From: Roseococcus sp. SDR
GTDB lineage: Bacteria > Pseudomonadota > Alphaproteobacteria > Acetobacterales > Acetobacteraceae
Length of the DNA: 64,000 bases
NCBI RefSeq assembly: GCF_019083995.1
Contig: NZ_JAHRCU010000007.1
Location: 124,001-188,000 of the forward strand
Direction of reading: 5' to 3'
Positions 1-64,000 of the stretch are shown here, piece by piece. Position 1 is the first letter of the stretch. The number at the start of each line of letters is the position of its first letter. The notes beneath the pieces are model-generated. The model was not told the DNA's origin. It did no database searches and worked only from the letters and a program-made list of their open reading frames with translations. Made by a program: the position numbers and the translations under genes.

Positions 1-624
1 CCAGGGGTTCTTGCGCAGGTGGCCGGGGCCCATGATGTCGAAGGCCCAGAGGCGGCCGGTTTCGGTCTCGGCGACATAGAGTTTTTCGCCATCCGGGCTG
101 ATGCCAATGCCGTTGGCGCCGCCGAAGATGGGGAAGGCGGCCTCGATGATCTTGCTGCCGTCGAGCGCCGCCCAGTAGACGCCGCCATGGTCGCGATCGC
201 GCGCGCGGACCTTGCCGAGATCGCTGAACCAGAAGCCGCCCTTGCCGTCGAGCTGCAGGTCGTTCGGGCCTTTCAGCATCACGTCGCCGCAGCGGTCATA
301 GAGGGTGCGGACGCTGCCGGTGGCGATGTCCACCACCTCGATGCGGCCGTTCTTGTAGTCGGGCGCGGTGCCGGAGGGGCGGAGGATGTCCGGCTCCTCA
401 TGCCAGGTGAAGCCGCCATTGTTGCAGAGGATGAGGGTGTTGTTCGGGCCGGCGGCCAGGCCGTTCGGGCCGCCGCCCGGGCGCGCAATGATGCTGCGCG
501 TGCCATCCGGGGCGATGCGGGAGACGACCTGCGCCTCGATCTCGACCAGCGCGATGGAGCCGTCCGGCAGCACGACCGGGCCTTCCGGAAAACGCAGGCC
601 CGTGGCCAGTGTTGTGAGAGACAT
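1..624 (-). CDS. SMP-30/gluconolactonase/LRE family protein (3' end outside window)
   Basis: The frame is open from an ATG at 624 to the window edge, giving the N-terminal 208 residues of a six-bladed beta-propeller lactonase-type protein. Expected metal ligands of the SMP-30 fold are visible: E14 in RFPEGP, N121 in GPNDLQ (followed by GFWFSD) and N171 in GGANGIG. The start has a strong GGAGGAG ribosome site just upstream, on the minus strand around 630-640. Family members hydrolyse sugar lactones or related esters; the substrate cannot be read from sequence. It is transcribed divergently from hyuB, with only about 70 bp between the two starts, so a shared control region is likely. Confidence 0.9.
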   Translation of the reverse strand, partial: MSLTTLATGLRFPEGPVVLPDGSIALVEIEAQVVSRIAPDGTRSIIARPGGGPNGLAAGPNNTLILCNNGGFTWHEEPDILRPSGTAPDYKNGRIEVVDIATGSVRTLYDRCGDVMLKGPNDLQLDGKGGFWFSDLGKVRARDRDHGGVYWAALDGSKIIEAAFPIFGGANGIGISPDGEKLYVAETETGRLWAFDIMGPGHLRKNPW

Positions 625-697
625 ATGCGCTCCTCCTCTTTTGGTTCGGGCCAGGATGCGCCACGCTCGCGGTGCCGCCAAGATGGAGCCGTGCCGC

Positions 698-2332
698 ATG
701 GACCCCGTGACGCTTGCCGTTCTCTCCGCCCGCTTCACCGCGATCGTGGAGGAGATGGGCGAGGGGCTGCTGCGGACGGCCTATAGCCAGATCCTGAACT
801 CCAGCCGCGACTTCTCCATCGCGGTGACGGATGGCGCCTGCCGGCTCGTGGCGCAGGCGGACCATATTCCGGTGCATGTCGGCGCCATGCCCTTTGCCGC
901 GAAGGCGGTGCGGGACGCGTTTGATGGGAAGATGAAGCCGGGCGACGTGTTTCTGCTGAACGACCCCTGGCATGGGGGAAGTCACCTGCCCGATCTGACG
1001 ATCGTGGTTCCGGTGTTCGAAGGCGGGCAGGTGCGGTTCTTCTCCGTGGTCCGCGCGCATCAGAGCGACATCGGCGGCGGCACGCATGGCGGCTACAATC
1101 CGGGTGCGACGGAGATCTGGCAGGAAGGCCTGCGCATCCCACCCATCCTGCTCGGCGAGCAGGGCGAAATGCGGGAAGATCTCGTCGCGATGCTGGCCCT
1201 CAACACCCGCATCAACCGCGATTTCCGGGGCGATCTCGCGGCCATGCTGGGCGCGGCCAAGCTCGGCGCCAACCGGCTGAATGAGCTGCTCGCGCAGCAT
1301 GGCGGCGAAGGCCTGATGGCGGCGGTGGAGGCCATCCTGGACCTCTCGCACGCGCATACGCGGCGCATCCTGGAATGCTGGCCGGATGGGACATGGACCG
1401 GCACCGCGCTGCTGGATGATGACGGGCACGGGAACGAGAACATCGCCATCCGCGCCACCTGCACCAAGCAGGGCGGCCGGCTCACCGTGGATCTGAGCGC
1501 GAGCGACGACCAGGTGCCCGGCTTCGTGAACTCCTCCTACCCCAACATGTTCTCGGCCGTCTGCATGGGTTTCGCCTATCTGCTCGATGCCGATGTGCAG
1601 AAGAACGAAGGCGCGTTTCGCGCGCTCAACGTCGTGGCGCGCGAGGGCAGCGTGGTCTGGGCGCGGGAGGGCGCGGCGGTGACGCTCTGCACCAGCCATT
1701 GCAGCAATGAGATCGTGGAGGCGATCATGCGCGCCATGCAGGGCTGTTGCCCCGAGCGCGCGATGGGCGGCTGGGGGCGGCGCTTCCGCATCGCCATCAC
1801 GGGGCGCGATGCGCGGCGCGGGGATCGGAAGTTCGTCTGGCACCTGTTCCATGCGCGACCCGGCGGCGGCGGGCATGCGAAGGGCGATGGCTGGTCCACC
1901 GCCGGCGAGTGGCATTCGGCGGGTGGCTTGAAATTCGGCAGCGTGGAAATGGCCGAGGCGCGCTTCCCGCTGCATTTCCGCCGCCATGAATTCTGCGCGG
2001 GCACGGCGGGCGCGGGCCAGTTCCGCGGCGGCCATGGCGCGGAACTCGAGCTGGTGGTGGAGAGCGACGGCTCCGCGCGCGGCAACACGGCGGGCGATGG
2101 CGCGCGGCATGGCAGTGCGGGCATCGCCGGCGGGCAGGACAGCGCGCCGCATCGCTATGCGCTGCGCCACGCCGATGGGACGGAGCGGTTGCTGAAGACG
2201 AAGGAAGTGGGCGTGGAAATCCAGCCTGGCGAGGTGCTGCACATCCGCTCGGCCGGCGGTGGCGGCTGGGGCGACCCGGCGAAGCGCGACCCGGCGCTCA
2301 TCGCTCGCGACGCAGAAGAAGGGCTGGCCTGA
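698..2332 (+). CDS. hyuB: Hydantoinase B/5-oxoprolinase beta-type subunit
   Basis: A 544-residue HyuB-family protein beginning MDPVTLAVL, with the family-typical LLNDPWHGGSHLPD block near residue 85 and a Gly-rich C-terminal end (SAGGGGWGDP). With HyuA it would form an ATP-dependent amidohydrolase acting on hydantoins, 5-oxoproline or a related cyclic imide/ketone. I chose the ATG at 698 because GGAG lies 9 bases upstream. An in-frame ATG at 683 would add five residues. A much longer open frame upstream (from 368) runs antisense to the neighbouring gene and is not coding. The stop codon shares one base with the hyuA start (TGATG), so translation is coupled. Confidence 0.93.
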   Translation: MDPVTLAVLSARFTAIVEEMGEGLLRTAYSQILNSSRDFSIAVTDGACRLVAQADHIPVHVGAMPFAAKAVRDAFDGKMKPGDVFLLNDPWHGGSHLPDLTIVVPVFEGGQVRFFSVVRAHQSDIGGGTHGGYNPGATEIWQEGLRIPPILLGEQGEMREDLVAMLALNTRINRDFRGDLAAMLGAAKLGANRLNELLAQHGGEGLMAAVEAILDLSHAHTRRILECWPDGTWTGTALLDDDGHGNENIAIRATCTKQGGRLTVDLSASDDQVPGFVNSSYPNMFSAVCMGFAYLLDADVQKNEGAFRALNVVAREGSVVWAREGAAVTLCTSHCSNEIVEAIMRAMQGCCPERAMGGWGRRFRIAITGRDARRGDRKFVWHLFHARPGGGGHAKGDGWSTAGEWHSAGGLKFGSVEMAEARFPLHFRRHEFCAGTAGAGQFRGGHGAELELVVESDGSARGNTAGDGARHGSAGIAGGQDSAPHRYALRHADGTERLLKTKEVGVEIQPGEVLHIRSAGGGGWGDPAKRDPALIARDAEEGLA

Positions 2333-4359
2333 TGCGCTACACCATCGGCGTGGATGTCGGCGGCACCTTCACGGATGTCGTCGGCGTGGATGAGGAAGGC
2401 CGCGAATTCCTCGCCAAGGCGCCCAGCACGCCAGGCGATCAGAGCGAGGGCGTGCTGGATGGCCTGGCCAACCTCGCCGCCGCCATCGGCCTGACCCTGG
2501 CCGAGCTGCTGGAAGCGACGACGCGCATCGTCCATGGCACCACCGTCGCCACCAACGCCCTGCTGGAGCGGCGCGGTGCCAAGACCGCCATGCTCACCAC
2601 GGAAGGCCATCGCGACGTGATCGCGATGCGCGAGGGGCTGAAGCCCGCGCGCTACGACCTCCGCCTGCCGCAACCGCCCCCGCTGGTGCCGCGCGCGCTG
2701 CGCCTTCCGGTGCGCGAGCGGCTGCGCCCGGATGGCCGCGTGGAAATCCCGCTCGATGCCGCGAGCCTCGCTTCCGCCATCGGCAAGCTGCGGGACGCCG
2801 AAGTGGAATCCGTCGCCATCTGCTTCCTGCATTCCTGGGCGGCGCCGCAGCATGAGCATGCGGCGGCGGAAGCGGTGCGCGCTGCGCTGCCCGGCGTCTT
2901 CGTCACCTGCTCGGCCGATGTGCTGCCGCAGATCAAGGAGTTCGAGCGCTTCTCCACCACGGCGGTGAACGCCTATGTCGGCCCCGTCGTCTCCCGCTAT
3001 CTGACGCGGCTGGAGGCACGGCTGCGCGCGGCGGGCTATACGCAGCCGGTCTTCGTCATCCTCTCGCATGGCGGCATGGCGCCGATCGGGGAGGCCGCGC
3101 GCCTCGCCGTCGGCACTGCGCTCTCCGGCCCCGCGGGCGGTGTCGCGGCGGCCGTGGCGCTGGCCAGGCGCGGCATGGGGGATCAGCTCGTCACGCTCGA
3201 CATGGGCGGCACTTCGACCGACATCGCCCTCATCCAGGACGGCGCGGCCACGCTCGGGCGCGGGCGCGAAGTGGGGGGCGAGCGCATCGCGCTCGACAGC
3301 CTCGACATCATCACCTTGGGCGCGGGCGGCGGCTCCATCGCGCATCTGGGCGCACGCGGCACGCTGGAGGTCGGCCCGCAATCCGCGGGCGCGCGGCCAG
3401 GCCCCGCCTGCTACGGCCATGGCGGCACGGAACCCACCGTGACCGACGCCAATCTGGCGCTGGGCTACCTGGATGCCACGCGCTTCCTGGGCGGCGCGCG
3501 CCTGCTGGATGCGGCGGCGTCGGAGCGTGCCATCGCCGCGCTGGCCGCGAAGCTCAACCTCCCGACCGAGGCGACGGCGCTCGGCATCCATCGCCTGGTG
3601 AATGCGCGCATGGCCGATGGCGTGCGCGTCGCCACCGTGCGGCGCGGCGTGGACCCGCGCGGCGCAACCCTGCTCGCCTTCGGCGGCGCGGCCGGGCTGC
3701 ATGCGAGTGCGGTGGCGCGCGATCTCGGCATGGCGCGCATCGCCGTGCCGCTCTTCGCCGCCGGGCTGTCCGCCTGGGGCATGCTGCAGACCGAGCTGCG
3801 GCACGAGATCGCGCGCAGCGTCGTCAGCGCCACCGCGATGCCGGAGGATGCGGCGCTGGCCGCCCTCTTCGCCGGGCTGGAATCGGACGCCCGCCTGCAG
3901 CTCGCGCAATGGTTCCGGGGCGAGGTGCAGGGCCATCGCGCGGCCGACCTGCGCTATGGCGAGCAGGTCTTCGAGATCACGGTAAACCTCGACGGCGTGC
4001 CGATGACCCGCGCCGGCCTGCGCGAGGCCTTCCACGCGCGCCACCGCGCGCTCTTCACCTATGACCTGCCGGAGGAGGAGGTGGTGCTGGTCACGGCCCG
4101 CGCCGCCGCAGCCGGGCTGCTGCCGCCGGCGCCCAGGCGCCCCGCGGGCGCCACCACCAGCGCTGCGCCGCTCGGGGTGCGCCGCGCGCTGCTGGAGGGT
4201 GGCTGGGCAGAACTTCCGGTCTGGGATTTCGCGGCGCTGGCCGCCGGCCAGTCGGTGGCTGGGCCAGCGATCGTGGAGAGCGCCACGACCACCATCCTGT
4301 TGCTGCCCGGCGACGTGGCGGAGATGGATGCGGGAGGCTGGCTCTCGATCCGGCTGTGA
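2332..4359 (+). CDS. hyuA: Hydantoinase A/5-oxoprolinase alpha-type subunit
   Basis: A 675-residue HyuA protein with the N-terminal ATPase signature GVDVGGTFTDVV (residues 5-16), a second nucleotide-binding segment TLDMGGTSTDIALI near residue 290, and an LSHGGMAP segment near 242. These are hallmarks of the ASKHA-type hydantoinase/oxoprolinase A family. It forms the ATP-using half of the enzyme with HyuB. The start overlaps the hyuB stop by one base. Neighbouring genes do not fix the substrate: 5-oxoproline, hydantoin or N-methylhydantoin are all possible. Confidence 0.94.
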   Translation: MRYTIGVDVGGTFTDVVGVDEEGREFLAKAPSTPGDQSEGVLDGLANLAAAIGLTLAELLEATTRIVHGTTVATNALLERRGAKTAMLTTEGHRDVIAMREGLKPARYDLRLPQPPPLVPRALRLPVRERLRPDGRVEIPLDAASLASAIGKLRDAEVESVAICFLHSWAAPQHEHAAAEAVRAALPGVFVTCSADVLPQIKEFERFSTTAVNAYVGPVVSRYLTRLEARLRAAGYTQPVFVILSHGGMAPIGEAARLAVGTALSGPAGGVAAAVALARRGMGDQLVTLDMGGTSTDIALIQDGAATLGRGREVGGERIALDSLDIITLGAGGGSIAHLGARGTLEVGPQSAGARPGPACYGHGGTEPTVTDANLALGYLDATRFLGGARLLDAAASERAIAALAAKLNLPTEATALGIHRLVNARMADGVRVATVRRGVDPRGATLLAFGGAAGLHASAVARDLGMARIAVPLFAAGLSAWGMLQTELRHEIARSVVSATAMPEDAALAALFAGLESDARLQLAQWFRGEVQGHRAADLRYGEQVFEITVNLDGVPMTRAGLREAFHARHRALFTYDLPEEEVVLVTARAAAAGLLPPAPRRPAGATTSAAPLGVRRALLEGGWAELPVWDFAALAAGQSVAGPAIVESATTTILLLPGDVAEMDAGGWLSIRL

Positions 4360-4373
4360 TCAGCGGCGGTTGA

Positions 4374-5192
4374 TCAGCCGGAGCGGTCCTGGCCGTCCCA
4401 ACCGGATTTCCGCTCATAGTGCTTGTAGTACTTGTCGGTGATCTGCTGCGTCATCACGACGATGGCGACATCGGTGGTGTTGAACTGGTGGTCCAGCACC
4501 GCACCATCGCCGACATATCCGCCCAGCCGCAGATAGCCCTTGATGAGCGGCGGCAGGGACATCAGCGCCTTCTTCGCATCGAAGCTGCCGGCAGGGAGGC
4601 GGTCCATCGGCAGATAACGGGTTTCGATGGCGCGCGGGCAGAGCTCGGTCGGCGCCTGGTGATGCTGCGCAAGGTAGGAGAGCTGCGCCGCATTGGCCTC
4701 GAGGTCGGTGCCGGGCAGGCTGGCGCAGCCGAACATGAGGCCGATCTTGTGGTTGAACACATAGGCTGCGATGCCGCGCCAGAGCAGCTGCAGCGTGCCC
4801 CGCGTGCGGTAGGCAACATCCGTGCAGGAGCGGCCAAGCTCCAGGATACCATGCTGGTAGGCGAGGATGGGCGCGATGTCGTACTCATCCTCGGAATAGA
4901 AGCGGCCGATGCGCTGGGCGGCGGTGCGGCGGATCAGGCGATAGGTGCCGACCACGCTCTCCGGCCCCTCGCCGCGGTCATGGTCCACGACCAGCAGATG
5001 GTCGGCCACCGCGTCATAGGCATCGGCGTCGAGGCGGCTCTTCGTGGTGGCTGCATCGGCCCGCGCGCCCATTTCCTCATAGAAGACGCGGTAGCGCAGC
5101 GCCTGGGCGGCCACGATCTCCGCCTCGCTCGTCGCGACGCGAACGCCGAGATTGCTCGAGCGGATCTCTTCGAAGGGCGGCGCTTCGGTCAT
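4374..5192 (-). CDS. olsB: L-ornithine N-alpha-acyltransferase (ornithine lipid synthesis)
   Basis: A 272-residue GNAT-fold acyltransferase of the OlsB/putative hemolysin family. Recognisable segments are ALRYRVFYEEMG (residues about 29-40), a GTYRLIRR strand, LELGRSCTD (a family signature) and LPPLIKGYLRLGG near the C terminus. OlsB transfers a 3-hydroxyacyl chain from acyl-carrier protein to ornithine, the first step in phosphorus-free ornithine lipids. The start was set at 5192 because the ATG overlaps the upstream fur-type stop (ATGA). A longer open frame to 5570 only shadows the fur gene. olsA (the O-acyltransferase) is not in the window. Confidence 0.88.
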   Translation of the reverse strand: MTEAPPFEEIRSSNLGVRVATSEAEIVAAQALRYRVFYEEMGARADAATTKSRLDADAYDAVADHLLVVDHDRGEGPESVVGTYRLIRRTAAQRIGRFYSEDEYDIAPILAYQHGILELGRSCTDVAYRTRGTLQLLWRGIAAYVFNHKIGLMFGCASLPGTDLEANAAQLSYLAQHHQAPTELCPRAIETRYLPMDRLPAGSFDAKKALMSLPPLIKGYLRLGGYVGDGAVLDHQFNTTDVAIVVMTQQITDKYYKHYERKSGWDGQDRSG

Positions 5193-5638
5193 CGACGGCG
5201 GCCGAAGATCTCGAGGCGGAGCTGGACCAGATCGAAGCCAAGCCGGGCGGCGATCTCGCGCGCCAGGGCATCGTGCTCGGCGTCGGAGAATTCGATCACG
5301 TTGCCGGTGTCCACATCGATCAGGTGGTGATGGATGCCGCGGTCCGCGGGGTCGAAGCGGGCACGGCCGCCACCGAAGTCGCGGCGCTCGAGGATGCCCT
5401 TCTCCTCCAGGAGACGGACGGTGCGATAGACCGTGGCGACGGAGACGCGGTTGTCCAGCGCCACGGCGCGGCGGTACAGCTCCTCCACATCCGGGTGGTC
5501 TTCGCTTTCCGAGAGCACGCGCGCGATCAATCGGCGCTGGCCTGTCATCTTCAGGCCGCGCTCCACGCACATCTGTTCGATCCGGGACATGCGGTCGCTG
5601 ATGGTCCCGCCCTCTCTGCCTGACTGACCCGACATCAC
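5189..5638 (-). CDS. Fur-family metal-responsive transcriptional regulator
   Basis: A 149-residue Fur-superfamily repressor. The winged helix covers residues about 20-95, with recognition helix VSVATVYRTVRLLEEKG, followed by the metal-site strand GIHHHLIDVDTG (His 103-105). The C-terminal CxxC zinc pair of enteric Fur is absent, as in many alphaproteobacterial Fur/Mur proteins, so iron versus manganese sensing is open. An internal ATG (5590, MSRIEQ) is a plausible shorter start. The stop overlaps the olsB start, so this regulator and ornithine lipid synthesis share one transcript. Confidence 0.9.
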   Translation of the reverse strand: MMSGQSGREGGTISDRMSRIEQMCVERGLKMTGQRRLIARVLSESEDHPDVEELYRRAVALDNRVSVATVYRTVRLLEEKGILERRDFGGGRARFDPADRGIHHHLIDVDTGNVIEFSDAEHDALAREIAARLGFDLVQLRLEIFGRRR

Positions 5639-5698
5639 CGGGCGCGCTTCAGCCCATAGAGCATGTTCGCGCCTGACTGAAGCCGCCCCGCCGGGGTG

Positions 5699-6118
5699 TT
5701 ACGCGCCCGGCTTGCGGGACTGCGTGCCAAGGCCGATCTGCTTGGCCAGCGAGGAGCGATGCTTCGCGTAGTTCGGCGCCACCATCGGGTATTCCGGCGG
5801 CAGGCCCCACTTGTCGCGATACTGGTCGGGCGTCATGCCATAGGAGGTCTGCAAGTGGCGCTTCAGCATCTTCAGCTTCTTGCCGTCCTCCAGACAGATC
5901 AGGTAGTCCGGCGTGATGGATTTCTTCACCGGAACCGCAGGCATCTTCTTTTCCGCCTCAACCCGCGCCGGAGCCGTGCCGAGCGAGGCCAGCGTCCGGT
6001 GCACTTCGACGATCAGGTTCGGCAAATCAGTCACCGAGACCGGGTTGTTGGAAACATGCGCGGATACGATTTCGGCGGTCAGACCCAAGAGATCGCTGCC
6101 ATTTGCAACATCAGACAT
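5699..6118 (-). CDS. MucR/Ros-family transcriptional regulator
   Basis: A 139-residue MucR/Ros protein. The prokaryotic zinc-finger domain lies in the C-terminal half: C75 in DYLICLEDG, H88, the GMTPDQYRDKWGLP segment and H120. A variable N-terminal oligomerisation region precedes it. MucR proteins bind AT-rich DNA, behave as H-NS-like silencers and control exopolysaccharide, motility and the cell cycle in alphaproteobacteria. A link to the pga exopolysaccharide operon about 8 kb away is possible but purely inferred. It sits alone, with an AT-rich upstream region. Confidence 0.93.
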   Translation of the reverse strand: MSDVANGSDLLGLTAEIVSAHVSNNPVSVTDLPNLIVEVHRTLASLGTAPARVEAEKKMPAVPVKKSITPDYLICLEDGKKLKMLKRHLQTSYGMTPDQYRDKWGLPPEYPMVAPNYAKHRSSLAKQIGLGTQSRKPGA

Positions 6119-6149
6119 GATTTTTTCTTTCCAAACTCAGTCCCGCAAA

Positions 6150-6179
6150 TGAATAGCGAGTTCTTCTACCTTTTTGCAA
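6150..6179 (-). promoter_or_regulatory. Candidate promoter of the mucR-type gene
   Basis: In the AT-rich gap upstream of the MucR gene, TTGCAA (6179-6174) and TATTCA (6155-6150) are separated by 18 bases on the minus strand. Both are only partial matches to the -35/-10 consensus, so this is a weak prediction. Confidence 0.25.
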
Positions 6180-6225
6180 GACGCTTCCGCGGCGTTGCGC
6201 TGGGAAAAGCCAGAAGTCAGGAAGG

Positions 6226-6456
6226 ATGAACCCCTTGGTCATCGACGTTACAGCCGACACCTGCCCCATGACCTTCGTCCGAACCCGGTTACAATTGGAT
6301 AAACTGCCGGCCGGAGCGGTCCTCGATATTCTCTACAAAGGCGAGGAACCGCGCCGGAACCTTGCCCGCAGCCTGACCGAGCAGGGTCATGAGATTCTGG
6401 AGGCCCAGCATGGCGAGGATGGGCATGGCCGGCTGCGCGTGCGCAAGGGCGGCTGA
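6226..6456 (+). CDS. TusA-related sulfurtransferase-like protein
   Basis: A 76-residue TusA/SirA-like domain. The characteristic Cys-Pro pair is C13-P14 in DTCPMTFVR, where the cysteine carries persulfide sulfur in characterised members. The C-terminal half has the expected beta-alpha-beta pattern, with GHEILEAQ near residue 54. The annotated ATG abuts an AGGAAGG box at 6219-6225. A TTG at 6235 lies 9 bases after that box and may be the true start, which would give a 73-residue protein. No sulfur-relay partners are adjacent. Confidence 0.85.
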   Translation: MNPLVIDVTADTCPMTFVRTRLQLDKLPAGAVLDILYKGEEPRRNLARSLTEQGHEILEAQHGEDGHGRLRVRKGG

Positions 6457-6497
6457 CCCCACCCCGCGCACCCGAAGATGTCACGTCAGACCGGGCT

Positions 6498-7898
6498 TCA
6501 GCGCCCGGTCATGATCCGCTCGACCAGTTGCTTCACCGTCGGCACGAAGCCGTTGGAATAGAAGGGGTCGGAGCTGAAGCGATAGGCGTTGTGCCCGGCG
6601 AACATCAGGTTGTTCTCCAGGCTGCCGTCATGGGCGATGTCCTGCAGCGTCTTCTGGATGCAGAAGCTGCGCGGATCGGCCTTCTTGCCCGTGCTGAAAT
6701 CGGGCTCGTTCTGCGTCCAGTTGCTGAAGCGGCAATGGCTCAGGCAGCCCATGCAGGCCACCTGGTCGGCCAGGATCTCCTGCGCGTTGGGGGGTGTGAC
6801 GAAGATCAGCGTGGAATCCGGCGTGCGCATCGCTTCCGTGAAGCCAGCCTGGGTCCAGGCCTCGGCGCGGGCGCGGTCACCCGGCGTCAGCCAGACCAGG
6901 CGCTTGCGGGGGCCCACGCCGAATTCCGCCGTGTGCTCGCCGACGGGCTCGGAGGTATAGGCCACCTGGCGCTCGTTGCGTGCTTCCAGGTCGCGGAGAA
7001 AATCGTTGCGCACGGCCGAGGAGTAGAAGCCGGTCGGCGAGAAGGGCTGCAGCAGAACGTCACCAGCCTGGAGCTGCGTCAGGCGCTGCTTCCAGGCATC
7101 GCTGATCGGGCTTTCCTTGGTCAGCAGCGGGCGCGTGCCGAACTGGAAGGCGATGGGGCCGAGCTCGGGGTTGTCGATCCAGTCGGACCATTCCTCCAGC
7201 CACCAGACGCCGCCGGCCATGATGATGGGTGTCTCGTCCAGGCCGAAGGCGCGCATCTGCTCGCGCAGCTTGCGCACGCGCTCATAGGGCGCCTCGGGCT
7301 TCTTCGGGTCTTCGCTGTTGGAGAGGCCATTATGGCCGCCGGCCAGCCAGGGGTCCTCATAGACCACGCCGCCCAGCCATTCGCTGACCTTGGAATAGCT
7401 GCGCTTCCACAATGCGCTGAAGGCACGGGCGGAAGAGACGATCGGGTAGTAATGGACGCCGAAATCCTTGGCGATCTCGGCCAGGCGATAGGGCATGCCG
7501 GCGCCGCAGGTGACGCCGTTCACCAGCCCCTTGGCCCCTTCCAGCACGCCGCGGATCACGCGCTCGGCGCCGCCCATCTCCCAGAGAATGTTCGCATGGA
7601 TGCGGGCATTCTTGCCGCCCACATCGCGGGCTTCGCGCGCCTGGGCGATGCCGCCGGCGATGCCATAGGCCACCAGCTCCTCATGCCGGTCGCGCCGGGT
7701 CTTGCCGGAATAGACCTGCCGGATGGTGCGGCCTTCGGCGTCATAGCTGTCGGCATTCACGGCGGAAAAGGTGCCGACACCGCCGGCCGCCGCCCAGGCG
7801 CCCGCGGTCAGGCCATTGCTCACGGCCACGCCCTTGCCGCCCTCCACGAGCGGAAGGACATCCACGCCGCCCATGCGGATGCTGTTGATCGCCTTCAC
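6498..7898 (-). CDS. NAD(P)H-dependent flavin oxidoreductase, nitronate monooxygenase family
   Basis: A 466-residue TIM-barrel flavoprotein of the 2-nitropropane dioxygenase/nitronate monooxygenase family. The N-terminal LVEGGKGVAVSNG segment, NGVTCGAGMPYRL, IIMAGGVWWLEEW and AFQFGTRPLLT form the FMN-binding barrel core. The C-terminal third carries a Cys cluster (QVACMGCLSHCRFSNW) not found in the short nitronate monooxygenases, typical of a longer proteobacterial subfamily with unassigned substrate. The GTG start at 7898 (reading MKAINSIRMGG) fits the family's usual N terminus. An ATG at 7874 is the alternative. Confidence 0.85.
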   Translation of the reverse strand: MKAINSIRMGGVDVLPLVEGGKGVAVSNGLTAGAWAAAGGVGTFSAVNADSYDAEGRTIRQVYSGKTRRDRHEELVAYGIAGGIAQAREARDVGGKNARIHANILWEMGGAERVIRGVLEGAKGLVNGVTCGAGMPYRLAEIAKDFGVHYYPIVSSARAFSALWKRSYSKVSEWLGGVVYEDPWLAGGHNGLSNSEDPKKPEAPYERVRKLREQMRAFGLDETPIIMAGGVWWLEEWSDWIDNPELGPIAFQFGTRPLLTKESPISDAWKQRLTQLQAGDVLLQPFSPTGFYSSAVRNDFLRDLEARNERQVAYTSEPVGEHTAEFGVGPRKRLVWLTPGDRARAEAWTQAGFTEAMRTPDSTLIFVTPPNAQEILADQVACMGCLSHCRFSNWTQNEPDFSTGKKADPRSFCIQKTLQDIAHDGSLENNLMFAGHNAYRFSSDPFYSNGFVPTVKQLVERIMTGR

Positions 7899-7946
7899 TG
7901 CTGCCGTCCCTGCCGTGCCGAATTCTAGAATTGTGAAGTTATGGCG

Positions 7947-7980
7947 AAACCGTCCGGCGCAAGAAAGCACCGGACGGTTT
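7947..7980 (-). terminator. Hairpin after pnp (probable terminator)
   Basis: A perfect 11-bp stem, AAACCGTCCGG (7947-7957) with CCGGACGGTTT (7970-7980), around a 12-base loop. It lies just downstream of the pnp stop on the minus strand. There is no long U-tract beyond the TTT inside the stem, so it may act as a processing or stabilising hairpin as well as a terminator. A close relative of the stem lies upstream of pnp at 10478-10506. Confidence 0.6.
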
Positions 7981-8012
7981 GCCTGTTCAAGTCACCTGGT
8001 TACCGGGGCGAT

Positions 8013-10217
<2,205 letters not shown>

Positions 10218-10635
10218 GCGTCGTCCTTCTGGCCCCCCGGATGGGGGGCATGCGTCTGGCCCCGCGCGACGGCGGGGCTGGGAGTTGCGACGCGGCAGGA
10301 AGGCAGTCCAACCACCGGGGCACCCTTGGGAGGGAGGCTTCCGGCGTCTCGGGCGACATGGGGGCCGGGGATCTTCACCCCGCGGCGGTGCCATGTGGCC
10401 GGAAACGCCGCCAGACCCATCATCCGTTCAGGAGGGCTCGGAGGCTCTGACAACCCGCCGCAGGCGCAGGCGGTTTGAACCGTCCCGGGCCATGCCCCGG
10501 ACGGTTCCCGGGGTTATGGACCGGAAATGGCGCCAGCGCCAGCGCGATTTGCATGCGGCGCCGGGGCAGGTTTCGCTTGGCCCTTGGTTCCGGCTGCCTA
10601 ATGATGGAGCGCCCAATCGAAGGAGCGCATCCCTG
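10218..10635. other. Divergent intergenic region between pnp and a Bug receptor gene
   Basis: This 418-base gap holds the pnp leader (minus strand) and the upstream region of the receptor gene (plus strand). I see no credible ORF and no rpsO. It contains GC-rich inverted repeats, including a CCCCCC...GGGGGG stem near 10235-10249 and the hairpin at 10478-10506. No confident promoter could be picked out. Confidence 0.5.
10478..10506. repeat. Hairpin in the pnp upstream region
   Basis: Arms 10478-10489 (AACCGTCCCGGG) and 10495-10506 (CCCCGGACGGTT) pair over 12 positions with a single C-C mismatch and a 5-base loop. The outer eight bases are the same as in the hairpin downstream of pnp (7947-7980). 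It may be an RNase III-type autoregulatory leader structure, as known for pnp in enterobacteria. That role is inferred. Confidence 0.55.
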
Positions 10636-11592
10636 GTGAGACGGTTCATCCCCTTCCTGGCCCTGTGCCTCGCCGCCCCGGCCGCCTTCGCCCAATCCTG
10701 GCCCGATCGCGCCCTGCGGCTCCTTGTTCCCTTCGCGCCGGGCGGCGTGACGGACAGCGTGGGGCGGCTCAGCGCCGATGTCCTGGCGGCGCGCCTGGGC
10801 CAGTCGGTGGTGGTGGAGAACCGGACCGGCGCCGGCGGCGCCATCGCGGTGGAAGCCGTGGCCCGCAGCCGGCCGGATGGCTACACGCTGCTGACGGCCA
10901 GTGCCTCACAGATGGTGATGCTGCCGGCGCTCACACGCGTCCCCTATGACGCGGCGCGCGATTTCGCGCCCATCTCCATCATCGGCGCCAATCCGCAGGT
11001 GCTGGCCGTCTCGGCGCGGATCGGTGTGAACACGCTGCCGGAATTCATCGCCTATCTGCGGGCCAATCCGGGGCGCGTGAATTATTCGAGCGGGGGCAAT
11101 GGCTCCTCCAACCACCTGGCCATGGCGCTGCTGCTGCACCGCGCGGGGGTGAGCGCCGAGCACGTCCCCTATCGGGGGGGCGCGCCGGCGATGCAGGCGG
11201 TGCTGGCGGGCGATGTGGCGGCCTATTTCGGCAACCCCTCCGACATCATTCCCCACCAGGGCACGGGCAGCATCCGCGTGCTGGCGGTGGCGGGCGGGTC
11301 GCGCATGGCCGCCCTGCCGGGCGTGCCCACGGTGGAAGAACAGGGCTTCCCGGGCTTCCGCGCCGAGACCTGGAACGGCATCGCGGCCCCCGCCGGCACG
11401 CCGGAGGGCGCGATCGCCCGCATGGCGGAAATCCTGGGCGCCGCTTGCGGCGAGGCCGCCTTTCGCGCGGCGCTGGAGCGGATGGGCACGGTGCCGGTCT
11501 GCTCGACCCCCGCCGAGTTCCGCGCCACCATGGAGCGTGACGGCCCGCAATGGGCGGAGCTGGTACGGGTGGCGGGGCTTAAACTCGAATAG
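10636..11592 (+). CDS. Bug/TctC-family extracytoplasmic solute receptor
   Basis: A 318-residue periplasmic receptor of the tripartite tricarboxylate transporter (Bug/TctC) family. An N-terminal signal peptide ends AAPAAFAQ and is followed by the family opening WPDRALRLLVPFAPGG. Later come VVVENRTGAGG and HVPYRGGAPAMQ, the carboxylate-binding loops. The start is GTG, with AAGGAG at 10619-10624. It is an orphan receptor: no TctA/TctB membrane genes lie nearby, as is common where these receptors are expanded. The ligand is unknown, probably a small organic acid. Confidence 0.93.
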   Translation: MRRFIPFLALCLAAPAAFAQSWPDRALRLLVPFAPGGVTDSVGRLSADVLAARLGQSVVVENRTGAGGAIAVEAVARSRPDGYTLLTASASQMVMLPALTRVPYDAARDFAPISIIGANPQVLAVSARIGVNTLPEFIAYLRANPGRVNYSSGGNGSSNHLAMALLLHRAGVSAEHVPYRGGAPAMQAVLAGDVAAYFGNPSDIIPHQGTGSIRVLAVAGGSRMAALPGVPTVEEQGFPGFRAETWNGIAAPAGTPEGAIARMAEILGAACGEAAFRAALERMGTVPVCSTPAEFRATMERDGPQWAELVRVAGLKLE

Positions 11593-11595
11593 CGC

Positions 11596-11886
11596 TCACA
11601 TCCCCAACGCGCGGCGGTAGAGGTCGAGCAGCGTCTCCTGCTCCTCCACCTCGGCCGGTTCCTGCTTGCGCAGGCGGATGATCTGGCGGACGACCTTCAC
11701 GTCGAAGCCGGCCGACTTCGCCTCGGCGTAGATGTCCTTGATGTCGTCGGCGAGCGCCTTGCGCTCTTCCTCCAGGCGCTCGATGCGCTCGACGATGGAG
11801 CGCAGCCGGTCGGCCGCGATGCCGCCCGTGTCGGAATCGGCGGCCTGGCGGGCGCGGCTGGCCTTAGCGTCTTCAGTGTCGGACAT
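11596..11886 (-). CDS. gapR: GapR-family nucleoid-associated protein (DUF2312)
   Basis: A 96-residue DUF2312 protein with the diagnostic order: [20 protein letters not shown] coiled-coil helix (residues about 25-44), [15 protein letters not shown], and [11 protein letters not shown], the DNA-contacting helix. In Caulobacter, GapR forms tetramers that clamp overtwisted AT-rich DNA ahead of replication and transcription. It is nearly universal in alphaproteobacteria. It precedes the DUF1028-unrelated DUF1244 gene in convergent/tandem context, as separate transcription units on the same strand. Confidence 0.93.
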
Positions 11887-11930
11887 GGTATCTCTCGGAA
11901 GCAGGATTTCAGGCGCGCGTGGTAGCGCCT

Positions 11931-12269
11931 CTACCCGTGCTTGGCCATGGCCGCCCCGAAGGCGGCCTTCTGTTCGGCCGTCGCTTCCTTCTGGTTGGCC
12001 GCCTGCCAGGCCTTGTAGTCCATGCCGTAGATGATCTCGCGCGCCGCTGGCGTCTCCAGCGTGGTGCCGGCATCGGCGGCGGCTTCCTGGTACCAGCGGC
12101 TCACGCAGTTCCGGCAGAAGCCGGCCAGGTTCATCATGTCGATGTTCTGCACGTCCGAGCGCTCGCGCAGATGCGCCACCAGCTTGCGGAAGGCGGCGGC
12201 CTCGATGCGGTCGCGCGTGGCGGCGTCGGCGTCGAGCTTCAGTTCGGCTTCGGGCTGTGGGGTCGGCAT
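11931..12269 (-). CDS. DUF1244 domain protein
   Basis: A 112-residue DUF1244 protein. Conserved features are the [22 protein letters not shown] helix pair (residues about 28-49), the Cys pair in [11 protein letters not shown] and the YGMDYKAWQ segment. It is a small helical cytosolic protein with no signal peptide or membrane segment. The family is widespread in proteobacteria, and its biochemical function is unknown to me. It lies upstream of gapR on the same strand with a short gap and may share its transcript. Confidence 0.9.
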
Positions 12270-12328
12270 GGCGGGGCTCCTTCGTTGCGGACTAGATGCG
12301 CCTGCCGCCCGATCCCTTCAAGCCGCGC

Positions 12329-13309
12329 TCAGTCCGGACGGATATTGCCGTCGCGGATCACCCGCGCCCAGCGCGCGCGATCCTCGGCGATGCGGGCCTG
12401 GAAGGCCGCGGGCGTCATCGCCAGCGGGTCCGAGCCCTGGGCCGCCATGCGCTCGCGCAGCAAGGGCTTGTCCAGCAGCGCATTCACTTCGCGGTTCATG
12501 CGGGCGATGAGCACCTCCGGTGTCCCGACAGGCGCGGCCATGCCGTACCAGCCCACCGCCTCGTAACCGGGCACGCCCGACTCCGCCACGGTCGGCACAT
12601 CGGGCAGGGCCGGGTGGCGCTGCGCGGTCGTGACGCCGACCGCGCGCACCCGCCCCTCGCGGATATGCGGGAGCGAGAGCGGCAGCGTGTCGCAGAGGAT
12701 CTGGACGCGGCCCGCAATGGTGTCGGTCAGCGCCGGGCCGCCCCCGCGATAGGGCACGTGCTGGATGTCGAGCCCGGCCATCTGCTTCAGCATCTCGCCG
12801 AAGAGGTGCTGCGCCGTGCCATTGCCGCCCGATGCGTAGGAGAGCTGGCCAGGCCGCGCGCGGGCCAGGGCAATGAGTTCCGCCATGTTGTTGGCCGGCA
12901 CCGCCGGGTTCACCACGAAGACGGACGGCACGATGGAGACCATCGCGACAGGGGCGAGGTCCCGCGCCGGGTCGAAGTTCAGGCGCACCAGTTCGGGCGT
13001 GATGGCGAAGGGGCCGGTGCTGGCCAGCAGCCATGTGTAGCCATCGGGGGTGGACCGCGCGACGAATTCGCTGCCCACCGCACCACCCACGCCGGTGCGG
13101 TTCTCCACCACCACGCTATGGCGCAGCACGCCCGTCAGCTCCTCCGCCATGAGGCGGGCGGTGAGGTCGGCGGCGCCGCCGGGCGGGAAGGGCGAGACGA
13201 GGCGGATCGGGCGGTTGGGCCAGTCCGCCACCTGCGCCCGCGCGGCGAGCAACGGGGCCGCGAGGGGCAGGGCAGCAGCGCCGAGGGCAAGGTGGCGGCG
13301 GCGGATCAT
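12329..13309 (-). CDS. Bug/TctC-family extracytoplasmic solute receptor
   Basis: A 326-residue Bug/TctC receptor with a twin-arginine-like start (MIRRRHLALGAAAL) and a cleavage region near ARAQ. WPNRPIRLVSPFPPGGAADL, VVVENRTGVGG and HVPYRGGGPALTD are the family's binding-site segments. It is divergently transcribed from the isochorismatase-family hydrolase at 13395, with 85 bp between starts. The receptor may therefore capture a compound handled by that enzyme; this is inference from context. No TctAB partner is in the window. Confidence 0.93.
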   Translation of the reverse strand: MIRRRHLALGAAALPLAAPLLAARAQVADWPNRPIRLVSPFPPGGAADLTARLMAEELTGVLRHSVVVENRTGVGGAVGSEFVARSTPDGYTWLLASTGPFAITPELVRLNFDPARDLAPVAMVSIVPSVFVVNPAVPANNMAELIALARARPGQLSYASGGNGTAQHLFGEMLKQMAGLDIQHVPYRGGGPALTDTIAGRVQILCDTLPLSLPHIREGRVRAVGVTTAQRHPALPDVPTVAESGVPGYEAVGWYGMAAPVGTPEVLIARMNREVNALLDKPLLRERMAAQGSDPLAMTPAAFQARIAEDRARWARVIRDGNIRPD

Positions 13310-13394
13310 GGCGGTCTCTCCCGGCTTCGCGCTGACGGCGTCGGCCCCTATCCTGAAGCGGGCCGCGACGGGCGGTCAATCAGCGAGGCGGCGC

Positions 13395-14108
13395 ATGACC
13401 GAGAGACCCCCCATGGAAAGACCCTGGGATCACTTCCTCACCCAGCAGGACCGTGCCGTGCTGGCCAAGGGCCGCTTCGGCCGCCGCATGGGCTTCGGCC
13501 GGCGCCCCGCCGTGCTGGTGATCGATGCTCAGCGCTACATGGTCGGCGCGGAAGGGCAGGATCACCTCTACCCCTCCAGTTGCGGCGCCATCGGCCGCGC
13601 GGCCCTGGCGGCGGCGGCACAAATCGTGCGCGCGGCGCAGGCGGCAGGTGTGCCCTGCGTCTTCACCCGTTTCGCGCTCGACCCCTCGGGCAGCGACATC
13701 GGCGTCTATGGCCGCAAGCGCGACCTGCTGGAGAGCCCGAACTGGTGCCTGGAAGGCACGCCGGGGTCGGAACTGGCTGAGGGGATGGAGCCCGGGCCAA
13801 ACGACCTGGTGCTGGTCAAGAAAAAGCCCAGTGCCTTCCACGGCACGCCGGTGCTGGGCCATCTGCTGGATCGCGGGGTGGACAGCGTGATCGTGCTGGG
13901 GGGTGCGACCAGCAACTGCGTGCAGGCCACGGTGTTTGACGCCTCCTCCTTCAACCTGCGCGTCTGCGTGCCTGAGGAGGCGGTGTTCGACCGCATTCCC
14001 ATCAGCCATGCCATCGCGCTCTTCGACATGGACCGGCAATTCGCCGATGTGGTGCCCATGGCGGAGGTGCTGGCGTTCCTGGCGGGACTTGCCCCTGGCG
14101 GCGCCTGA
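13395..14108 (+). CDS. Isochorismatase-family cysteine hydrolase
   Basis: A 237-residue isochorismatase-like hydrolase with the catalytic triad in place: D44 in VLVIDAQ, K143 region in VKKKPSAFHGT, and nucleophile C175 in GGATSNCVQATV. The N-terminal extension (about 35 residues before the first strand) and SAFHGTPV resemble N-carbamoylsarcosine amidase and maleamate/nicotinamidase-type amidases more than true isochorismatase. The substrate is probably an amide such as N-carbamoylsarcosine or a related compound. The start at 13395 is preceded by GAGGCGG. It faces a Bug receptor across a shared upstream region. Confidence 0.87.
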   Translation: MTERPPMERPWDHFLTQQDRAVLAKGRFGRRMGFGRRPAVLVIDAQRYMVGAEGQDHLYPSSCGAIGRAALAAAAQIVRAAQAAGVPCVFTRFALDPSGSDIGVYGRKRDLLESPNWCLEGTPGSELAEGMEPGPNDLVLVKKKPSAFHGTPVLGHLLDRGVDSVIVLGGATSNCVQATVFDASSFNLRVCVPEEAVFDRIPISHAIALFDMDRQFADVVPMAEVLAFLAGLAPGGA

Positions 14109-14119
14109 CTCCGCATGCG

Positions 14120-14125
14120 TATAAT
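14120..14125 (+). promoter_or_regulatory. Perfect TATAAT -10 element upstream of pgaA
   Basis: TATAAT at 14120-14125 lies in a short AT-rich stretch, unusual for this GC-rich window, between the isochorismatase stop and pgaA. No good -35 hexamer sits 16-18 bases upstream; TTGCCC at 14089 is too distant. Transcription would begin around 14132, about 50 bases before the preferred pgaA start. An activator-dependent promoter would fit a good -10 with a poor -35. Confidence 0.45.
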
Positions 14126-14182
14126 ATTTATGTGCAGGTAAACCCGCCTGAACGGCGCGCGGAGCAAGGGGGACGGGGCGCG

Positions 14183-16849
14183 GTGGATCGTGACACCCTG
14201 ACGGCCGCGCTGCTCGTCCTGTCCCTCGCTCTTCCCGCCGCGGCGCAATCCCCGCGCGAGGCCGCGGTGCTGGAGGCCCGCGCCGGCCGGCCGGACGCCG
14301 CCATCGCGACCCTGCGCGCCATGCTCGAGGCCGGCGCGACCGACCCGCTGGTGGCGGCGGACCTGCTGACCCTGCTGCAACAGCAGGGCCGCGCCGCCGA
14401 GGCGGTGGCCGTGCTGCGCCGGACCAATGCCGCAACCTTGCCGAGCTACGCCCTGCTCGCCGCCACCCGCGCCGCCCGCGATGCGCGCCGCTGGAGCGAG
14501 GCCGAGGCGCTGGCCCGCCAGGGCCTCGCGCGTTTCCCGCGGGAGGAGGTCTGGCCCATCCTGCTCGCGCTCATCCTCACCGATGCCGGCCGCGTGGCCG
14601 AGGCGGAGGCGGTGCTGGCCACGCCGCGCGCCCGCGCCGCCGATGCGCGCGAGCAGGCGAACGCCGCGGCCTATCTGCGCCAGCGGCAGGGCAGCCAGGC
14701 CGCGAGCCGCACCGCCAGCCTGCTCGCCACCACCCGCGCCCAGCGCGACGCGCGGGATTACGCCGCCGCCGAGGCCAGCGCGCGGGAGGGGCTGCGCCAA
14801 TCGCCCTCCGACCCGACCTGGACGCTGCTGCTGGCGCTGATCCTCACCGATGCGGGCCGCCCGGCCGAGGCGCGGGCGCTGCTGCAATCCCCCGCCGCCC
14901 GCCGCGCCCCGGCGCTGGAGCGCCTGCTGGCCCTGGCCTATGCCGAGGAGCGCGCGGGCGAGCGCTTTACCGCCCTGCGCCACTATGCCGAGGCCACGCG
15001 GATGGCGCCGCGCAACACCGAGGCACGGGCCGGCACGGCGCGCGTGCTGCGGAGCTTGGGCGGCCCGAATGGCGCGGCTGCGATCGCCGACGCGCCGCCG
15101 CCGCTGGCCGAAGGCCGGGACCGCCTGCCGCTGGGGGCGGAGGTGGCGGCGGCCGATGTGCGCTTCGGCAACACCGTCCGCCCGGTCGAGCCGGAGCGCC
15201 GCTTCGAGGGCACGGACCGCGCGCTCGCACGGCTTGATGCGCTGCTGGCCGAGGACCCGCCGCCCGCGCTGCGACGGCAGATCCGGCTGGATCGCGTCGT
15301 GGCGCTGCGGGACCGCGTGCGCATGGCCGAAGCGCTGGCCGAGGCCGATGCGCTGGCCGCCGAGGCCCCCCTGCCCCCCTATGCGCGCGAGGCGCGGGCC
15401 GATGCGCTGCTCCATCTGCGCCGCCCGCGCGAGGCGCTGGTGGAATATCAGGCCGTCGTCGCGGCCGATCCGGGCAGCCTGACCGCGCGCAGCGGTGTCT
15501 TCTACGCGGCGGTCGAATCCGAGGATTTCCGCACCGCCTACAATGCGGTGGATGGCGCGCTGGCCGACCAGCCCGGCTGGCGCCGCTTCCTGGATGATCC
15601 GAGCCGCTATCCCAACCCGGATTTCCCCAATGCCGCGCTCTCGGCCGCGCAGGCGCGCTTCTATGGCGACCAGCTCGCCCAAGCCTGGGAGCGCATCACG
15701 CCGCTGGCCGAGGGCGCCCCGGCCGACCAGGAAACCCGCCTCGCCAATGCCGCCATCATGGGCGCGCGCGGCTGGCCCTGGAGTGCCGCGACCGAGACCG
15801 AGATCGGCCACGGCCTGGCGCCGCAGACACTGGGCGCGCGCATCGCGCTGGCGGAACTGGCCCTCACGCAGTTCCGCTTCGCCGAGGCCGAGCGCCGCAT
15901 CGCCGAACTGCTGCTGATCTGGCCCGAGAACCTCGCCGTGCAGCGCCTCGCCCTCGAGGCGCGCGCGCAGCGCCGCTTCGTGCTGGAGATGGAGGTCAAG
16001 CCCGGCAACAGCGAGGGCGGCGGCAGCAACTCCAGCGGCCGCTCGCTGGAGGCGCAGGTCCGGCTCTACTCGCCACCCATCGCCGAGAACTGGCGTATCT
16101 TCGCACTGGCCGGCGTTGCGACCGCCCACCCGATCGAAGGCTATGTGCAGCGCAACCGCGTCGGCGCCGGGGCGGAGTTCCGCCTCCCGCAATTCCGCGC
16201 CACCGCCTATATCACGCAGAATTTCGGCACCTACATCGCGCCAGGCGGCGGTGTCACGGCGGATTGGCAGCCCTTCGACACCTGGCGCATCGGCGTCGCG
16301 GCCGAGCGCTTCGCCCTCTCCACGCCGCTGCGCGCGCTGCGCTACGGCATCACGGCGGATGAAGTGGCCGGGCGCGTGACGTGGCGGCGCAGCGAATCCA
16401 CCTCCGTCTCCGGCGCCATCGCCTATTCGCCCTTCACCGACGGCAACCGCCGCCTCTCGGGCGGGATCGAGGCGCGGCAACGCATCCTCGACCTGCCGCA
16501 TCTCGACGTGACGCTGCGCGGCGACCTCTTCGCCTCCACCAACAGCCTGACCACCGGCCCCTATTTCGCGCCGAGCCGCGACTTCACGGCGACGGCGGGC
16601 ATCGCCATCGAGCATGTGACCTGGCGCTTCTATGAGAATTCCTTCGTGCAGGCGCTCACATTGGATGGCGGCAGCTACACGCAGCAGGGCTACGGCACGG
16701 GCTGGGTCGGCACCGCCGCCTATGAACATCGCTGGCGCTTCGACCCGATGACGGAGTTCCGCTACGGCGTGCAGATCGGCCGCCGCCTCTATGACGGAGA
16801 CCCCTGGCGCGGCTACGCGCTGGTCTTCGCGCTGACGCAGCGGCTGTGA
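14183..16849 (+). CDS. pgaA: PNAG export outer-membrane porin with TPR domain
   Basis: An 888-residue PgaA-type protein. A signal peptide ends PAAAQ. TPR-like helices fill residues about 30-600, and the C-terminal third is rich in alternating beta strands ending in an aromatic/Leu residue set (YALVFALTQRL), as expected of an outer-membrane barrel. PgaA exports partly deacetylated poly-beta-1,6-N-acetylglucosamine. I chose GTG 14183 because a GCAAGGGGGA box precedes it; GTG 14132 would add 17 unconvincing residues. It is longer than E. coli PgaA (about 807), partly through a 55-residue internal duplication. It is the first gene of pgaABCD and its stop overlaps pgaB. Confidence 0.88.
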   Translation: MDRDTLTAALLVLSLALPAAAQSPREAAVLEARAGRPDAAIATLRAMLEAGATDPLVAADLLTLLQQQGRAAEAVAVLRRTNAATLPSYALLAATRAARDARRWSEAEALARQGLARFPREEVWPILLALILTDAGRVAEAEAVLATPRARAADAREQANAAAYLRQRQGSQAASRTASLLATTRAQRDARDYAAAEASAREGLRQSPSDPTWTLLLALILTDAGRPAEARALLQSPAARRAPALERLLALAYAEERAGERFTALRHYAEATRMAPRNTEARAGTARVLRSLGGPNGAAAIADAPPPLAEGRDRLPLGAEVAAADVRFGNTVRPVEPERRFEGTDRALARLDALLAEDPPPALRRQIRLDRVVALRDRVRMAEALAEADALAAEAPLPPYAREARADALLHLRRPREALVEYQAVVAADPGSLTARSGVFYAAVESEDFRTAYNAVDGALADQPGWRRFLDDPSRYPNPDFPNAALSAAQARFYGDQLAQAWERITPLAEGAPADQETRLANAAIMGARGWPWSAATETEIGHGLAPQTLGARIALAELALTQFRFAEAERRIAELLLIWPENLAVQRLALEARAQRRFVLEMEVKPGNSEGGGSNSSGRSLEAQVRLYSPPIAENWRIFALAGVATAHPIEGYVQRNRVGAGAEFRLPQFRATAYITQNFGTYIAPGGGVTADWQPFDTWRIGVAAERFALSTPLRALRYGITADEVAGRVTWRRSESTSVSGAIAYSPFTDGNRRLSGGIEARQRILDLPHLDVTLRGDLFASTNSLTTGPYFAPSRDFTATAGIAIEHVTWRFYENSFVQALTLDGGSYTQQGYGTGWVGTAAYEHRWRFDPMTEFRYGVQIGRRLYDGDPWRGYALVFALTQRL
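14453..14884 (+). repeat. 55-codon duplicated TPR unit inside pgaA
   Basis: Two 165-base units (14453-14617 and 14720-14884), starting 267 bases apart, encode similar 55-residue helical repeats. Both start LLA-TRA-RDAR and share the segment LLALILTDAGR. Divergence shows the duplication is old. Confidence 0.75.
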
Positions 16850-18522
16850 CGATGGCGCGCGTGGTTCTCCTGCTCCTCCTGCTCATGGCGCCGGCACAGG
16901 CGCAGCGTTTCGTCGTCGTCGCCTTCCACGACGTGGCCGACACGCGAGAGCAATTGACAGCGGATGCGGTCACCAGCTCCACCCTCGTCACCTTCTTCGA
17001 CTGGCTGCGGGCCGAGCGCTGGACTCCCGTCTCGCTGGACGACATCGCCGCCGCGCGCGAAGGCCGCCGCCCGTTGCCGGAACGCGCCATCCTCATCACC
17101 TTCGATGACGGCTATCGCAGCACCTATACCCGCGTCTTTCCGCTGCTGCTGGCCTATCGCTACCCGGCGGTCTTCGCGCTGGTCGGCGATTGGATGGCGG
17201 TGCCGGAGGGCGGCACGGTGATGTATGGCGACCAGCCGCGCCTGCGCAGCGACTTCATCACCTGGGCCGAGGCGCGGGAGATGCAGGCCTCGGGCCTCGT
17301 CGAATTCGCCTCGCACAGCTATGGGCTGCACAGCACGGTGCTGGGCAATCCGCAGGGCAATCTGCTGCCCGCCGCCGCTGCCTGGGCCTATGACGCCGCG
17401 ACCGGCCGCTACGAGGATGACGCCGCCCTGCGCCGCCGCGTGGAGCAGGATCTCCGCCGCTCCGCCGCGCAGTTGCGGCGCGAGCTGGGCCGGGCGCCGC
17501 GCGCGCTGGTCTGGCCCTTCGGGCGCTACTCCGGCCCGGCGCTGGAGGCCGCGCAGGCGGCCGGCTTCCGCTTCACGCTGACGCTCGACCCCGAGCCCGC
17601 GGATGCCCGGCGCCCGCTCACCATCGGCCGCTTCTACCCGAGCCAGGCGCCGGATCTCGCGGCGCTGGCGAACAATCTGCGCTTCCGCGAGGAATCGCCG
17701 CCCGCGCTGCGCCTGCTCTGCCTCGACCCCGGCGTGGTCGCCGCCGCCGGCGACATGGCGGCGCAGGACGCGAAGCTGGGCGAGATGATCGAGGCGATCC
17801 GCCGGCTCGGCCCCAACCTGGTCGCGCTCGACAGCCACGCGCGCGCGGCGGATGGCGGCCTGGGGCCCGCCTGGTATCCCTCGCGCCTCACGCCCCATGG
17901 CGCCGACATCCTGGGCCGGCTCGTCTGGCAGATCCGCACGCGCGGCGGGGCGGATGCCTATGTGCGCGTGCCGCTCGACGCCGTCGCGGCGACGCTCGGC
18001 GAGGCGCGCATCCCGGACCTCGTGGCGGATGCACTGCGCCACGCCATGGCGGACGGGCTGATGCTGGAGGGCGCGGGCGGCCTCGCCGCCGCCGTGCCAG
18101 GCCCGCCGCTCGATCCCGCGGCCTGGGTGGTGCGGCAGCGCCGCGCTGCGCCCGTCACGCTGGATGCGCGCGGCGCCACGGCGCTGGCCGCCATGCGCCG
18201 CGCCGAGGCCCTGCGCCCCGGGTTGCGCCTGATGGTGACGAGCGAGGCCACGCCGCAGGCCGGCACCTGGCCCGCGCCGTTGGCCGACCTGGTTCTCCGC
18301 GCTCAGGTCCCGCTCGGCGATTCCGGCTGGGCCGCGCCCGTCGCACGTTCGCGCCTGCTGATGGATCTCGCGCCCGCCGCGCGTCCGGTGGCCGCGTTGC
18401 GCGCCGTGCAGGCCACAGGGGTCACCGGCCTCGCCTATTGCGCCGACGGCGCGGCGGCGCTGGCCGATGCCGCCCGGCGCGGGCCCGCCTTCTCCTCCGC
18501 CGCCTATCCGCTGAGGCCCTGA
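16846..18522 (+). CDS. pgaB: Poly-beta-1,6-N-acetylglucosamine N-deacetylase
   Basis: A protein of 558 residues (556 from the ATG at 16852) with a signal peptide ending APAQAQ and an N-terminal CE4 polysaccharide deacetylase domain. Numbering from 16852, catalytic and metal residues are visible: H26-D27, the TFDDGYR pair D85/D86, and H155/H160 in ASHSYGLH. A C-terminal domain of about 280 residues matches the glycoside-hydrolase-like half of PgaB (LALDSHARAADG-like start, WYPSRLTPHGADILGRL). It is shorter than the E. coli protein (about 672). It deacetylates nascent PNAG in the periplasm so that PgaA can export it. No lipobox is visible, unlike E. coli PgaB. It overlaps pgaA and abuts pgaC. 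Confidence 0.92.
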   Translation: MTMARVVLLLLLLMAPAQAQRFVVVAFHDVADTREQLTADAVTSSTLVTFFDWLRAERWTPVSLDDIAAAREGRRPLPERAILITFDDGYRSTYTRVFPLLLAYRYPAVFALVGDWMAVPEGGTVMYGDQPRLRSDFITWAEAREMQASGLVEFASHSYGLHSTVLGNPQGNLLPAAAAWAYDAATGRYEDDAALRRRVEQDLRRSAAQLRRELGRAPRALVWPFGRYSGPALEAAQAAGFRFTLTLDPEPADARRPLTIGRFYPSQAPDLAALANNLRFREESPPALRLLCLDPGVVAAAGDMAAQDAKLGEMIEAIRRLGPNLVALDSHARAADGGLGPAWYPSRLTPHGADILGRLVWQIRTRGGADAYVRVPLDAVAATLGEARIPDLVADALRHAMADGLMLEGAGGLAAAVPGPPLDPAAWVVRQRRAAPVTLDARGATALAAMRRAEALRPGLRLMVTSEATPQAGTWPAPLADLVLRAQVPLGDSGWAAPVARSRLLMDLAPAARPVAALRAVQATGVTGLAYCADGAAALADAARRGPAFSSAAYPLRP

Positions 18523-18524
18523 GC

Positions 18525-19787
18525 GTGCTGGAAGACGCACTCTTCGCCATCATCGCGGGCATACCGGTGCTCTGCTTCGGCTATCCCTTCGTCATGGCCT
18601 GGTACTGGATGGCCGGCGGCATCTTCTACGCGCTCTATCGCGAGGCGAAGCTGCCCCCGCCCGACCAGCCTCCGCCGCTGAAGCACTATCCGGGCATCTC
18701 CGTCATCGTGCCCTGCTACAATGAGGAGGAGAACGCGCACGAGACCTTCGCCGCCGCGGCCGCGGTGGATTACCCGGATTTCGAGATCATCGCGGTGAAT
18801 GACGGCAGCCGCGACAACACCGCGGCCGAGCTCGAGCGCCTCGCCACCCTCATTCCCAATCTGCGCGTGGTGCATCTGGCGAAGAACCAGGGCAAGGCCA
18901 TGGCAATGAATGCCGGCGCGCTGCTGGCGAAGCATGAGATCATCGTCTGCATCGATGGTGACGCGCTGCTCGACCCGCACGCGCTGCGCTGGATCGCCCA
19001 CATGTTCCAGGCGCCCACCGTGGGCGCGCTCACCGGCAATCCGCGCATCCGCAACCGCACCAGCATCCTGGGCCGGCTGCAGGTGGGCGAGTTCTCGGCC
19101 ATCATCGGCCTGATCAAGCGGGCGCAAGCGACCTATGGGCGGCTCTTCACCGTCTCGGGCGTGATCTGCGCCTTCCGCAAGCGTGCCCTGCACGAGGCCG
19201 GCTGGTGGAACACGCGCACATTGACGGACGACATCGACGTGACCTGGCGGGTGCAGATGGCCGGCTGGCGCGTGGTCTATGAGCCCAATGCCATCGTCTG
19301 GATCCTGATGCCCGAGACGCTGCGCGGCTTGTGGAAGCAGCGGCTGCGCTGGGCCGAGGGCGGCTCGCAGATGATGCTGGACTACTTCATGCCTGTGCTG
19401 CGCGGCCAGGCGCCGGGCATGATCCCGGTCTACCTGAACTATGTGCTGAGCGTGGTCTGGGCCTATGCCATGCTGCTGACGCTGCTGGTGGGCGTGCTGC
19501 GCGGCGTGGGACTGGACCCCGTGCCCTTCGTGCCGGGCTTCGGCCTCATCCCGCAATGGTTCGGCATCACGCTGACCGTCACCTACCTGCTGCAATCCGT
19601 GGTGAGCCTGACGATCGAGCGGCGCTACGAGAAGGGTCTTCTCGGCAGCCTCTTCTGGATCATCTGGTACCCGCTGGTCTTCTGGCTGCTGCAGACGCTG
19701 ACCACCGCCGTGGCCCTGCCGCGCGCCGCGCTCAAGCCACGCAACGCCGCGACCACCTGGGTGAGCCCCGACCGAGGCATCCGATGA
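18525..19787 (+). CDS. pgaC: PNAG synthase, family 2 glycosyltransferase
   Basis: A 420-residue processive GT2 membrane enzyme. Catalytic motifs are in order: D93 in VNDGS, D144xD146 in CIDGD, TDD at 234-236, and Q272RLRW. One or two membrane helices precede the catalytic domain and about three follow it. It polymerises UDP-N-acetylglucosamine into beta-1,6-linked PNAG at the inner membrane together with PgaD. The GTG start at 18525 lies two bases after the pgaB stop. An upstream in-frame extension to 18438 overlaps pgaB and is unlikely. The stop overlaps pgaD (ATGA). Confidence 0.94.
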   Translation: MLEDALFAIIAGIPVLCFGYPFVMAWYWMAGGIFYALYREAKLPPPDQPPPLKHYPGISVIVPCYNEEENAHETFAAAAAVDYPDFEIIAVNDGSRDNTAAELERLATLIPNLRVVHLAKNQGKAMAMNAGALLAKHEIIVCIDGDALLDPHALRWIAHMFQAPTVGALTGNPRIRNRTSILGRLQVGEFSAIIGLIKRAQATYGRLFTVSGVICAFRKRALHEAGWWNTRTLTDDIDVTWRVQMAGWRVVYEPNAIVWILMPETLRGLWKQRLRWAEGGSQMMLDYFMPVLRGQAPGMIPVYLNYVLSVVWAYAMLLTLLVGVLRGVGLDPVPFVPGFGLIPQWFGITLTVTYLLQSVVSLTIERRYEKGLLGSLFWIIWYPLVFWLLQTLTTAVALPRAALKPRNAATTWVSPDRGIR

Positions 19788-20257
19788 GCGGGCTGCCGCC
19801 CATCACCCCCTGGCCGCCGCTCATCACCGCGGCCGCGCAGCCGCGCTGGATGGTCTGGCGCGACTGGCTTCTTACCCTCTCCATGTGGCTGCTTCTGGCC
19901 CTGCTCTGCCGCCACGCGCTGCTGACGCTCAGCGCCGAGATCCTGCTGCTGCTCGGCCTGCGGGACGAGATCCCACCACTCGATTTCCGCGAGCATTGGC
20001 GGCGCATGCAGCCCTATTGGGTGGCCGTCGGCCTGCTCATGCTCTGGCTCATCCTCTGGGGCTCGGTCTGGGTGCTGCGGCGGCGCCTGACGCGGCCGGC
20101 GCCCATGCCCAGGCCGCTCGACACGGCGACCGAGGCGCTGCGGCACGAGGCCTCGGCCGAGGCGCTCCTCACCTGGCGCGAGCTGCCCGTGGCCATCGTG
20201 CATGTGGAGCATGGGGGCCGGATGCGGGCCGTCCCGCCCGGACCGGAACGGGATTAA
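19784..20257 (+). CDS. pgaD: PNAG biosynthesis accessory membrane protein
   Basis: A 157-residue protein with two hydrophobic helices (roughly residues 25-55, ending in LLLLGL, and 84-104, VAVGLLMLWLILWGSVWVL), followed by a cytosolic tail. This matches PgaD, the small partner required for PgaC activity and, in E. coli, allosterically stimulated by cyclic di-GMP together with PgaC. The start overlaps the pgaC stop. The sequence family is poorly conserved, so the call leans on operon position and topology. It ends the pga operon. Confidence 0.85.
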   Translation: MSGLPPITPWPPLITAAAQPRWMVWRDWLLTLSMWLLLALLCRHALLTLSAEILLLLGLRDEIPPLDFREHWRRMQPYWVAVGLLMLWLILWGSVWVLRRRLTRPAPMPRPLDTATEALRHEASAEALLTWRELPVAIVHVEHGGRMRAVPPGPERD

Positions 20258-20318
20258 ACTGGACAGACCGGGTCGCGCGGATCAAAATTGGGACCATCCC
20301 AACGAATTGAGGAAGTCC

Positions 20319-20717
20319 ATGCTGCGGCTGCTCCTGACCCTCCTGGTTCTTGCCCCCCTGGGTGCCGCCGCTCAGCAGGGCCGACCGGCCGCCGCACCGC
20401 CGCCGCCCTCCACCCCCGCGCCCGACACCACGGGCGATGCGAACTGCAATGAGCAGGTGCGGGCCTGGCGCGCCTGCATCGCCGCCTCGAACAAATCCAC
20501 GCCCGAGAAGAACACGGCCTATGCCGAGGTGAACCGCTTCATCAACGATGTGCGCAACGCCACCGGGCAGAACCGCGTCGGGCTCTCACGCGCCTGTGTT
20601 CCCACCAGCGCCGGGTATCGCCGCATGCTGGCCGAGGGCGCCTGCGCGCGTGGGCAGACCGGGCTCTATGACGACCTGCGGCAGACCAACACGCCGGCGC
20701 CCGCTATACGGCGCTGA
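20319..20717 (+). CDS. Small secreted protein of unknown function
   Basis: A 132-residue protein with a signal peptide (MLRLLLTLLVLAPLGAAAQ), then a Pro/Ala-rich linker (APPPPSTPAP) and a compact domain. The domain has four cysteines (in DANCNEQ, RACIAAS, SRACVPT and EGACARG) that could form two disulfides. GAGGAAG at 20309-20315 supports the ATG at 20319. It begins 61 bases after pgaD and could be the last gene of that transcript, which would suggest an envelope role. It overlaps the convergent AlkA-type gene by 14 bases. Confidence 0.7.
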   Translation: MLRLLLTLLVLAPLGAAAQQGRPAAAPPPPSTPAPDTTGDANCNEQVRAWRACIAASNKSTPEKNTAYAEVNRFINDVRNATGQNRVGLSRACVPTSAGYRRMLAEGACARGQTGLYDDLRQTNTPAPAIRR

Positions 20718-21339
20718 CCTTCACCTTCTTCCCCTCATCCGCCGCGCGCCAGAGATACCAGGCGGCGATGCTGCGAAAGGGCTTCCAGGCCTCGCCGATC
20801 GCGGCGAGTTCGCGGGGCTTGGGCTGCGCCTCCAGCTTGTTCAACAGCTTCCAGCCCTCGCGCACGCCGAAATCATCCACTGGCAGGATGTCGGTGCGGC
20901 CGAGGGTGAAGATCAGCAGCATCTCCACCGTCCAGCGCCCCACGCCGCGAATGGCGACCAGGCGCTCGATCAGCGCGGCATCGGGAATGGAGGCCGCCTC
21001 CTCCAGCGTCGGCACCAGGCCCTCGCGCGTCTTCGCCGCGATGTCCTGGATCGCCAGCACCTTGGAGCCGGAGAAGCCGCAGCCGCGCAGCGCCTCGGGC
21101 GGGAGGGCCAGCACGAACTCGGCCGGGGGGAAGCCCTCGCCCTCATGCAGGGCGCAGAAGCGGTTCAGCATCGCCTCCGCCGCGCGGCCATGCACCTGCT
21201 GGTGGGCGATGGCGCGCACCAGCGCCTCATAGGGCTCGCGCTGCAGGGGCACGAGGGTGCAAGGGCCGATCCGCTTGACCAGCGGCTTCAGCGCGGGGTC
21301 CTTCGCCAGCAGGCGTTGGGCTTTGGTCCAGTCGGACAT
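20704..21339 (-). CDS. DNA-3-methyladenine glycosylase II family (HhH-GPD)
   Basis: A 211-residue HhH-GPD base-excision glycosylase of the AlkA type. The helix-hairpin-helix reads IRGVGRWTVEM, followed by the loop LPVDDFGVR, in which D156 is the likely catalytic aspartate. It lacks the N-terminal domain of E. coli AlkA, as do many bacterial homologues of about 210 residues. It would remove alkylated purines from DNA. The lactate permease-like gene lies just upstream on the same strand, with a 4-base gap. Confidence 0.9.
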   Translation of the reverse strand: MSDWTKAQRLLAKDPALKPLVKRIGPCTLVPLQREPYEALVRAIAHQQVHGRAAEAMLNRFCALHEGEGFPPAEFVLALPPEALRGCGFSGSKVLAIQDIAAKTREGLVPTLEEAASIPDAALIERLVAIRGVGRWTVEMLLIFTLGRTDILPVDDFGVREGWKLLNKLEAQPKPRELAAIGEAWKPFRSIAAWYLWRAADEGKKVKVSAV

Positions 21340-21343
21340 GGCG

Positions 21344-22735
21344 TCACCTCATGGCGATCAGGGCCAGCGTGCCACAGAGCATCACCAGCGCGATGGATGG
21401 CAGCATCAGCCGCCAGACTTGCACCGGCCGCGTGCCATCGGCCAGCAGGGCGCAGAGCATGGCCGTGCCCGCGATGCTCATGCCCGCGCCCGCGGCACCC
21501 GCGAAATTGTGCAGCGCGGGGGCGAGCAGCACGGGCAGCCCCAGCACCTGGCCGAGGGCGGCCTGCACCGGCATCAGCGCGGCATTGGCGCCCACATTGC
21601 TGCCGGTGATGAAGCCCGAGACGAAGCCGAGCGGCACGATGGCATAGGCGGCGAGATCGCCCTTGCCCTCGATCAGCGCGGTGGCCAGGGCAAGGGCCAC
21701 CCCGCTGCTGGCGAGCCAGCGCCCGAGCGTGACATAGAGCAGCATGGCCAGGGCCGGCTTCTGCGCGCGTTTGAGTGCCGCCGCCGCGCGTGACACGCCA
21801 TCCCGCCGCGCCAGCAGCAGCCCGCCAGAGACCAGCCAGAGCACGACGGCCACATGCGTCATCGGAAAGGCGGGCAGTTCCGCGAAGGGGCGCAGCGCCG
21901 GAGGGTCGGGCACCAGCCGCGCGCCGAGAAGGGCGGCCGTCAGCAGGAGGTAGGGCCAGCTCATCCGCAGCGCGGCGCCGAGGTCACGCGGGGGGTCGGC
22001 GCGCCACAGCGCCCAGATGGTGACAAGGCCCGAGGCGACGACGCCGATCACCTCGAAGGGGAGGATGGGGTGCAGTGCCACCAGCAGCACCGCCAGCACG
22101 GCCAGCATCAGCGCCTGCATCGCCTTCTCGCGCCCGGTCACCACCACGCCGGCCATGGCCTGAAGCCACCACATCACCGGCGTGAGCAGGATGATCCAGG
22201 CGGCATTGGGCCAGGCGGTCAGCGCCACGGCCTGCTGCGCCGGCACGCCCGCCAGGACGGCACCGAGCGAGGTGCCAGGGCCCAGCCCGCCCCATGGCAC
22301 CATGACCAGCCCCTGGAGGGAGAGGGCGATGGCGGCCGCACCGCCCACCCCCATGGCGCGCAAGGCGGCCAGCGCGAAGACGGCGCCGACGGCGAAGCCC
22401 GTGACGGATTCCAGGAAGCAGCCCATGGGCAGCGTGACCGCGAAGATTCGCGCCGCATTAGCCTCGCGCGGCGCGGCATCGGCCGTCTGCTGCACGGCCG
22501 CATGGAACAGCAGCCCGCCGGCCACCACGGCCATCGGCTGCAAGGCCAGGAAGGCGGCGCGCAGCGTGGCATCGGCCAGGAAAGCGGGCAGACCCGCATC
22601 GGCGGGCAGGGTGAGCGCGATCGCGGGGATGGCCAGGGCCAGCGCCACGCCGCAGGCGGCGAGCGGCCCCATGCGGCCCGTGGCGAGCAGGAGCAACAGC
22701 GCCAGCAGCGGCGCGGCTTGCAGGAGCAGGGTCAC
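21344..22735 (-). CDS. L-lactate permease-family transporter
   Basis: A 463-residue polytopic protein with about 12 hydrophobic segments and LctP-family signatures: LESVTGFAVGAVFALA, GLGPGTSLGAVL and GFVSGFITGSNVGANAALMP, followed by HNFAGAAGAGMSIAGTAM. It is shorter than typical LldP/GlcA (530-560 residues). It probably imports lactate, glycolate or another hydroxy acid by proton symport. The GTG start at 22735 overlaps the stop of the upstream EamA gene (GTGA). Longer open frame upstream is not coding. Confidence 0.85.
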   Translation of the reverse strand: MTLLLQAAPLLALLLLLATGRMGPLAACGVALALAIPAIALTLPADAGLPAFLADATLRAAFLALQPMAVVAGGLLFHAAVQQTADAAPREANAARIFAVTLPMGCFLESVTGFAVGAVFALAALRAMGVGGAAAIALSLQGLVMVPWGGLGPGTSLGAVLAGVPAQQAVALTAWPNAAWIILLTPVMWWLQAMAGVVVTGREKAMQALMLAVLAVLLVALHPILPFEVIGVVASGLVTIWALWRADPPRDLGAALRMSWPYLLLTAALLGARLVPDPPALRPFAELPAFPMTHVAVVLWLVSGGLLLARRDGVSRAAAALKRAQKPALAMLLYVTLGRWLASSGVALALATALIEGKGDLAAYAIVPLGFVSGFITGSNVGANAALMPVQAALGQVLGLPVLLAPALHNFAGAAGAGMSIAGTAMLCALLADGTRPVQVWRLMLPSIALVMLCGTLALIAMR

Positions 22736-23607
22736 CGCCGGCGCGCCTCGCTGACGGTGATGATCACGGCGCCGCTGAGGATGATCAGCGCACCCAGCCA
22801 GGTCCAGCCATCCGGCACCTCGCCGAAGAGCACCCAGCCGAAAGCCGCGATGACGACGAGGCGCAGATATTGGAAGGGGGCGACCGCGCTCGCCTCGCCC
22901 GCGCGCAGCGCCTCGGTCACCAGCCAGATGATGCCGGGCGTCACCAGGCCGAAGACGGCGAGGATCAGCAGGTCCACGACGCCGATGGGCTGCCAATAGG
23001 CGATGGCGAAGGGCGCCACGCAGGCACTGGTGATGATGCCCACCCAGGCCAGCACGGTCTGCGTGCTCTCGGTGCGCGAGAGGCTGCGCGAGGTGAGCGT
23101 GATGCCGCACCAGGAGAGCGCGGCGGCGAGCGCCACCAGCGCGCCCAGCAGCGGGATGTCGGTGCCGGGCCGCAGCATCACCGCGATGCCGACGAAGCCC
23201 AGCATCGTGCCGGCCCAGCGCGCCGCATCCACCCGCTCGCCCAGCACAGGACGGGCCAGGATCGTGGTGAACATGACGTTGGTGAAGGAGAGGACGGTGG
23301 CGGTGGTGAGATCGAGGAAGGCGAAGGAGAGGAAGTAGAAGCCCCAGGTGGCGGCGGAGCAGCCGCCGCGCAGCAGGTGCATGCCCAGCCGCTGCGTGCG
23401 GAACACGGCGAGCCCGGCCGCCAGGATCAGCGGCAGCACCCAGATGAGCTGGCCGATGGAGCGCGCGAAGAGCTGGGTGGTGACGGGGATGCCGCGGTCG
23501 CTCATCCAGCGGATGAAGAGCGCCTCCGTGGCGAAGAGCACACCGCCCAGGGACATGAGGATCGCACCCCTGAGATTGCCGGGCAGGGCCGCGAAACGGG
23601 TTCTCAT
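22732..23607 (-). CDS. EamA/DMT-family transporter
   Basis: A 291-residue drug/metabolite transporter with ten predicted helices in two EamA repeats. The first repeat starts GAILMSLGGVLFATEALFIRW; the second ends FGEVPDGWTWLGALIILSG, the typical GE-P-W-GA-LI pattern. The substrate is unknown. The ATG at 23607 is favoured; upstream in-frame sequence runs into the promoter region of prpE. It is translationally coupled to the downstream lactate permease-like gene and divergent from prpE. Confidence 0.88.
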   Translation of the reverse strand: MRTRFAALPGNLRGAILMSLGGVLFATEALFIRWMSDRGIPVTTQLFARSIGQLIWVLPLILAAGLAVFRTQRLGMHLLRGGCSAATWGFYFLSFAFLDLTTATVLSFTNVMFTTILARPVLGERVDAARWAGTMLGFVGIAVMLRPGTDIPLLGALVALAAALSWCGITLTSRSLSRTESTQTVLAWVGIITSACVAPFAIAYWQPIGVVDLLILAVFGLVTPGIIWLVTEALRAGEASAVAPFQYLRLVVIAAFGWVLFGEVPDGWTWLGALIILSGAVIITVSEARRR

Positions 23608-23684
23608 GCTGGGATGGTGCGGCCGTCCCGCTTGCGAGGCAACGCCCATGGGCGCATTTTCAGGGCCAAAGAGGGAGACGACGC

Positions 23685-25562
23685 ATGACGGCCTATGATG
23701 CCGCGGTGGCGCAATGGCGCAACGACCCCGAGGGGTATTGGCTGAAAGCCGCCGAGGGCCTCGCCTGGAGCCGGCCACCGAGCCGCGCGCTGGATGCATC
23801 CCAGGGCCTCTTCGGTCGCTGGTTCGCCGATGGCATTCTGAACACCTGCCACAATGCGCTGGACCGCCATGTGGAGGCCGGACGCGGCGCGCAGACGGCG
23901 CTGATCTATGACAGCCCGATCACCGGCGCCCAGGCGGAGATCTCCTACACCGAATTGCGGGACCGAACCGCGCGGCTGGCCGGCGCGCTCGCCGCGCGGG
24001 GCGTCACGAAGGGCGACCGCGTCATCATCTACATGCCCATGGTGCCGGAGGCGGCCATCGCCATGCTGGCCTGCGCGCGGCTCGGCGCCATCCATTCCGT
24101 GGTCTTCGGCGGGTTTGCCGCGGCGGAGCTCGCCGCGCGCATCACGGATGCGACGCCCAAGGCCGTCATCAGCGCCTCCTGCGGGCTCGAGCCGGGCCGC
24201 GTCATCGCCTACAAGCCGCTGCTCGATGCCGCCATCGGCATGTCGGCGCACAAGCCGGATTTCTGCGTGATCCTGCAACGGCCGCAGGCGGAAGCAGCGA
24301 TGACCGCCGGGCGCGACTTCGACTACGCGGCGGAAGAGGCTGCCGGCGCGCCGCATCCTTGCGTGGATGTGGCCGCGACGGACCCGCTCTACATCCTCTA
24401 CACCAGCGGCACGACCGGGAAGCCCAAGGGCATCGTGCGCGACAATGGCGGGCATGCGGTCGCGCTCCACCACTCCATGTCCATGATCTATGGCGTGCAG
24501 GCGGGCGATGTGTATTGGGCCGCCTCCGATGTCGGCTGGGTCGTCGGCCATTCCTACATCGTCTATGCGCCGCTGCTGGCGGGCTGCACCACCATCCTGT
24601 TCGAGGGGAAGCCGGTGGGCACGCCCGATGCCGGCACCTTCTGGCGCGTCTGCGCGGAGCATGGTGTGCGCCTGCTCTTCACCGCGCCCACCGCCATCCG
24701 CGCCATCCGCAAGGAGGATCCGGAGGCGGCGCTCATGCGGAAATACGACCTCTCCAAGCTGGAGGCGCTGTATCTCGCCGGCGAGCGTTGCGACCCGCCC
24801 ACCGCGCTCTGGGCGGCGGAACAGCTCGGCATCCCCGTGGTGGATCATTGGTGGCAGACCGAGACAGGCTGGCCGATCACCGCGGGCTTCCGCGGCTTCG
24901 GGTTGTTCGAGCCGCGCCCGGGATCGGGTGGCAAGCCGACGCCCGGCTTCGATGTGCGCGCGCTGGATTCCGAGGGCAATGAGGTGCCGCGCGGCGAGAA
25001 CGGCGCGCTGGTGGTGAAGCTGCCGCTGCCGCCGGGCTGCGCGCCCACGCTCTGGAACGCCGAGCAGCGCTACCGCGAGGCCTATCTCTCCACCTTCCCC
25101 GGCTTCTACGACAGCTCCGACGCGGGAATGGTGGATGAGGAGGGCTTCGTCTGGGTGATGGGCCGCACGGATGACATCATCAATGTGGCCGGCCACCGCC
25201 TTTCCACGGGCGCCATGGAAGAGGTGCTGGCCGCGCACCCCGATGTCGCGGAATGCGCCGTGGTGGGCATCGCCGATGCGCTGAAGGGCCAGGCGCCGCT
25301 CGGGCTCGTCGTGCTCAAGGCGGGTGCGGCGCGCGACGCCGACGACGTGGCGAAGGAGCTGGTGAAGCTGGTGCGTGACCGCATCGGCCCCGTCGCCGCC
25401 TTCAAGGAGGCGCGGGTGGTGCAGCGCCTGCCCAAGACGCGCTCGGGGAAGATCCTGCGCGCGACCATCCGCAAGATCGCCGATGGGGAGACCTATGCGG
25501 TGCCGCCCACCATCGATGATCCGCTGATCCTCGACGAGATCGCCGGGGTGCTGGGTCGATGA
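23685..25562 (+). CDS. prpE: Propionyl-CoA synthetase
   Basis: A 625-residue AMP-forming acyl-CoA synthetase of the acetyl/propionyl type. It has the N-terminal ACAS domain (YDAAVAQWRNDPEGYW), the AMP-binding P-loop TSGTTGKPKG near residue 238, and DHWWQTETGWPI near 390. The C-terminal acetylatable lysine sits in LPKTRSGKILR near 588. NVAGHRLSTGAMEE is the hinge typical of PrpE/AcsA. It converts propionate (and likely related short acids) to CoA esters. It heads an operon with an enoyl-CoA hydratase homologue and a second acyl-CoA ligase. Confidence 0.9.
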   Translation: MTAYDAAVAQWRNDPEGYWLKAAEGLAWSRPPSRALDASQGLFGRWFADGILNTCHNALDRHVEAGRGAQTALIYDSPITGAQAEISYTELRDRTARLAGALAARGVTKGDRVIIYMPMVPEAAIAMLACARLGAIHSVVFGGFAAAELAARITDATPKAVISASCGLEPGRVIAYKPLLDAAIGMSAHKPDFCVILQRPQAEAAMTAGRDFDYAAEEAAGAPHPCVDVAATDPLYILYTSGTTGKPKGIVRDNGGHAVALHHSMSMIYGVQAGDVYWAASDVGWVVGHSYIVYAPLLAGCTTILFEGKPVGTPDAGTFWRVCAEHGVRLLFTAPTAIRAIRKEDPEAALMRKYDLSKLEALYLAGERCDPPTALWAAEQLGIPVVDHWWQTETGWPITAGFRGFGLFEPRPGSGGKPTPGFDVRALDSEGNEVPRGENGALVVKLPLPPGCAPTLWNAEQRYREAYLSTFPGFYDSSDAGMVDEEGFVWVMGRTDDIINVAGHRLSTGAMEEVLAAHPDVAECAVVGIADALKGQAPLGLVVLKAGAARDADDVAKELVKLVRDRIGPVAAFKEARVVQRLPKTRSGKILRATIRKIADGETYAVPPTIDDPLILDEIAGVLGR

Positions 25563-26329
25563 TCGTCACCGAGCGCCACAACAACGGCGTGGCGGTGATC
25601 ACGCTGGACCGGCCGGCCGCCCGCAACGCGCTGAGCATCGCGCTGCTGGAGACGCTGCGCGAGGCGCTCCAGGCGGCGGAGGATGCGCGCTGCGTCGTGC
25701 TGGCGGCGAATGGCCCGGCCTTCTCGGCGGGGCATGACCTGCGCGAGCTGACGGCGGCCCGTGCCGAGGCGGATGGCGGGCGCGCCTTCTTCGCCCGCAC
25801 CATGGCGCTGTGCAGCCAGGTGATGCAGCAGGTGGTGAACCACCCGGTGCCGGTCATCGCCGCCGTCGAGGGTGTGGCCACCGCCGCGGGCTGCCAGCTG
25901 GTGGCGAGCTGCGATCTCGCCGTCGCCACGCCAGAGAGCCGCTTCTGCACGCCGGGCGTGGATATCGCGCTCTTCTGCTCGACACCCGCCGTCGCCGTCG
26001 CGCGCGCCATCCCGCGCAAGGCGGCGATGGAGATGCTGCTGACCGGCCGCTGGGTGCATGCGGAAGAGGCGCGCGAGCTCGGCCTCATCAACCGCATCGC
26101 CGAGGATGCGCGGGCCGAGGCGCTGACGCTCGCTTCCAGCATCGCCGCGCGCTCGCAAGTGACGGTGCGGATGGGCAAGCGGGGCTTCAATGCGCAATGC
26201 GGGCTGCCGCTCCACGAAGCCTATGACGCGGCGAGCGCCGTGATGGTCGAGAACATGATGGCGGCGGACGCGGAGGAGGGCATCGGCGCCTTCCTCGGCA
26301 AGCGCGCGCCGGTTTGGCAGGATAGATAA
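25559..26329 (+). CDS. Enoyl-CoA hydratase/isomerase-family protein, ECHDC3-like
   Basis: A 256-residue crotonase-fold protein whose start overlaps the prpE stop (ATGA). The first oxyanion loop reads FSAGHDLREL. The second active-site region reads VATAAGCQLVASCDL and, later, SRFCTPGVDIALFCSTP, closely resembling the ECHDC3 branch. Both glutamates of true hydratases appear replaced: Gln in GCQL, and Gly in the TPGVD segment. Classic enoyl-CoA hydration is therefore doubtful. Its place between two acyl-CoA ligases suggests a role with their CoA products. Confidence 0.87.
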   Translation: MIVTERHNNGVAVITLDRPAARNALSIALLETLREALQAAEDARCVVLAANGPAFSAGHDLRELTAARAEADGGRAFFARTMALCSQVMQQVVNHPVPVIAAVEGVATAAGCQLVASCDLAVATPESRFCTPGVDIALFCSTPAVAVARAIPRKAAMEMLLTGRWVHAEEARELGLINRIAEDARAEALTLASSIAARSQVTVRMGKRGFNAQCGLPLHEAYDAASAVMVENMMAADAEEGIGAFLGKRAPVWQDR

Positions 26330-26333
26330 CCCC

Positions 26334-27953
26334 ATGGCCGCTTCCGATTACGATGCCCTTCCCCGCGTCGCCGCCAACCACCAGCCCCTGACGCCGCTGC
26401 TCTTCCTGGAACGGACGGCCGAGGTGTTTCCCGGCCATGTCGCCGTGGTCCATGGCGCGCTGCGCCGCTCCTATGCCGAGCTGCGCATGCGCTGCGTGAA
26501 GCTCGCGCATGCGCTGCACAATCGCGGGCTCGGGCGTGGCGATACGGTGGCGGCGCTGCTGCCGAACACGCCCGCCATGCTGGAATGCCATTACGGCGTG
26601 CCCATGGCCGGCTGCGTGCTGAACACGATCAACACGCGCCTCGATGCCGCGACCATCGCCTATATCCTCGATCATGGCGAGGCGAAGATCCTCATCGTCG
26701 ACCGGGAGTTCGTGCCTGTGCTGCGCGCCGCGCTGGTGCAGTGCACGAGCAAGCCCACCATCATCGAGGTGAATGACAGCGAGGCGCCCTCGGACGACAC
26801 GCTGGGCGGCTTGGATTACGAGGCGCTGCTCAGCGAGGGCAGCGAGGAATTCGCCTGGCCTTTGCCGCGCGACGAATGGGACGCCATCGCGCTGAACTAC
26901 ACTTCCGGCACGACAGGCAAGCCGAAGGGCGTGGTGTACCACCATCGCGGCGCGCAGCTGCTCGCCATCGGCAATGTGCTCTCGGCGGGAATGGGGCGGC
27001 ATCCGGTCTATCTCTGGACGCTGCCCATGTTCCACTGCAATGGCTGGTGCTTCCCCTGGACCATCACGGCGATGGCGGGCACGCATGTCTGCCTGCGCGC
27101 GGTGCGGGGGCCGGCCATGTGGTCGCTGATCGCGGAGCACGGCGTGACGCATATGTGCGGCGCGCCCATCGTGATGGGCACGCTGCTGGCCACACCCGAG
27201 GCCGAGAAGCGCGCCCTGCCCGGCTCGGTCACCTTCGTCGTCGCCGGCGCGCCGCCGCCCGAAGCCGTGCTGGCCGCCATGCGCGCGGCGGGCTTCGCCG
27301 TGCTGCATGTCTATGGCCTGACCGAGGTCTATGGCCCCGCCGTCACCAATGAATGGCACGCCGACTGGAACAACGCCCCGCCCGCCGAGCAGGCGAAACT
27401 CATGGCGCGGCAGGGGGTGCGCTACGTGCCGCTGGAAGGCCTGGACGTGATGGACCCCGAGACCATGACGCCCATCCCGGCGGATGGCGTCGCGATGGGC
27501 GAGGTGATGTTCCGCGGCAATGTCGTCATGAAGGGCTATCTGAAGGACAAGCCCGCGACCGACGCCGCCTTCGCCGGCGGCTGGTTCCATTCGGGCGACC
27601 TCGCGGTGAAATATCCCGATGGCTACATCCAGCTGCGCGACCGCTCGAAGGACATCATCATCTCGGGCGGCGAGAACATCTCCTCCATCGAGGTGGAAGA
27701 CGCTTTGTACAAGCATCCGGCGGTGGCGCTGGCCGCCGTGGTGGCGCAGCCGGACGAGAAATGGGGCGAGGTACCCTGCGCCTTCGTCGAGCTGCGGGCG
27801 GGGATGAGCGCGACCGAGGCCGAGATCATCGCGCATTGCCGCAGCATTCTGGCCGGATTCAAGGCGCCCAAGCGCATCCTCTTCCAGGAGCTGCCCAAGA
27901 CCAGCACGGGCAAGATCCAGAAGCATGTGCTGCGCAGCGGGATCAGGGGCTGA
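26334..27953 (+). CDS. AMP-forming acyl-CoA synthetase (medium/long-chain or DmdB-like)
   Basis: A 539-residue adenylate-forming ligase. The P-loop TSGTTGKPKG is near residue 190, followed by LPMFHCNGWCFPW, VYGLTEVYGP, the hinge GDLAVKYPDGYIQLRDR and C-terminal lysine region LPKTSTGKIQK. The MFHCNGW block is typical of the branch containing 3-methylmercaptopropionyl-CoA ligase and related fatty acyl-CoA synthetases. The substrate is not certain. It starts 4 bases after the ECHDC3-like gene and closes the operon with prpE. Confidence 0.9.
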   Translation: MAASDYDALPRVAANHQPLTPLLFLERTAEVFPGHVAVVHGALRRSYAELRMRCVKLAHALHNRGLGRGDTVAALLPNTPAMLECHYGVPMAGCVLNTINTRLDAATIAYILDHGEAKILIVDREFVPVLRAALVQCTSKPTIIEVNDSEAPSDDTLGGLDYEALLSEGSEEFAWPLPRDEWDAIALNYTSGTTGKPKGVVYHHRGAQLLAIGNVLSAGMGRHPVYLWTLPMFHCNGWCFPWTITAMAGTHVCLRAVRGPAMWSLIAEHGVTHMCGAPIVMGTLLATPEAEKRALPGSVTFVVAGAPPPEAVLAAMRAAGFAVLHVYGLTEVYGPAVTNEWHADWNNAPPAEQAKLMARQGVRYVPLEGLDVMDPETMTPIPADGVAMGEVMFRGNVVMKGYLKDKPATDAAFAGGWFHSGDLAVKYPDGYIQLRDRSKDIIISGGENISSIEVEDALYKHPAVALAAVVAQPDEKWGEVPCAFVELRAGMSATEAEIIAHCRSILAGFKAPKRILFQELPKTSTGKIQKHVLRSGIRG

Positions 27954-28009
27954 CGCGTTTTTCCTTGCGCGGCGCGACGCGGATCGCCACCTTCATGGGG
28001 TCAACAACC

Positions 28010-28026
28010 GAAAGGAGGTGATCCAG
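28010..28026 (+). promoter_or_regulatory. 17-base perfect complement of the 16S rRNA 3' tail (extended Shine-Dalgarno)
   Basis: The 17 bases at 28010-28026 include AAAGGAGGTGATCC, the full complement of the 16S rRNA 3' end, and continue to match through CAG. GGAGG (28014-28018) lies 7 bases before a GTG. Ordinary Shine-Dalgarno sites here match 4-7 bases, so this is exceptional. It may be an ultra-strong ribosome site for the 23-codon ORF at 28026. Confidence 0.8.
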
Positions 28027-28097
28027 TGTCTCATTGCAGCATGGCCGACGCCGTTTCCGTGGCCTGGATGACCGCCCCTGTTGGGGTGCCTGGCTGA
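28026..28097 (+). CDS. 23-residue ORF with an extreme ribosome binding site (function unknown)
   Basis: GTG at 28026 to TGA at 28097 encodes a 23-residue peptide beginning MSHCSMADAVSV and ending TAPVGVPG. It has no signal peptide or clear membrane segment. Support for translation is the 17-base match to the 16S 3' tail, correctly spaced from the GTG. A perfect terminator 34 bases after the stop suggests a defined 3' end. It could instead be a regulatory RNA whose purpose is ribosome capture, or the non-coding tail of the acyl-CoA synthetase operon. I do not recognise the peptide. Confidence 0.5.
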   Translation: MSHCSMADAVSVAWMTAPVGVPG

Positions 28098-28131
28098 CCG
28101 GCGGCGACGCCACACGCAATGCCTTGAATCG

Positions 28132-28164
28132 GGGCCCGGCGGAGCGATCCGCCGGGCCCTTTTT
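28132..28164 (+). terminator. Strong Rho-independent terminator
   Basis: A perfect 12-bp stem (28132-28143 with 28148-28159) closes a GCGA tetraloop and is followed directly by TTTTT (28160-28164). It terminates plus-strand transcription from the acyl-CoA synthetase operon and the mini-ORF. The T-run touches the stop codon of the convergent membrane-protein gene. Confidence 0.92.
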
Positions 28165-28919
28165 CATGCGGCGCGCGCCAGAAGCAGCGCACCCCACGTC
28201 ATCCCTGCCCAGCCGGCGGCCGCGCCCCAGGCCACCATCGCCCGCGGCCAGAGCCAGACGGCGAGCGGGATGGCCTGCATGGCGTGGATGGCGAGAAAAT
28301 GCGCCACGCGCAGATCCCCCGCCGTGAAGTTCCAGTAGAAGGGCGGCCAGCCTGCGGCATTGCTGCCGCCCGCCACCCAGGCCGAGCCCTGCCCGCCGAT
28401 GGCAAAGCCCGTGACGCCACCCAGCACGCCCGTCAGGAGGAGGCCCAGCCCGGCCGCGAGGCGCGAGGGGCGCGGCACGGCGGGATTGCCGCGCCAGAGG
28501 ATCATCAGCCCCAGCAGGGCCGCCCCTGCCACCAGCAGCGTGGCGCCCAGGCCCATCAGGGCATAGACCACCGCACCCATCCCATCGCGCGCGAAATGGG
28601 ACGGCGCGCCCCAGGCCGCGCGCCAGGTGATCCAGCCCTGCTCGAACAGCGCCATGGCCAGCATCATCAGGACCACCGCGTGCGCGAGGCGCCCCGCCTG
28701 CTGCGCAGGCGAAAGCGCCGGCCAGAACCAGGCCAGCGTCCAGAACCAGGCAACGAAGGAGGCGGCGAATTTCGCCGGCTTCACCCAGACCGAGACGCCG
28801 TCGAACAGCCTTGGGTCCAGTGCTGCCAGCACGAGGCAGGCGAGCAGCCATGCGAGGGCCACCCAGCCGGCCCGCGCGAAATCCGGCTGCCGGCGATGCA
28901 GTTCCGCCAGCATGCTCAT
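28164..28919 (-). CDS. Polytopic membrane protein of unknown function
   Basis: A 251-residue protein with about seven hydrophobic helices and no recognised catalytic motif. Distinctive segments are VSVWVKPAKFAASF near residue 44, ALFEQGWITWRAAWG, and a late HFLAIHAMQ carrying two histidines within a membrane region that could bind a cofactor. The ATG at 28919 overlaps the stop of the upstream ABA4-like gene, so the two are one translationally coupled pair. It probably falls under the TetR regulator divergent from the pair. I cannot assign a function. Confidence 0.75.
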   Translation of the reverse strand: MSMLAELHRRQPDFARAGWVALAWLLACLVLAALDPRLFDGVSVWVKPAKFAASFVAWFWTLAWFWPALSPAQQAGRLAHAVVLMMLAMALFEQGWITWRAAWGAPSHFARDGMGAVVYALMGLGATLLVAGAALLGLMILWRGNPAVPRPSRLAAGLGLLLTGVLGGVTGFAIGGQGSAWVAGGSNAAGWPPFYWNFTAGDLRVAHFLAIHAMQAIPLAVWLWPRAMVAWGAAAGWAGMTWGALLLARAA

Positions 28920-29326
28920 CGCACCACGCGTCGCAGGCCGAGGAAGATGAGCAGGCCCAGCGGCCCGAGCAGGAAGGTGGGCGGCAGGGCCAGCCAGAGG
29001 ACCCAGCGCGGCAGCCCCTCCGCCGTCGCGCGCCGGGCCATCCAGGCGCCGAGGAAGAGATCGAAGGCCAGGTAATGCAGCCAGCCGGCCAGCAGCACCC
29101 AGGGCGAGGCGAAAAGCGCGGCCACGCCGGCCAGGCTGGAGAAGCCGCCCTCCGCCGACGGCATGGCGAAGGTCAGCACCACGCCATAGGCCAGCGCGAA
29201 GGTGACCGGCAGCGCCAGGCCACACAGCGCCCAGTTCACACCGCGCCGATGCGGGAAGAGCAGCAGCGCCACCCAGCCGGCCAGCGCCAGCGTATTGGCA
29301 AGGGTGAAGAGGGTCTCGGGCGTCAT
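28916..29326 (-). CDS. ABA4-like (DUF4281) membrane protein
   Basis: A 136-residue protein with four hydrophobic helices and the pattern of the ABA4-like/DUF4281 family: LFTLANTLALAGWVALL at the start, then SPWVLLAGWLHYLAFDLFLGAWMARRA and PLGLLIFLGLRR at the end. The plant relative is involved in neoxanthin formation, but bacterial members have no established role. The ATG at 29326 is preferred over an upstream TTG at 29341, which would start inside the inverted-repeat operator. It is coupled to the following membrane protein. Confidence 0.85.
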   Translation of the reverse strand: MTPETLFTLANTLALAGWVALLLFPHRRGVNWALCGLALPVTFALAYGVVLTFAMPSAEGGFSSLAGVAALFASPWVLLAGWLHYLAFDLFLGAWMARRATAEGLPRWVLWLALPPTFLLGPLGLLIFLGLRRVVR

Positions 29327-29338
29327 CGCGTGTCTGTC

Positions 29339-29377
29339 CAATGGTAAGTTGTCGATATCGCCGCGAACTGACCATTG
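29339..29377. promoter_or_regulatory. Inverted-repeat operator between the ABA4-like gene and the TetR gene
   Basis: CAATGGTAAGTT (29339-29350) and AACTGACCATTG (29366-29377) are 12-base arms matching at 11 positions, separated by 15 bases that contain CGATATCG. It lies in the 84-base divergent gap and overlaps the likely start region of the ABA4-like gene. It is a good candidate binding site for the adjacent TetR regulator, controlling both directions. Confidence 0.7.
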
Positions 29378-29410
29378 TCAAGTTCCGGCTGCGGCGCGAT
29401 ACGGGTGGGC

Positions 29411-30025
29411 ATGGCCGTCACCCCCAAGCCGCCCGGGCGCTTCCACCATGGCGATCTGCGCCGCGCCCTGCTCGATGCCCTGGCCGAGGCGCTTCGCGAG
29501 GATCCGCCCGAGGCGCTCTCCCTGCGGGACCTCGCGCGCCGGGCCGGCGTGGCGCATAGCGCCGCCGCGCCGCATTTCGGCGACAAGCGCGGGCTGCTGA
29601 CCGCCTTCGCCACCGAGGGCTATCAGCGCCTCGCCACAGCGCAGCGCGCGGCCATGGCGGCGGCGGCGCGGGATCCGGCGGCGCAGCTCGCGGCTTCGGG
29701 CCAGGGCTATCTGGGCTTCGCGCGGGAGAATCCCGGCCATTTCCGCCTGATGATGCGGGCCGATCTGGTGGATGGCACAAACCCGGCCCTCTGCGCCGCG
29801 CAGGCAGCCGCCTGGCAGCCCCTGGCCGAGGCCATCGCCGCCGGCACGCCGCATCTGGACGCGGCCGAGCGCCATGCGCGCATGGTCCTCGCCTGGTCGG
29901 GCGTGCATGGCTTCGCGGCGCTGGCGGCCGAGCAGGCCGGGCCGGTGCTGGCGGGCGAGGCGGGGCTGGAAGCAGCGGAGGCGGCGCTGGTGGAGGGCCT
30001 GGTCGGCGCCTGCCTCAGGCCGTGA
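29411..30025 (+). CDS. TetR/AcrR-family transcriptional regulator
   Basis: A 204-residue TetR repressor. The N-terminal helix-turn-helix lies at about residues 12-58 (ALSLRDLARRAGVAHSAAAPHFGDKRGLL), and the ligand-binding C-terminal domain resembles the WHG-type TetR_C group (GYLGFARENPGHFRLMM). The ATG at 29411 is chosen; an upstream in-frame ATG at 29375 overlaps the operator. It is divergent from the ABA4-like/membrane protein pair, which is its likeliest target. The 3' end overlaps the convergent phosphoesterase by 11 bases. Confidence 0.9.
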   Translation: MAVTPKPPGRFHHGDLRRALLDALAEALREDPPEALSLRDLARRAGVAHSAAAPHFGDKRGLLTAFATEGYQRLATAQRAAMAAAARDPAAQLAASGQGYLGFARENPGHFRLMMRADLVDGTNPALCAAQAAAWQPLAEAIAAGTPHLDAAERHARMVLAWSGVHGFAALAAEQAGPVLAGEAGLEAAEAALVEGLVGACLRP

Positions 30026-30722
30026 GCAGGCCGATCCGGTCTTCCTCGAAGACACCGCAGGTCAGCACGCCGCCGAAGACGGCGCCGGTGTCGAGGTTGA
30101 TGCGGTTCTCGCGCAGATCGGCCACGCGCTCGCGCACGGGCGTGTGGCCATGCACGATGAAGGCGCCGTGATCGGCCTCGCTGTCGAGGAAGGCGCCGCG
30201 GATGCGCATCAGGTCATCGGGGGATTGCGCATCGAGCGGCACGCCGGGCCGCACGCCCGCATGGGCGAAGAAATAGGGGCCGACGCGGTGCGAGAGCGTG
30301 AGGCCGCGCAGGAAGGCGATGTGATGCGCCGGGATGCCGGTGGCCCAACTTTCGCGCGGGGCGTGTTCGGCCATTCCCCAGCTCACCAGGGCTTCGCGCC
30401 CGCCGTAATACATCCAGTCCGTGGCGCTGGGCGCATCGCCATCCAGCGCGGCGAGCAGCGTCGCCTCATGATTGCCGCGCAGGTTCACCACGGGACATGC
30501 GTCGAAGTTGATCGCCAGTTCGATGGCGCCCGCGCTGTCGGGCCCGCGGTCGATGAAATCGCCCAGATGGATGAGCAGCGCGCCGGAGGTGGGGTTTTCG
30601 GCTAGATCCGCGCGGATCAGCGCGTGAAGTTCGCGCAGCTTCTCCGCACACCCATGCACATCGCCAATGGCATAGACGCGCTTTCCCCGCGGCATGGCCA
30701 CGGGCGACTTCAGCCATTTCAT
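30015..30722 (-). CDS. Metallophosphoesterase, serine/threonine phosphatase/ApaH-like
   Basis: A 235-residue calcineurin-like phosphoesterase with the full dinuclear metal signature: GDVHG (residues 20-24), GDFIDRGPDS near 54, RGNHE near 82, then late FAHAGVRPG and VHGHTPV. The size and order match bacterial PrpA-type protein phosphatases and short ApaH-like diadenosine-polyphosphate hydrolases; sequence alone does not separate these. It lies 57 bases downstream of prfB on the same strand, with hairpins in between. Confidence 0.9.
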   Translation of the reverse strand: MKWLKSPVAMPRGKRVYAIGDVHGCAEKLRELHALIRADLAENPTSGALLIHLGDFIDRGPDSAGAIELAINFDACPVVNLRGNHEATLLAALDGDAPSATDWMYYGGREALVSWGMAEHAPRESWATGIPAHHIAFLRGLTLSHRVGPYFFAHAGVRPGVPLDAQSPDDLMRIRGAFLDSEADHGAFIVHGHTPVRERVADLRENRINLDTGAVFGGVLTCGVFEEDRIGLLTA

Positions 30723-30733
30723 GGGCGGGAGGT

Positions 30734-30779
30734 GCAGGAACCTAAGGTTCCTGCCGGGGTCCAGGGGCAGCGCCCCTGG
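30734..30779 (-). terminator. Tandem palindromes after prfB
   Basis: Directly after the prfB stop on the minus strand lie CCAGGGGC-agc-GCCCCTGG (30761-30779) and a 21-base near-perfect palindrome, GCAGGAACCT-a-AGGTTCCTGC (30734-30754). There is no U-tract. They look like a REP-type intergenic element or an unconventional terminator between prfB and the phosphoesterase gene. Confidence 0.5.
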
Positions 30780-31911
30780 TTACCGCGCATTGGCGCTGGC
30801 ATCCGACCGCGTATTCCCCACGCGTGCCGCGAGTGCGGCCGCCATGAAGTCATCCAGATCCCCATCCAGCACGGCCGAAGGATTGCCCTTCTCGAGGCCG
30901 GAGCGGAGGTCCTTCACCAGCTGATAGGGCTGCAGCACGTAGTTGCGGATCTGGTGGCCCCAGCCGATATCGGTCTTGCCGGCCTCGATGCCGTCGGTGA
31001 TCGCCTCGCGCTTGCGGAGTTCCAGCTCGTAGAGGCGCGCCTTCAGCATTTCCATGGCGATGACGCGGTTGCGGTGCTGCGAGCGGTCCTGCGTCGACGC
31101 GGCGACGATACCCGTCGGGATATGCGTGAAGCGCACGCCCGATTCGGTCTTGTTCACGTGCTGCCCGCCGGCGCCGGAGGCGCGGAAGGTGTCGGTCTTG
31201 AGGTCGGCCGGGTTGATCTCGATCTCGATCTTGTCGTCGATCACGGGATAGACATAGACGCTGGCGAAGCTGGTCTGCCGCTTGTCATTGCCGCCGAAGG
31301 GGCTGATCCGCACCAGCCGATGGACACCGGTCTCGGTCTTGAGCCAGCCGAAGGCGTTGGGGCCGGTGACCTGCAGCGTGGCGGATTTGATGCCCGCCTC
31401 TTCGCCTTCCGACTGCTCGGTCACCGTCACCTTGTAGCCGCGGCGCTCGGCCCAGCGCATGTACATGCGCATGAGCATCTCAGCCCAGTCCTGCGCCTCG
31501 GTGCCGCCGGCGCCGGCATTGACTTCGAGATAGGCGTCGTTCCCGTCCGCCTCGCCCGAGAGCAGGCTTTCGATCTCCCGGCGCTTCGCCTCGGCGGCAA
31601 AGTTTTCGAGGTCCGCGACCGCGGCATCGGCCGTGGCCGTGTCATCCTCGGCCTCGGCCAGCTCGATGAGCTCGATCGCATCCGCCACGGCCTGTTCGAG
31701 GCGCTGCACGCCCTCGATCTGGTCCGCCAGGCGGGTGCGCTCGCGCATCACCTTGGAGGCTTCGGCGGCGTCATTCCACAGGGAGGGGTCTTCGGCTCGC
31801 GCGTTCAGTTCGGCGAGGCGGATGAGGGAGGCATCCCAGTCAAAGATGCCTCCTCAGCAGGGACACCGAAGCGGTGATCTGCTCTTGGAGCTGGAGGGCG
31901 TCTGCGCGCAT
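30780..31911 (-). CDS. prfB: Peptide chain release factor 2, programmed +1 frameshift
   Basis: RF2 is encoded in two frames. A 23-codon leader starts at ATG 31911 and ends at an in-frame TGA (31842-31840). A +1 shift at CTT-TGA-C continues into the main frame, reading on through [10 protein letters not shown] to 30780. The AGGAGG box (31855-31850) lies 3 bases before CTT, exactly as in the canonical RF2 autoregulatory site. The main frame has the RF2 anticodon tripeptide SPF (RISPFGG) and the catalytic GGQ (GAGGQHVNK). Low RF2 causes more frameshifting and so more RF2. It begins 6 bases after mrcA. Confidence 0.96.
31839..31855 (-). promoter_or_regulatory. RF2 +1 programmed frameshift signal
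   Basis: On the minus strand the order is AGGAGG, CAT, CTT, TGA, C. The internal Shine-Dalgarno, the slippery CTT and the TGAC stop context are the three known elements of the bacterial prfB recoding site. A conventional gene caller will start prfB downstream and lose its N terminus. Confidence 0.95.
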
Positions 31912-31917
31912 GGCGGT

Positions 31918-34482
31918 TCAGTAGAGCCCGCCCAGCCCGCTGTCCACCCGGGCGGCCGCGCCCGAGCCCATTTCCGTCGGCATGGTGGCGGAATTTTCCG
32001 TCCCCGGCCGGAAGGCCTCCAGGATGGTCTCGCCGCGATCGGTCTGGATGCGGACCAGCGCCACGCCCGGCGGCGCGCGGAAGGGCACGGCGGGGCTGCC
32101 CTGCAGGGCGGCGGCCAGCACCTCGCGGAAGATCGGCGCGGCATTGGTGCCGCCGGTCTCGCCTTGGCCCAGGCTGCGCGGATCATCATAGCCGACCCAG
32201 ACGGCGATCACGATATCCGGCGTGAAGCCGACGAACCAATTGTCCTTGTAGTCATCCGTCGTGCCGGTCTTGCCCGCGACGGGGCGGTTCAGGCCGGCGC
32301 CGGCGCGCGCGCCCGTGCCGCGCTGCACCGCGCCCTGCAGGATGCTGGTGATCTGGAAGGCGGCGATGGGGTCCGCGATCTGCCGGCGATTGTCGGTGAA
32401 TCGCGGCGGCCCGCCCTCGGGGCCGGAAGAGCAGCCGGCGCAATCGCGGTTGCTGCTGCGCCAGATCACGCGGCCGCGCTGGTCCTGCACGCTGTCGATC
32501 AGCGTGGGCTCCACCCGCTTGCCGCCGTTGACGAAGCTCGCATAGGCCGCCGCCTGGCGCAGCACAGTCGTCTCGCCGGCGCCCAGGCTCATCGAGAGGA
32601 AGCGCGGCATGTTCTCGATCACGCCGAAGCGGGCGGCCGTCTCGCTCACGCGATCCATGCCGACCTCCTGCGCGATGCGGACGGTGACGAGGTTGAGGCT
32701 GCGCTCCAGCGCGTTGCGCATGGTGACATAGCCGCCGGAGGAGCCGCCGCCGTAATTGCCAGGCCGCCAGACGCCCTGCGGGGTGGCGATCTCGACGCCG
32801 CCATCCAGGAAGCGCTGGTTGGGCGGGATGCCCTGCTCCAGCGCCGAGATGTAGACATAAGGCTTGAAGGAGGAGCCGGGCTGCCTGAGCGCCTGGCTCG
32901 CGCGGTTGAACTGGCTGCGCTCGAAGCTCCAGCCGCCGGCCATGGCGAGAACACGGCCGGTGTTGGGGTCGAGCGCGACGACGGCGCCCTCCACATCCGG
33001 GATCTGGCGCAGCAGCACGCGGTCGGCGCGCGGCGCGGGCGCATTGCGCGGCGGCGTGGCGCCGGCGGCCGGTGCGGCGGCCGGCGCCGGCTCCACCATC
33101 ACGACGTCACCCAGCGCCAGCACGTCGGACATGCGGCGCGGCGGGTTGCCCAGGCGCACGGGCTGAATGCCCTGGCTCGGCAGCACGGGGCGGGCCCAGG
33201 CCAGATCCTCCAGCAGGATGGTGCCGGTGCGCGGCTCGGCGGGGGCACGCGGGTTGGCGCGCTCGAACCAGCCCACGCGGGCGTCGCGCTCGCGCAGCTC
33301 GATCACCACGGCCTGGCGCCATTCAGGCAGCATGCCGGGCGGGCGGCCGAAAGCCTCCAGCGCGGGCAGCCATTCCGTCGCGCCATGGGCGCTCTTCGCC
33401 AGCGGGCCGCGCCAGCCGCCGCGGCGGCGGTCGAAGGCGAGCAACCCGTTGCGCAGCGCGACCTCCGTCGCGGCCTGGAGGGCGGGGTCGAGACTGGTGC
33501 GGACGACAAGGCCGCCGCCCTGCGTCTGCTCCTGCCCGAAGCGGGAGATCAGCTCGCGCCGCACATCCTCGGTGAAGTGGCCACCCACGGGGACGACTTC
33601 CGGCCGGCGGAAGGGGCGGGCCAGGATGGTCTCGGCGCGGGCGGTGGCGGCCTCCTCGGCCGTGATCACGCGGTCATCCACCATGCGCTCGAGCACCCAG
33701 TTGCGGCGGATGCGGGCCTGCTCGGGGAAGCGCAGCGGATTGTAGTTGTTGGGCGCCTTGGGCAGGGCCGCCAGGAAGGCCATCTCGGAGAGGCTCAGCT
33801 CCTCAAGCGACTTGTTGAAATAGGCCTGGGCGGCGGCGGCCACGCCATAGGCCTGGGCGCCGAGGAAAATCTCGTTCAGGTAGATCTCGAGAATGCGGGA
33901 TTTGGGCAGGGCGTTTTCCAGGCGGATCGCCAGCAGCGCCTCGCGCGCCTTGCGCAGCACCGTGCGGTCGCTGCCCACCAGCATGTTCTTCGCCACCTGC
34001 TGGGTGATGGTGGAGGCGCCGACCATGCGGCGGCCCGTCCCGTATTGCTCGATATTGGTGATGATGGCGCGGATCACCGCCGCCGGGTCCACGCCGTGGT
34101 GGCTCTCGAAATTCTGGTCCTCGGCAGAGATGAAGGCCTGTTGCAGGCGGCGCGGGATCGCCTCGATCGGCACGAAGACGCGGCGCTCTGCGGCCAGTTC
34201 GGCCATCAGGCGGCTGTCGCCGGCATAGATGCGGCTCATCTGCGGGGGCGAGTAGTCGGCCAGCCAGCGATAGTCGGGCAGGCCAGCCTCCAGGCTGCGA
34301 TACAGGCCATAGGCCGCGACCGCGCCGCCCAGCGCCAGGACGGCGGCCAGGATGAAGAGGCTGCGGATGAAGCCTCCGAACAGCCGGAAGGGCGGCCGCT
34401 TTTTGGGCGGCGGCGGGGGCGCGAGCTTGTCCGGCCGCGGCGGGACGACCGGGGCCTCGATGGCGGGCGGAGGCGTATTCAT
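31918..34482 (-). CDS. mrcA: Penicillin-binding protein 1A (bifunctional transglycosylase/transpeptidase)
   Basis: An 854-residue class A PBP. A Pro-rich cytosolic tail and one membrane helix (FIRSLFILAAVLALGGAVA) precede the GT51 domain, with AEDQNFESHHGVD near residue 122 and STITQQVAKNML. The transpeptidase has the SxxK serine in GSSFKPYVY, an RSLN motif (SxN-type) and KTGTT. It polymerises and cross-links peptidoglycan in the periplasm. The insertion between GT and transpeptidase domains (about residues 330-500) contains an OB-like segment with an Ala/Pro linker, usual for PBP1A. prfB follows 6 bases downstream on the same transcript, an arrangement recurrent in alphaproteobacteria. Confidence 0.96.
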   Translation of the reverse strand: MNTPPPAIEAPVVPPRPDKLAPPPPPKKRPPFRLFGGFIRSLFILAAVLALGGAVAAYGLYRSLEAGLPDYRWLADYSPPQMSRIYAGDSRLMAELAAERRVFVPIEAIPRRLQQAFISAEDQNFESHHGVDPAAVIRAIITNIEQYGTGRRMVGASTITQQVAKNMLVGSDRTVLRKAREALLAIRLENALPKSRILEIYLNEIFLGAQAYGVAAAAQAYFNKSLEELSLSEMAFLAALPKAPNNYNPLRFPEQARIRRNWVLERMVDDRVITAEEAATARAETILARPFRRPEVVPVGGHFTEDVRRELISRFGQEQTQGGGLVVRTSLDPALQAATEVALRNGLLAFDRRRGGWRGPLAKSAHGATEWLPALEAFGRPPGMLPEWRQAVVIELRERDARVGWFERANPRAPAEPRTGTILLEDLAWARPVLPSQGIQPVRLGNPPRRMSDVLALGDVVMVEPAPAAAPAAGATPPRNAPAPRADRVLLRQIPDVEGAVVALDPNTGRVLAMAGGWSFERSQFNRASQALRQPGSSFKPYVYISALEQGIPPNQRFLDGGVEIATPQGVWRPGNYGGGSSGGYVTMRNALERSLNLVTVRIAQEVGMDRVSETAARFGVIENMPRFLSMSLGAGETTVLRQAAAYASFVNGGKRVEPTLIDSVQDQRGRVIWRSSNRDCAGCSSGPEGGPPRFTDNRRQIADPIAAFQITSILQGAVQRGTGARAGAGLNRPVAGKTGTTDDYKDNWFVGFTPDIVIAVWVGYDDPRSLGQGETGGTNAAPIFREVLAAALQGSPAVPFRAPPGVALVRIQTDRGETILEAFRPGTENSATMPTEMGSGAAARVDSGLGGLY

Positions 34483-34645
34483 GCGCGCCCTCTAGCACAA
34501 AATCCGAACGAATCGCGCGCCTTCTGCGCGGGTCCGGGATGCGGCCATTCATATGGAGCGCAAGAAAGGTGAAGGCCACCTAGCTTGCGGCGTAATCTTG
34601 CTGCTACACACGCCGCTTCATTCGGTGCCCCTCGGGAGAACAAAC

Positions 34646-36232
34646 ATGGCCTGGACCCGGAGAATCTTCGCCCTGCTGGGGGCGCTTTCCTTGGCGACGC
34701 CCCTTCAGGCGCAACCCGCGGACCGGACCCTGAACATGGCGGTCGGCGCCCCGGTCACCTCGCTGGACCCGCATTTCCACCAGCTTTCGCCCAACAACGC
34801 CGTAGCGGCGATGATCTTCGACCGGCTGATCAACACCGATGGCCAGGCGCGCATGCAGCCCGGCCTGGCCGAGAGCTGGACGGCCATCGCGCCCGATGTC
34901 TGGGAGTTCAAGCTGCGGCGCGGGGTGCGCTTCCACAACGGCAATGAATTCACCGCAGAGGATGTGGTCTTCACCTTCCAGCGCGTGCCGAACGTGCCCA
35001 ACAGCCCGTCCAGCTTCGCCGCCTTCGTGCGCCCGATCCGCAATGTGGAGGTGGTGGACAGCCACACGCTGCGCATCACCACCAACGGCCCCTATCCCCT
35101 GCTGCCGCAGGACATGACGAACCTCTACATCCTCGACCGCGAGACGCATCAGGGCGTCACCACCGAGGATTTCAACGCCGGCCGTGCCGCCATCGGCACC
35201 GGGCCCTACCGCATGGTCAGCCATCGCATGGGCGACCGCATCGAGTTCGAGCGCAACGAGCAGTATTTCGGCGAGCGCCCGGCCTTCGCCCGCGTGAATT
35301 ACCGCATGATCACCAATGACAGCGCCCGCACCGCGGCGCTGCTGGCGGGCGATGTGGAGTTCATCGACCAGGTTCCCACGGCCGACCTCACGCGCCTGCG
35401 CGGCGATCAGCGCATCGCGATGAGCGAGGTGACGGGCCTGCGCCTGATCTATCTCAGCTTCGACCACCACCGCGATGAGGCCTCGCCCTTCGTGACCGAC
35501 GCCGAAGGCCGCCCCATCCCGCGCAATCCGCTGCGCGACATCCGCGTGCGGCGCGCGCTGTCCATGGCGATTGATCGCCAGGCCATCGTGGACCGCGTGA
35601 TGGAAGGGGCCGGCACGCCGACGGCACAGTTCTTCCCGCCCGGCATCTTCTCCTTCATCAATGACTTCCCCGCCCAGCGGCCGGACCCCGAGGGTGCGCG
35701 CCGCCTGCTGGCCGAAGCGGGCTTCCCGAACGGCTTCCGCATCACCCTGCATGGGCCGAATGACCGCTACCCCAATGACGGCCGCGTGATCCAGGCCATC
35801 GGCCAGATGTGGACGCGCATCGGCGTGCGCACGGCGGTCGAGGCGCAGCCCTGGACCACCTTCGTGGCCCGCGCCGGCCGTGGCGAGTTCTCCGCCTTCC
35901 TCATCGGCTGGGGCTCCAACCCCGAGGGTTCGCACCCGCTGCGCAACCTGATCGCGACGCCGGATCGCGAGCGCGGCTGGGGGGCCAGCAACCGCGGCCG
36001 CTACAGCAACCGCGCGATTGATGCCCAGCTGGAGCAGGCGCTGCGCGAGATCGACGATGCGCGGCGCGAGCAACTGCTGATCGCCGCCCAGCGCGCCGCC
36101 TTCGAGGATGTGGCCATCGTGCCGCTCTACATCCAGACCAATATCTGGGCGATGCGGCGGAACCTCCAGCATGCCTCGCGCGCGGATGAGCTGACCCGGG
36201 CACAGGATATCCGCCCCGCCGCGGCACGCTGA
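34646..36232 (+). CDS. Peptide/dipeptide ABC transporter substrate-binding protein
   Basis: A 528-residue family 5 solute-binding protein with a signal peptide ending PLQAQ and the typical start DRTLNMAVGAPVTSLDPHF. GLAESWTAIAPDVWEFKLRRG is followed by VRFHNGNEFTAEDVVF, the SBP_bac_5 signature. It would bind peptides, or possibly other solutes of this family such as nickel chelates or sugars, in the periplasm. CGGGAGAAC precedes the ATG at 34646. It is first in an operon with two permeases and two ATPases. Confidence 0.92.
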   Translation: MAWTRRIFALLGALSLATPLQAQPADRTLNMAVGAPVTSLDPHFHQLSPNNAVAAMIFDRLINTDGQARMQPGLAESWTAIAPDVWEFKLRRGVRFHNGNEFTAEDVVFTFQRVPNVPNSPSSFAAFVRPIRNVEVVDSHTLRITTNGPYPLLPQDMTNLYILDRETHQGVTTEDFNAGRAAIGTGPYRMVSHRMGDRIEFERNEQYFGERPAFARVNYRMITNDSARTAALLAGDVEFIDQVPTADLTRLRGDQRIAMSEVTGLRLIYLSFDHHRDEASPFVTDAEGRPIPRNPLRDIRVRRALSMAIDRQAIVDRVMEGAGTPTAQFFPPGIFSFINDFPAQRPDPEGARRLLAEAGFPNGFRITLHGPNDRYPNDGRVIQAIGQMWTRIGVRTAVEAQPWTTFVARAGRGEFSAFLIGWGSNPEGSHPLRNLIATPDRERGWGASNRGRYSNRAIDAQLEQALREIDDARREQLLIAAQRAAFEDVAIVPLYIQTNIWAMRRNLQHASRADELTRAQDIRPAAAR

Positions 36233-36236
36233 CGAC

Positions 36237-37211
36237 ATGACCGTCTATCTGCTGCGGCGGATTTCCCAGTCGTTCCTCGTGCTCGTCGCGATGAGCATGA
36301 TCGTCTTCATCGGCGTCTATGCCGTGGGCGATCCGGTGGAGATCCTGATCTCGCCCGATGCGGACCAGATGGAGCGCGAGCGCGCGATCCAGGCGCTGGG
36401 TCTCGACCTGCCGCTCTGGGAGCAATACGGCGTCTTCGTCTGGCGCGCCCTGCACGGCGATCTCGGCCGCAGCTTCGTCTACAATGAGCCGGCCTTGCAG
36501 CTCATCCTGCAGAAGATGCCGGCGACGCTGGAGCTCGCCTTCGGCTCCATGTTCATCTCGGTGCTGATCGGCCTGCCGCTCGGCATGTATGCGGGCCTGC
36601 GGCCGGAGAGCCCGGGCTCCAAGATGATCATGGCGGGCAGCATCCTCGGCTTCTCGCTGCCCACCTTCTGGGTGGGGCTCATGCTGATCATGGTGTTTGC
36701 CGTGCAACTGGGTTGGCTACCCTCCACCGGGCGCGGCGAGACGGCCTATTTCCTCGGCCTGCAATGGTCCTTCCTGACCGCCAACGGCCTCTCCCACCTC
36801 ATCATGCCGGCGATCAACCTCGCTTTGTTCAAGATCAGCCTCGTCATCCGCCTCACGCGCTCCGGCGTGCGGGAGACGATGCTGATGGATTATGTGAAGT
36901 TCGCGCGCGCCAAGGGTCTTTCGCCCGCGCGCGTCACCTTCGTCCACGTCTTCAAGAACATCCTGATCCCGGTGGTGACCGTAGTCGGGCTAGAGCTCGG
37001 CTCCACCATCGCCTTCTCGGTGGTGACGGAGAGCGTCTTCGCCTGGCCGGGCATGGGCAAGCTGATCATCGACAGCATCAACGTGCTCGATCGCCCGGTG
37101 ATCGTGGCCTACCTCATGATCATCGTGCTGATGTTCATCACCATCAACCTGATCGTGGACCTGCTCTATTCCGCGCTCGATCCGCGCGTCCGGCTGGAGG
37201 GCAAGGCATGA
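36237..37211 (+). CDS. Peptide ABC transporter permease, DppB type
   Basis: A 324-residue inner-membrane permease with six helices. The N terminus is the typical YLLRRISQSFLVLVAMSMIVF. The cytoplasmic EAA loop reads MDYVKFARAKGLSPARV near residue 220, followed by NILIPVVTVVGLELG and VFAWPGMGKL. It pairs with the DppC-type permease that overlaps its stop (ATGA). It starts four bases after the binding-protein stop. Confidence 0.93.
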   Translation: MTVYLLRRISQSFLVLVAMSMIVFIGVYAVGDPVEILISPDADQMERERAIQALGLDLPLWEQYGVFVWRALHGDLGRSFVYNEPALQLILQKMPATLELAFGSMFISVLIGLPLGMYAGLRPESPGSKMIMAGSILGFSLPTFWVGLMLIMVFAVQLGWLPSTGRGETAYFLGLQWSFLTANGLSHLIMPAINLALFKISLVIRLTRSGVRETMLMDYVKFARAKGLSPARVTFVHVFKNILIPVVTVVGLELGSTIAFSVVTESVFAWPGMGKLIIDSINVLDRPVIVAYLMIIVLMFITINLIVDLLYSALDPRVRLEGKA

Positions 37212-38119
37212 GCGACGTGACCATTGCCGCGCCCGCGGCCGCGCGCGAGGAGACGCCCTTCCGCCGCTTCGTCTCCGAATTCATGGCGAGCAAGATCGCC
37301 GTCGGCGGGCTGGTGGTCTTCACCATCATCGCGCTGCTGGCGATCTTCGCGCCCTGGATCGCGCCGCAGAACCCGTACGACCTCGCGCAGCTCGACATCA
37401 TGGATGGGCGGCTGGAGCCGGGCGCCGTGGGCGGTTCGGGGATCGTCCATTGGCTCGGTACGGATGACCAGGGGCGCGACATGCTCTCCGGCATCATCTA
37501 CGGGCTGCGCATCTCGCTCACCGTGGGCGTGGGTTCGGCGCTGATCGCCTGCCTCGTCGGCGCCTCGCTCGGGCTGCTCGCGGCCTATGCGGGCGGGCGG
37601 ACCGACAGCGTGATCATGCGGCTGGTGGACCTGCAGCTTTCCTTCCCCACCATCCTCGCCGCGCTGATGATCCTGGCCTTCCTCGGCAAGGGCATCATGA
37701 ACGTGGTCATCGCGCTGGTGATCGTGGAATGGGCCTATTACGCGCGCACCGTGCGCGGCTCGGCCCTGGTGGAGCGCCGGCGCGAATATATCGAGGCGGC
37801 GCAGTGCCTCGCCTTGCCCACCTCGCGCATCCTGTTCCGGCATCTGCTGCCCAATTGCCTGCCGCCGCTCATCGTGGTGGGCACCATCCAGATCGCGCGC
37901 GCCATCGCGCTGGAGGCGACGCTCTCCTTCCTCGGCCTCGGCGTGCCGATCACCGAGCCCTCGCTCGGGCTGCTGATCGCCAATGGGTACGAGTACATGC
38001 TGAGCGGGAAATACTGGATCAGCTTCTATCCGGGCATCGCGCTGCTGATCACGATCGTGAGCATCAACCTCATGGGAGATCACCTCAGGGACGTTCTCAA
38101 CCCGAGGCTGAAGAAGTGA
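37208..38119 (+). CDS. Peptide ABC transporter permease, DppC type
   Basis: A 303-residue permease with the N-terminal oppC_N segment (SKIAVGGLVVFTIIALLAIFAP) and the WLGTDDQGRDMLSGIIYG motif. The EAA loop reads RREYIEAAQCLALPTSRIL. The ALEATLSFLGLGVPI block near the end is diagnostic. It forms the channel with the DppB-type partner. A large inverted repeat separates it from the ATPase genes of the same operon. Confidence 0.93.
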   Translation: MSDVTIAAPAAAREETPFRRFVSEFMASKIAVGGLVVFTIIALLAIFAPWIAPQNPYDLAQLDIMDGRLEPGAVGGSGIVHWLGTDDQGRDMLSGIIYGLRISLTVGVGSALIACLVGASLGLLAAYAGGRTDSVIMRLVDLQLSFPTILAALMILAFLGKGIMNVVIALVIVEWAYYARTVRGSALVERRREYIEAAQCLALPTSRILFRHLLPNCLPPLIVVGTIQIARAIALEATLSFLGLGVPITEPSLGLLIANGYEYMLSGKYWISFYPGIALLITIVSINLMGDHLRDVLNPRLKK

Positions 38120-38131
38120 TGGAAGAGAAAG

Positions 38132-38225
38132 AAAAAAGGCCTCCGGCGGCCGGGGCCGGGGGCCCCGGACCCCTTCCAATCAAATGGGGTCTGGGGCCTG
38201 AGGCCCCAGCCGCCGGAGGCTTTTT
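38132..38225 (+). terminator. Long imperfect hairpin between permease and ATPase genes of the dpp operon
   Basis: A 12-bp perfect outer stem (38139-38150 with 38209-38220) is flanked by A6 on the left and TTTTT on the right. An inner stem (GACCCC 38168-38173 with GGGGTC 38186-38191) closes a 12-base loop, and further GGCC-rich pairing lies between. The 3' T-run ends 4 bases before the dppD-type start. It looks like an intrinsic terminator or attenuator inside an operon, or an inserted palindromic repeat. Confidence 0.7.
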
Positions 38226-38228
38226 CTC

Positions 38229-39206
38229 ATGACAACCACACTCGAAGTGCGGAACCTCCGCACGCATTTCTTCACCCGCGCCGGCATCGTGAAGGCGGTG
38301 GACGGCGTGAGCTTCACCGTGGGCCGCGGCAAGGTCATGGGGCTCGTGGGTGAATCCGGCTCCGGCAAGACCGTGACCGGCTTCTCCATCATCGGCCTGG
38401 TGGATCCGCCGGGCCGCGTGGTGGAGGGCGAGATCCTCTACCAGGGCCGCAACCTCGCCACGATCAGCGAGGAGGAGATGCGCCACCTGCGTGGCAACCG
38501 CATCGCCATGATCTTCCAGGATCCGATGATGACGCTGAACCCGGTGCTCCGGGTGGACACGCAGATGATCGAGACGGTCCTGGCGCATGAGAAGGTGAGC
38601 AAGGAGGAAGCCCGCCAGCGCGCGCGCGATGCGCTGGGCATGGTCGGCATCCCCTCGCCGGATGAGCGGCTGAAATCCTACCCGCACCAGTTCTCGGGCG
38701 GCATGCGCCAGCGCGTGGCCATCGCCATCGCGCTGCTGCACCGGCCGGAACTCATCATCGCCGATGAGCCGACCACGGCGCTGGACGTGACCATCCAGGG
38801 CCAGATCCTGGCGGAGGTGCAGAAGCTCGCCGCCAATACGGGCACGAGCCTGATCTGGATCACGCATGACCTTTCGGTCGTCGCCGGCCTCGCCGACGAC
38901 ATCGCCGTCATGTATGCGGGCCGCGTCGTCGAGGATGGCCCGGTCTCCGAAGTGCTGGACCGGCCGCTGCACCCCTACACCCATGGCCTGATCGGTTCCG
39001 TCCCCAGCCGCAACAAGCGGGGCGAGCCGCTGCGGCAGATTCCGGGCATGACGCCCTCCCTGCTCAAGCTGCCCGCCGGCTGCGCCTTCCGCACGCGCTG
39101 CCCGCGCGCGGATGAGGCCTGCCTGGCCGATCAGCCGCTGCGCGCGCTGCTGCCCGGCCGCCAGGCGCGCTGCATCCACCCGCATCTGGACGAGGTGCCG
39201 GCATGA
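38229..39206 (+). CDS. Peptide ABC transporter ATP-binding protein, DppD type
   Basis: A 325-residue ABC ATPase: Walker A GESGSGKT near residue 41, the [11 protein letters not shown]-loop, signature SGGMRQR near 157, and Walker [13 protein letters not shown]. The C-terminal oligopeptide-transporter extension contains the Cys-rich [18 protein letters not shown], which in some family members holds an iron-sulfur cluster. It energises import together with the DppF-type ATPase, whose start overlaps its stop (ATGA). Confidence 0.94.
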
Positions 39207-40198
39207 GCGAGCAGCCCATCATCGAGCTGCGCGGCATCAGCAAGCGCTTCGAGAAGAAGCTCGACTTCGCCGGCAAGATCGCGAAGCGCCTCGGTGCCCC
39301 CGTGCGCGAGGAGGTCGTCCATGCGGTGGATGGCGTGAACCTCTCCATCCGCAAGGGCGAGGTGGTCGGCCTCGTGGGCGAGTCCGGCTGCGGCAAGTCC
39401 ACGCTGGGCCGCGTCGTCGCCGGCATCATGCCGCCCTCCGAGGGCACGGTGATGTGGCGCGGCACGGATGTGAACGCGCTGACCGGGGCCGCGAAGAAGG
39501 AGGCGCAGCTCCGCGCCCAGATGATCTTCCAGGACCCCTACGCCTCGCTCAATCCGCGCATGAAGGTGCAGGACATCGTGGGCGAGGCGCCGCTGGTGCA
39601 TGGCATCACGACGCGTGCGGCGTTCGATGAATATGTGGACGAGCAGATCCGCCGCGCCGGCCTCGATCCCGCCTTCAAGAAGCGCTACCCGCACCAGTTC
39701 TCCGGCGGGCAGCGGCAGCGCATCGGCATCGCCCGCGCACTCGCCGTGAAGCCGGAATTCATCGTCTGCGACGAGGCGGTGGCGGCGCTGGACGTGTCGA
39801 TCCAGGCGCAGATCCTCAACCTCTTCATGAAGCTGCGCGCGGAGCTCGACCTCACCTATCTCTTCATCAGCCATGACCTCGGCGTGGTGGAGCATCTGAG
39901 CGACCGCGTGGTGATCATGTATCTCGGCCGCGTGGTGGAGCAGGCGCCGGCGGAGGAGGTCTTCGCGCGGCCGAACCACCCGTACACGTCCTCGCTGTTG
40001 TCGTCCGTGCCGCGGATCGAGGCGCGCAAGCGGGCCTTCGCGGTGGTGCAGGGCGAGATCCCCTCGCCGCTCAACCCGCCCAGCGGCTGCCATTTCCATC
40101 CGCGCTGCCCGCATGCGACAGAGCGCTGCAAGGTCGAAGTCCCGAAGCTGCGGGAGATCGCGCCCGGGCATTTCTCGGCCTGCCATCTGAATGGCTGA
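39203..40198 (+). CDS. Peptide ABC transporter ATP-binding protein, DppF type
   Basis: A 331-residue ABC ATPase: Walker A GESGCGKST, Q-loop FQDPYASLNPR, signature SGGQRQR and Walker B FIVCDEAVAALD. The usual EPVSALD is read here as DEAVAALD; the second carboxylate is still present. The C-terminal Cys motif reads SGCHFHPRCPHATERC. An N-terminal insert (KRFEKKLDFAGKIAKRLG) is longer than in E. coli DppF. It is last of the ABC core genes; a lipoprotein gene overlaps its 3' end. Confidence 0.94.
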   Translation: MSEQPIIELRGISKRFEKKLDFAGKIAKRLGAPVREEVVHAVDGVNLSIRKGEVVGLVGESGCGKSTLGRVVAGIMPPSEGTVMWRGTDVNALTGAAKKEAQLRAQMIFQDPYASLNPRMKVQDIVGEAPLVHGITTRAAFDEYVDEQIRRAGLDPAFKKRYPHQFSGGQRQRIGIARALAVKPEFIVCDEAVAALDVSIQAQILNLFMKLRAELDLTYLFISHDLGVVEHLSDRVVIMYLGRVVEQAPAEEVFARPNHPYTSSLLSSVPRIEARKRAFAVVQGEIPSPLNPPSGCHFHPRCPHATERCKVEVPKLREIAPGHFSACHLNG

Positions 40199-40862
40199 CG
40201 CGGGGCGGCGCCTCGCGGTGCTCGCCCTGCTCGCGGGCTGCACCACGGCGCCGCCCGCATCCCCGCCGGAGGACCCTGTGATCCCGCCCTATTTCGCGCA
40301 ATGGGAATCACCCGAGCTGGTGGGGGAATTTCTCGACGGCCGCGATGCGGCGACCGATCCGCGCTGGGCGGAATCCGGTGCGGCCGACATCGCCGAATAT
40401 GCCCGCTGGGCCGAGCATCTCTGCGGGATGGCCTGCCTGAAGATGGCCATGGCCGCGCGCGGGCGGCATCACACGATCCATGATCTGCGCCGCGGCGTGC
40501 AGCCGCTCGGCGGCTATGTCGAGCAGCCGGATGGCGATATTCGCGGGCTGATCTATGTCGGCGCCGTGCGCTGGCTGAATGAGCGCGGGATCGCGGCGCG
40601 CATCGTGCTGGACGAGCCGATGCCGCGCCTGGCACCCGGCGAATTCTACATCGCCTCGGTCCATGCCGCGATCCGCACGCCGGAGGTGGAGCCGCCCCGC
40701 AAGGGCGGGCATCTCGTGCTGGTCTTCGGCACGGATGAGGCGGGACGCTGGCGCTTCCACAACCCCTCGGGCATTGGTGCGGCGCAGCAACGCGATGTGC
40801 GGCTTTCGCCCGAGACCTTCTCGCGCTTTCACGCGGATCGGGGCATCCTCATCCCGTTGTGA
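40191..40862 (+). CDS. Lipoprotein with C39-like cysteine-peptidase fold
   Basis: A 223-residue protein with a lipobox LLAGC (C17) after a short signal peptide. The body has a papain-like C39 pattern: C78 in EHLCGMACLKMAM, H174 in KGGHLVLVFG and N191 in RWRFHNPSG. These would form a Cys-His-Asn/Asp triad. It is probably a membrane-anchored periplasmic peptidase or a related fold. It overlaps dppF by 8 bases, so it is co-translated with the peptide importer and may process or scavenge its substrates. The catalytic call is inferred from motif spacing. Confidence 0.72.
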   Translation: MADAGRRLAVLALLAGCTTAPPASPPEDPVIPPYFAQWESPELVGEFLDGRDAATDPRWAESGAADIAEYARWAEHLCGMACLKMAMAARGRHHTIHDLRRGVQPLGGYVEQPDGDIRGLIYVGAVRWLNERGIAARIVLDEPMPRLAPGEFYIASVHAAIRTPEVEPPRKGGHLVLVFGTDEAGRWRFHNPSGIGAAQQRDVRLSPETFSRFHADRGILIPL

Positions 40863-42028
40863 ACCGCACCTCCGATCGCGCGCTCGTTCTCGGGACGGCC
40901 CTGACCCAGACCATCGGCTGGGGCACGCTCTTCATCCCCTTCGCGCTGATGGTGCAGCCGATGGAGGCGGCGCTGGGCTGGAGCCGGGCGGAGATCAACG
41001 GCGCCTTCACCATCGGCATCCTGCTCTCCGGCATCCTCGCCATCCCGGTCGGCCGCTGGGTGGACCGGCATGGCGGCCAGGCGCCGCTCGCCTGGGGCAG
41101 CGTGCTGGGCAGCGCCATGCTCGCCACCTGGGCGATGACGGATCAGCTCTGGCTCTTCTATCTCGTCTGGATCGGCCTCGGCGTGGCGCATGCGACGGCG
41201 CTCTGGGGCCCGGCCATGGCGGTGGTGGTGGCGCTGGCGAAGCAGCCCATGCGCGTCATCACCGCCATCACCTTCGTCACCGGCTTCGCCGGCACCATCT
41301 TCGTGCCACTGGTGGCCGGGCTCATCGCCGGCTTCGGTTGGCGCGGCGCGCTGTGGATCCTGGCCGCAGTGCAGTTGCTGCCGGCGGTGACGGCCTGGTG
41401 GCAATTCGCGGGGGCCCAGGCGCCGACGCCGCATGAGCGGCGCAACAGCGATGAGGCCTACCGCCGCACGCTGCGCCGCCCGGCCTTCTGGGGCCTCGCG
41501 CTGTGCTTCGCCGCGCATGCCTTCATCGGCGTCTCGCTCGGGGCGCATCTCGTGCCGCTGCTGCGCGAAGCCGGGCTGTCGGAGGCGAGCGTGATCCTGC
41601 TGGTGGCCCTGCACGGCCCCTTGCAGGTGGCGGCGCGCGCGGCCCTCTACGTCGCGGGTTCCCGCGCTTCGACGCGGTGGGTCGGGCTCGGAGCCATGCT
41701 GCTGCTGCCGATGGCGCTGCTCTGGCTGGGCGGCGCGCCGGCCGCCTTCGTCTGGCTGCTGCCCTTCGTCTTCTGCTGGGCAGTGGCGGATGGTCTGCTC
41801 ACCATCGTCCGCGCCGCCGGGACCGCCGAAATCCTGGGGCGCGAGGGCTATGGCGCGGTGACCGGCGCGCTCAGCCTGATCGCCGTGCTGCCGCGCACCC
41901 TTGGCCCCATCACGGTCGCGCTCATCTGGGAGGCACAGGGCGGGTATGGGTCCGTCCCCTGGATTCTCGCCGCCGTGGGTGTGCTGGGCGCGGCGAGCTT
42001 CGTATTGGCCCTGAGGGACAAGGCTTGA
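40859..42028 (+). CDS. MFS transporter
   Basis: A 389-residue major facilitator with 12 predicted helices and the loop 2-3 motif GRWVDRHGGQAPL, related to the usual GxLaDrxGrr. A long central loop (APTPHERRNSDEAYRRTLRRP) separates the halves. The TQTIGWGTLFIPFALM start and repeated Gly-rich helices fit the OFA/MCT-like or YbfB-type exporters; the substrate is unknown. The GTG start overlaps the stop of the C39-like lipoprotein (GTGA), extending the peptide-importer transcript. Confidence 0.87.
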   Translation: MNRTSDRALVLGTALTQTIGWGTLFIPFALMVQPMEAALGWSRAEINGAFTIGILLSGILAIPVGRWVDRHGGQAPLAWGSVLGSAMLATWAMTDQLWLFYLVWIGLGVAHATALWGPAMAVVVALAKQPMRVITAITFVTGFAGTIFVPLVAGLIAGFGWRGALWILAAVQLLPAVTAWWQFAGAQAPTPHERRNSDEAYRRTLRRPAFWGLALCFAAHAFIGVSLGAHLVPLLREAGLSEASVILLVALHGPLQVAARAALYVAGSRASTRWVGLGAMLLLPMALLWLGGAPAAFVWLLPFVFCWAVADGLLTIVRAAGTAEILGREGYGAVTGALSLIAVLPRTLGPITVALIWEAQGGYGSVPWILAAVGVLGAASFVLALRDKA

Positions 42029-42573
42029 TGCGCGCGCTTCTCTTCCTGCTCGCGATGATGACACCGGCCCTGGGCCAGACACTCACCCTCTCCGGCGAGG
42101 CGCGCCTGGGTGATGACCGCCGCGCGGTGCGCTTCACCTTCCTCTGCTCGAACAATGCGGGCCCGCAGGTGACCGGTGTGCTGGGCCTGGAGCTCGCGAT
42201 CCCGCGCCATGCCACGCTGCGCCCCCAATTCAATTTCGACGCCTTCGAGGGGCCCGATGCGCGGGCCGGGCGGCGAACCGCGCTGGAAAGCCAGGCCGGC
42301 GGCGCGGCGGCCCGGATGCAGGCGGAAGTCAGCGGCTCGATCGGCGTGGCGGAGGATGCGCCCTTCCAGTTCGGGCTTTACGCCGCCCGGCGGGGTGAGG
42401 TGGCGCGGCTCGGTGAGGTCGCGCGCCTGCTGGCGCCGCTGACGCTGGGGCAGGCACAGCTCAGCTGGACCCAGTGGCAGCCGCGCGGCCCGGCGATCGA
42501 GGCGCGGCTCCTGGTCTCCGCCGCGGATGCCACCCGCCTGCGGGCGCTGCTTGCTCCCTGCTTCCCGCGTTGA
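42028..42573 (+). CDS. Secreted protein of unknown function
   Basis: A 181-residue protein with a signal peptide ending PALGQ, followed by an all-beta-looking domain. Two cysteines, in FTFLCSNN and near the end in LAPCFPR, could form a disulfide. The rest is rich in Ala/Arg with no known motif. The ATG shares one base with the MFS stop (TGATG), so it is the last coupled gene of the long dpp-lipoprotein-MFS transcript. I do not recognise a family. Confidence 0.7.
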   Translation: MRALLFLLAMMTPALGQTLTLSGEARLGDDRRAVRFTFLCSNNAGPQVTGVLGLELAIPRHATLRPQFNFDAFEGPDARAGRRTALESQAGGAAARMQAEVSGSIGVAEDAPFQFGLYAARRGEVARLGEVARLLAPLTLGQAQLSWTQWQPRGPAIEARLLVSAADATRLRALLAPCFPR

Positions 42574-42576
42574 GCT

Positions 42577-42861
42577 TCAGCGGGCGGCCGTGCGGCGGAT
42601 CGGCGTGCCGGGGAAGTTGCGGTTGAACTGGGCCTGGCGGGCGGCGCGGGCGGCACGGTCGGCGGCGGAGCCCGAGCCCTGGGCGGCGGTCATGCGCTCC
42701 AGGCTGGAGAAGTCCTGCGGCAGGTTCCAGGACTGGCCGTACACCACGCCGTTGGAGGAGATGCCCTGCGCGGAGGCGCTGCTGGAGAAGATCGCGGAAG
42801 CGGCACCCGCGAAACCGGCGATCATCAGGGCGGCGGCGGCGATGGTGGCGAAGCGGCGCAT
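42577..42861 (-). CDS. Small secreted protein of unknown function
   Basis: A 94-residue protein with a Sec signal peptide (MRRFATIAAAALMIAGFAG, cleavage near ASAQ at about residue 32). The mature region of about 60 residues is Arg/Ala-rich and ends NFPGTPIRRTAAR. There is no cysteine and no recognised domain. A good AAGGACC box lies upstream. It is convergent with the preceding secreted-protein gene, with 3 bases between stops. Confidence 0.65.
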   Translation of the reverse strand: MRRFATIAAAALMIAGFAGAASAIFSSSASAQGISSNGVVYGQSWNLPQDFSSLERMTAAQGSGSAADRAARAARQAQFNRNFPGTPIRRTAAR

Positions 42862-42981
42862 GGCGGTGGTCCTTCTTTCTCGGGGGCGGGAGGATGTCCC
42901 CCGCCGGTGAAGGAAGAATTACCGCCATGGCCTCAATAGGCGTGAGGCCGGGAAAACGATCTCGACGATAGGTAACGCCGA

Positions 42982-43959
42982 TTACAGAGCGTTGGTCCAA
43001 TCGGCCGGGACGAAGCGGAAACCATCGCCCATGCGCTGAACGAAGCCATTGGCCGGGAAGGGGAAATGATAGGCCGTCATGCGCGCGCGCTCACCCGCGA
43101 TGCGGTTGAAGATGGCAATACGGCTCGCCGTCGCGGTCGGGCCGTCAATGTCGAAGATGCTCGTCCAGCCCGGATTGCGGAGGAAAAGTTCGGGGCGGGA
43201 GGCGGTGTCGGCCGTCACGAAGAGTTGATCGGCACCGTCGGCCACATGGAAGACGGTGTGGCCGGGCGTATGGCCATAGGCGGCGACCGCGCGCACGCCG
43301 GGCAGGATCTCGGCGCCGGCGGCGAAGCGCTCCACCTTGCCCTGATAGGGGCCGAAGCGGCGCGTGACATTGGCGAAGGTGCCGCGCTGGAATTCCGGCA
43401 CGCGGCCGCTGTTCGAGGAATCGGTCCAGAAGGCCCATTCGACCTCCGGCACGAAGACCTGCGCATTGGGGAAGACGGCGGCGTTCTCGGCCGTGGTCAG
43501 GCCGGTGATGTGGTCGCCATGGAAATGGCTGACGAGGATGCGCGTGACGCGGGCCGGATCAATGCCGGCGGCGGCCAGGTTCTCGCGCATGCGGCCGGCG
43601 GTGGGGGCGAGCTGCCCGCCCGTGCCGCTGTCGAACATGGTCAGCCCGGCGGGCGTCTCCAGGAAGGTGACGATGAAGGGATTATCCAGCCGCGCGGTGG
43701 AGAGCATGGCATCGCGCAGCGCGCCCTCGACGGCCGCCTGGTCGGCATTCACGATCCAGCCGGTGCCGGGATTCTGGCGCGGCGCGAAGCCGTCCCACAC
43801 GGTGGTGGCGAGGAAGCTGCCGACGCGGAAGCGATAGAAGCCGGGCGCCTGGGAGGGGGCGGGCGCAGGCGCGGCGGTCTGGGCCTGCGCGGCGCCGATC
43901 AGCGCGGGGGCGGCGAGCAGCGCGCCAGTGGCGGCCAGAAGATGGCGGCGGTCTGTCAT
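42982..43959 (-). CDS. Exported MBL-fold metallohydrolase
   Basis: A 325-residue metallo-beta-lactamase-fold protein. The signal peptide carries a twin-arginine-like TDRRHLLAA and cleaves near AAQAQ. The zinc-binding HFHGDH is at residues 145-150, and the later GHTPGHTVFH supplies further ligands. The domain order fits the periplasmic methyl-parathion-hydrolase/lactonase-like branch (COG0491). The substrate is unknown. It is a close paralogue of the next gene upstream on the same strand (44058-45032); both share APGFYRFRVG and HFHGDHI. Confidence 0.9.
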   Translation of the reverse strand: MTDRRHLLAATGALLAAPALIGAAQAQTAAPAPAPSQAPGFYRFRVGSFLATTVWDGFAPRQNPGTGWIVNADQAAVEGALRDAMLSTARLDNPFIVTFLETPAGLTMFDSGTGGQLAPTAGRMRENLAAAGIDPARVTRILVSHFHGDHITGLTTAENAAVFPNAQVFVPEVEWAFWTDSSNSGRVPEFQRGTFANVTRRFGPYQGKVERFAAGAEILPGVRAVAAYGHTPGHTVFHVADGADQLFVTADTASRPELFLRNPGWTSIFDIDGPTATASRIAIFNRIAGERARMTAYHFPFPANGFVQRMGDGFRFVPADWTNAL

Positions 43960-44057
43960 GACATGTCTCTCCGAGAAGGGGTTGGATGTCTGGCAAGGCC
44001 GGCCGCGCTCTGGCCGGAGAGAGGCCCGCCCGGGCGATGCCGGGCGGGAAGGCGCGA

Positions 44058-45032
44058 TCAGACGGCGCTGGACCAGTCGGCCGGGACGAAGCGATAGCCC
44101 TGGCCATCCCGCGTGAAGAAGCCGTTCGCCGGGAAGGGGAAGTGATAGCCCGTCACGCGCACGCGGTCCGTCGCCGCCATGTCGAGGATGCGGCGGCGGG
44201 TGGCGGCGGCGGCGTCGCCGTCGAAGTCGAAGACGATCTGCCAGTCGGGGCGGCGGGCCATCAGCTCGGGGCGGTTGGTCACGTCGGCCAGGAAGATCAT
44301 CTGATCCGCGCCATCGCTGATGCGGTAGATGGTGTGGCCCGGCGTATGGCCATGCGCGGCGATGGAGCTGATCCCCGGAATCACCTCGCCGCCCGGCGTG
44401 ATCTGGCGGACGCGGCCCTGATAGGGGCCGAAGCGGCGCGCCGCATTGGCGAAGGTGGGGCGCTGGCCTTCGGGGCTGCGCGTCGTGTTGCCCTCATCCG
44501 TCCACCAGGCCCATTCGGGAGCGGGGACAATGATCTCGGCATTGGGGAAGGCGCGGCCATTCTCGGCATTCAGCAGGCCGTTGATGTGGTCGCCGTGGAA
44601 ATGGCTCTGGATCACGTGGGTGACGCGGGCCGGATCAATGCCGGCGGCGGCCATGTTGGCGATCATGCGGCCATTGGTGGCGCCGGCCGCCGTCACGCCG
44701 TTGCCGGCGTCGAAGACCACCAGCGTGTCGCCGCGCTGTGCGAAGGTGATGGTGAAGTTGATGGTCAGCGCATCGCCGGGCAGGAAGCTCTCGGCCATCA
44801 CGGCCTGGACCTCGGGCAGCGGCGCGTTGCGCACGAAGCCTTCGAGCGGGCGGCGGAAGAAGCCGTCATGCACGGTGGTGACCAGCCAGCCGCCGACGCG
44901 GAAGCGATAGAAGCCGGGGGCCTGGGCCGCGGGGGCGGGGGCGGCGGCCTGCTGCGCGGCGGCCGGCAGCGCCAGCGCGGAGGCGAAAGCGGCGGAGCCG
45001 GCAAAGAGCATGCGGCGGTTGGACGCGATCAT
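44058..45032 (-). CDS. Exported MBL-fold metallohydrolase (tandem paralogue)
   Basis: A 324-residue MBL-fold protein with a signal peptide starting MIASNRRMLFAGSAAF and cleaving near PAAAQ. HFHGDH is at residues 144-149, with HGHTPGHTIYRISDGADQ later and the conserved C-terminal VTGYHFPFPANGF. It is clearly duplicated with the gene at 42982-43959; the 98-base gap between them suggests separate or weakly coupled transcription. The likely role is hydrolysis of an ester or lactone in the periplasm. Confidence 0.9.
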   Translation of the reverse strand: MIASNRRMLFAGSAAFASALALPAAAQQAAAPAPAAQAPGFYRFRVGGWLVTTVHDGFFRRPLEGFVRNAPLPEVQAVMAESFLPGDALTINFTITFAQRGDTLVVFDAGNGVTAAGATNGRMIANMAAAGIDPARVTHVIQSHFHGDHINGLLNAENGRAFPNAEIIVPAPEWAWWTDEGNTTRSPEGQRPTFANAARRFGPYQGRVRQITPGGEVIPGISSIAAHGHTPGHTIYRISDGADQMIFLADVTNRPELMARRPDWQIVFDFDGDAAAATRRRILDMAATDRVRVTGYHFPFPANGFFTRDGQGYRFVPADWSSAV

Positions 45033-45069
45033 CTGATGATCTCCCTGGAGCGATCAGGGAGATAAACTT

Positions 45070-46329
45070 TCATCGCGCAAATACAACCACGCTTTCCAAA
45101 TGCGGCGACCAGAGGAACTGGTCCACCGGCGCGGCGGAGACCAACTGGAAGCCCGCACCCCGCAGCACCGCCGCATCCCGCCCCAGTGCCGCCGGGCTGC
45201 AGGAGACATAGATGAGGTGCGGCAGCGTGCTGCGCGCGATCTGCGCCACCTGCTCGGCGGCACCCGCGAAGGGCGGATCGAGCACCACGGTCGCGAAGTT
45301 CTTGAGCTCGGCCGGCAGCAGGGGCTGGCGCACCAGGTCCCGCCGCGCGGGCTGCACGCGCGAGGCCTGGGCGGCGTTGACGGCCAGGCGCAGCGCCTCG
45401 GCCGCCGCGGGGTCGCCCTCATAGGCGTGAACGACGTGATTGGCGGCGAGCGGGAAGGAGAGCGTGCCAATGCCGGCATAGAGATCGGCGATGCGGGCGC
45501 GGGGGGACATCTTCTTCGGCAGGCCGGCGAGGACGGCGGCGATGATCGCGGCCTCGCCCTCGGCGCTGGCCTGCAGGAAGGCGCCGGGCGGCGGCGAGAC
45601 CGGCACGCCCGAGAGCATGTGCCGCACCGGCTTGATCTGCGCCGCGACCTCGGCCGGTGCGCCCTTCCCGGCCCAGGCGATGCGCGGGATGCCCGCGCGG
45701 GCGGCGAACTCCGCGAGCATCTTGCGGTCGGCCATGGTGAGCGGTGCATCGGTGCGCAGCAGGATATCGGCGCCCGTATCGAGCCAGTTGATGACGGCCG
45801 AGCCCAGGCGCTTCAGCGCGTTCAGCCCGCGCAGCGCGTCCTGCAACGCGGGCAGCAGCGCGACGAGGGCTGGCAGCATCACATGGCATTCGCGCATGGG
45901 GACGAGATGGGTCGCGCCGCGTTCGTGGAAGCCGATCTCCACGCGGCCATCGGTCAGGCGTTCCAGCCCGAGATCGGCGCGCTGGCGCACGGCGCGCGGC
46001 GTGGCCATCATCGGCGCCACGTCGGGGTCGGCATAGCCAGCGCGGGAGAGCGCCTCGGCCAAGCGCCCGCGCTTCCATTCGGCATAGGGCGCATCCGCCC
46101 AATGCTGGAGCGCGCAGCCGCCGCAAAGCGTGAAGTGCCGGCAGGGTGGCTCGACGCGATCGGGGCTGGCGGCGAGCACGCCCTCCAGCACCGCACGATC
46201 CTTGCCCATCACGCGCGCCGCAACGCGTTCGCCCGGCAAGGTGAAGGAGACAAAGGCCGACCCACCATCGGGCAGCGGCGCAATGCCATCACCCCCTGCC
46301 CCCATCTGCGTGACCGCAAGTTCAAGCAT
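45070..46329 (-). CDS. TrmA/RumA-family 23S rRNA (uracil-C5) methyltransferase
   Basis: A 419-residue SAM-dependent RNA methyltransferase. The N terminus has a TRAM-like beta domain (DGIAPLPDGGSAFVSFTLPGE), and the Fe-S cluster cysteines include C63, C69 and C72 in CRHFTLCGGC. The SAM site reads IADLYAGIGTLSFPLA, and the catalytic Cys is in IYVSCSPAALGRD near the C terminus. It is closest to the RlmD-type enzymes that modify 23S rRNA, but the exact uridine cannot be assigned. The ATG at 46329 is chosen; an upstream in-frame ATG lacks support. Confidence 0.9.
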   Translation of the reverse strand: MLELAVTQMGAGGDGIAPLPDGGSAFVSFTLPGERVAARVMGKDRAVLEGVLAASPDRVEPPCRHFTLCGGCALQHWADAPYAEWKRGRLAEALSRAGYADPDVAPMMATPRAVRQRADLGLERLTDGRVEIGFHERGATHLVPMRECHVMLPALVALLPALQDALRGLNALKRLGSAVINWLDTGADILLRTDAPLTMADRKMLAEFAARAGIPRIAWAGKGAPAEVAAQIKPVRHMLSGVPVSPPPGAFLQASAEGEAAIIAAVLAGLPKKMSPRARIADLYAGIGTLSFPLAANHVVHAYEGDPAAAEALRLAVNAAQASRVQPARRDLVRQPLLPAELKNFATVVLDPPFAGAAEQVAQIARSTLPHLIYVSCSPAALGRDAAVLRGAGFQLVSAAPVDQFLWSPHLESVVVFAR

Positions 46330-46387
46330 CGGGCCGGGACCAACCTTCCAGAACAAGCGACACGCGCAACGGCGCGCCCGCCATGGC

Positions 46388-46412
46388 CCTCATGTGGCTT
46401 CGCCACATGAGG
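46388..46412. repeat. UUCG-type hairpin
   Basis: CCTCATGTGGC (46388-46398) and GCCACATGAGG (46402-46412) form a perfect 11-bp stem closed by TTC, giving a C-UUCG-G tetraloop. It lies in the 155-base gap between the methyltransferase and acyl-CoA dehydrogenase genes. Confidence 0.6.
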
Positions 46413-46449
46413 AGGAACCGCCCCGGCAGGATCAGCACCAAACCGGGGC

Positions 46450-46482
46450 CCCCACAAAAATGCCGAAGGCGTTTTTGTGGGG
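46450..46482 (-). terminator. Terminator hairpin after the glutaryl-CoA dehydrogenase gene
   Basis: CCCCACAAAAA (46450-46460) pairs with TTTTTGTGGGG (46472-46482). The inner GCC-gaa-GGC extends the stem through one T-G wobble to about 15 bp. It lies two bases downstream of the gcdH stop on the minus strand. The A5/T5 tracts are inside the stem, so it could act in both directions. Confidence 0.65.
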
Positions 46483-46484
46483 AA

Positions 46485-47687
46485 TTACCCGAATGCGTTC
46501 AGCCCCGTGATGGCACGGCCGAGGATCAGCGCATGCACGTCATGCGTGCCCTCATAGGTGTTCACCGTCTCGAGGTTCATGACGTGGCGGATCACGTGAT
46601 ACTCGTCCACGATGCCATTGCCGCCGTGCATGTCCCGCGCCATGCGCGCGATGTCGAGCGCCTTGCCGCAATTGTTGCGCTTGATCAGGCTGATCATCTC
46701 CGGCGCCGCCTTGCCCTCGTCGAAGAGGCGGCCGACGCGAAGTGCCGCCTGCAGGCCCAAGGTGATCTCGGTCTCCATGTCGGCCAGCTTCTTCTGGATG
46801 AGCTGCGTCTGCGCCAGCGGCTTGCCGAACATCTTGCGGTTCAGCGTGTAGTCGCGCGCGGCGTGCATGCAGAACTCGGCGGCGCCCAGCACGCCCCAGG
46901 CGATGCCGTAGCGCGCGCGGTTGAGGCAGGAGAAGGGGCCGGCCAGCGAGCGCACGCCCGGCAGGCGGTTCTCATCGGGGACGAAGACCTCATCCATCAT
47001 GATCATGCCGGTGATGGAGGGGCGCAGCGAGAACTTGCCCTCGATCTTCGGCGTGGTGAGGCCCTTCATGCCGCGCTCGAGCAGGAAGCCGCCCAGCGTG
47101 CCTTCGTCATCCTTCGCCCAGACCAGGCAGACATCGGAGATGGGCGAGTTGGTGATCCAGGTCTTGGAGCCGGAGACGAGCCAGCCGCCATCCACCTTCT
47201 TCGCGCGGGTGCGCATGGAGGAGGGGTCGGAGCCGGCATCGGGCTCGGTCAGGCCGAAGCAGCCGACCCATTCGCCGGTGCGCAGCTTGGGCAGGAATTT
47301 CTGCTTCTGCGCCTCGGAGCCATAGGCGTGGATGGGGAACATCACGAGGCTGGACTGGACGGAGAAGGCGGAGCGATAGCCGCTGTCCACGCGCTCCACT
47401 TCGCGGGCCATCAGGCCATAGGCGACGTAGCTGACGCCGGCGCAGCCATAGCCTTCGAGGGTGGCGCCCAGGAAACCCTGCTCGCCGAAGGCGTTCATGA
47501 TGGAGCGGTCGAAGGTCTCGTGCCGGTTGGCCATCAGCACGCCGGGCATCAGCCGGTCCTGGCAGAAGGCGCGGGCGGCGTCGCGGATCATCCGCTCGTC
47601 TTCGGTGAGCTGCTCATCCAGCAGGAAGGCGTCGTCCCACTGGAAGGGCGCGGGCTTCGACTTGATGGCGGGCGAGACGATGTTCAT
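46485..47687 (-). CDS. gcdH: Glutaryl-CoA dehydrogenase (acyl-CoA dehydrogenase family)
   Basis: A 400-residue acyl-CoA dehydrogenase. The FAD/substrate blocks [17 protein letters not shown] (near residue 150) and [13 protein letters not shown] are present. The catalytic glutamate lies in [21 protein letters not shown], the exact C-terminal arrangement of Gcd[17 protein letters not shown] is another GCDH-specific segment. It oxidises and decarboxylates glutaryl-CoA to crotonyl-CoA in lysine and tryptophan degradation. It is monocistronic here, with a clear terminator and no linked CoA transferase or LysR gene. Confidence 0.94.
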
Positions 47688-47765
47688 GAGCTTCTTCCTT
47701 CCGGCGATGCTGGCGCGCTGGCTTTAACATGCCTGAGTTGGGCAGGGCCATGGCCCGCGCAACCC

Positions 47766-48635
47766 TTAATCCAACGGCGGCAGGCTGCGGAAATAGGCGA
47801 AAAGATCGGCGATGTCCTGATCCGTCATCGCGGCCCAGACCCGCCCGCGCCCCATGGGTGGCATGAGGGGCCGGCCATCGGCGCCGATCTCCTCACGCAG
47901 CGCCCGGGTGAACTGTGCCAGCGTCCAGTTGCCGATGCCGGTTGTGGTGCTGGGCGTCAGGTTGCGCGCCACCACGGTGCCCCAGGGGCCGGTGAAGGAG
48001 AGGCCCTGCGCGCCCTCGCGCCCCGGAATCAGCCGCATGTCCGGGCCGCGGCCGGAATGGCAGTCCAGGCAATGCGCGATGGGGCCGGCGAGATAGGCGC
48101 CGCGCGCCACCGGGTTGTCAGCCGGGGGCGGGACGTTGGCCACGGCCGGATGGGCGGGCACCGGGAAGGGATAGGTGGAGCGGCCCTGCACCGCGTTGCG
48201 CACCGGCGGCACGGTGCGGAGATAGGCGGCCATGGCGGCGACATCGGCATCGGAGATGCGGCTGTAGAAATCGATCGGCATGGGCCAGCCGATATTGCTG
48301 CCATCGGGGCGCTTGCCTTCGCGGATGGCACGGATGATCTGCGCCTCGGTCCAGTTGCCGATGCCGGTCTCGCGGTCCGGCGTGATGTTGGGGACCACGG
48401 CCCGCATCGGGCCTTCCTCGATCACCCAGCCGCCGGCCAGGCCACGCCCGGGCAGCGGCGCGCCATCCGGCCCGCGGCTCGCATGGCAATTGGCGCAATG
48501 GCCGACGATCTCGACAAGGTAGCGGCCGCGCTCCAGCTGACCGGGGGCGGGCTGGGCCTGCGGCTCGGCCGCCATCGCCGCAAGGCCAAGACCGAATGCC
48601 ACCAACCACCCCCGCATCGCCGCCCTCCTCGTCAT
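47766..48635 (-). CDS. Dihaem c-type cytochrome
   Basis: A 289-residue exported protein with two class I cytochrome c domains. CANCH is at residues 47-51 and CLDCH at 189-193, with candidate axial methionines in GWPMPID and PPMGRGR. The signal peptide ends near EPQAQ. Domain spacing resembles the cytochrome subunit of alcohol/aldehyde dehydrogenases, but one CxxCH fewer than the usual three and the absence of a dehydrogenase partner leave the electron donor unknown. The start may be 48635 or the ATG at 48617 (MRGWLV). Confidence 0.88.
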   Translation of the reverse strand: MTRRAAMRGWLVAFGLGLAAMAAEPQAQPAPGQLERGRYLVEIVGHCANCHASRGPDGAPLPGRGLAGGWVIEEGPMRAVVPNITPDRETGIGNWTEAQIIRAIREGKRPDGSNIGWPMPIDFYSRISDADVAAMAAYLRTVPPVRNAVQGRSTYPFPVPAHPAVANVPPPADNPVARGAYLAGPIAHCLDCHSGRGPDMRLIPGREGAQGLSFTGPWGTVVARNLTPSTTTGIGNWTLAQFTRALREEIGADGRPLMPPMGRGRVWAAMTDQDIADLFAYFRSLPPLD

Positions 48636-48689
48636 ATCGTTGACGGAAGGTTAGGGAAGGGGGCGCGGCGGCTGCAAGGGAAAGCCGCG

Positions 48690-50561
48690 TCAGGCGGCGG
48701 CTTCGGTTCCCTCGGCAGCGACAGGCGCTTCCGCCGGCGTCATGACCTCGGTCGCCATCTCGATGGGGGGCGCTGCCGGGGCCTCGGCGACGGTCTCGGC
48801 TGCCGCTTCCGCCGCCGGACGCTTCGGCCGGGGGATGGGGATCAGCATGAAAGCCGGGATGCTGTCGCCGAAACCGCGCACGGCTGGGCCCATATCGTCA
48901 CGGTCGCGCCCACGTGGAGCCTCATCACGGCCGCGCCCACGCGGGGCCTCGTCCCGGTCACGACCGCGCGGGGCTTCCTCACGGCGGAAATCTTCGCGTG
49001 TCGGACGGCCATCGCTCCGGCGCGACGGATCATCGCGGCGAGAGCGATCTTCGCGGGCCTCCGCGCGCGGAGCCTCGTCCCGCGCGGTGGCCTCCTCGGC
49101 GTCGCGGCGCGGGCCACGGCCGCGGCTGTCGCTGCGCCCCCGGTCACGGCCGCCGCGGCTCGGCTCGGGCCGTCCGCCCGGCCGAGCGCCGCCCCGGCCA
49201 CGCCGGCGCGTCGCCGCCTCGGCAATCTCGGCCTCGGTGACGGGATCGAGGCCGTCCACCTCCATGCGCGGGATCACCGCGCCGGTCAGCTTCTCGATGG
49301 CCTGGACCAGCTTGCCATCATCCGCCGTCGCGATGGTGTAGGCATGGCCCTCGCGCCCCGCGCGGCCGGTGCGGCCGATACGGTGGACATAGTCCTCCGA
49401 GTGGAAGGGCACGTCGAAGTTGAAGACGTGGCTGAGGCCGCCGATGTCGAGGCCGCGCGCCGCGACGTCGGAGCAGACGAGCAGCTGCAGCTCATTCGCC
49501 TTGAAGGCGTTCAGCGTGGCGAAGCGGGCGGACTGGTCCATGTCGCCATGCAGCGCGCCGACCGAGAAGCCATGCCGCTTGAGCGACTTGTAGAGGATGT
49601 CCACGTCGATCTTGCGATTGCAGAAGATCAGCGCGTTCTGCACCTGCTCGCGCCGGATCAGCCGGCGCAGCGCCTCGCGCTTGTCGCGCTCCTGCACGTA
49701 GAGCAGGCCGGTGGTGATGGTGGTGGCCACCGTCGCGGGCCGCGCGACCGTGATCTCCTTCGGGTTCTGCAGGAAGGCATCGGCCAGCTTGCGGATCTCG
49801 GGCGCCATGGTGGCCGAGAAGAACAGCGTCTGCCGCAGGCGCGGGATGATCTGCACGATGCGCTCGACATCGGGGATGAAGCCCATGTCCAGCATGCGGT
49901 CGGCTTCGTCGATCACCAGCAGCTTGCAATCGGCCATCAGGATGCGGCCGCGATCGAAGAGGTCGAGCAGGCGGCCCGGGGTCGCGATCAGCACGTCCAC
50001 GCCCTTCTCGAGCACGTCGCGCTGGTCGTTCATGCTCTCGCCGCCGATCAGCAGCGCGTGGTTCAGATTGAGGTGCTTGCCGTATTTCACGAACTGCTCG
50101 GCCACCTGGAGCGCCAGCTCGCGCGTCGGCTCCAGGATCAGGCTGCGCGGCATGCGGGCCTTGGCGCGGCTGCCGGCCAGGATGTCCATCATCGGCAGGG
50201 TGAAGCTGGCGGTCTTGCCGGTGCCGGTCTGCGCGCAGCCCAGCACGTCCCGGCCCATCAGCACGATGGGGATGGCCTGTTCCTGGATGGGGGTCGGGTG
50301 GGTGTAGCCGGCCTCGGTGACGGCGCGGACGATCTCGTCGGAGAGGCCAAGATCGGCGAAGACGGCGCGCGGGGCGGCGGGTTCAGCGTCTTCGGCGTCC
50401 GGGGCTTCCGCCGCGACGGTCTCGACCGGCTCGGCAGGCGCTTCGGCGACGATCTCGGCGGCCGGTTGTTCGGTGGCGGCAGTGGTGGCCGCGTCGGCGG
50501 CGGGAAGGCTCTCTCCGGGCATGTCACTCGCCACGGCGGCGTTCGGGGTGGTCTCGTTCAA
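48690..50561 (-). CDS. DEAD-box RNA helicase with RG/RD-rich tail
   Basis: A protein of about 623 residues. An acidic/Ala-rich N-terminal tail precedes the helicase core: Q motif near FADLGLSDEIV, Walker A AQTGTGKT, VIDEADRMLD, SAT, RGLDIGG and HRIGRTGRAG. A long disordered tail of about 200 residues follows, with Arg-Gly-Asp-rich repeats and an Ala/Glu/Pro end. It resembles RhlE-type helicases acting in ribosome assembly or RNA decay. The start is uncertain: TTG 50561 (reading MNETTPNAA) is inferred; ATG 50522 (MPGESL) is the alternative. Confidence 0.9.
   Translation of the reverse strand: MNETTPNAAVASDMPGESLPAADAATTAATEQPAAEIVAEAPAEPVETVAAEAPDAEDAEPAAPRAVFADLGLSDEIVRAVTEAGYTHPTPIQEQAIPIVLMGRDVLGCAQTGTGKTASFTLPMMDILAGSRAKARMPRSLILEPTRELALQVAEQFVKYGKHLNLNHALLIGGESMNDQRDVLEKGVDVLIATPGRLLDLFDRGRILMADCKLLVIDEADRMLDMGFIPDVERIVQIIPRLRQTLFFSATMAPEIRKLADAFLQNPKEITVARPATVATTITTGLLYVQERDKREALRRLIRREQVQNALIFCNRKIDVDILYKSLKRHGFSVGALHGDMDQSARFATLNAFKANELQLLVCSDVAARGLDIGGLSHVFNFDVPFHSEDYVHRIGRTGRAGREGHAYTIATADDGKLVQAIEKLTGAVIPRMEVDGLDPVTEAEIAEAATRRRGRGGARPGGRPEPSRGGRDRGRSDSRGRGPRRDAEEATARDEAPRAEAREDRSRRDDPSRRSDGRPTREDFRREEAPRGRDRDEAPRGRGRDEAPRGRDRDDMGPAVRGFGDSIPAFMLIPIPRPKRPAAEAAAETVAEAPAAPPIEMATEVMTPAEAPVAAEGTEAAA
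48897..48977 (-). repeat. Three 27-base tandem repeats in the helicase tail
   Basis: Three consecutive 9-codon units encode EAPRGRDRD, EAPRGRGRD and EAPRGRDRD. They lie in the intrinsically disordered C-terminal tail of the DEAD-box helicase and are likely length-variable between strains. Confidence 0.85.
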
Positions 50562-50724
50562 AATGGGGCATCCTGGCCTAAGGGGGCCCGCGCGCAGGCG
50601 CAGGGCCGCTCGGGCGGACCTGCCGCCCTCTTCTTCAACGGGGGGCATATGCGCCCGAAACGGGCAGCTTGCAACCGGAAACCGGGCAATTGCGCCGCCC
50701 GCGCGCGCGATTTATGCCGCTGAC

Positions 50725-51426
50725 ATGGCGATTCCCCTGCTGCTGCTGCCCGGCCTCCTCTGCGATGCGCGCCTCTGGCGTGACTGCATCCCCGCCGGCG
50801 CCGATGCCCGCATCGCCGACCTGACGCAGGATGAGAGCGTCGCCGCCATGGCGCGCCGCGCGCTCGGGCTGGTGGCGGATGTGCCGTATTTCGCGGTCGC
50901 CGGCCTCTCGATGGGCGGCTATGTGGCGCTTGAGGTCTGGCGCCAGGCGGGGGCGCGGGTCACGCATCTGGCGCTGCTCGACACCTCCGCCCGGCCCGAT
51001 ACGCCGGAGCAGACGCAGCGCCGGCTCGACCTCATCGCGCTGGCGGGGCGCGGCGCCTTCAAGGGCGTCACGCCGCGGTTGCTGCCGATGCTGCTGCACC
51101 CCACGCGCCTCGAGAGCCCGCTCGCCGGCGAGGTGATGGCGATGGCCGAACGCGTGGGCGTGGAGGGCTTTCTCCGGCAGCAGCGCGCCATCATGGCGCG
51201 GCCGGATTCCCGCCCTGGCCTGCCAGGCATCGGCGTGCCCACCCTGGTGGCCTGCGGCGATGCGGATCTGCTGACGCCGCCCGCGCTGCATGACGAGATG
51301 GCCGCCCTGATCCCCGGCGCACGCCAGGCGCGCTTCGCCGGCTGCGGCCACCTGCCCACGATGGAGGCGCCCGAGGTGGTGCGCGCCACGCTGGAGGATT
51401 GGCTCAGCCTGCCACGCAGCGCGTGA
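50725..51426 (+). CDS. Alpha/beta-fold hydrolase
   Basis: A 233-residue alpha/beta hydrolase. The nucleophile elbow is GLSMGG (Ser near residue 63), the acid lies in ACGDADLLTPP, and the histidine in FAGCGHLPTMEAPE. No signal peptide is seen, so it is cytosolic. The substrate is unknown; the small size suits esterases of the RsbQ/carboxylesterase type. The ATG at 50725 is chosen because the longer upstream frame overlaps the helicase gene. It overlaps the convergent small secreted-protein gene by 23 bases. Confidence 0.87.
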   Translation: MAIPLLLLPGLLCDARLWRDCIPAGADARIADLTQDESVAAMARRALGLVADVPYFAVAGLSMGGYVALEVWRQAGARVTHLALLDTSARPDTPEQTQRRLDLIALAGRGAFKGVTPRLLPMLLHPTRLESPLAGEVMAMAERVGVEGFLRQQRAIMARPDSRPGLPGIGVPTLVACGDADLLTPPALHDEMAALIPGARQARFAGCGHLPTMEAPEVVRATLEDWLSLPRSA

Positions 51427-51811
51427 TGCTCGGCTGATCCCGCGCCGGGATGGCGGTGGTGCCCGGCGGGCAGGGCGCCTGGGCGCGCGTCGGCGGCGGC
51501 AGCCCCTGGTCCCAGTCGCGCACCGAGGGGTCATCGCCGAGCCAGCCCGTGCCGGCGGCGCCGATGCCCGGGCCACGCGTGCACCGCCCCCGCCCCTGCG
51601 GCGTGCCGCCATGCGGGCAGAGGAAAGCGCGGGCCGAGGCGAGGGCGGCCGCGCTCGCCCGCGGGCTGCGCGGCTGGCCCAGCGGACGCGCCTCCGCCAC
51701 ACGCCCAGCGCCGCGCGTCTCGGCACGCGGCCCCGTCGGGTTGCGCGGCCATTCCTGCGCGGCGGCGGTGGCGCTCCAGGCGAGCGCGAGAAGGGCGGCG
51801 AGAAGGCGCAT
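51404..51811 (-). CDS. Secreted protein of unknown function
   Basis: A 135-residue protein with a signal peptide (MRLLAALLALAWSATAAAQ) and a Pro/Arg/Gly-rich mature region with no regular domain pattern. Cysteines occur in FLCPHGG, GRCTRG, QAPCPPG and near the end (ITRCVAG), so two disulfides are possible. It is not recognised as a family member, and composition alone cannot exclude a spurious ORF. The clean signal peptide and fitting position support it. Confidence 0.55.
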   Translation of the reverse strand: MRLLAALLALAWSATAAAQEWPRNPTGPRAETRGAGRVAEARPLGQPRSPRASAAALASARAFLCPHGGTPQGRGRCTRGPGIGAAGTGWLGDDPSVRDWDQGLPPPTRAQAPCPPGTTAIPARDQPSITRCVAG

Positions 51812-52022
51812 CGGCTGCCACTATAGAGCAGGGCGGCTCGCGATGGGATGAAGGCGGCGCGGGAATGCTTCCGAGCGTGCCGGTCCGGATTGCGCTCAGC
51901 ACATGCCTGCCGCATCATCCTTCCGACCATAGGCAAACTTGGCCCGAGATCCTGCCGCTCGACACGTGCCCTCGCCGGCGCGGCGGCGGCATCATGGGGC
52001 CGGAGGCGGCGGCGTTGGATTG
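51812..52022. other. Divergent intergenic region
   Basis: A 211-base gap between a minus-strand secreted-protein gene and the DUF4189 gene. No ORF with a good start, RNA gene or strong hairpin was seen. CGCTCAGC and CCATAGGCAAACTTGG near 51890-51945 are unremarkable. It presumably contains both promoters. Confidence 0.4.
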
Positions 52023-52760
52023 ATGCGGGGCTTCTTCCTTCTCCTCGCCGGCCTTGTGCTGGCACTGCCGGCGGCGGCACAGCAGCAGCAGCCGAGCAAC
52101 GCCTGCCGCGTCGCCTGCCGCGTCGGTCAAGGCACGCCCTCGCCGGACCAGCGGCAATGCCTCGTGCAATGCATGGCCGGACAGCCGATCAGCCGTGACG
52201 CGCCGGGCCAGGCCAGGCCGGCCGGTTCGCAGGCGGCGGCGCCCTCGGCCCTGGTGCGGCCCCATCAGCCGGCCCAGCCGAACGCACAGCAGCAACAGCA
52301 ACAACAACAGCAGCAGCGCGGACGACCGACGACGCCACCGCCCGGCGCAGCACAGGCCGCGAGCCGCGCCCCACCGCCGCCGACCCATAGGCCCGGCATG
52401 ACCTATGGCGCCTTCTACATTGGCATCCCACCAGCCATGACCTACGGCGTCTCCGTCGGGCAGCGGGACCGGACGCAGGCGCATCGCATGGCGGAAACCA
52501 CCTGCCGCGGACGGGGCGGCAGCTGCTCACTCCAGGTCGAGTTCAATGACAGCTGCGTGGCCGTGATGGAGGGCGTGCGGCGCGCGCCCAGCGCCTTTTT
52601 CATGACCAGCGATCCTCGCACCTACGTGGTCCGTGCCATCACCCTCGGCAATGCCGGCAATCCGGCCGATGCCGAGCGTATGGCACGGGATGCCTGCGCA
52701 CTGCGCGAGCGCGGCGCGCTCACCTGCCGCATCGTGCATGCGGAGTGCGGCGCCCGCTGA
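52023..52760 (+). CDS. Secreted DUF4189 domain protein with polyglutamine linker
   Basis: A 245-residue protein with a signal peptide ending PAAAQ. A Cys-containing N-terminal segment (ACRVACRVG, QCLVQCMAG) comes next, then a low-complexity Pro/Ala/Gln linker holding ten consecutive glutamines. The C-terminal DUF4189 domain (CRGRGGSCSLQVEFNDSCVAVME) follows. Family members are exported proteins of unknown function. The ATG at 52023 starts the signal peptide cleanly; a longer frame from 51939 does not. Confidence 0.8.
   Translation: MRGFFLLLAGLVLALPAAAQQQQPSNACRVACRVGQGTPSPDQRQCLVQCMAGQPISRDAPGQARPAGSQAAAPSALVRPHQPAQPNAQQQQQQQQQQRGRPTTPPPGAAQAASRAPPPPTHRPGMTYGAFYIGIPPAMTYGVSVGQRDRTQAHRMAETTCRGRGGSCSLQVEFNDSCVAVMEGVRRAPSAFFMTSDPRTYVVRAITLGNAGNPADAERMARDACALRERGALTCRIVHAECGAR
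52287..52316 (+). repeat. Ten-codon CAG/CAA tract
   Basis: Ten consecutive glutamine codons mixing CAG and CAA inside the DUF4189 gene linker. Mixed codons make slippage less likely than a pure repeat, but the tract is unusual in a bacterial exported protein. Confidence 0.9.
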
Positions 52761-52778
52761 AACACGCCGCGGGAGCCA

Positions 52779-53726
52779 TCAACGCCGTGCTGTACGCACC
52801 AGTTCCGCCAGTTCGCGGTTGAAGCGCGGCGCGTCCTCCCAGAAGGGCGCATGCCCGATGAAGGGATATTCGCTGAGCCGCGCGCCGGGGATCAGCGCCG
52901 CGGTGTGCCGCCCCATGCTGATGTCCGAGACCTTGTCCAGCACGCCATGCGTGACCAGCACCGGCACATCCACCGTGCGCAGCCGGTTCTCGAAGGTGAT
53001 GGGCCGGCCGCCCAGGCCCAGTCGCACATGGCGCGGCACCATCATGTTGAAGGAGAGCATCACCTCGAAGTCGTTGGCGCTGGGCTGCACCTCGAAGCAG
53101 TCGCGCAGGAAGGCGATGGTGGCGGCGATGGCGGTCGCGGGGTCGGCGCTGCCCATCGGGCCCAGGTGGCGCAACGCGCGGCCATAGCGCGAGGTATCGG
53201 CGGTGGAGGAGGTGGCGGCGACCCAGTTCATCGCGCCGATGGCGCCGGTGCCGTATTCGGCCACGTAGTCGCCCATCAGCCGCCCGGCATAGGACCAGCC
53301 GACCAGCGTGGGGCGCGCGAGCTGCGTTTGCTCGATCACCGCCTTCACGTCATCGGCCCAGAGCTTGCTGTTGCGGTAGTGCTCGTTGCCGACGGGTTTG
53401 TCGCTCATGCCATGGCCGCGCAGGTCGAGCGCCACCATGCGGAAGTCGCGAGCCAAGGCGGGGTCGCGCACCTGCCGGTCCCAGCACAGGGCGGCCTGGG
53501 CATAGCCGTGCAGGAAGAGGATCGCGGGGCCGTTCGGGTTGCCATACTCATAGGCGGCGAGGGTCAGACCATCCGGCGTGCGGATGTTGTGCGCGCGGTA
53601 GGGCAGCGCGGGCCCCGCCGGGGCGGCGGGCGCGGGTGTCGCGGGCGCCTGGGCCAGCGTCACGCCGCCAGGCAGCGCGGCGGCGGCGGCGAGGCCGGCG
53701 GTCAGGGTGTTGCGGCGGCTGGGCAT
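52779..53726 (-). CDS. Exported alpha/beta-fold hydrolase
   Basis: A 315-residue protein with a twin-arginine-like leader (MPSRRNTLTAGLAAAAAL) and an Ala/Pro spacer, then an alpha/beta hydrolase. The oxyanion loop is FLHGYAQAALCW, the nucleophile Ser lies in LVGWSYAGR, the acid probably in VTHGVLDKVSD, and the His in PFIGHAPFWEDAPRFN. RMVALDLRGHGMSDKP is the usual second strand-loop. It resembles haloperoxidase/epoxide-hydrolase-like enzymes; the substrate is unknown. It stands 31 bases beyond the end of the peptide ABC operon on the same strand. Confidence 0.87.
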   Translation of the reverse strand: MPSRRNTLTAGLAAAAALPGGVTLAQAPATPAPAAPAGPALPYRAHNIRTPDGLTLAAYEYGNPNGPAILFLHGYAQAALCWDRQVRDPALARDFRMVALDLRGHGMSDKPVGNEHYRNSKLWADDVKAVIEQTQLARPTLVGWSYAGRLMGDYVAEYGTGAIGAMNWVAATSSTADTSRYGRALRHLGPMGSADPATAIAATIAFLRDCFEVQPSANDFEVMLSFNMMVPRHVRLGLGGRPITFENRLRTVDVPVLVTHGVLDKVSDISMGRHTAALIPGARLSEYPFIGHAPFWEDAPRFNRELAELVRTARR

Positions 53727-53757
53727 CAGGTTCCTCCAATTCGTCTTTGGAGGAAGG

Positions 53758-54627
53758 CTAACGCTTCTGGCTCCGCGGATCGAGAGCGTCGCGCAGCCCG
53801 TCGCCCACCAGGTTGAAGGCCAGCACCACCAGGAAGATCGCGAGGCCGGGGAAGATGGCGAGCCAGGGCGCGCTTTCGATGAAGCGTTGCGCCGAGTTCA
53901 GCATCGAGCCCCAGGAGGGGTTGGGCGGCTGCTGCCCGAGACCCAGGAAGCTCAGCGAGGCCTCGGCGATGATCGCCTCCGCGATGGCGAGCGTCGCCTG
54001 CACGAGAAGCGGCGGGAGGATGTTGGGCAGCACGTGCATCAGGCCGATGCGCCAGGGCGGATTTCCCATGGCGCGCGCCGCCTCCACCCAGTCGGTGCTG
54101 CGCGCATCCAGCGCCATGCCGCGCGCAAGCCGCACGAAGATGGGCGAGGCGGAGATGGCGATGGCGAGCATCGCGTTCTCGAGCGCGGGGCCGAGGAAGG
54201 CGGCGAGCGCGATGGCGAGGATGAGGAAGGGGATGGAGAGCATGGCATCGGCCACGCGGCTGATCACCATGTCCATCCACTTGCCGCCAAGGCCGGCGAG
54301 CAGCCCGATCGGCACCCCGATCAGCGCGGCACCGCCCACCGCGATGACGCCGGCCATGAGGCTCGCGCGCGCGCCATGCAGCACGCGGCTCAGCACGTCC
54401 CGCCCGTTCTCGTCGGTGCCGAAGGGATGCGCCCAGGAGGGCGGCTGGCGCAGGCGGGACCAGCTGGTCTCCAGCGGATCATAGGGCGCGATCCAGGGAG
54501 CGAGCACGGCGGCCGCCACGAAGATGACGACGACGACGAGGCCGAACATGGCGAGCTTGTGCTGCGCGAAGCGGCGCAGTGCGCGGCGGCCGGGGCTTTC
54601 GCCGGACTCGATGGCGGCGACGCTCAT
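53758..54627 (-). CDS. Peptide ABC transporter permease, DppC type (second system)
   Basis: A 289-residue permease: an N-terminal helix after the QHKLAMFGLVVVVIF segment, FGTDENGRDVLSRVLHG, EAA loop STDWVEAARAMGNPPWRIG, and IIAEASLSFLGLGQQPP. It is the last gene of a six-gene minus-strand operon. The start overlaps the stop of the DppB-type gene (ATGA). A longer upstream frame to 55089 runs through dppB and is spurious. Confidence 0.93.
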   Translation of the reverse strand: MSVAAIESGESPGRRALRRFAQHKLAMFGLVVVVIFVAAAVLAPWIAPYDPLETSWSRLRQPPSWAHPFGTDENGRDVLSRVLHGARASLMAGVIAVGGAALIGVPIGLLAGLGGKWMDMVISRVADAMLSIPFLILAIALAAFLGPALENAMLAIAISASPIFVRLARGMALDARSTDWVEAARAMGNPPWRIGLMHVLPNILPPLLVQATLAIAEAIIAEASLSFLGLGQQPPNPSWGSMLNSAQRFIESAPWLAIFPGLAIFLVVLAFNLVGDGLRDALDPRSQKR

Positions 54628-55571
54628 GCCGTGCGCAGCCGCGGGTTGATGGCCATGTAGAGCATGTCGGCGATCAGGCTGAGGGTCACGAAGATCAGCG
54701 CGGTGGCCATCACCACGCCCTGCACCACCGGGTAGTCGCGGTTGAACACCGCATCCACCACCAGCTTGCCGAAGCCCGGGATGGAGAAGATCTGCTCGGT
54801 CAGCACGGCACCCGCCAGCAGCCGGCCAAACTCGATGGTGCCCAGCGTCACCACCGGGATCAGCGCGTTGCGCAGCGCGTGCTTGCCGACGACGAGCTTC
54901 TCCGAGAGGCCCTTGGCGCGCGCGGTCCGCACATAATCCTGGCTGAGCGCGCCCAGCATGGCGGCCCGGGTGTGGCGCATCAGCACGGAGGCGACGCCGG
55001 TGCCGAGCACGAAGGCCGGCATGATGGTCGTCTCCAGGCTCATCACCGGGTCTTCCCAGAGGGGCACATAGCCGCTCGGCGGAAGCCAACCCAATTGCAC
55101 GCTGAACAGCAGGATCATCATGATGCCGAGCCAGAAATTCGGCATGGAGATGCCGAAGAGCGCCACGCCATTGATCGCCCAGTCGGACGGCCGGTCCCGC
55201 CAGACGGCGCTGAGCACGCCCGCCGGCACGCCGATCAGCACGCCGATGACGAAGCTCATCGCCGCGAGCTGGAAGGTGACGGGCAGCTTCTCGAGGATGA
55301 GCTGCCCCACCGGCATGCGGATGCGCCAGGAGAAGCCGAAATCCCCGTGCAGCACGCGGACCAGCCAGTGCAGATATTGCTCCGCCAGCGGCCGGTCGAG
55401 CAGCAGTTCGGCGCGGATCTGCGCCAGCACCTGCGGGTCGCCCCGCTCCTCGCCCGCCAGGATCAGCGCCGGGTCGCCAGGCATCAGCTGCTGCAGCCCG
55501 AAGACCAGCACCGAGAGGATGAGCAGCGTCGGGATGACCTGCCCGAGGCGGCGGAGGAGCCAGAGGGCCAT
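54624..55571 (-). CDS. Peptide ABC transporter permease, DppB type (second system)
   Basis: A 315-residue permease starting LWLLRRLGQVIPTLLILSVLVF, with YLHWLVRVLHGDFGFSWR. The EAA loop reads QDYVRTARAKGLSEKLVVG, followed by LIPVVTLGTIEFGRLLAG and IFSIPGFGKL. It forms the membrane channel with the DppC-type protein encoded next. Four bases separate it from the binding-protein stop. Confidence 0.93.
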   Translation of the reverse strand: MALWLLRRLGQVIPTLLILSVLVFGLQQLMPGDPALILAGEERGDPQVLAQIRAELLLDRPLAEQYLHWLVRVLHGDFGFSWRIRMPVGQLILEKLPVTFQLAAMSFVIGVLIGVPAGVLSAVWRDRPSDWAINGVALFGISMPNFWLGIMMILLFSVQLGWLPPSGYVPLWEDPVMSLETTIMPAFVLGTGVASVLMRHTRAAMLGALSQDYVRTARAKGLSEKLVVGKHALRNALIPVVTLGTIEFGRLLAGAVLTEQIFSIPGFGKLVVDAVFNRDYPVVQGVVMATALIFVTLSLIADMLYMAINPRLRTA

Positions 55572-55575
55572 GGGG

Positions 55576-57090
55576 TTACTGCAGACGCATGCCCTGCGGG
55601 CGGATCAGGCCATCCGGCACGCTGACGAAGCCGTTGAGCCGCGCCGTGTGCGCCACGATGTTCTTGCGGTGCCACAGGTAGATGCGGTGGCGGTCCTGCC
55701 GGAAGGCGATCTGATAGGCCTGGGCGTAGAGGGCGCGCCGCGCATCGGGATTGGCTTCCACGCGCGCGGCATCCAGCAGGCGGTCCACCTCGGGGTTGCT
55801 GTAGCGCCCGTCATTCTGCGCGCCGCGCGAATGGGTGAAGGCCCAGAGATTGCCGTCAATGTCCACGCGGCCCGACCAGGCCACCAGGTACAGCTCGAAT
55901 TCGCCACGCGCCGCGGCTTGCAGCGAGGTGGCGAATTCCGTCGCGTTCAGGCGGAGTTCGAAGCCCGCCTCGCGCACCATGGCCTGGATCACCTCGCCCG
56001 CCTGGCGGAGATCCGGGTTGTTCGGCACGGTCATTTCCACGCGCACGGGCGTCGTCACGCCCGCCTCGCGCAGCAGGGCGCGGGCGCGCTCCACATTGCG
56101 CGGTTCGGGGCGGAAATCGCGGACATGCATGGGATTCGCCGGCGGCACGGGCTGCGCGGTGGGGGCGAACATCCCCTCATAGACCACGCGGTTCACCGCA
56201 TCGCGGTCGATCGCCAGCTCGAAGGCTTCGCGCACACGGGCATTCTGGCCCATCGGCGTCTGCGCGCGGGCGCCATTGCCGGTGTTGATGGTGATGCCCT
56301 GGTAGCCGAGCTCATCGCTGATCGAAAGACGCAGGCGGTTGTTGCGGCGCACGGCCGGCACGTCATCGGGGTCGATGGTCTGCACCATCTCCAAGGCACC
56401 CGATTGCAGGTTGGCGAGGCGCACCGTGCTGTCCGGGATCGGCAGGTAGGTGATGCGGTTCAGATGGATGGCGCCGGCGTTCCAATATTCCGGGAAGCGC
56501 TCCACCACGATGCGGTCCTGCGCCACACGCTCGACGAAGCGGAAGGGCCCGGCGCAGACGGGGCGGTTGCCGAAATTGCGGCCCGCGGCCTCGGCGGCCT
56601 TGGGGCTCACGATCATGCCGGCGCGGTCGGTGAGCTGGCTGAGGAAGGGCGCGGAGGGCGCCGTCAGCTTGATGCGGATCTGCGTCGGGCTCACCACCTC
56701 CATCGCCTCGATGGTGTTGATCTCGCTGCGGCGGAAGCTGCCCTGCATCGTCAGGTGGCGGTTCAGGCTATAGCGCACCGCCTCCGCGTCCATCACCTCG
56801 CCATCATGGAAGCGCACACCTTCGCGCAGCGTGATGAGCAGCGTACGCGGATCCTCCCAGCTATAGCCGGTGGCGAGTTGGGGGACGATCTCCAGCCGCT
56901 CATTGATGTCGAAGAGCTTGTCGCACAGGCTCGCGAAGACGATGCGGCCGACGAAGGTGCGCGCCAGGGTGGGGTCGAGGATGTCCGGATCCTCGCGCAG
57001 GCCGATGCGGAGGTTTTGGGCTTGCGCGTCAGCGATGCCGGCGGAGAGGCCGATAGCGGCGCAGGCGGCCAGAAGAATGCGGCGGATCAT
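55576..57090 (-). CDS. ABC transporter substrate-binding protein, family 5 (second system)
   Basis: A 504-residue periplasmic binding protein with a signal peptide (MIRRILLAACAAIGLSAG, cleavage near ADAQA), followed by LRIGLREDPDILDPTLART. The SBP_bac_5 signature reads LITLREGVRFHDGEVMDAEAVRYSLNRH. It is dissimilar in detail from the receptor at 34646, so the two importers probably take different ligands. It lies in an operon with a DUF1028 protein; the ligand is unknown. Confidence 0.92.
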   Translation of the reverse strand: MIRRILLAACAAIGLSAGIADAQAQNLRIGLREDPDILDPTLARTFVGRIVFASLCDKLFDINERLEIVPQLATGYSWEDPRTLLITLREGVRFHDGEVMDAEAVRYSLNRHLTMQGSFRRSEINTIEAMEVVSPTQIRIKLTAPSAPFLSQLTDRAGMIVSPKAAEAAGRNFGNRPVCAGPFRFVERVAQDRIVVERFPEYWNAGAIHLNRITYLPIPDSTVRLANLQSGALEMVQTIDPDDVPAVRRNNRLRLSISDELGYQGITINTGNGARAQTPMGQNARVREAFELAIDRDAVNRVVYEGMFAPTAQPVPPANPMHVRDFRPEPRNVERARALLREAGVTTPVRVEMTVPNNPDLRQAGEVIQAMVREAGFELRLNATEFATSLQAAARGEFELYLVAWSGRVDIDGNLWAFTHSRGAQNDGRYSNPEVDRLLDAARVEANPDARRALYAQAYQIAFRQDRHRIYLWHRKNIVAHTARLNGFVSVPDGLIRPQGMRLQ

Positions 57091-58111
57091 GCGGGTTGCT
57101 CCGTGAAATAGGCTTGCAGTCGGGCGAGGCGTGCATCGGCCGCGGCCTCGCGGATCGGGGGCACGGCGGGCAGGCTCTCCTGCAAATGGCAGGCGGCGCG
57201 ATGCGCCTCGCCTTGCAGAAGCGGCACCTGCTCGCGGCAGAGGGGCTCAGCGTGCGGGCAGCGCGTGTGGAAGCGGCAGCCGGGCGGTGGCGAGACGGGC
57301 GAGGGCACATCGCCCTCCAGCAGCTTTGCCGTTCCGCCCTGGCCGGGCACGGCGGCGAGCAGCGCGCGGGTATAGGGGTGGCGCGGCGCGTGGAAGAGCG
57401 TCTCGGCTGGCCCCTGCTCCACCACCTGGCCGAGATACATCACCGCCACCTCATCGGCGATCTGCCGGACCACGCCGAGGTCATGGCTGATCAGCACGAA
57501 GGTGAGGCCGAGATCGCGGATCAGGTCACCCAGCAGGTTCACCACCTGCGCCTGCACGGAAACGTCGAGGGCGGAAACGGGCTCATCGCCGATGATGAGG
57601 CGCGGCTCGGAAGCCAGCGCGCGGGCGATGGCGATGCGCTGGCGCTGCCCGCCGCTGAACTCATGCGGCCAGCGGCGCGCGAGCTCCGGGCGTAGTCCCA
57701 CGCGCTCCAGCAATTCGGCGACGCGCGCGCGCTCCCGCCCGCGATGCAGCTTGTGGAGGATCAGCGGCTCGGTGATCGCGGCCTCGACCGTCATGCGCGG
57801 GTCGAGACTGGCGAAGGGGTCCTGGAAGATGAGCTGCATCTCACGCCGACGGGCGCGCAGCGCGGCGGGCGGCAGGGCCAGCACATCCTCGCCATCGAAG
57901 CGCAGACTGCCGGAATCGGGCTCGATCAGCCGCAGCAGCAGGCGGCCCAGGGTGGATTTGCCGCAGCCGCTCTCGCCCACGATGGCGAGCACGCGGCCGC
58001 GCGGCACGGCGAGCGAGACGCCATCCACCGCGCGCACCGCGCCGCGCGTGCGGCCCAGGCTGTCGCGGAAGGGGAAGTGCTTGACGAGGCCGTCGGCCTG
58101 AAGAAGCGCGC

Positions 58112-58115
<4 letters not shown>
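57087..58115 (-). CDS. ABC transporter ATP-binding protein, DppF type (second system)
   Basis: A 342-residue ATPase: Walker A GESGCGKST, Q-loop FQDPFASLDPR, signature SGGQRQR and Walker B LIIGDEPVSALD. The C-terminal Cys motif reads PPGCRFHTRCPHAEPLC. The stop overlaps the start of the binding-protein gene and the start overlaps the DppD stop, so translation of the operon is tightly coupled. Confidence 0.94.
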
Positions 58116-59073
<958 letters not shown>

Positions 59074-59077
<4 letters not shown>

Positions 59078-59787
59078 GCGACGCCCGCCTTGGCGAGCGC
59101 GGCGTTGATCACCGCACGGTCGAAGACGCCCGGATGGTCGGCACCGGGGAGGAAGCGGCGGAAATGCACGAAGCGCTGCTGCGCCACACCATGCAGGCGG
59201 CGGAGCTCGGCCAGCGGGTCGGCATGGTCATCCACGCGCAGGTCCAGATCCGGGTAGGGGTCGTTGGACGTCACGATCAGCGCGGCGGATTGCTTGCCAC
59301 GCGCATCGCCGCCCGCCGCCTCGCCCGCTTCCATGGCATGGATCAGGCGCAGGGCCATCGGCAAATGCGGCGCGGCGAGGAAGGCGGCCAGTGTATCCTC
59401 GACCACGCGCGGGCCGGCCAGCATGTTGCCCGCGACCGAGACATTCTCCGCCCGCACCGCGCCGCACCAGGGCACGCAGTCACTGCCGGTGTGCTGGGCG
59501 ATGCGCCCATCCGCCGAGAGGATGTGGCATTGCCGGGATTCCCGCCCCGCATCGGCGGCGAGCAGCGCGGCCAGCGCCTCCTCCGGCGCCGTGCCTGAGC
59601 GCAAAGCGTCAACTCCGCGCGGGGCGTAGAGCGGGTGGATCAGCGCCTGGGTGGCGAGTGCGCCGACACCCGCTTCAGCGCGCGGGCAGAGGGCGCCCAC
59701 CGCGAAGAAGCGCGTCGCGACGATGACGCCCAATTCTCCGCTCTGCGGATCGCGGGCGAGGAGGGACCAGGTCATGTCGCGCGTCAT
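59074..59787 (-). CDS. DUF1028 protein (Ntn-hydrolase-like fold)
   Basis: A 237-residue COG3342/DUF1028 protein. After MTRDMTWSLLARD come GELGVIVATRFFAVG, GVGALATQAL, the SVAGNMLAGPRVVED segment, and DLRVDDHADPLAEL near the C terminus. The family has an Ntn-hydrolase-like fold and an unproven enzymatic role; linkage to peptide ABC importers suggests an amidohydrolase acting on the imported solute. No signal peptide is seen, so it is cytosolic. The start may be ATG 59787 or 59775. It heads the second dpp-type operon. Confidence 0.88.
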
Positions 59788-59890
59788 GCGGCGGGGCGGC
59801 GCGGGATGCAAGGGGCACCCCGACCGGCCGGCGCGGCACCCGCGGCCACCTGCCCGCGAAAGCGGCGATCCCCTGCTCCGGATTGCCCGC

Positions 59891-60991
59891 CTATTCGGCG
59901 GCGGGCTTCAACACGCCGCGCCGCACCTGGTCCAGCTCGATGCTTTCGAACAGCGCGCGGAAATTGCCCTCGCCGAAGCCCTGGTCGCCCTTGCGCTGGA
60001 TGAGCTCGAAGAAGATCGGGCCGATCACGGTGTTGGTGAAGATCTGCAGCAGGCGGCCACCGGAAGGCGAGCCATCCATCAGGATGCGGTTGCGCTGCAT
60101 CCGCGCGAAATCCTCATCCGTGCCGGGCAGCCGGCCGGGCAGCAGCTCGTAATAGGTGTCGGGCGTATCGAGGAAGGCCACGCCCTCGCGGCGCAGGCCC
60201 TCCACGCTCGCGTAGATGTCCTTGGTGCCCATCGCGATGTGCTGGATGCCCTCGCCGCCATAGGCGCGGAGATATTCCTCGATCTGCGACTTGTCGTCGC
60301 TGCTCTCATTGATCGGGATGCGGATCTGGCCGCAGGGCGAGGTCATCGCCTTGGACTTCAGCCCGGTCAGCTTGCCCTCGATGTCGAAGTAGCGGATCTC
60401 GCGGAAGTTGAAGAGGCGCTCATAGAAGCCGGCCCAGGCGTCCATCCGGCCGCGATGCACATTGTGCGTCAGGTGGTCGATCACCGTCAGGTCATGGCCG
60501 GCCGGGTTCGGGTCCACGCCGTCGATCCAGCGGAAATCCACGTCGTAGATCGAGCCCTTGGCGCCGTAGCGATCCACGAAATAGATCAGCGAGCCGCCGA
60601 TGCCCTCGATGGCGGGGATGTTCAGCTCCATCGGCCCGACGCGGCCATGGAAGGGGCGGGCGCCCAGGCTGATCGCGCGCTCGAAGGCGGCGGCCGCATC
60701 AGCCACGCGGAAGGCCATGGCGCAGGCCGATGGGCCGTGCACGCGGCCGAAGGATTGCGCGAAGCTCGCGGGTTCGGCGTTGAGGATGAAGTTCACCTCG
60801 CCCTGGCGCCAGAGCGTCACATCCTTGCTGCGATGGCGCGCGACCATGGTGAAGCCGAGGCGGGCGAAGACGTCGCGCAGATGCGCCGTGTCCGGGCCGG
60901 TGAACTCCACGAACTCGAAGCCGTCCGTCCCCATGGGGTTGGCCTCGCAGATGCGGCCGGCGATGTCGGTACGGTCGGGCGGGATGTCCAT
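59891..60991 (-). CDS. hppD: 4-hydroxyphenylpyruvate dioxygenase
   Basis: A 366-residue HPPD with two vicinal-oxygen-chelate domains. The iron ligands are visible: His in VIDHLTHNVHRG (near residue 168), His in GGEGIQHIAMGTKD (near 248), and Glu in GPIFFELIQRKGDQGFGEGN (near 330). The C terminus (GNFRALFESIELDQVRRG) is the typical lid. It converts 4-hydroxyphenylpyruvate to homogentisate in tyrosine degradation. It is divergent from an Lrp/AsnC regulator, a common arrangement for control of hppD. Confidence 0.96.
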   Translation of the reverse strand: MDIPPDRTDIAGRICEANPMGTDGFEFVEFTGPDTAHLRDVFARLGFTMVARHRSKDVTLWRQGEVNFILNAEPASFAQSFGRVHGPSACAMAFRVADAAAAFERAISLGARPFHGRVGPMELNIPAIEGIGGSLIYFVDRYGAKGSIYDVDFRWIDGVDPNPAGHDLTVIDHLTHNVHRGRMDAWAGFYERLFNFREIRYFDIEGKLTGLKSKAMTSPCGQIRIPINESSDDKSQIEEYLRAYGGEGIQHIAMGTKDIYASVEGLRREGVAFLDTPDTYYELLPGRLPGTDEDFARMQRNRILMDGSPSGGRLLQIFTNTVIGPIFFELIQRKGDQGFGEGNFRALFESIELDQVRRGVLKPAAE

Positions 60992-61037
60992 GGACGCTCT
61001 CCTGGGCGGGTTTCTCGCCTTGTAGCGGGTGATCCTG

Positions 61038-61050
61038 GGTGAAACTCACC
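61038..61050. promoter_or_regulatory. GGTGA-N3-TCACC palindrome between hppD and the Lrp-type gene
   Basis: A perfect 5+5 inverted repeat with a 3-base spacer lies roughly midway in the 116-base divergent gap. It is a plausible half of an Lrp/AsnC operator. Short palindromes occur by chance, so it is only a candidate. Confidence 0.4.
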
Positions 61051-61107
61051 GAATGCGCTGCTAGAGAGGAGGAGGATGACAATCTTTCACTCCCAAAGGA
61101 TGCATTC

Positions 61108-61584
61108 ATGGGGAAAACCACCACGATTGGCCTGGATGCGGCGGATCGTCGCATCCTGCGCGCCCTGCAGCGCGACGGCCGCCTCCCCATCACCGCGCTG
61201 GCCGAGCAGGTCGGCCTTTCCGCCACCCCCTGCCAGCGCCGCGTGAAACGGCTGGAGGAAGCCGGCGTGATCGCCGGCTATGCCGCGCGCATCAGCGCCG
61301 CGCGCGTCGGCCTGCCCTTGCAGGCCTTCGTGCAGGTCGCGTTGGAAAGCCATTCGGAGGAGGTGGCCGAGCGCTTCCACACCGCACTCGCCGCCCGGCC
61401 CGAGGTCATCGCCGCCTATACGATGAGCGGCGAGATGGACTACCTGCTGCACGTCCTCGCACCCGACATGGAGGCCTTCGGTGAGTTCGCGACGCGCGGC
61501 CTGCTGCGCATGCCCGGGGTGAAGGAAACCCGCAGCAGCTTCGTCCTGGCCACGCTGAAGGAGGGCGGGGACGTACCGGTCTGA
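61108..61584 (+). CDS. Lrp/AsnC-family transcriptional regulator
   Basis: A 158-residue Lrp/AsnC protein. The helix-turn-helix spans residues about 10-60 (LDAADRRILRALQRDGRLPITALAEQVGLSATPCQRRVKRLEEAG), and the RAM effector domain follows, with the GEMDYLLHV segment near 113. The ATG at 61108 has AAAGGA at 61095-61100; an upstream in-frame ATG at 61039 lies in the operator region. It probably senses an aromatic or branched amino acid and regulates the divergent hppD and itself. Confidence 0.93.
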   Translation: MGKTTTIGLDAADRRILRALQRDGRLPITALAEQVGLSATPCQRRVKRLEEAGVIAGYAARISAARVGLPLQAFVQVALESHSEEVAERFHTALAARPEVIAAYTMSGEMDYLLHVLAPDMEAFGEFATRGLLRMPGVKETRSSFVLATLKEGGDVPV

Positions 61585-61640
61585 CTGGCGCGGCACGGCA
61601 CAGGGCGTCTATACGGCCGTGCCACCGCAAGGTCTTCCGG

Positions 61641-62054
61641 ATGACGCCCGACCAGATCTCCCTCGTCCAGCAGAGCTTCCGCCAGGTCGAGGCGATCCAG
61701 GAGACCGCCGCGCGGATCTTCTATGCGAGGCTGCGGGAGGCGGACCCCTCCACCGCGCCCCTTTTCGCGAAAAGCGACATGGCCCTGCAGGGGCACAAGC
61801 TGATGGCGGCGATCGCGATGGTGGTGAACGGGCTGAACCGGCCCGAGGTGGTGATCCCGGCCGCGCAGGACATGGCGCGCCGGCATGTCGGCTATGGCGT
61901 GACGCGGGCGCATTACGCCAGCGTGGGCGCCGCCCTTCTCTGGACGCTGGGCCAGGGCCTTGGCGCCAGCTTCACGCCCGAGGTGGAGGCCGCGTGGACC
62001 GCCGCCTATGATCTGCTGAGCGCCATCATGATCGAGGCCGCCTACCCCGGGTGA
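61641..62054 (+). CDS. Single-domain globin (bacterial haemoglobin-like)
   Basis: A 137-residue globin with the opening pattern TPDQISLVQQSFRQVEAIQETAARIFYARLRE (helices A-B) and helix E QGHKLMAAIAMVVNGL. The segment MARRHVGYGVTRAHYASVGAALLWTLGQGL follows, in which the proximal His lies near HVGYGV or HYASVG as in Vitreoscilla-type globins. No reductase domain is fused. It may bind oxygen or NO. It overlaps the convergent SDR gene by 13 bases and follows the Lrp-type gene by 56 bases. Confidence 0.88.
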   Translation: MTPDQISLVQQSFRQVEAIQETAARIFYARLREADPSTAPLFAKSDMALQGHKLMAAIAMVVNGLNRPEVVIPAAQDMARRHVGYGVTRAHYASVGAALLWTLGQGLGASFTPEVEAAWTAAYDLLSAIMIEAAYPG

Positions 62055-63067
62055 TGCAGGGCGCGGCCGCCCATGCCGGCGGCCGGGGCGGGGCCGATGC
62101 CGGCCCGCGGAGGGCGGGGCATGGGCGCCCGCCGGGCCCATTCGAGGGCAGAGGGCGGTGGTGCGGGGAAGAGCGTGCGCAGCCCCGTCTCAAGATCCGT
62201 CGCGGCCTCGACGCCCAGCACATGGATCGCTTCGTTCGGGTCACCCAGCAGGGCGCGCAGGTCCTGCGGGCGGCGGGGGCCGAATTGCACCAGCGGCACT
62301 CGGGCGGCGACCACGCCCATCAGGTCGGCCAGTCCGCGCAGCGTCGTGCCGCGGCCGGTGCAGAGGTTGAGCGCCAAGGCCTGGGGCTGAAGCTGCAGCA
62401 TCTGCATACCAGCGAAGAAATGCCGCACCACGTCTGAAACATGGACGAAGTCCCGCACCTGCTGGCCATCGCCATGCAGGGTGATGACCTGGCCCGCCAG
62501 GATGCGCTCGGCGAAGATCGCGACGACGTCGCGCCGGTGGCCCTCGGCGCGCGGGCCATAGGCATGGAAGATGCGCAGGCCGAGATTGGGAACGCCGTGC
62601 TGGGCGAAGGCCAGCGCGGCGTGATGCTCGGCGCCCAGCTTGTCGGCGCCCAGATGGCCATGGGGGCGCGGACGCGCGGCCTCCTGAATGGCCCGCGGCC
62701 CTTGCTCGCCATAAATGGCGGCGGAGGAGGCAAAGCAGACGGGAATGCGCCCGGCGGCGCGCGCCGCGTCCAGAACGGCGATGGTGCCGCCCAGATTGAC
62801 CGCGTGGGAGCGGGACCAGCCCTCCTGGCAGCGGGCTTCGGCGGTCATGGCGGCGAGGTGGAAGATCCCGGCGCAATCCTCGACCGCGCGGCGCACGAGC
62901 GTCGCATCCGCGACATCGCCCTCCAGGAATTCCACGGCAGGGTCTGCGGGGCGTACGCCGGAGGAGAGGTCATCCAGCACGCGCACCCGGTGGCCCGCCC
63001 GCAGCAGAGCCTCGGTCAGGTGGCTTCCGATGAAGCCGGCGCCGCCAGTGACGAGATAGCGGGACAT
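62042..63067 (-). CDS. NAD-dependent epimerase/dehydratase-like SDR lacking the catalytic Tyr
   Basis: A 341-residue extended SDR. The NAD-binding start is YLVTGGAGFIGSHL (residues 4-17), with D32-like LDDLSSG and the substrate loop LRIFHAYGPRA. The usual YGxSK active site reads HLGADKLGAEHH: the lysine is present but leucine replaces the tyrosine. The codons there are unambiguous. The serine region SSAAIYGE is intact. It may be a non-canonical or inactive relative of UDP-glucose 4-epimerases. No sugar-nucleotide cluster surrounds it. Confidence 0.88.
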   Translation of the reverse strand: MSRYLVTGGAGFIGSHLTEALLRAGHRVRVLDDLSSGVRPADPAVEFLEGDVADATLVRRAVEDCAGIFHLAAMTAEARCQEGWSRSHAVNLGGTIAVLDAARAAGRIPVCFASSAAIYGEQGPRAIQEAARPRPHGHLGADKLGAEHHAALAFAQHGVPNLGLRIFHAYGPRAEGHRRDVVAIFAERILAGQVITLHGDGQQVRDFVHVSDVVRHFFAGMQMLQLQPQALALNLCTGRGTTLRGLADLMGVVAARVPLVQFGPRRPQDLRALLGDPNEAIHVLGVEAATDLETGLRTLFPAPPPSALEWARRAPMPRPPRAGIGPAPAAGMGGRALHHPG

Positions 63068-63085
63068 GGGTACGCCTCCGGGGGG

Positions 63086-63208
63086 TCAGGCGAAGCGGGC
63101 GAGCAGAAGACGTGCGGCCGATCGCAGCGCGATCGGGACGGAGGGCACGGCAACGACCAACGCGGTCAGCACGAAGCCCGTCGCCATCGCGTATTCGAGG
63201 GTGCTCAT
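63086..63208 (-). CDS. Tiny membrane ORF (40 residues, or 59 from an upstream ATG)
   Basis: From ATG 63208 the ORF encodes 40 residues, MSTLEYAMATGFVLTAL onward, with one hydrophobic helix and a basic end (RSAARLLLARFA). GAGGAA precedes the ATG. An in-frame ATG at 63265 would give a 59-residue form with a Pro/Arg-rich extension. The TLEYAMATGFVLTAL segment loosely recalls the EYAL motif of Flp-type pilins but lacks an obvious prepilin site. The function is unknown; it may not be expressed. Confidence 0.5.
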   Translation of the reverse strand: MSTLEYAMATGFVLTALVVAVPSVPIALRSAARLLLARFA

Positions 63209-63265
63209 TTCCTCATGAGCCGCGCGCGACGGCCGCGGAGCGGCAGGAAGCCCGGACATCGTCAT

Positions 63266-63449
63266 TCCTCAGCGGGCAGGCTCTGGCCCCGCCCTTGACC
63301 GGGGGCGCTGCGCGGGGGGTCGCGAACGCTCATCCGATGTGACGCTTTTTAGACTGACACTCACAGGAATGCAAGTAGTTTTGTTCCAAAAATTAGTCTA
63401 TGCAAAATTTCTGAGCATTTCGATCACGGCATGATCCAGGCTATGGCAT
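63266..63449. other. AT-rich intergenic patch
   Basis: About 100 bases around 63340-63430 are AT-rich (with runs such as TTTTTAGACTGA and CCAAAAATTAG), in contrast with the surrounding GC-rich sequence. On the minus strand TTGCAT and TAAAAA are 17 bases apart and could be a weak promoter for the tiny membrane ORF. No other gene is seen. Confidence 0.4.
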
Positions 63450-63495
63450 GAAAAAAGCCCCGGGCCATCCCTTCGGCAGGGACAGCCCGGGGCGG
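63450..63495 (-). terminator. Rho-independent terminator after livM
   Basis: On the minus strand GCCCCGGGC and GCCCGGGGC form a strong stem around a loop that itself contains GTCCCTGCCGAAGGGAT, followed by TTTTTT. It sits 18 bases beyond the livM-type stop. Confidence 0.93.
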
Positions 63496-63513
63496 TTCAG
63501 CCGTGATGCGCGC

Positions 63514-64000
63514 TCAGAGCCGGACGCGCAGCCAGTTCCCGATCTCGCCCACCACGCCACGGCGGAAGGCGAGCACGCAGAGCACGAAGATCACGCCTTG
63601 GATCACCGTGACCCAGGCGCCGAACTCGGCCAGGTAGTTCTGCATGGTGATGATGACGGCCGCACCCACCACCGGCCCGAAGATCGTGCCGAGGCCACCC
63701 ACCAGGGACATCAGCACCACCTCGCCCGACATGGTCCAGAAGACGTCGGTGAGCGTCGCGATGCCGAAGACGATGGACTTCAGGCCGCCCGCCACGCCGG
63801 CCAGCGCGGCCGAGAGCACGAAGGCCATCAGCTTGTAGTCATCCGTGCGATAGCCGAGCGATGTCGCGCGCGGCTCGTTCTCACGGATGGATTTCAGCAC
63901 CATGCCGAAGGGCGAATGCACGATGCGATGGATCAGCAGGAAGCCCGCCAGGAAGATGCCGGCCGTGAGCCAGTACATCGTCAGGTCGGCCGTCAGGTCC
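63514..64000 (-). CDS. livM: Branched-chain amino acid-type ABC permease, LivM family (5' end outside window)
   Basis: The C-terminal part (about 162 residues) of a LivM permease is visible; the frame is open to the window edge. Typical features are HSPFGMVLKSIRENEPRATSLGY (the EAA-like loop), FVLSAALAGVAGGL and SLVGGLGTIFGPVVGAAVI. The last helix ends FVLCVLAFRRGVVGEI. It would import branched-chain amino acids or other solutes (amides, urea, aromatic acids) with LivH, LivF, LivG and a receptor, none of which is in the window. A strong terminator follows, so it is last in its operon. Confidence 0.93.
   Translation of the reverse strand, partial: DLTADLTMYWLTAGIFLAGFLLIHRIVHSPFGMVLKSIRENEPRATSLGYRTDDYKLMAFVLSAALAGVAGGLKSIVFGIATLTDVFWTMSGEVVLMSLVGGLGTIFGPVVGAAVIITMQNYLAEFGAWVTVIQGVIFVLCVLAFRRGVVGEIGNWLRVRL

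Follow-up and report, generated by a model that had tools for sequence, protein, structure and literature searches.

What kind of gene combines a 17-base complement of the 16S rRNA 3' end, a reading frame of only 23 codons and a terminator of its own within some 160 nt? The question is raised by one locus in the window, the stretch of 64,000 nucleotides of Roseococcus sp. SDR analyzed here (G000:C7:124001-188000 of a 5.0 Mb genome). A first-pass annotation had marked the locus as a mini-gene and had offered three readings of it, namely a small protein, a leader peptide, and an RNA that captures or titrates 30S subunits. The evidence described below favors the last of these in a broader form: the locus is probably a free-standing small RNA of the CC2171 type, engaged by ribosomes, with a throwaway open reading frame (ORF) and a long-range helix that competes with initiation.

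Architecture of the locus

The unit lies between a gene of the AMP-binding (acyl-CoA synthetase) type, which ends at 27953, and a minus-strand ORF (28167-29315) that faces it; the part of this ORF searched against Pfam matched nothing at 0.001. Its features are collected in Table 1. Comparison with the genome's own 16S rRNA confirmed the extended Shine-Dalgarno (SD) sequence that the annotation had described: GAAAGGAGGTGATCCAG, from 28010, is the longest exact complement (17 nt) to the 16S 3' region. Its predicted duplex with the 16S tail (-31.9 kcal/mol) ranks first of 63,980 sampled 20-nt positions in a scan of every second position on both strands of the window, with the runner-up (-24.9 kcal/mol) located within a gene. 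Across the whole genome, AAAGGAGGTGATCC with at most one mismatch occurs at three sites, which are the element, the 16S gene in antisense and one other site with one mismatch (reversed control, 0); the full AAAGGAGGTGATCC, the 16S gene aside, is found in the element alone. The GTG-initiated ORF and the terminator likewise proved to be as annotated. The terminator stem (28132-28143/28148-28159) has 12 perfect pairs, or 13 in the terminator scan by addition of a G-T, and is followed by T5 at 28160-28164.

Table 1. Features of the element, in positions of the window.
Feature	Position	Strand	Basis
Possible -35 element CTTGCG of the RNA's own promoter (weak)	27964..27969	+	By eye
Small RNA of about 160 nt, putative extent	28002..28164	+	RF01867 alignment, T-run end at 28164, C/A-rich leader before the SD
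17-nt complement of the 16S rRNA 3' end (extended SD)	28010..28026	+	Comparison with own-genome 16S
23-codon ORF, GTG to TGA; the family keeps the frame, not the peptide	28026..28097	+	
P1 long-range helix, 5' arm CATTGC, codons 3-4	28032..28037	+	
P1 long-range helix, 3' arm GCAATG, just 5' of the terminator	28116..28121	+	
Intrinsic terminator: 12-bp stem, GCGA loop, T5	28132..28164	+	Terminator pairs covary in the 80-row alignment

The six closest elements (L002-L007) all start with GTG, and ATG or GTG is used elsewhere. All six also carry CTTGCG at equal spacing, 32 nt 5' of CAACAA, as judged by eye; a consensus scan of the window element for a sigma-70 promoter found no site. The overlapping 8-codon frame at 27995 that the first-pass annotation had pointed out does exist in the window. 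It looks like a product of chance, however, as relatives such as L003 and L004 lack its ATG and the transcript probably begins further downstream.

Distribution in Alphaproteobacteria

A lack of conservation among relatives had been named as the mark of a chance or decayed sequence. Instead, SD, frame and terminator are kept in relatives, and the mini-gene is real. In a nucleotide search of 41 genomes, its own included, five others of the genus proved to contain the whole or much of the unit (81-88% identity), and the SD stretch was matched in 15 of 20 same-genus genomes, the other five having no match there. Of 385 alphaproteobacterial genomes, 47 contain the exact 19-base pattern AAGGAGGTGATCCRRTGTC (reversed control, 0), which also occurs in at least 117 stretches of the genome collection. 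Among the 80 matches listed with titles, 76 carry alphaproteobacterial names, three are unspecified Proteobacteria and one is an actinobacterium, where an ordinary-looking gene of 200 codons follows the pattern. The looser pattern AAGGAGGTGATCCNNTG (a 13-base core, then NNTG) matched 82 of 397 genomes in a sample of the phylum (reversed control, 0); counted from the listing, these are 80 of 161 Alphaproteobacteria vs. 2 of 236 other members.

The 17 bases are the 16S 3' end read antisense, as would be expected of a decayed 16S fragment. Such a relic, or a chance match, is ruled out by conservation across the class together with a terminator, a frame and a covarying helix, and it retains practically no probability. 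A mobile element was also considered and rejected, with no phage match. Seven plasmid records were matched, six at the SD part only and one at the terminator only, with no feature annotated there; the replicons (0.3-2.8 Mb) belong to Azospirillum, Methylobacterium, Skermanella and Sphingomonas.

Relationship to the CC2171 RNA family

Neither the kinship to a known RNA family nor the long-range helix was part of the first-pass annotation. Rfam gives no match in the window at the gathering threshold. With the threshold lowered, RF01867 (CC2171) aligns with 28002-28159 over model positions 1-159 of 159 (63.2 bits, E 6.7e-13 in a 351-base search). This covariance match spans the full model but falls short of the curated cut-off of 75 bits; the unit is therefore a divergent homologue of CC2171 and not a filed member. 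The likeness runs end to end, through leader, SD, a long-range helix in the family consensus and terminator. The differences are that the window copy scores under the cut-off and that the family is catalogued as 'Gene; sRNA'.

Other elements behave similarly. RF01867 matches the unit in 3 of 14 relatives tested, and L195, which shares its bacterial family with the window, scores 76.3 bits, above the cut-off. Of eight loci from different subfamilies (sphingomonads, Rhodobacterales type, Mesorhizobium, Bradyrhizobium and others), seven align with the model end to end, all under the cut-off (33.8-65.5 bits), and L044 gave no end-to-end alignment at E 0.01. Searching the class found RF01867 at E 0.001 or better in 97 of 389 genomes, 15 of them over the cut-off, and in one of 14 control genomes, that of Caulobacter vibrioides. 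Several genomes (G036, G295, G302, G442, G448 and others) have two or three matches at this level, which may be paralogues. The best 30 RF01867 loci, the window among them, were picked without the SD pattern, though the model itself contains the SD; in all 30, the 16S complement is unbroken over 11 nt or more (13 nt or more in 22) and the ORF has 14-31 codons.

CC2171 is said to have been first reported by Landt et al. in 2008. A list of predicted RNAs in Mesorhizobium huakuii includes it (PMC5596092), and the Rfam 15 paper credits the family with one additional covarying pair (PMC11701678). No description of an ORF or of a 16S complement in CC2171/RF01867 was found in searches of the open-access literature.

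Fixed sequence elements

Plain MAFFT alignment of 80 elements, drawn from the set used for the helix analysis below, shows which parts of the RNA are fixed. All rows share AAGGAGGTG, a TC two bases further along, and TGTC at the start codon. Hardly any variation is seen in the GA preceding the SD, in two bases of the SD itself, in a single G of the long-range helix's 3' arm, or at some terminator positions. This invariance is partly due to how elements were selected, since SD, RTG and TC stood in the pattern of the class and collection scans and SD plus start in the collection of 171 elements described below. Four elements found by nucleotide search or RF01867 (L023, L185, L190 and L210) have changes in the last SD bases and keep AAGGAGGTG. 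The leader 5' of the SD is C/A-rich; for example, A and C have frequencies of 0.83 and 0.17 at -23.

These columns bear on whether the RNA could be an ordinary base-pairing sRNA that acts on mRNAs and contains an ORF by accident. The Rfam category and the structured, terminator-bearing form of the RNA are what such a regulator would show. However, the 16S complement is the sole fixed unpaired stretch in the 80 rows, which therefore show no conserved seed for mRNAs, and the ORF, as shown in the next section, is not fortuitous. An mRNA-directed role is accordingly improbable, at perhaps one chance in ten in our estimation.

Conservation of the frame and freedom of the peptide

To follow the ORF across the class, 171 elements were collected by at most one mismatch to AAGGAGGTGATC plus a start; at least three of these are foreign, being an actinobacterial gene (L073) and chance second matches in L111 and L177. 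In frame 0, 163 of the 171 (95%) reach their first stop at codon 14-31, vs. 37 in frame 1 and 48 in frame 2 (22-28%). Among representatives of less than 65% identity, the same holds for 70 of 76 in frame 0 vs. 16 and 11 in the other frames. The reading frame is thus conserved.

Codon tests were made on 163 of the 171 elements (ORF of 12-31 codons, deduplicated), grouped by equal ORF length and at least 62% identity with single linkage, which gave 11 groups of three or more members. In the three large groups, the stop keeps its place and changes its identity: TAA 13, TGA 13 and TAG 1 in the sphingomonad type (n=27), TGA 5, TAA 4 and TAG 11 in the Rhodobacterales type (n=20), and TGA 12, TAA 2 and TAG 1 in the CC2171 type (n=15). 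Other triplet columns with a stop in some rows have it in all rows just once, in a 3-member group.

The encoded amino acids, in contrast, show no constraint in these groups. Frame 0 has pN/pS values of 1.33, 0.87 and 1.02 (n=27, 20 and 15; bootstrap ranges 0.91-2.21, 0.52-1.36 and 0.71-1.32), and it is not consistently lower than frames 1 and 2 (0.80/0.61, 0.74/0.87 and 1.15/0.79, respectively). The range of the Rhodobacterales type leaves room for mild peptide constraint. Eight smaller groups span 0.69-3.59. As a positive control, 18 codons of ArfB from 15 of the 20 Rhodobacterales-type loci gave a pN/pS of 0.20 (bootstrap 0.08-0.33), vs. 0.88 for the element ORF in the same loci, from which it follows that the method has power. 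A kept frame with pN/pS near 1 implies that selection acts on the start, the open frame and the stop, and on little or nothing of the amino acid sequence.

These values weigh most on the proposal of a functional small protein, in which the element would be a small mRNA using its perfect SD for strong expression of a microprotein. Frame, start and stop are conserved as they would be in such a gene, residues recur (such as Trp in one subfamily), and one 3-member group, that at 0.69, has a lower pN/pS. Against this stand the values near 1 in the three large groups, obtained with a working positive control; the fixed N-terminal residues, which fall within an arm of the long-range helix; and the peptides of different subfamilies, which by eye are otherwise little alike. 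The purifying selection on a functional peptide that characterizes dual-function sRNAs is not seen in the three large groups, and a microprotein is unlikely, if somewhat less so than an mRNA-directed sRNA. As a separate observation, in L144 (Azospirillum) and L039 an identical SD and an MSHGA start lead into ORFs of 59 and 56 codons. By eye these resemble small secreted proteins and could be a variant in which the ORF has turned into a real gene.

A long-range helix at the start of the frame

In a helix here called P1, codons 2-6 pair with the stretch directly 5' of the terminator. Examples of paired arms are UCUCAUUGUC with GACAAUGGA, CAUGGUUCAGC with GCUGACCAUG, and AGUGAG with CUCAC. Of the 163 elements, 140 have a detected terminator and 135 were usable; these were thinned to 108 (<80% identity) and 60 (<65%). 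When arms were swapped between elements, the pairing energy changed from -18.6 kcal/mol for own arms to -13.6 kcal/mol for swapped ones (z -15.3, 0 of 5000 permutations, n=108), and the effect persisted in the more strictly thinned set (z -12.0, 0 of 5000, n=60). Against this, no more than 37 of the 108 elements pair better with their own arm than with 95% of foreign arms.

P1 also covaries in the 80-row alignment. Its nine named pairs have a covariation score of 0.276 vs. 0.137 in shuffles (0 of 500 reach it), which drops to at most 0.084 when the pairing is slid by 1-3 columns. Cells changed on both sides number 74 vs. 28.7 in shuffles (0 of 500). The six pairs with any double change, in contrast, do not exceed the shuffled level (5.5), and 243 of 500 shuffles attain this count. 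Of 79 rows, 29 break the outer pair 30-240 and 26 break the outer pair 32-239. RNAalifold recovered the terminator and a small SD hairpin from the same alignment and did not recover P1; because it failed on so diverse an alignment, the case for P1 is made by the arm-swap and pair-count tests. Folding gave no sign of special SD exposure (mean unpaired 0.41 vs. 0.36 with the body shuffled). A further observation concerns Rhodobacterales-type elements such as L065, in which a CACCTCCT-like stretch before the terminator mimics the 16S anti-SD; it could pair with the element's own SD in an alternative fold.

The first paired base of P1 is position 1 of codon 2 in 77 of the 108 elements. Because P1 mostly begins there, formation of the helix and initiation by a ribosome should be mutually exclusive. 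The same position invites a stricter reading, in which P1 blocks accommodation and the RNA is a pure trap that holds the 30S subunit untranslated. Initiation does not require a 16S-tail complement as long as 11-17 nt, which also fits a trap. The strong selection on stop codon and frame would then be without reason, however, and we consider a pure trap about as unlikely as the microprotein, or very slightly more so. Under the preferred reading, that of an RNA engaged by ribosomes and translated, the stop has a place: it precedes the terminator stem by at least 23 nt (median 52) in the 108 elements.

Neighboring genes

Across 118 loci, neighbors are common within subfamilies and different between them. 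The 20 Rhodobacterales-type loci include one with just 226 nt of sequence. In 15 of the 20, an RF-1-domain, ArfB-like gene follows on the same strand with its ArfB motif no more than 1200 nt away, and in 13 the motif is 229-366 nt from the start codon. A Vut_1 (YhhQ-type) transporter gene is upstream in 12 of the 20; loci with ArfB-like or Vut_1 neighbors include L071, L076, L082, L104, L107 and L146. Elsewhere, the sphingomonad type has what we take to be a TlyA-like gene near 10 loci and an IlvE-like gene near eight. A gene that is presumably of the acetyl-CoA synthetase type precedes the element in 11 clustered loci, most of which are of the Mesorhizobium type, and the cluster also takes in a gene of the window that lies 4 kb upstream.

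Could the element be the leader or attenuator of a downstream gene, as the proposed leader peptide would require? The ArfB-like gene in 15 of 20 Rhodobacterales-type loci has the position that a regulated gene would have. Outside that group, however, the ArfB motif occurs within 1200 nt in L066 only, and downstream genes vary between subfamilies, which points to an independent gene and not to a leader. In the window no regulated same-strand gene follows, since the neighbor beyond the terminator is encoded on the opposite strand, and the leader peptide falls away there. A leader function is very unlikely overall. The tie to the ribosome-rescue gene ArfB is suggestive and confined to the Rhodobacterales-type group.

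Proposed mechanism

The preferred reading can be put as follows. The locus would produce an RNA of about 160 nt of the CC2171 (RF01867) type that ends at its own terminator. Its 5' end complements essentially the whole single-stranded 3' tail of 16S rRNA, correctly spaced before the start codon. Ribosomes would thereby be drawn on, would translate 14-31 codons of no particular sequence, and would be released at a conserved stop 5' of the 3' structures, so that none would run into the terminator without a stop. P1, which pairs the codon-2 region with the stretch before the terminator, would form only where a ribosome is not initiating, and ribosome supply would decide which of these mutually exclusive states the RNA takes. 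The output would most likely be ribosome titration or occupancy-dependent stability of the RNA. A bolder version, for which we see roughly one chance in three, makes CC2171-type RNAs a class-wide device that targets the ribosome itself, a free-standing decoy mRNA with the whole 16S tail paired; its sole purpose would be ribosome occupancy, that is, sensing or titrating free 30S subunits, with the ORF serving release and the helix setting the threshold.

Comparison with known systems

Several alphaproteobacterial RNAs resemble the element in part. Pos19 of Rhodobacter sphaeroides (PMC5036791) is likewise a small RNA with a short ORF, translated there and presumably so here, and a Rho-independent terminator. 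Pos19 is, however, reported to be 219 nt long with an ORF of 150 nt, and SD mutations do not abolish its translation; the window-type element, in contrast, has a constant SD and an unconstrained peptide. The alphaR8/SisA sRNAs, which carry an anti-SD motif, and their sponge CrfA (PMC12559287) are also alphaproteobacterial and built around SD/anti-SD sequences. SisA is reported to carry UUUCCUCCCU and to act on mRNAs, whereas the window-type RNA has the SD strand instead; its match to the 16S tail extends over the full length, that of SisA just over the core. The identity of CrfA with the element was considered and rejected on comparison with the accessible part of its published description. 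Extended SD initiation in Staphylococcus aureus (PMC13009471) shares pairing beyond the core; it is reported there to be a general feature of initiation, whereas here such pairing marks one or few RNA genes per genome. New here are a selected frame with an unconstrained peptide, a covarying long-range helix, and a fixed sequence that consists of the 16S complement plus start.

The setting gives these features their interest. In Caulobacter, according to Schrader et al. (2014; PMC4117421), an SD is present in only 24.6% of CDSs, and the ncRNA regions seen are not translated, yet two previously predicted ncRNAs are. If the preferred reading is true, a widespread family listed as sRNA would be a translated RNA in which selection keeps translation and not its product. 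It would also be a rare example of an RNA with the ribosome as its one fixed sequence partner, and this in a group in which, to go by Caulobacter, SD sites are used sparingly. Finally, it would make testable whether cells gauge or tune their free ribosomes through a dedicated RNA.
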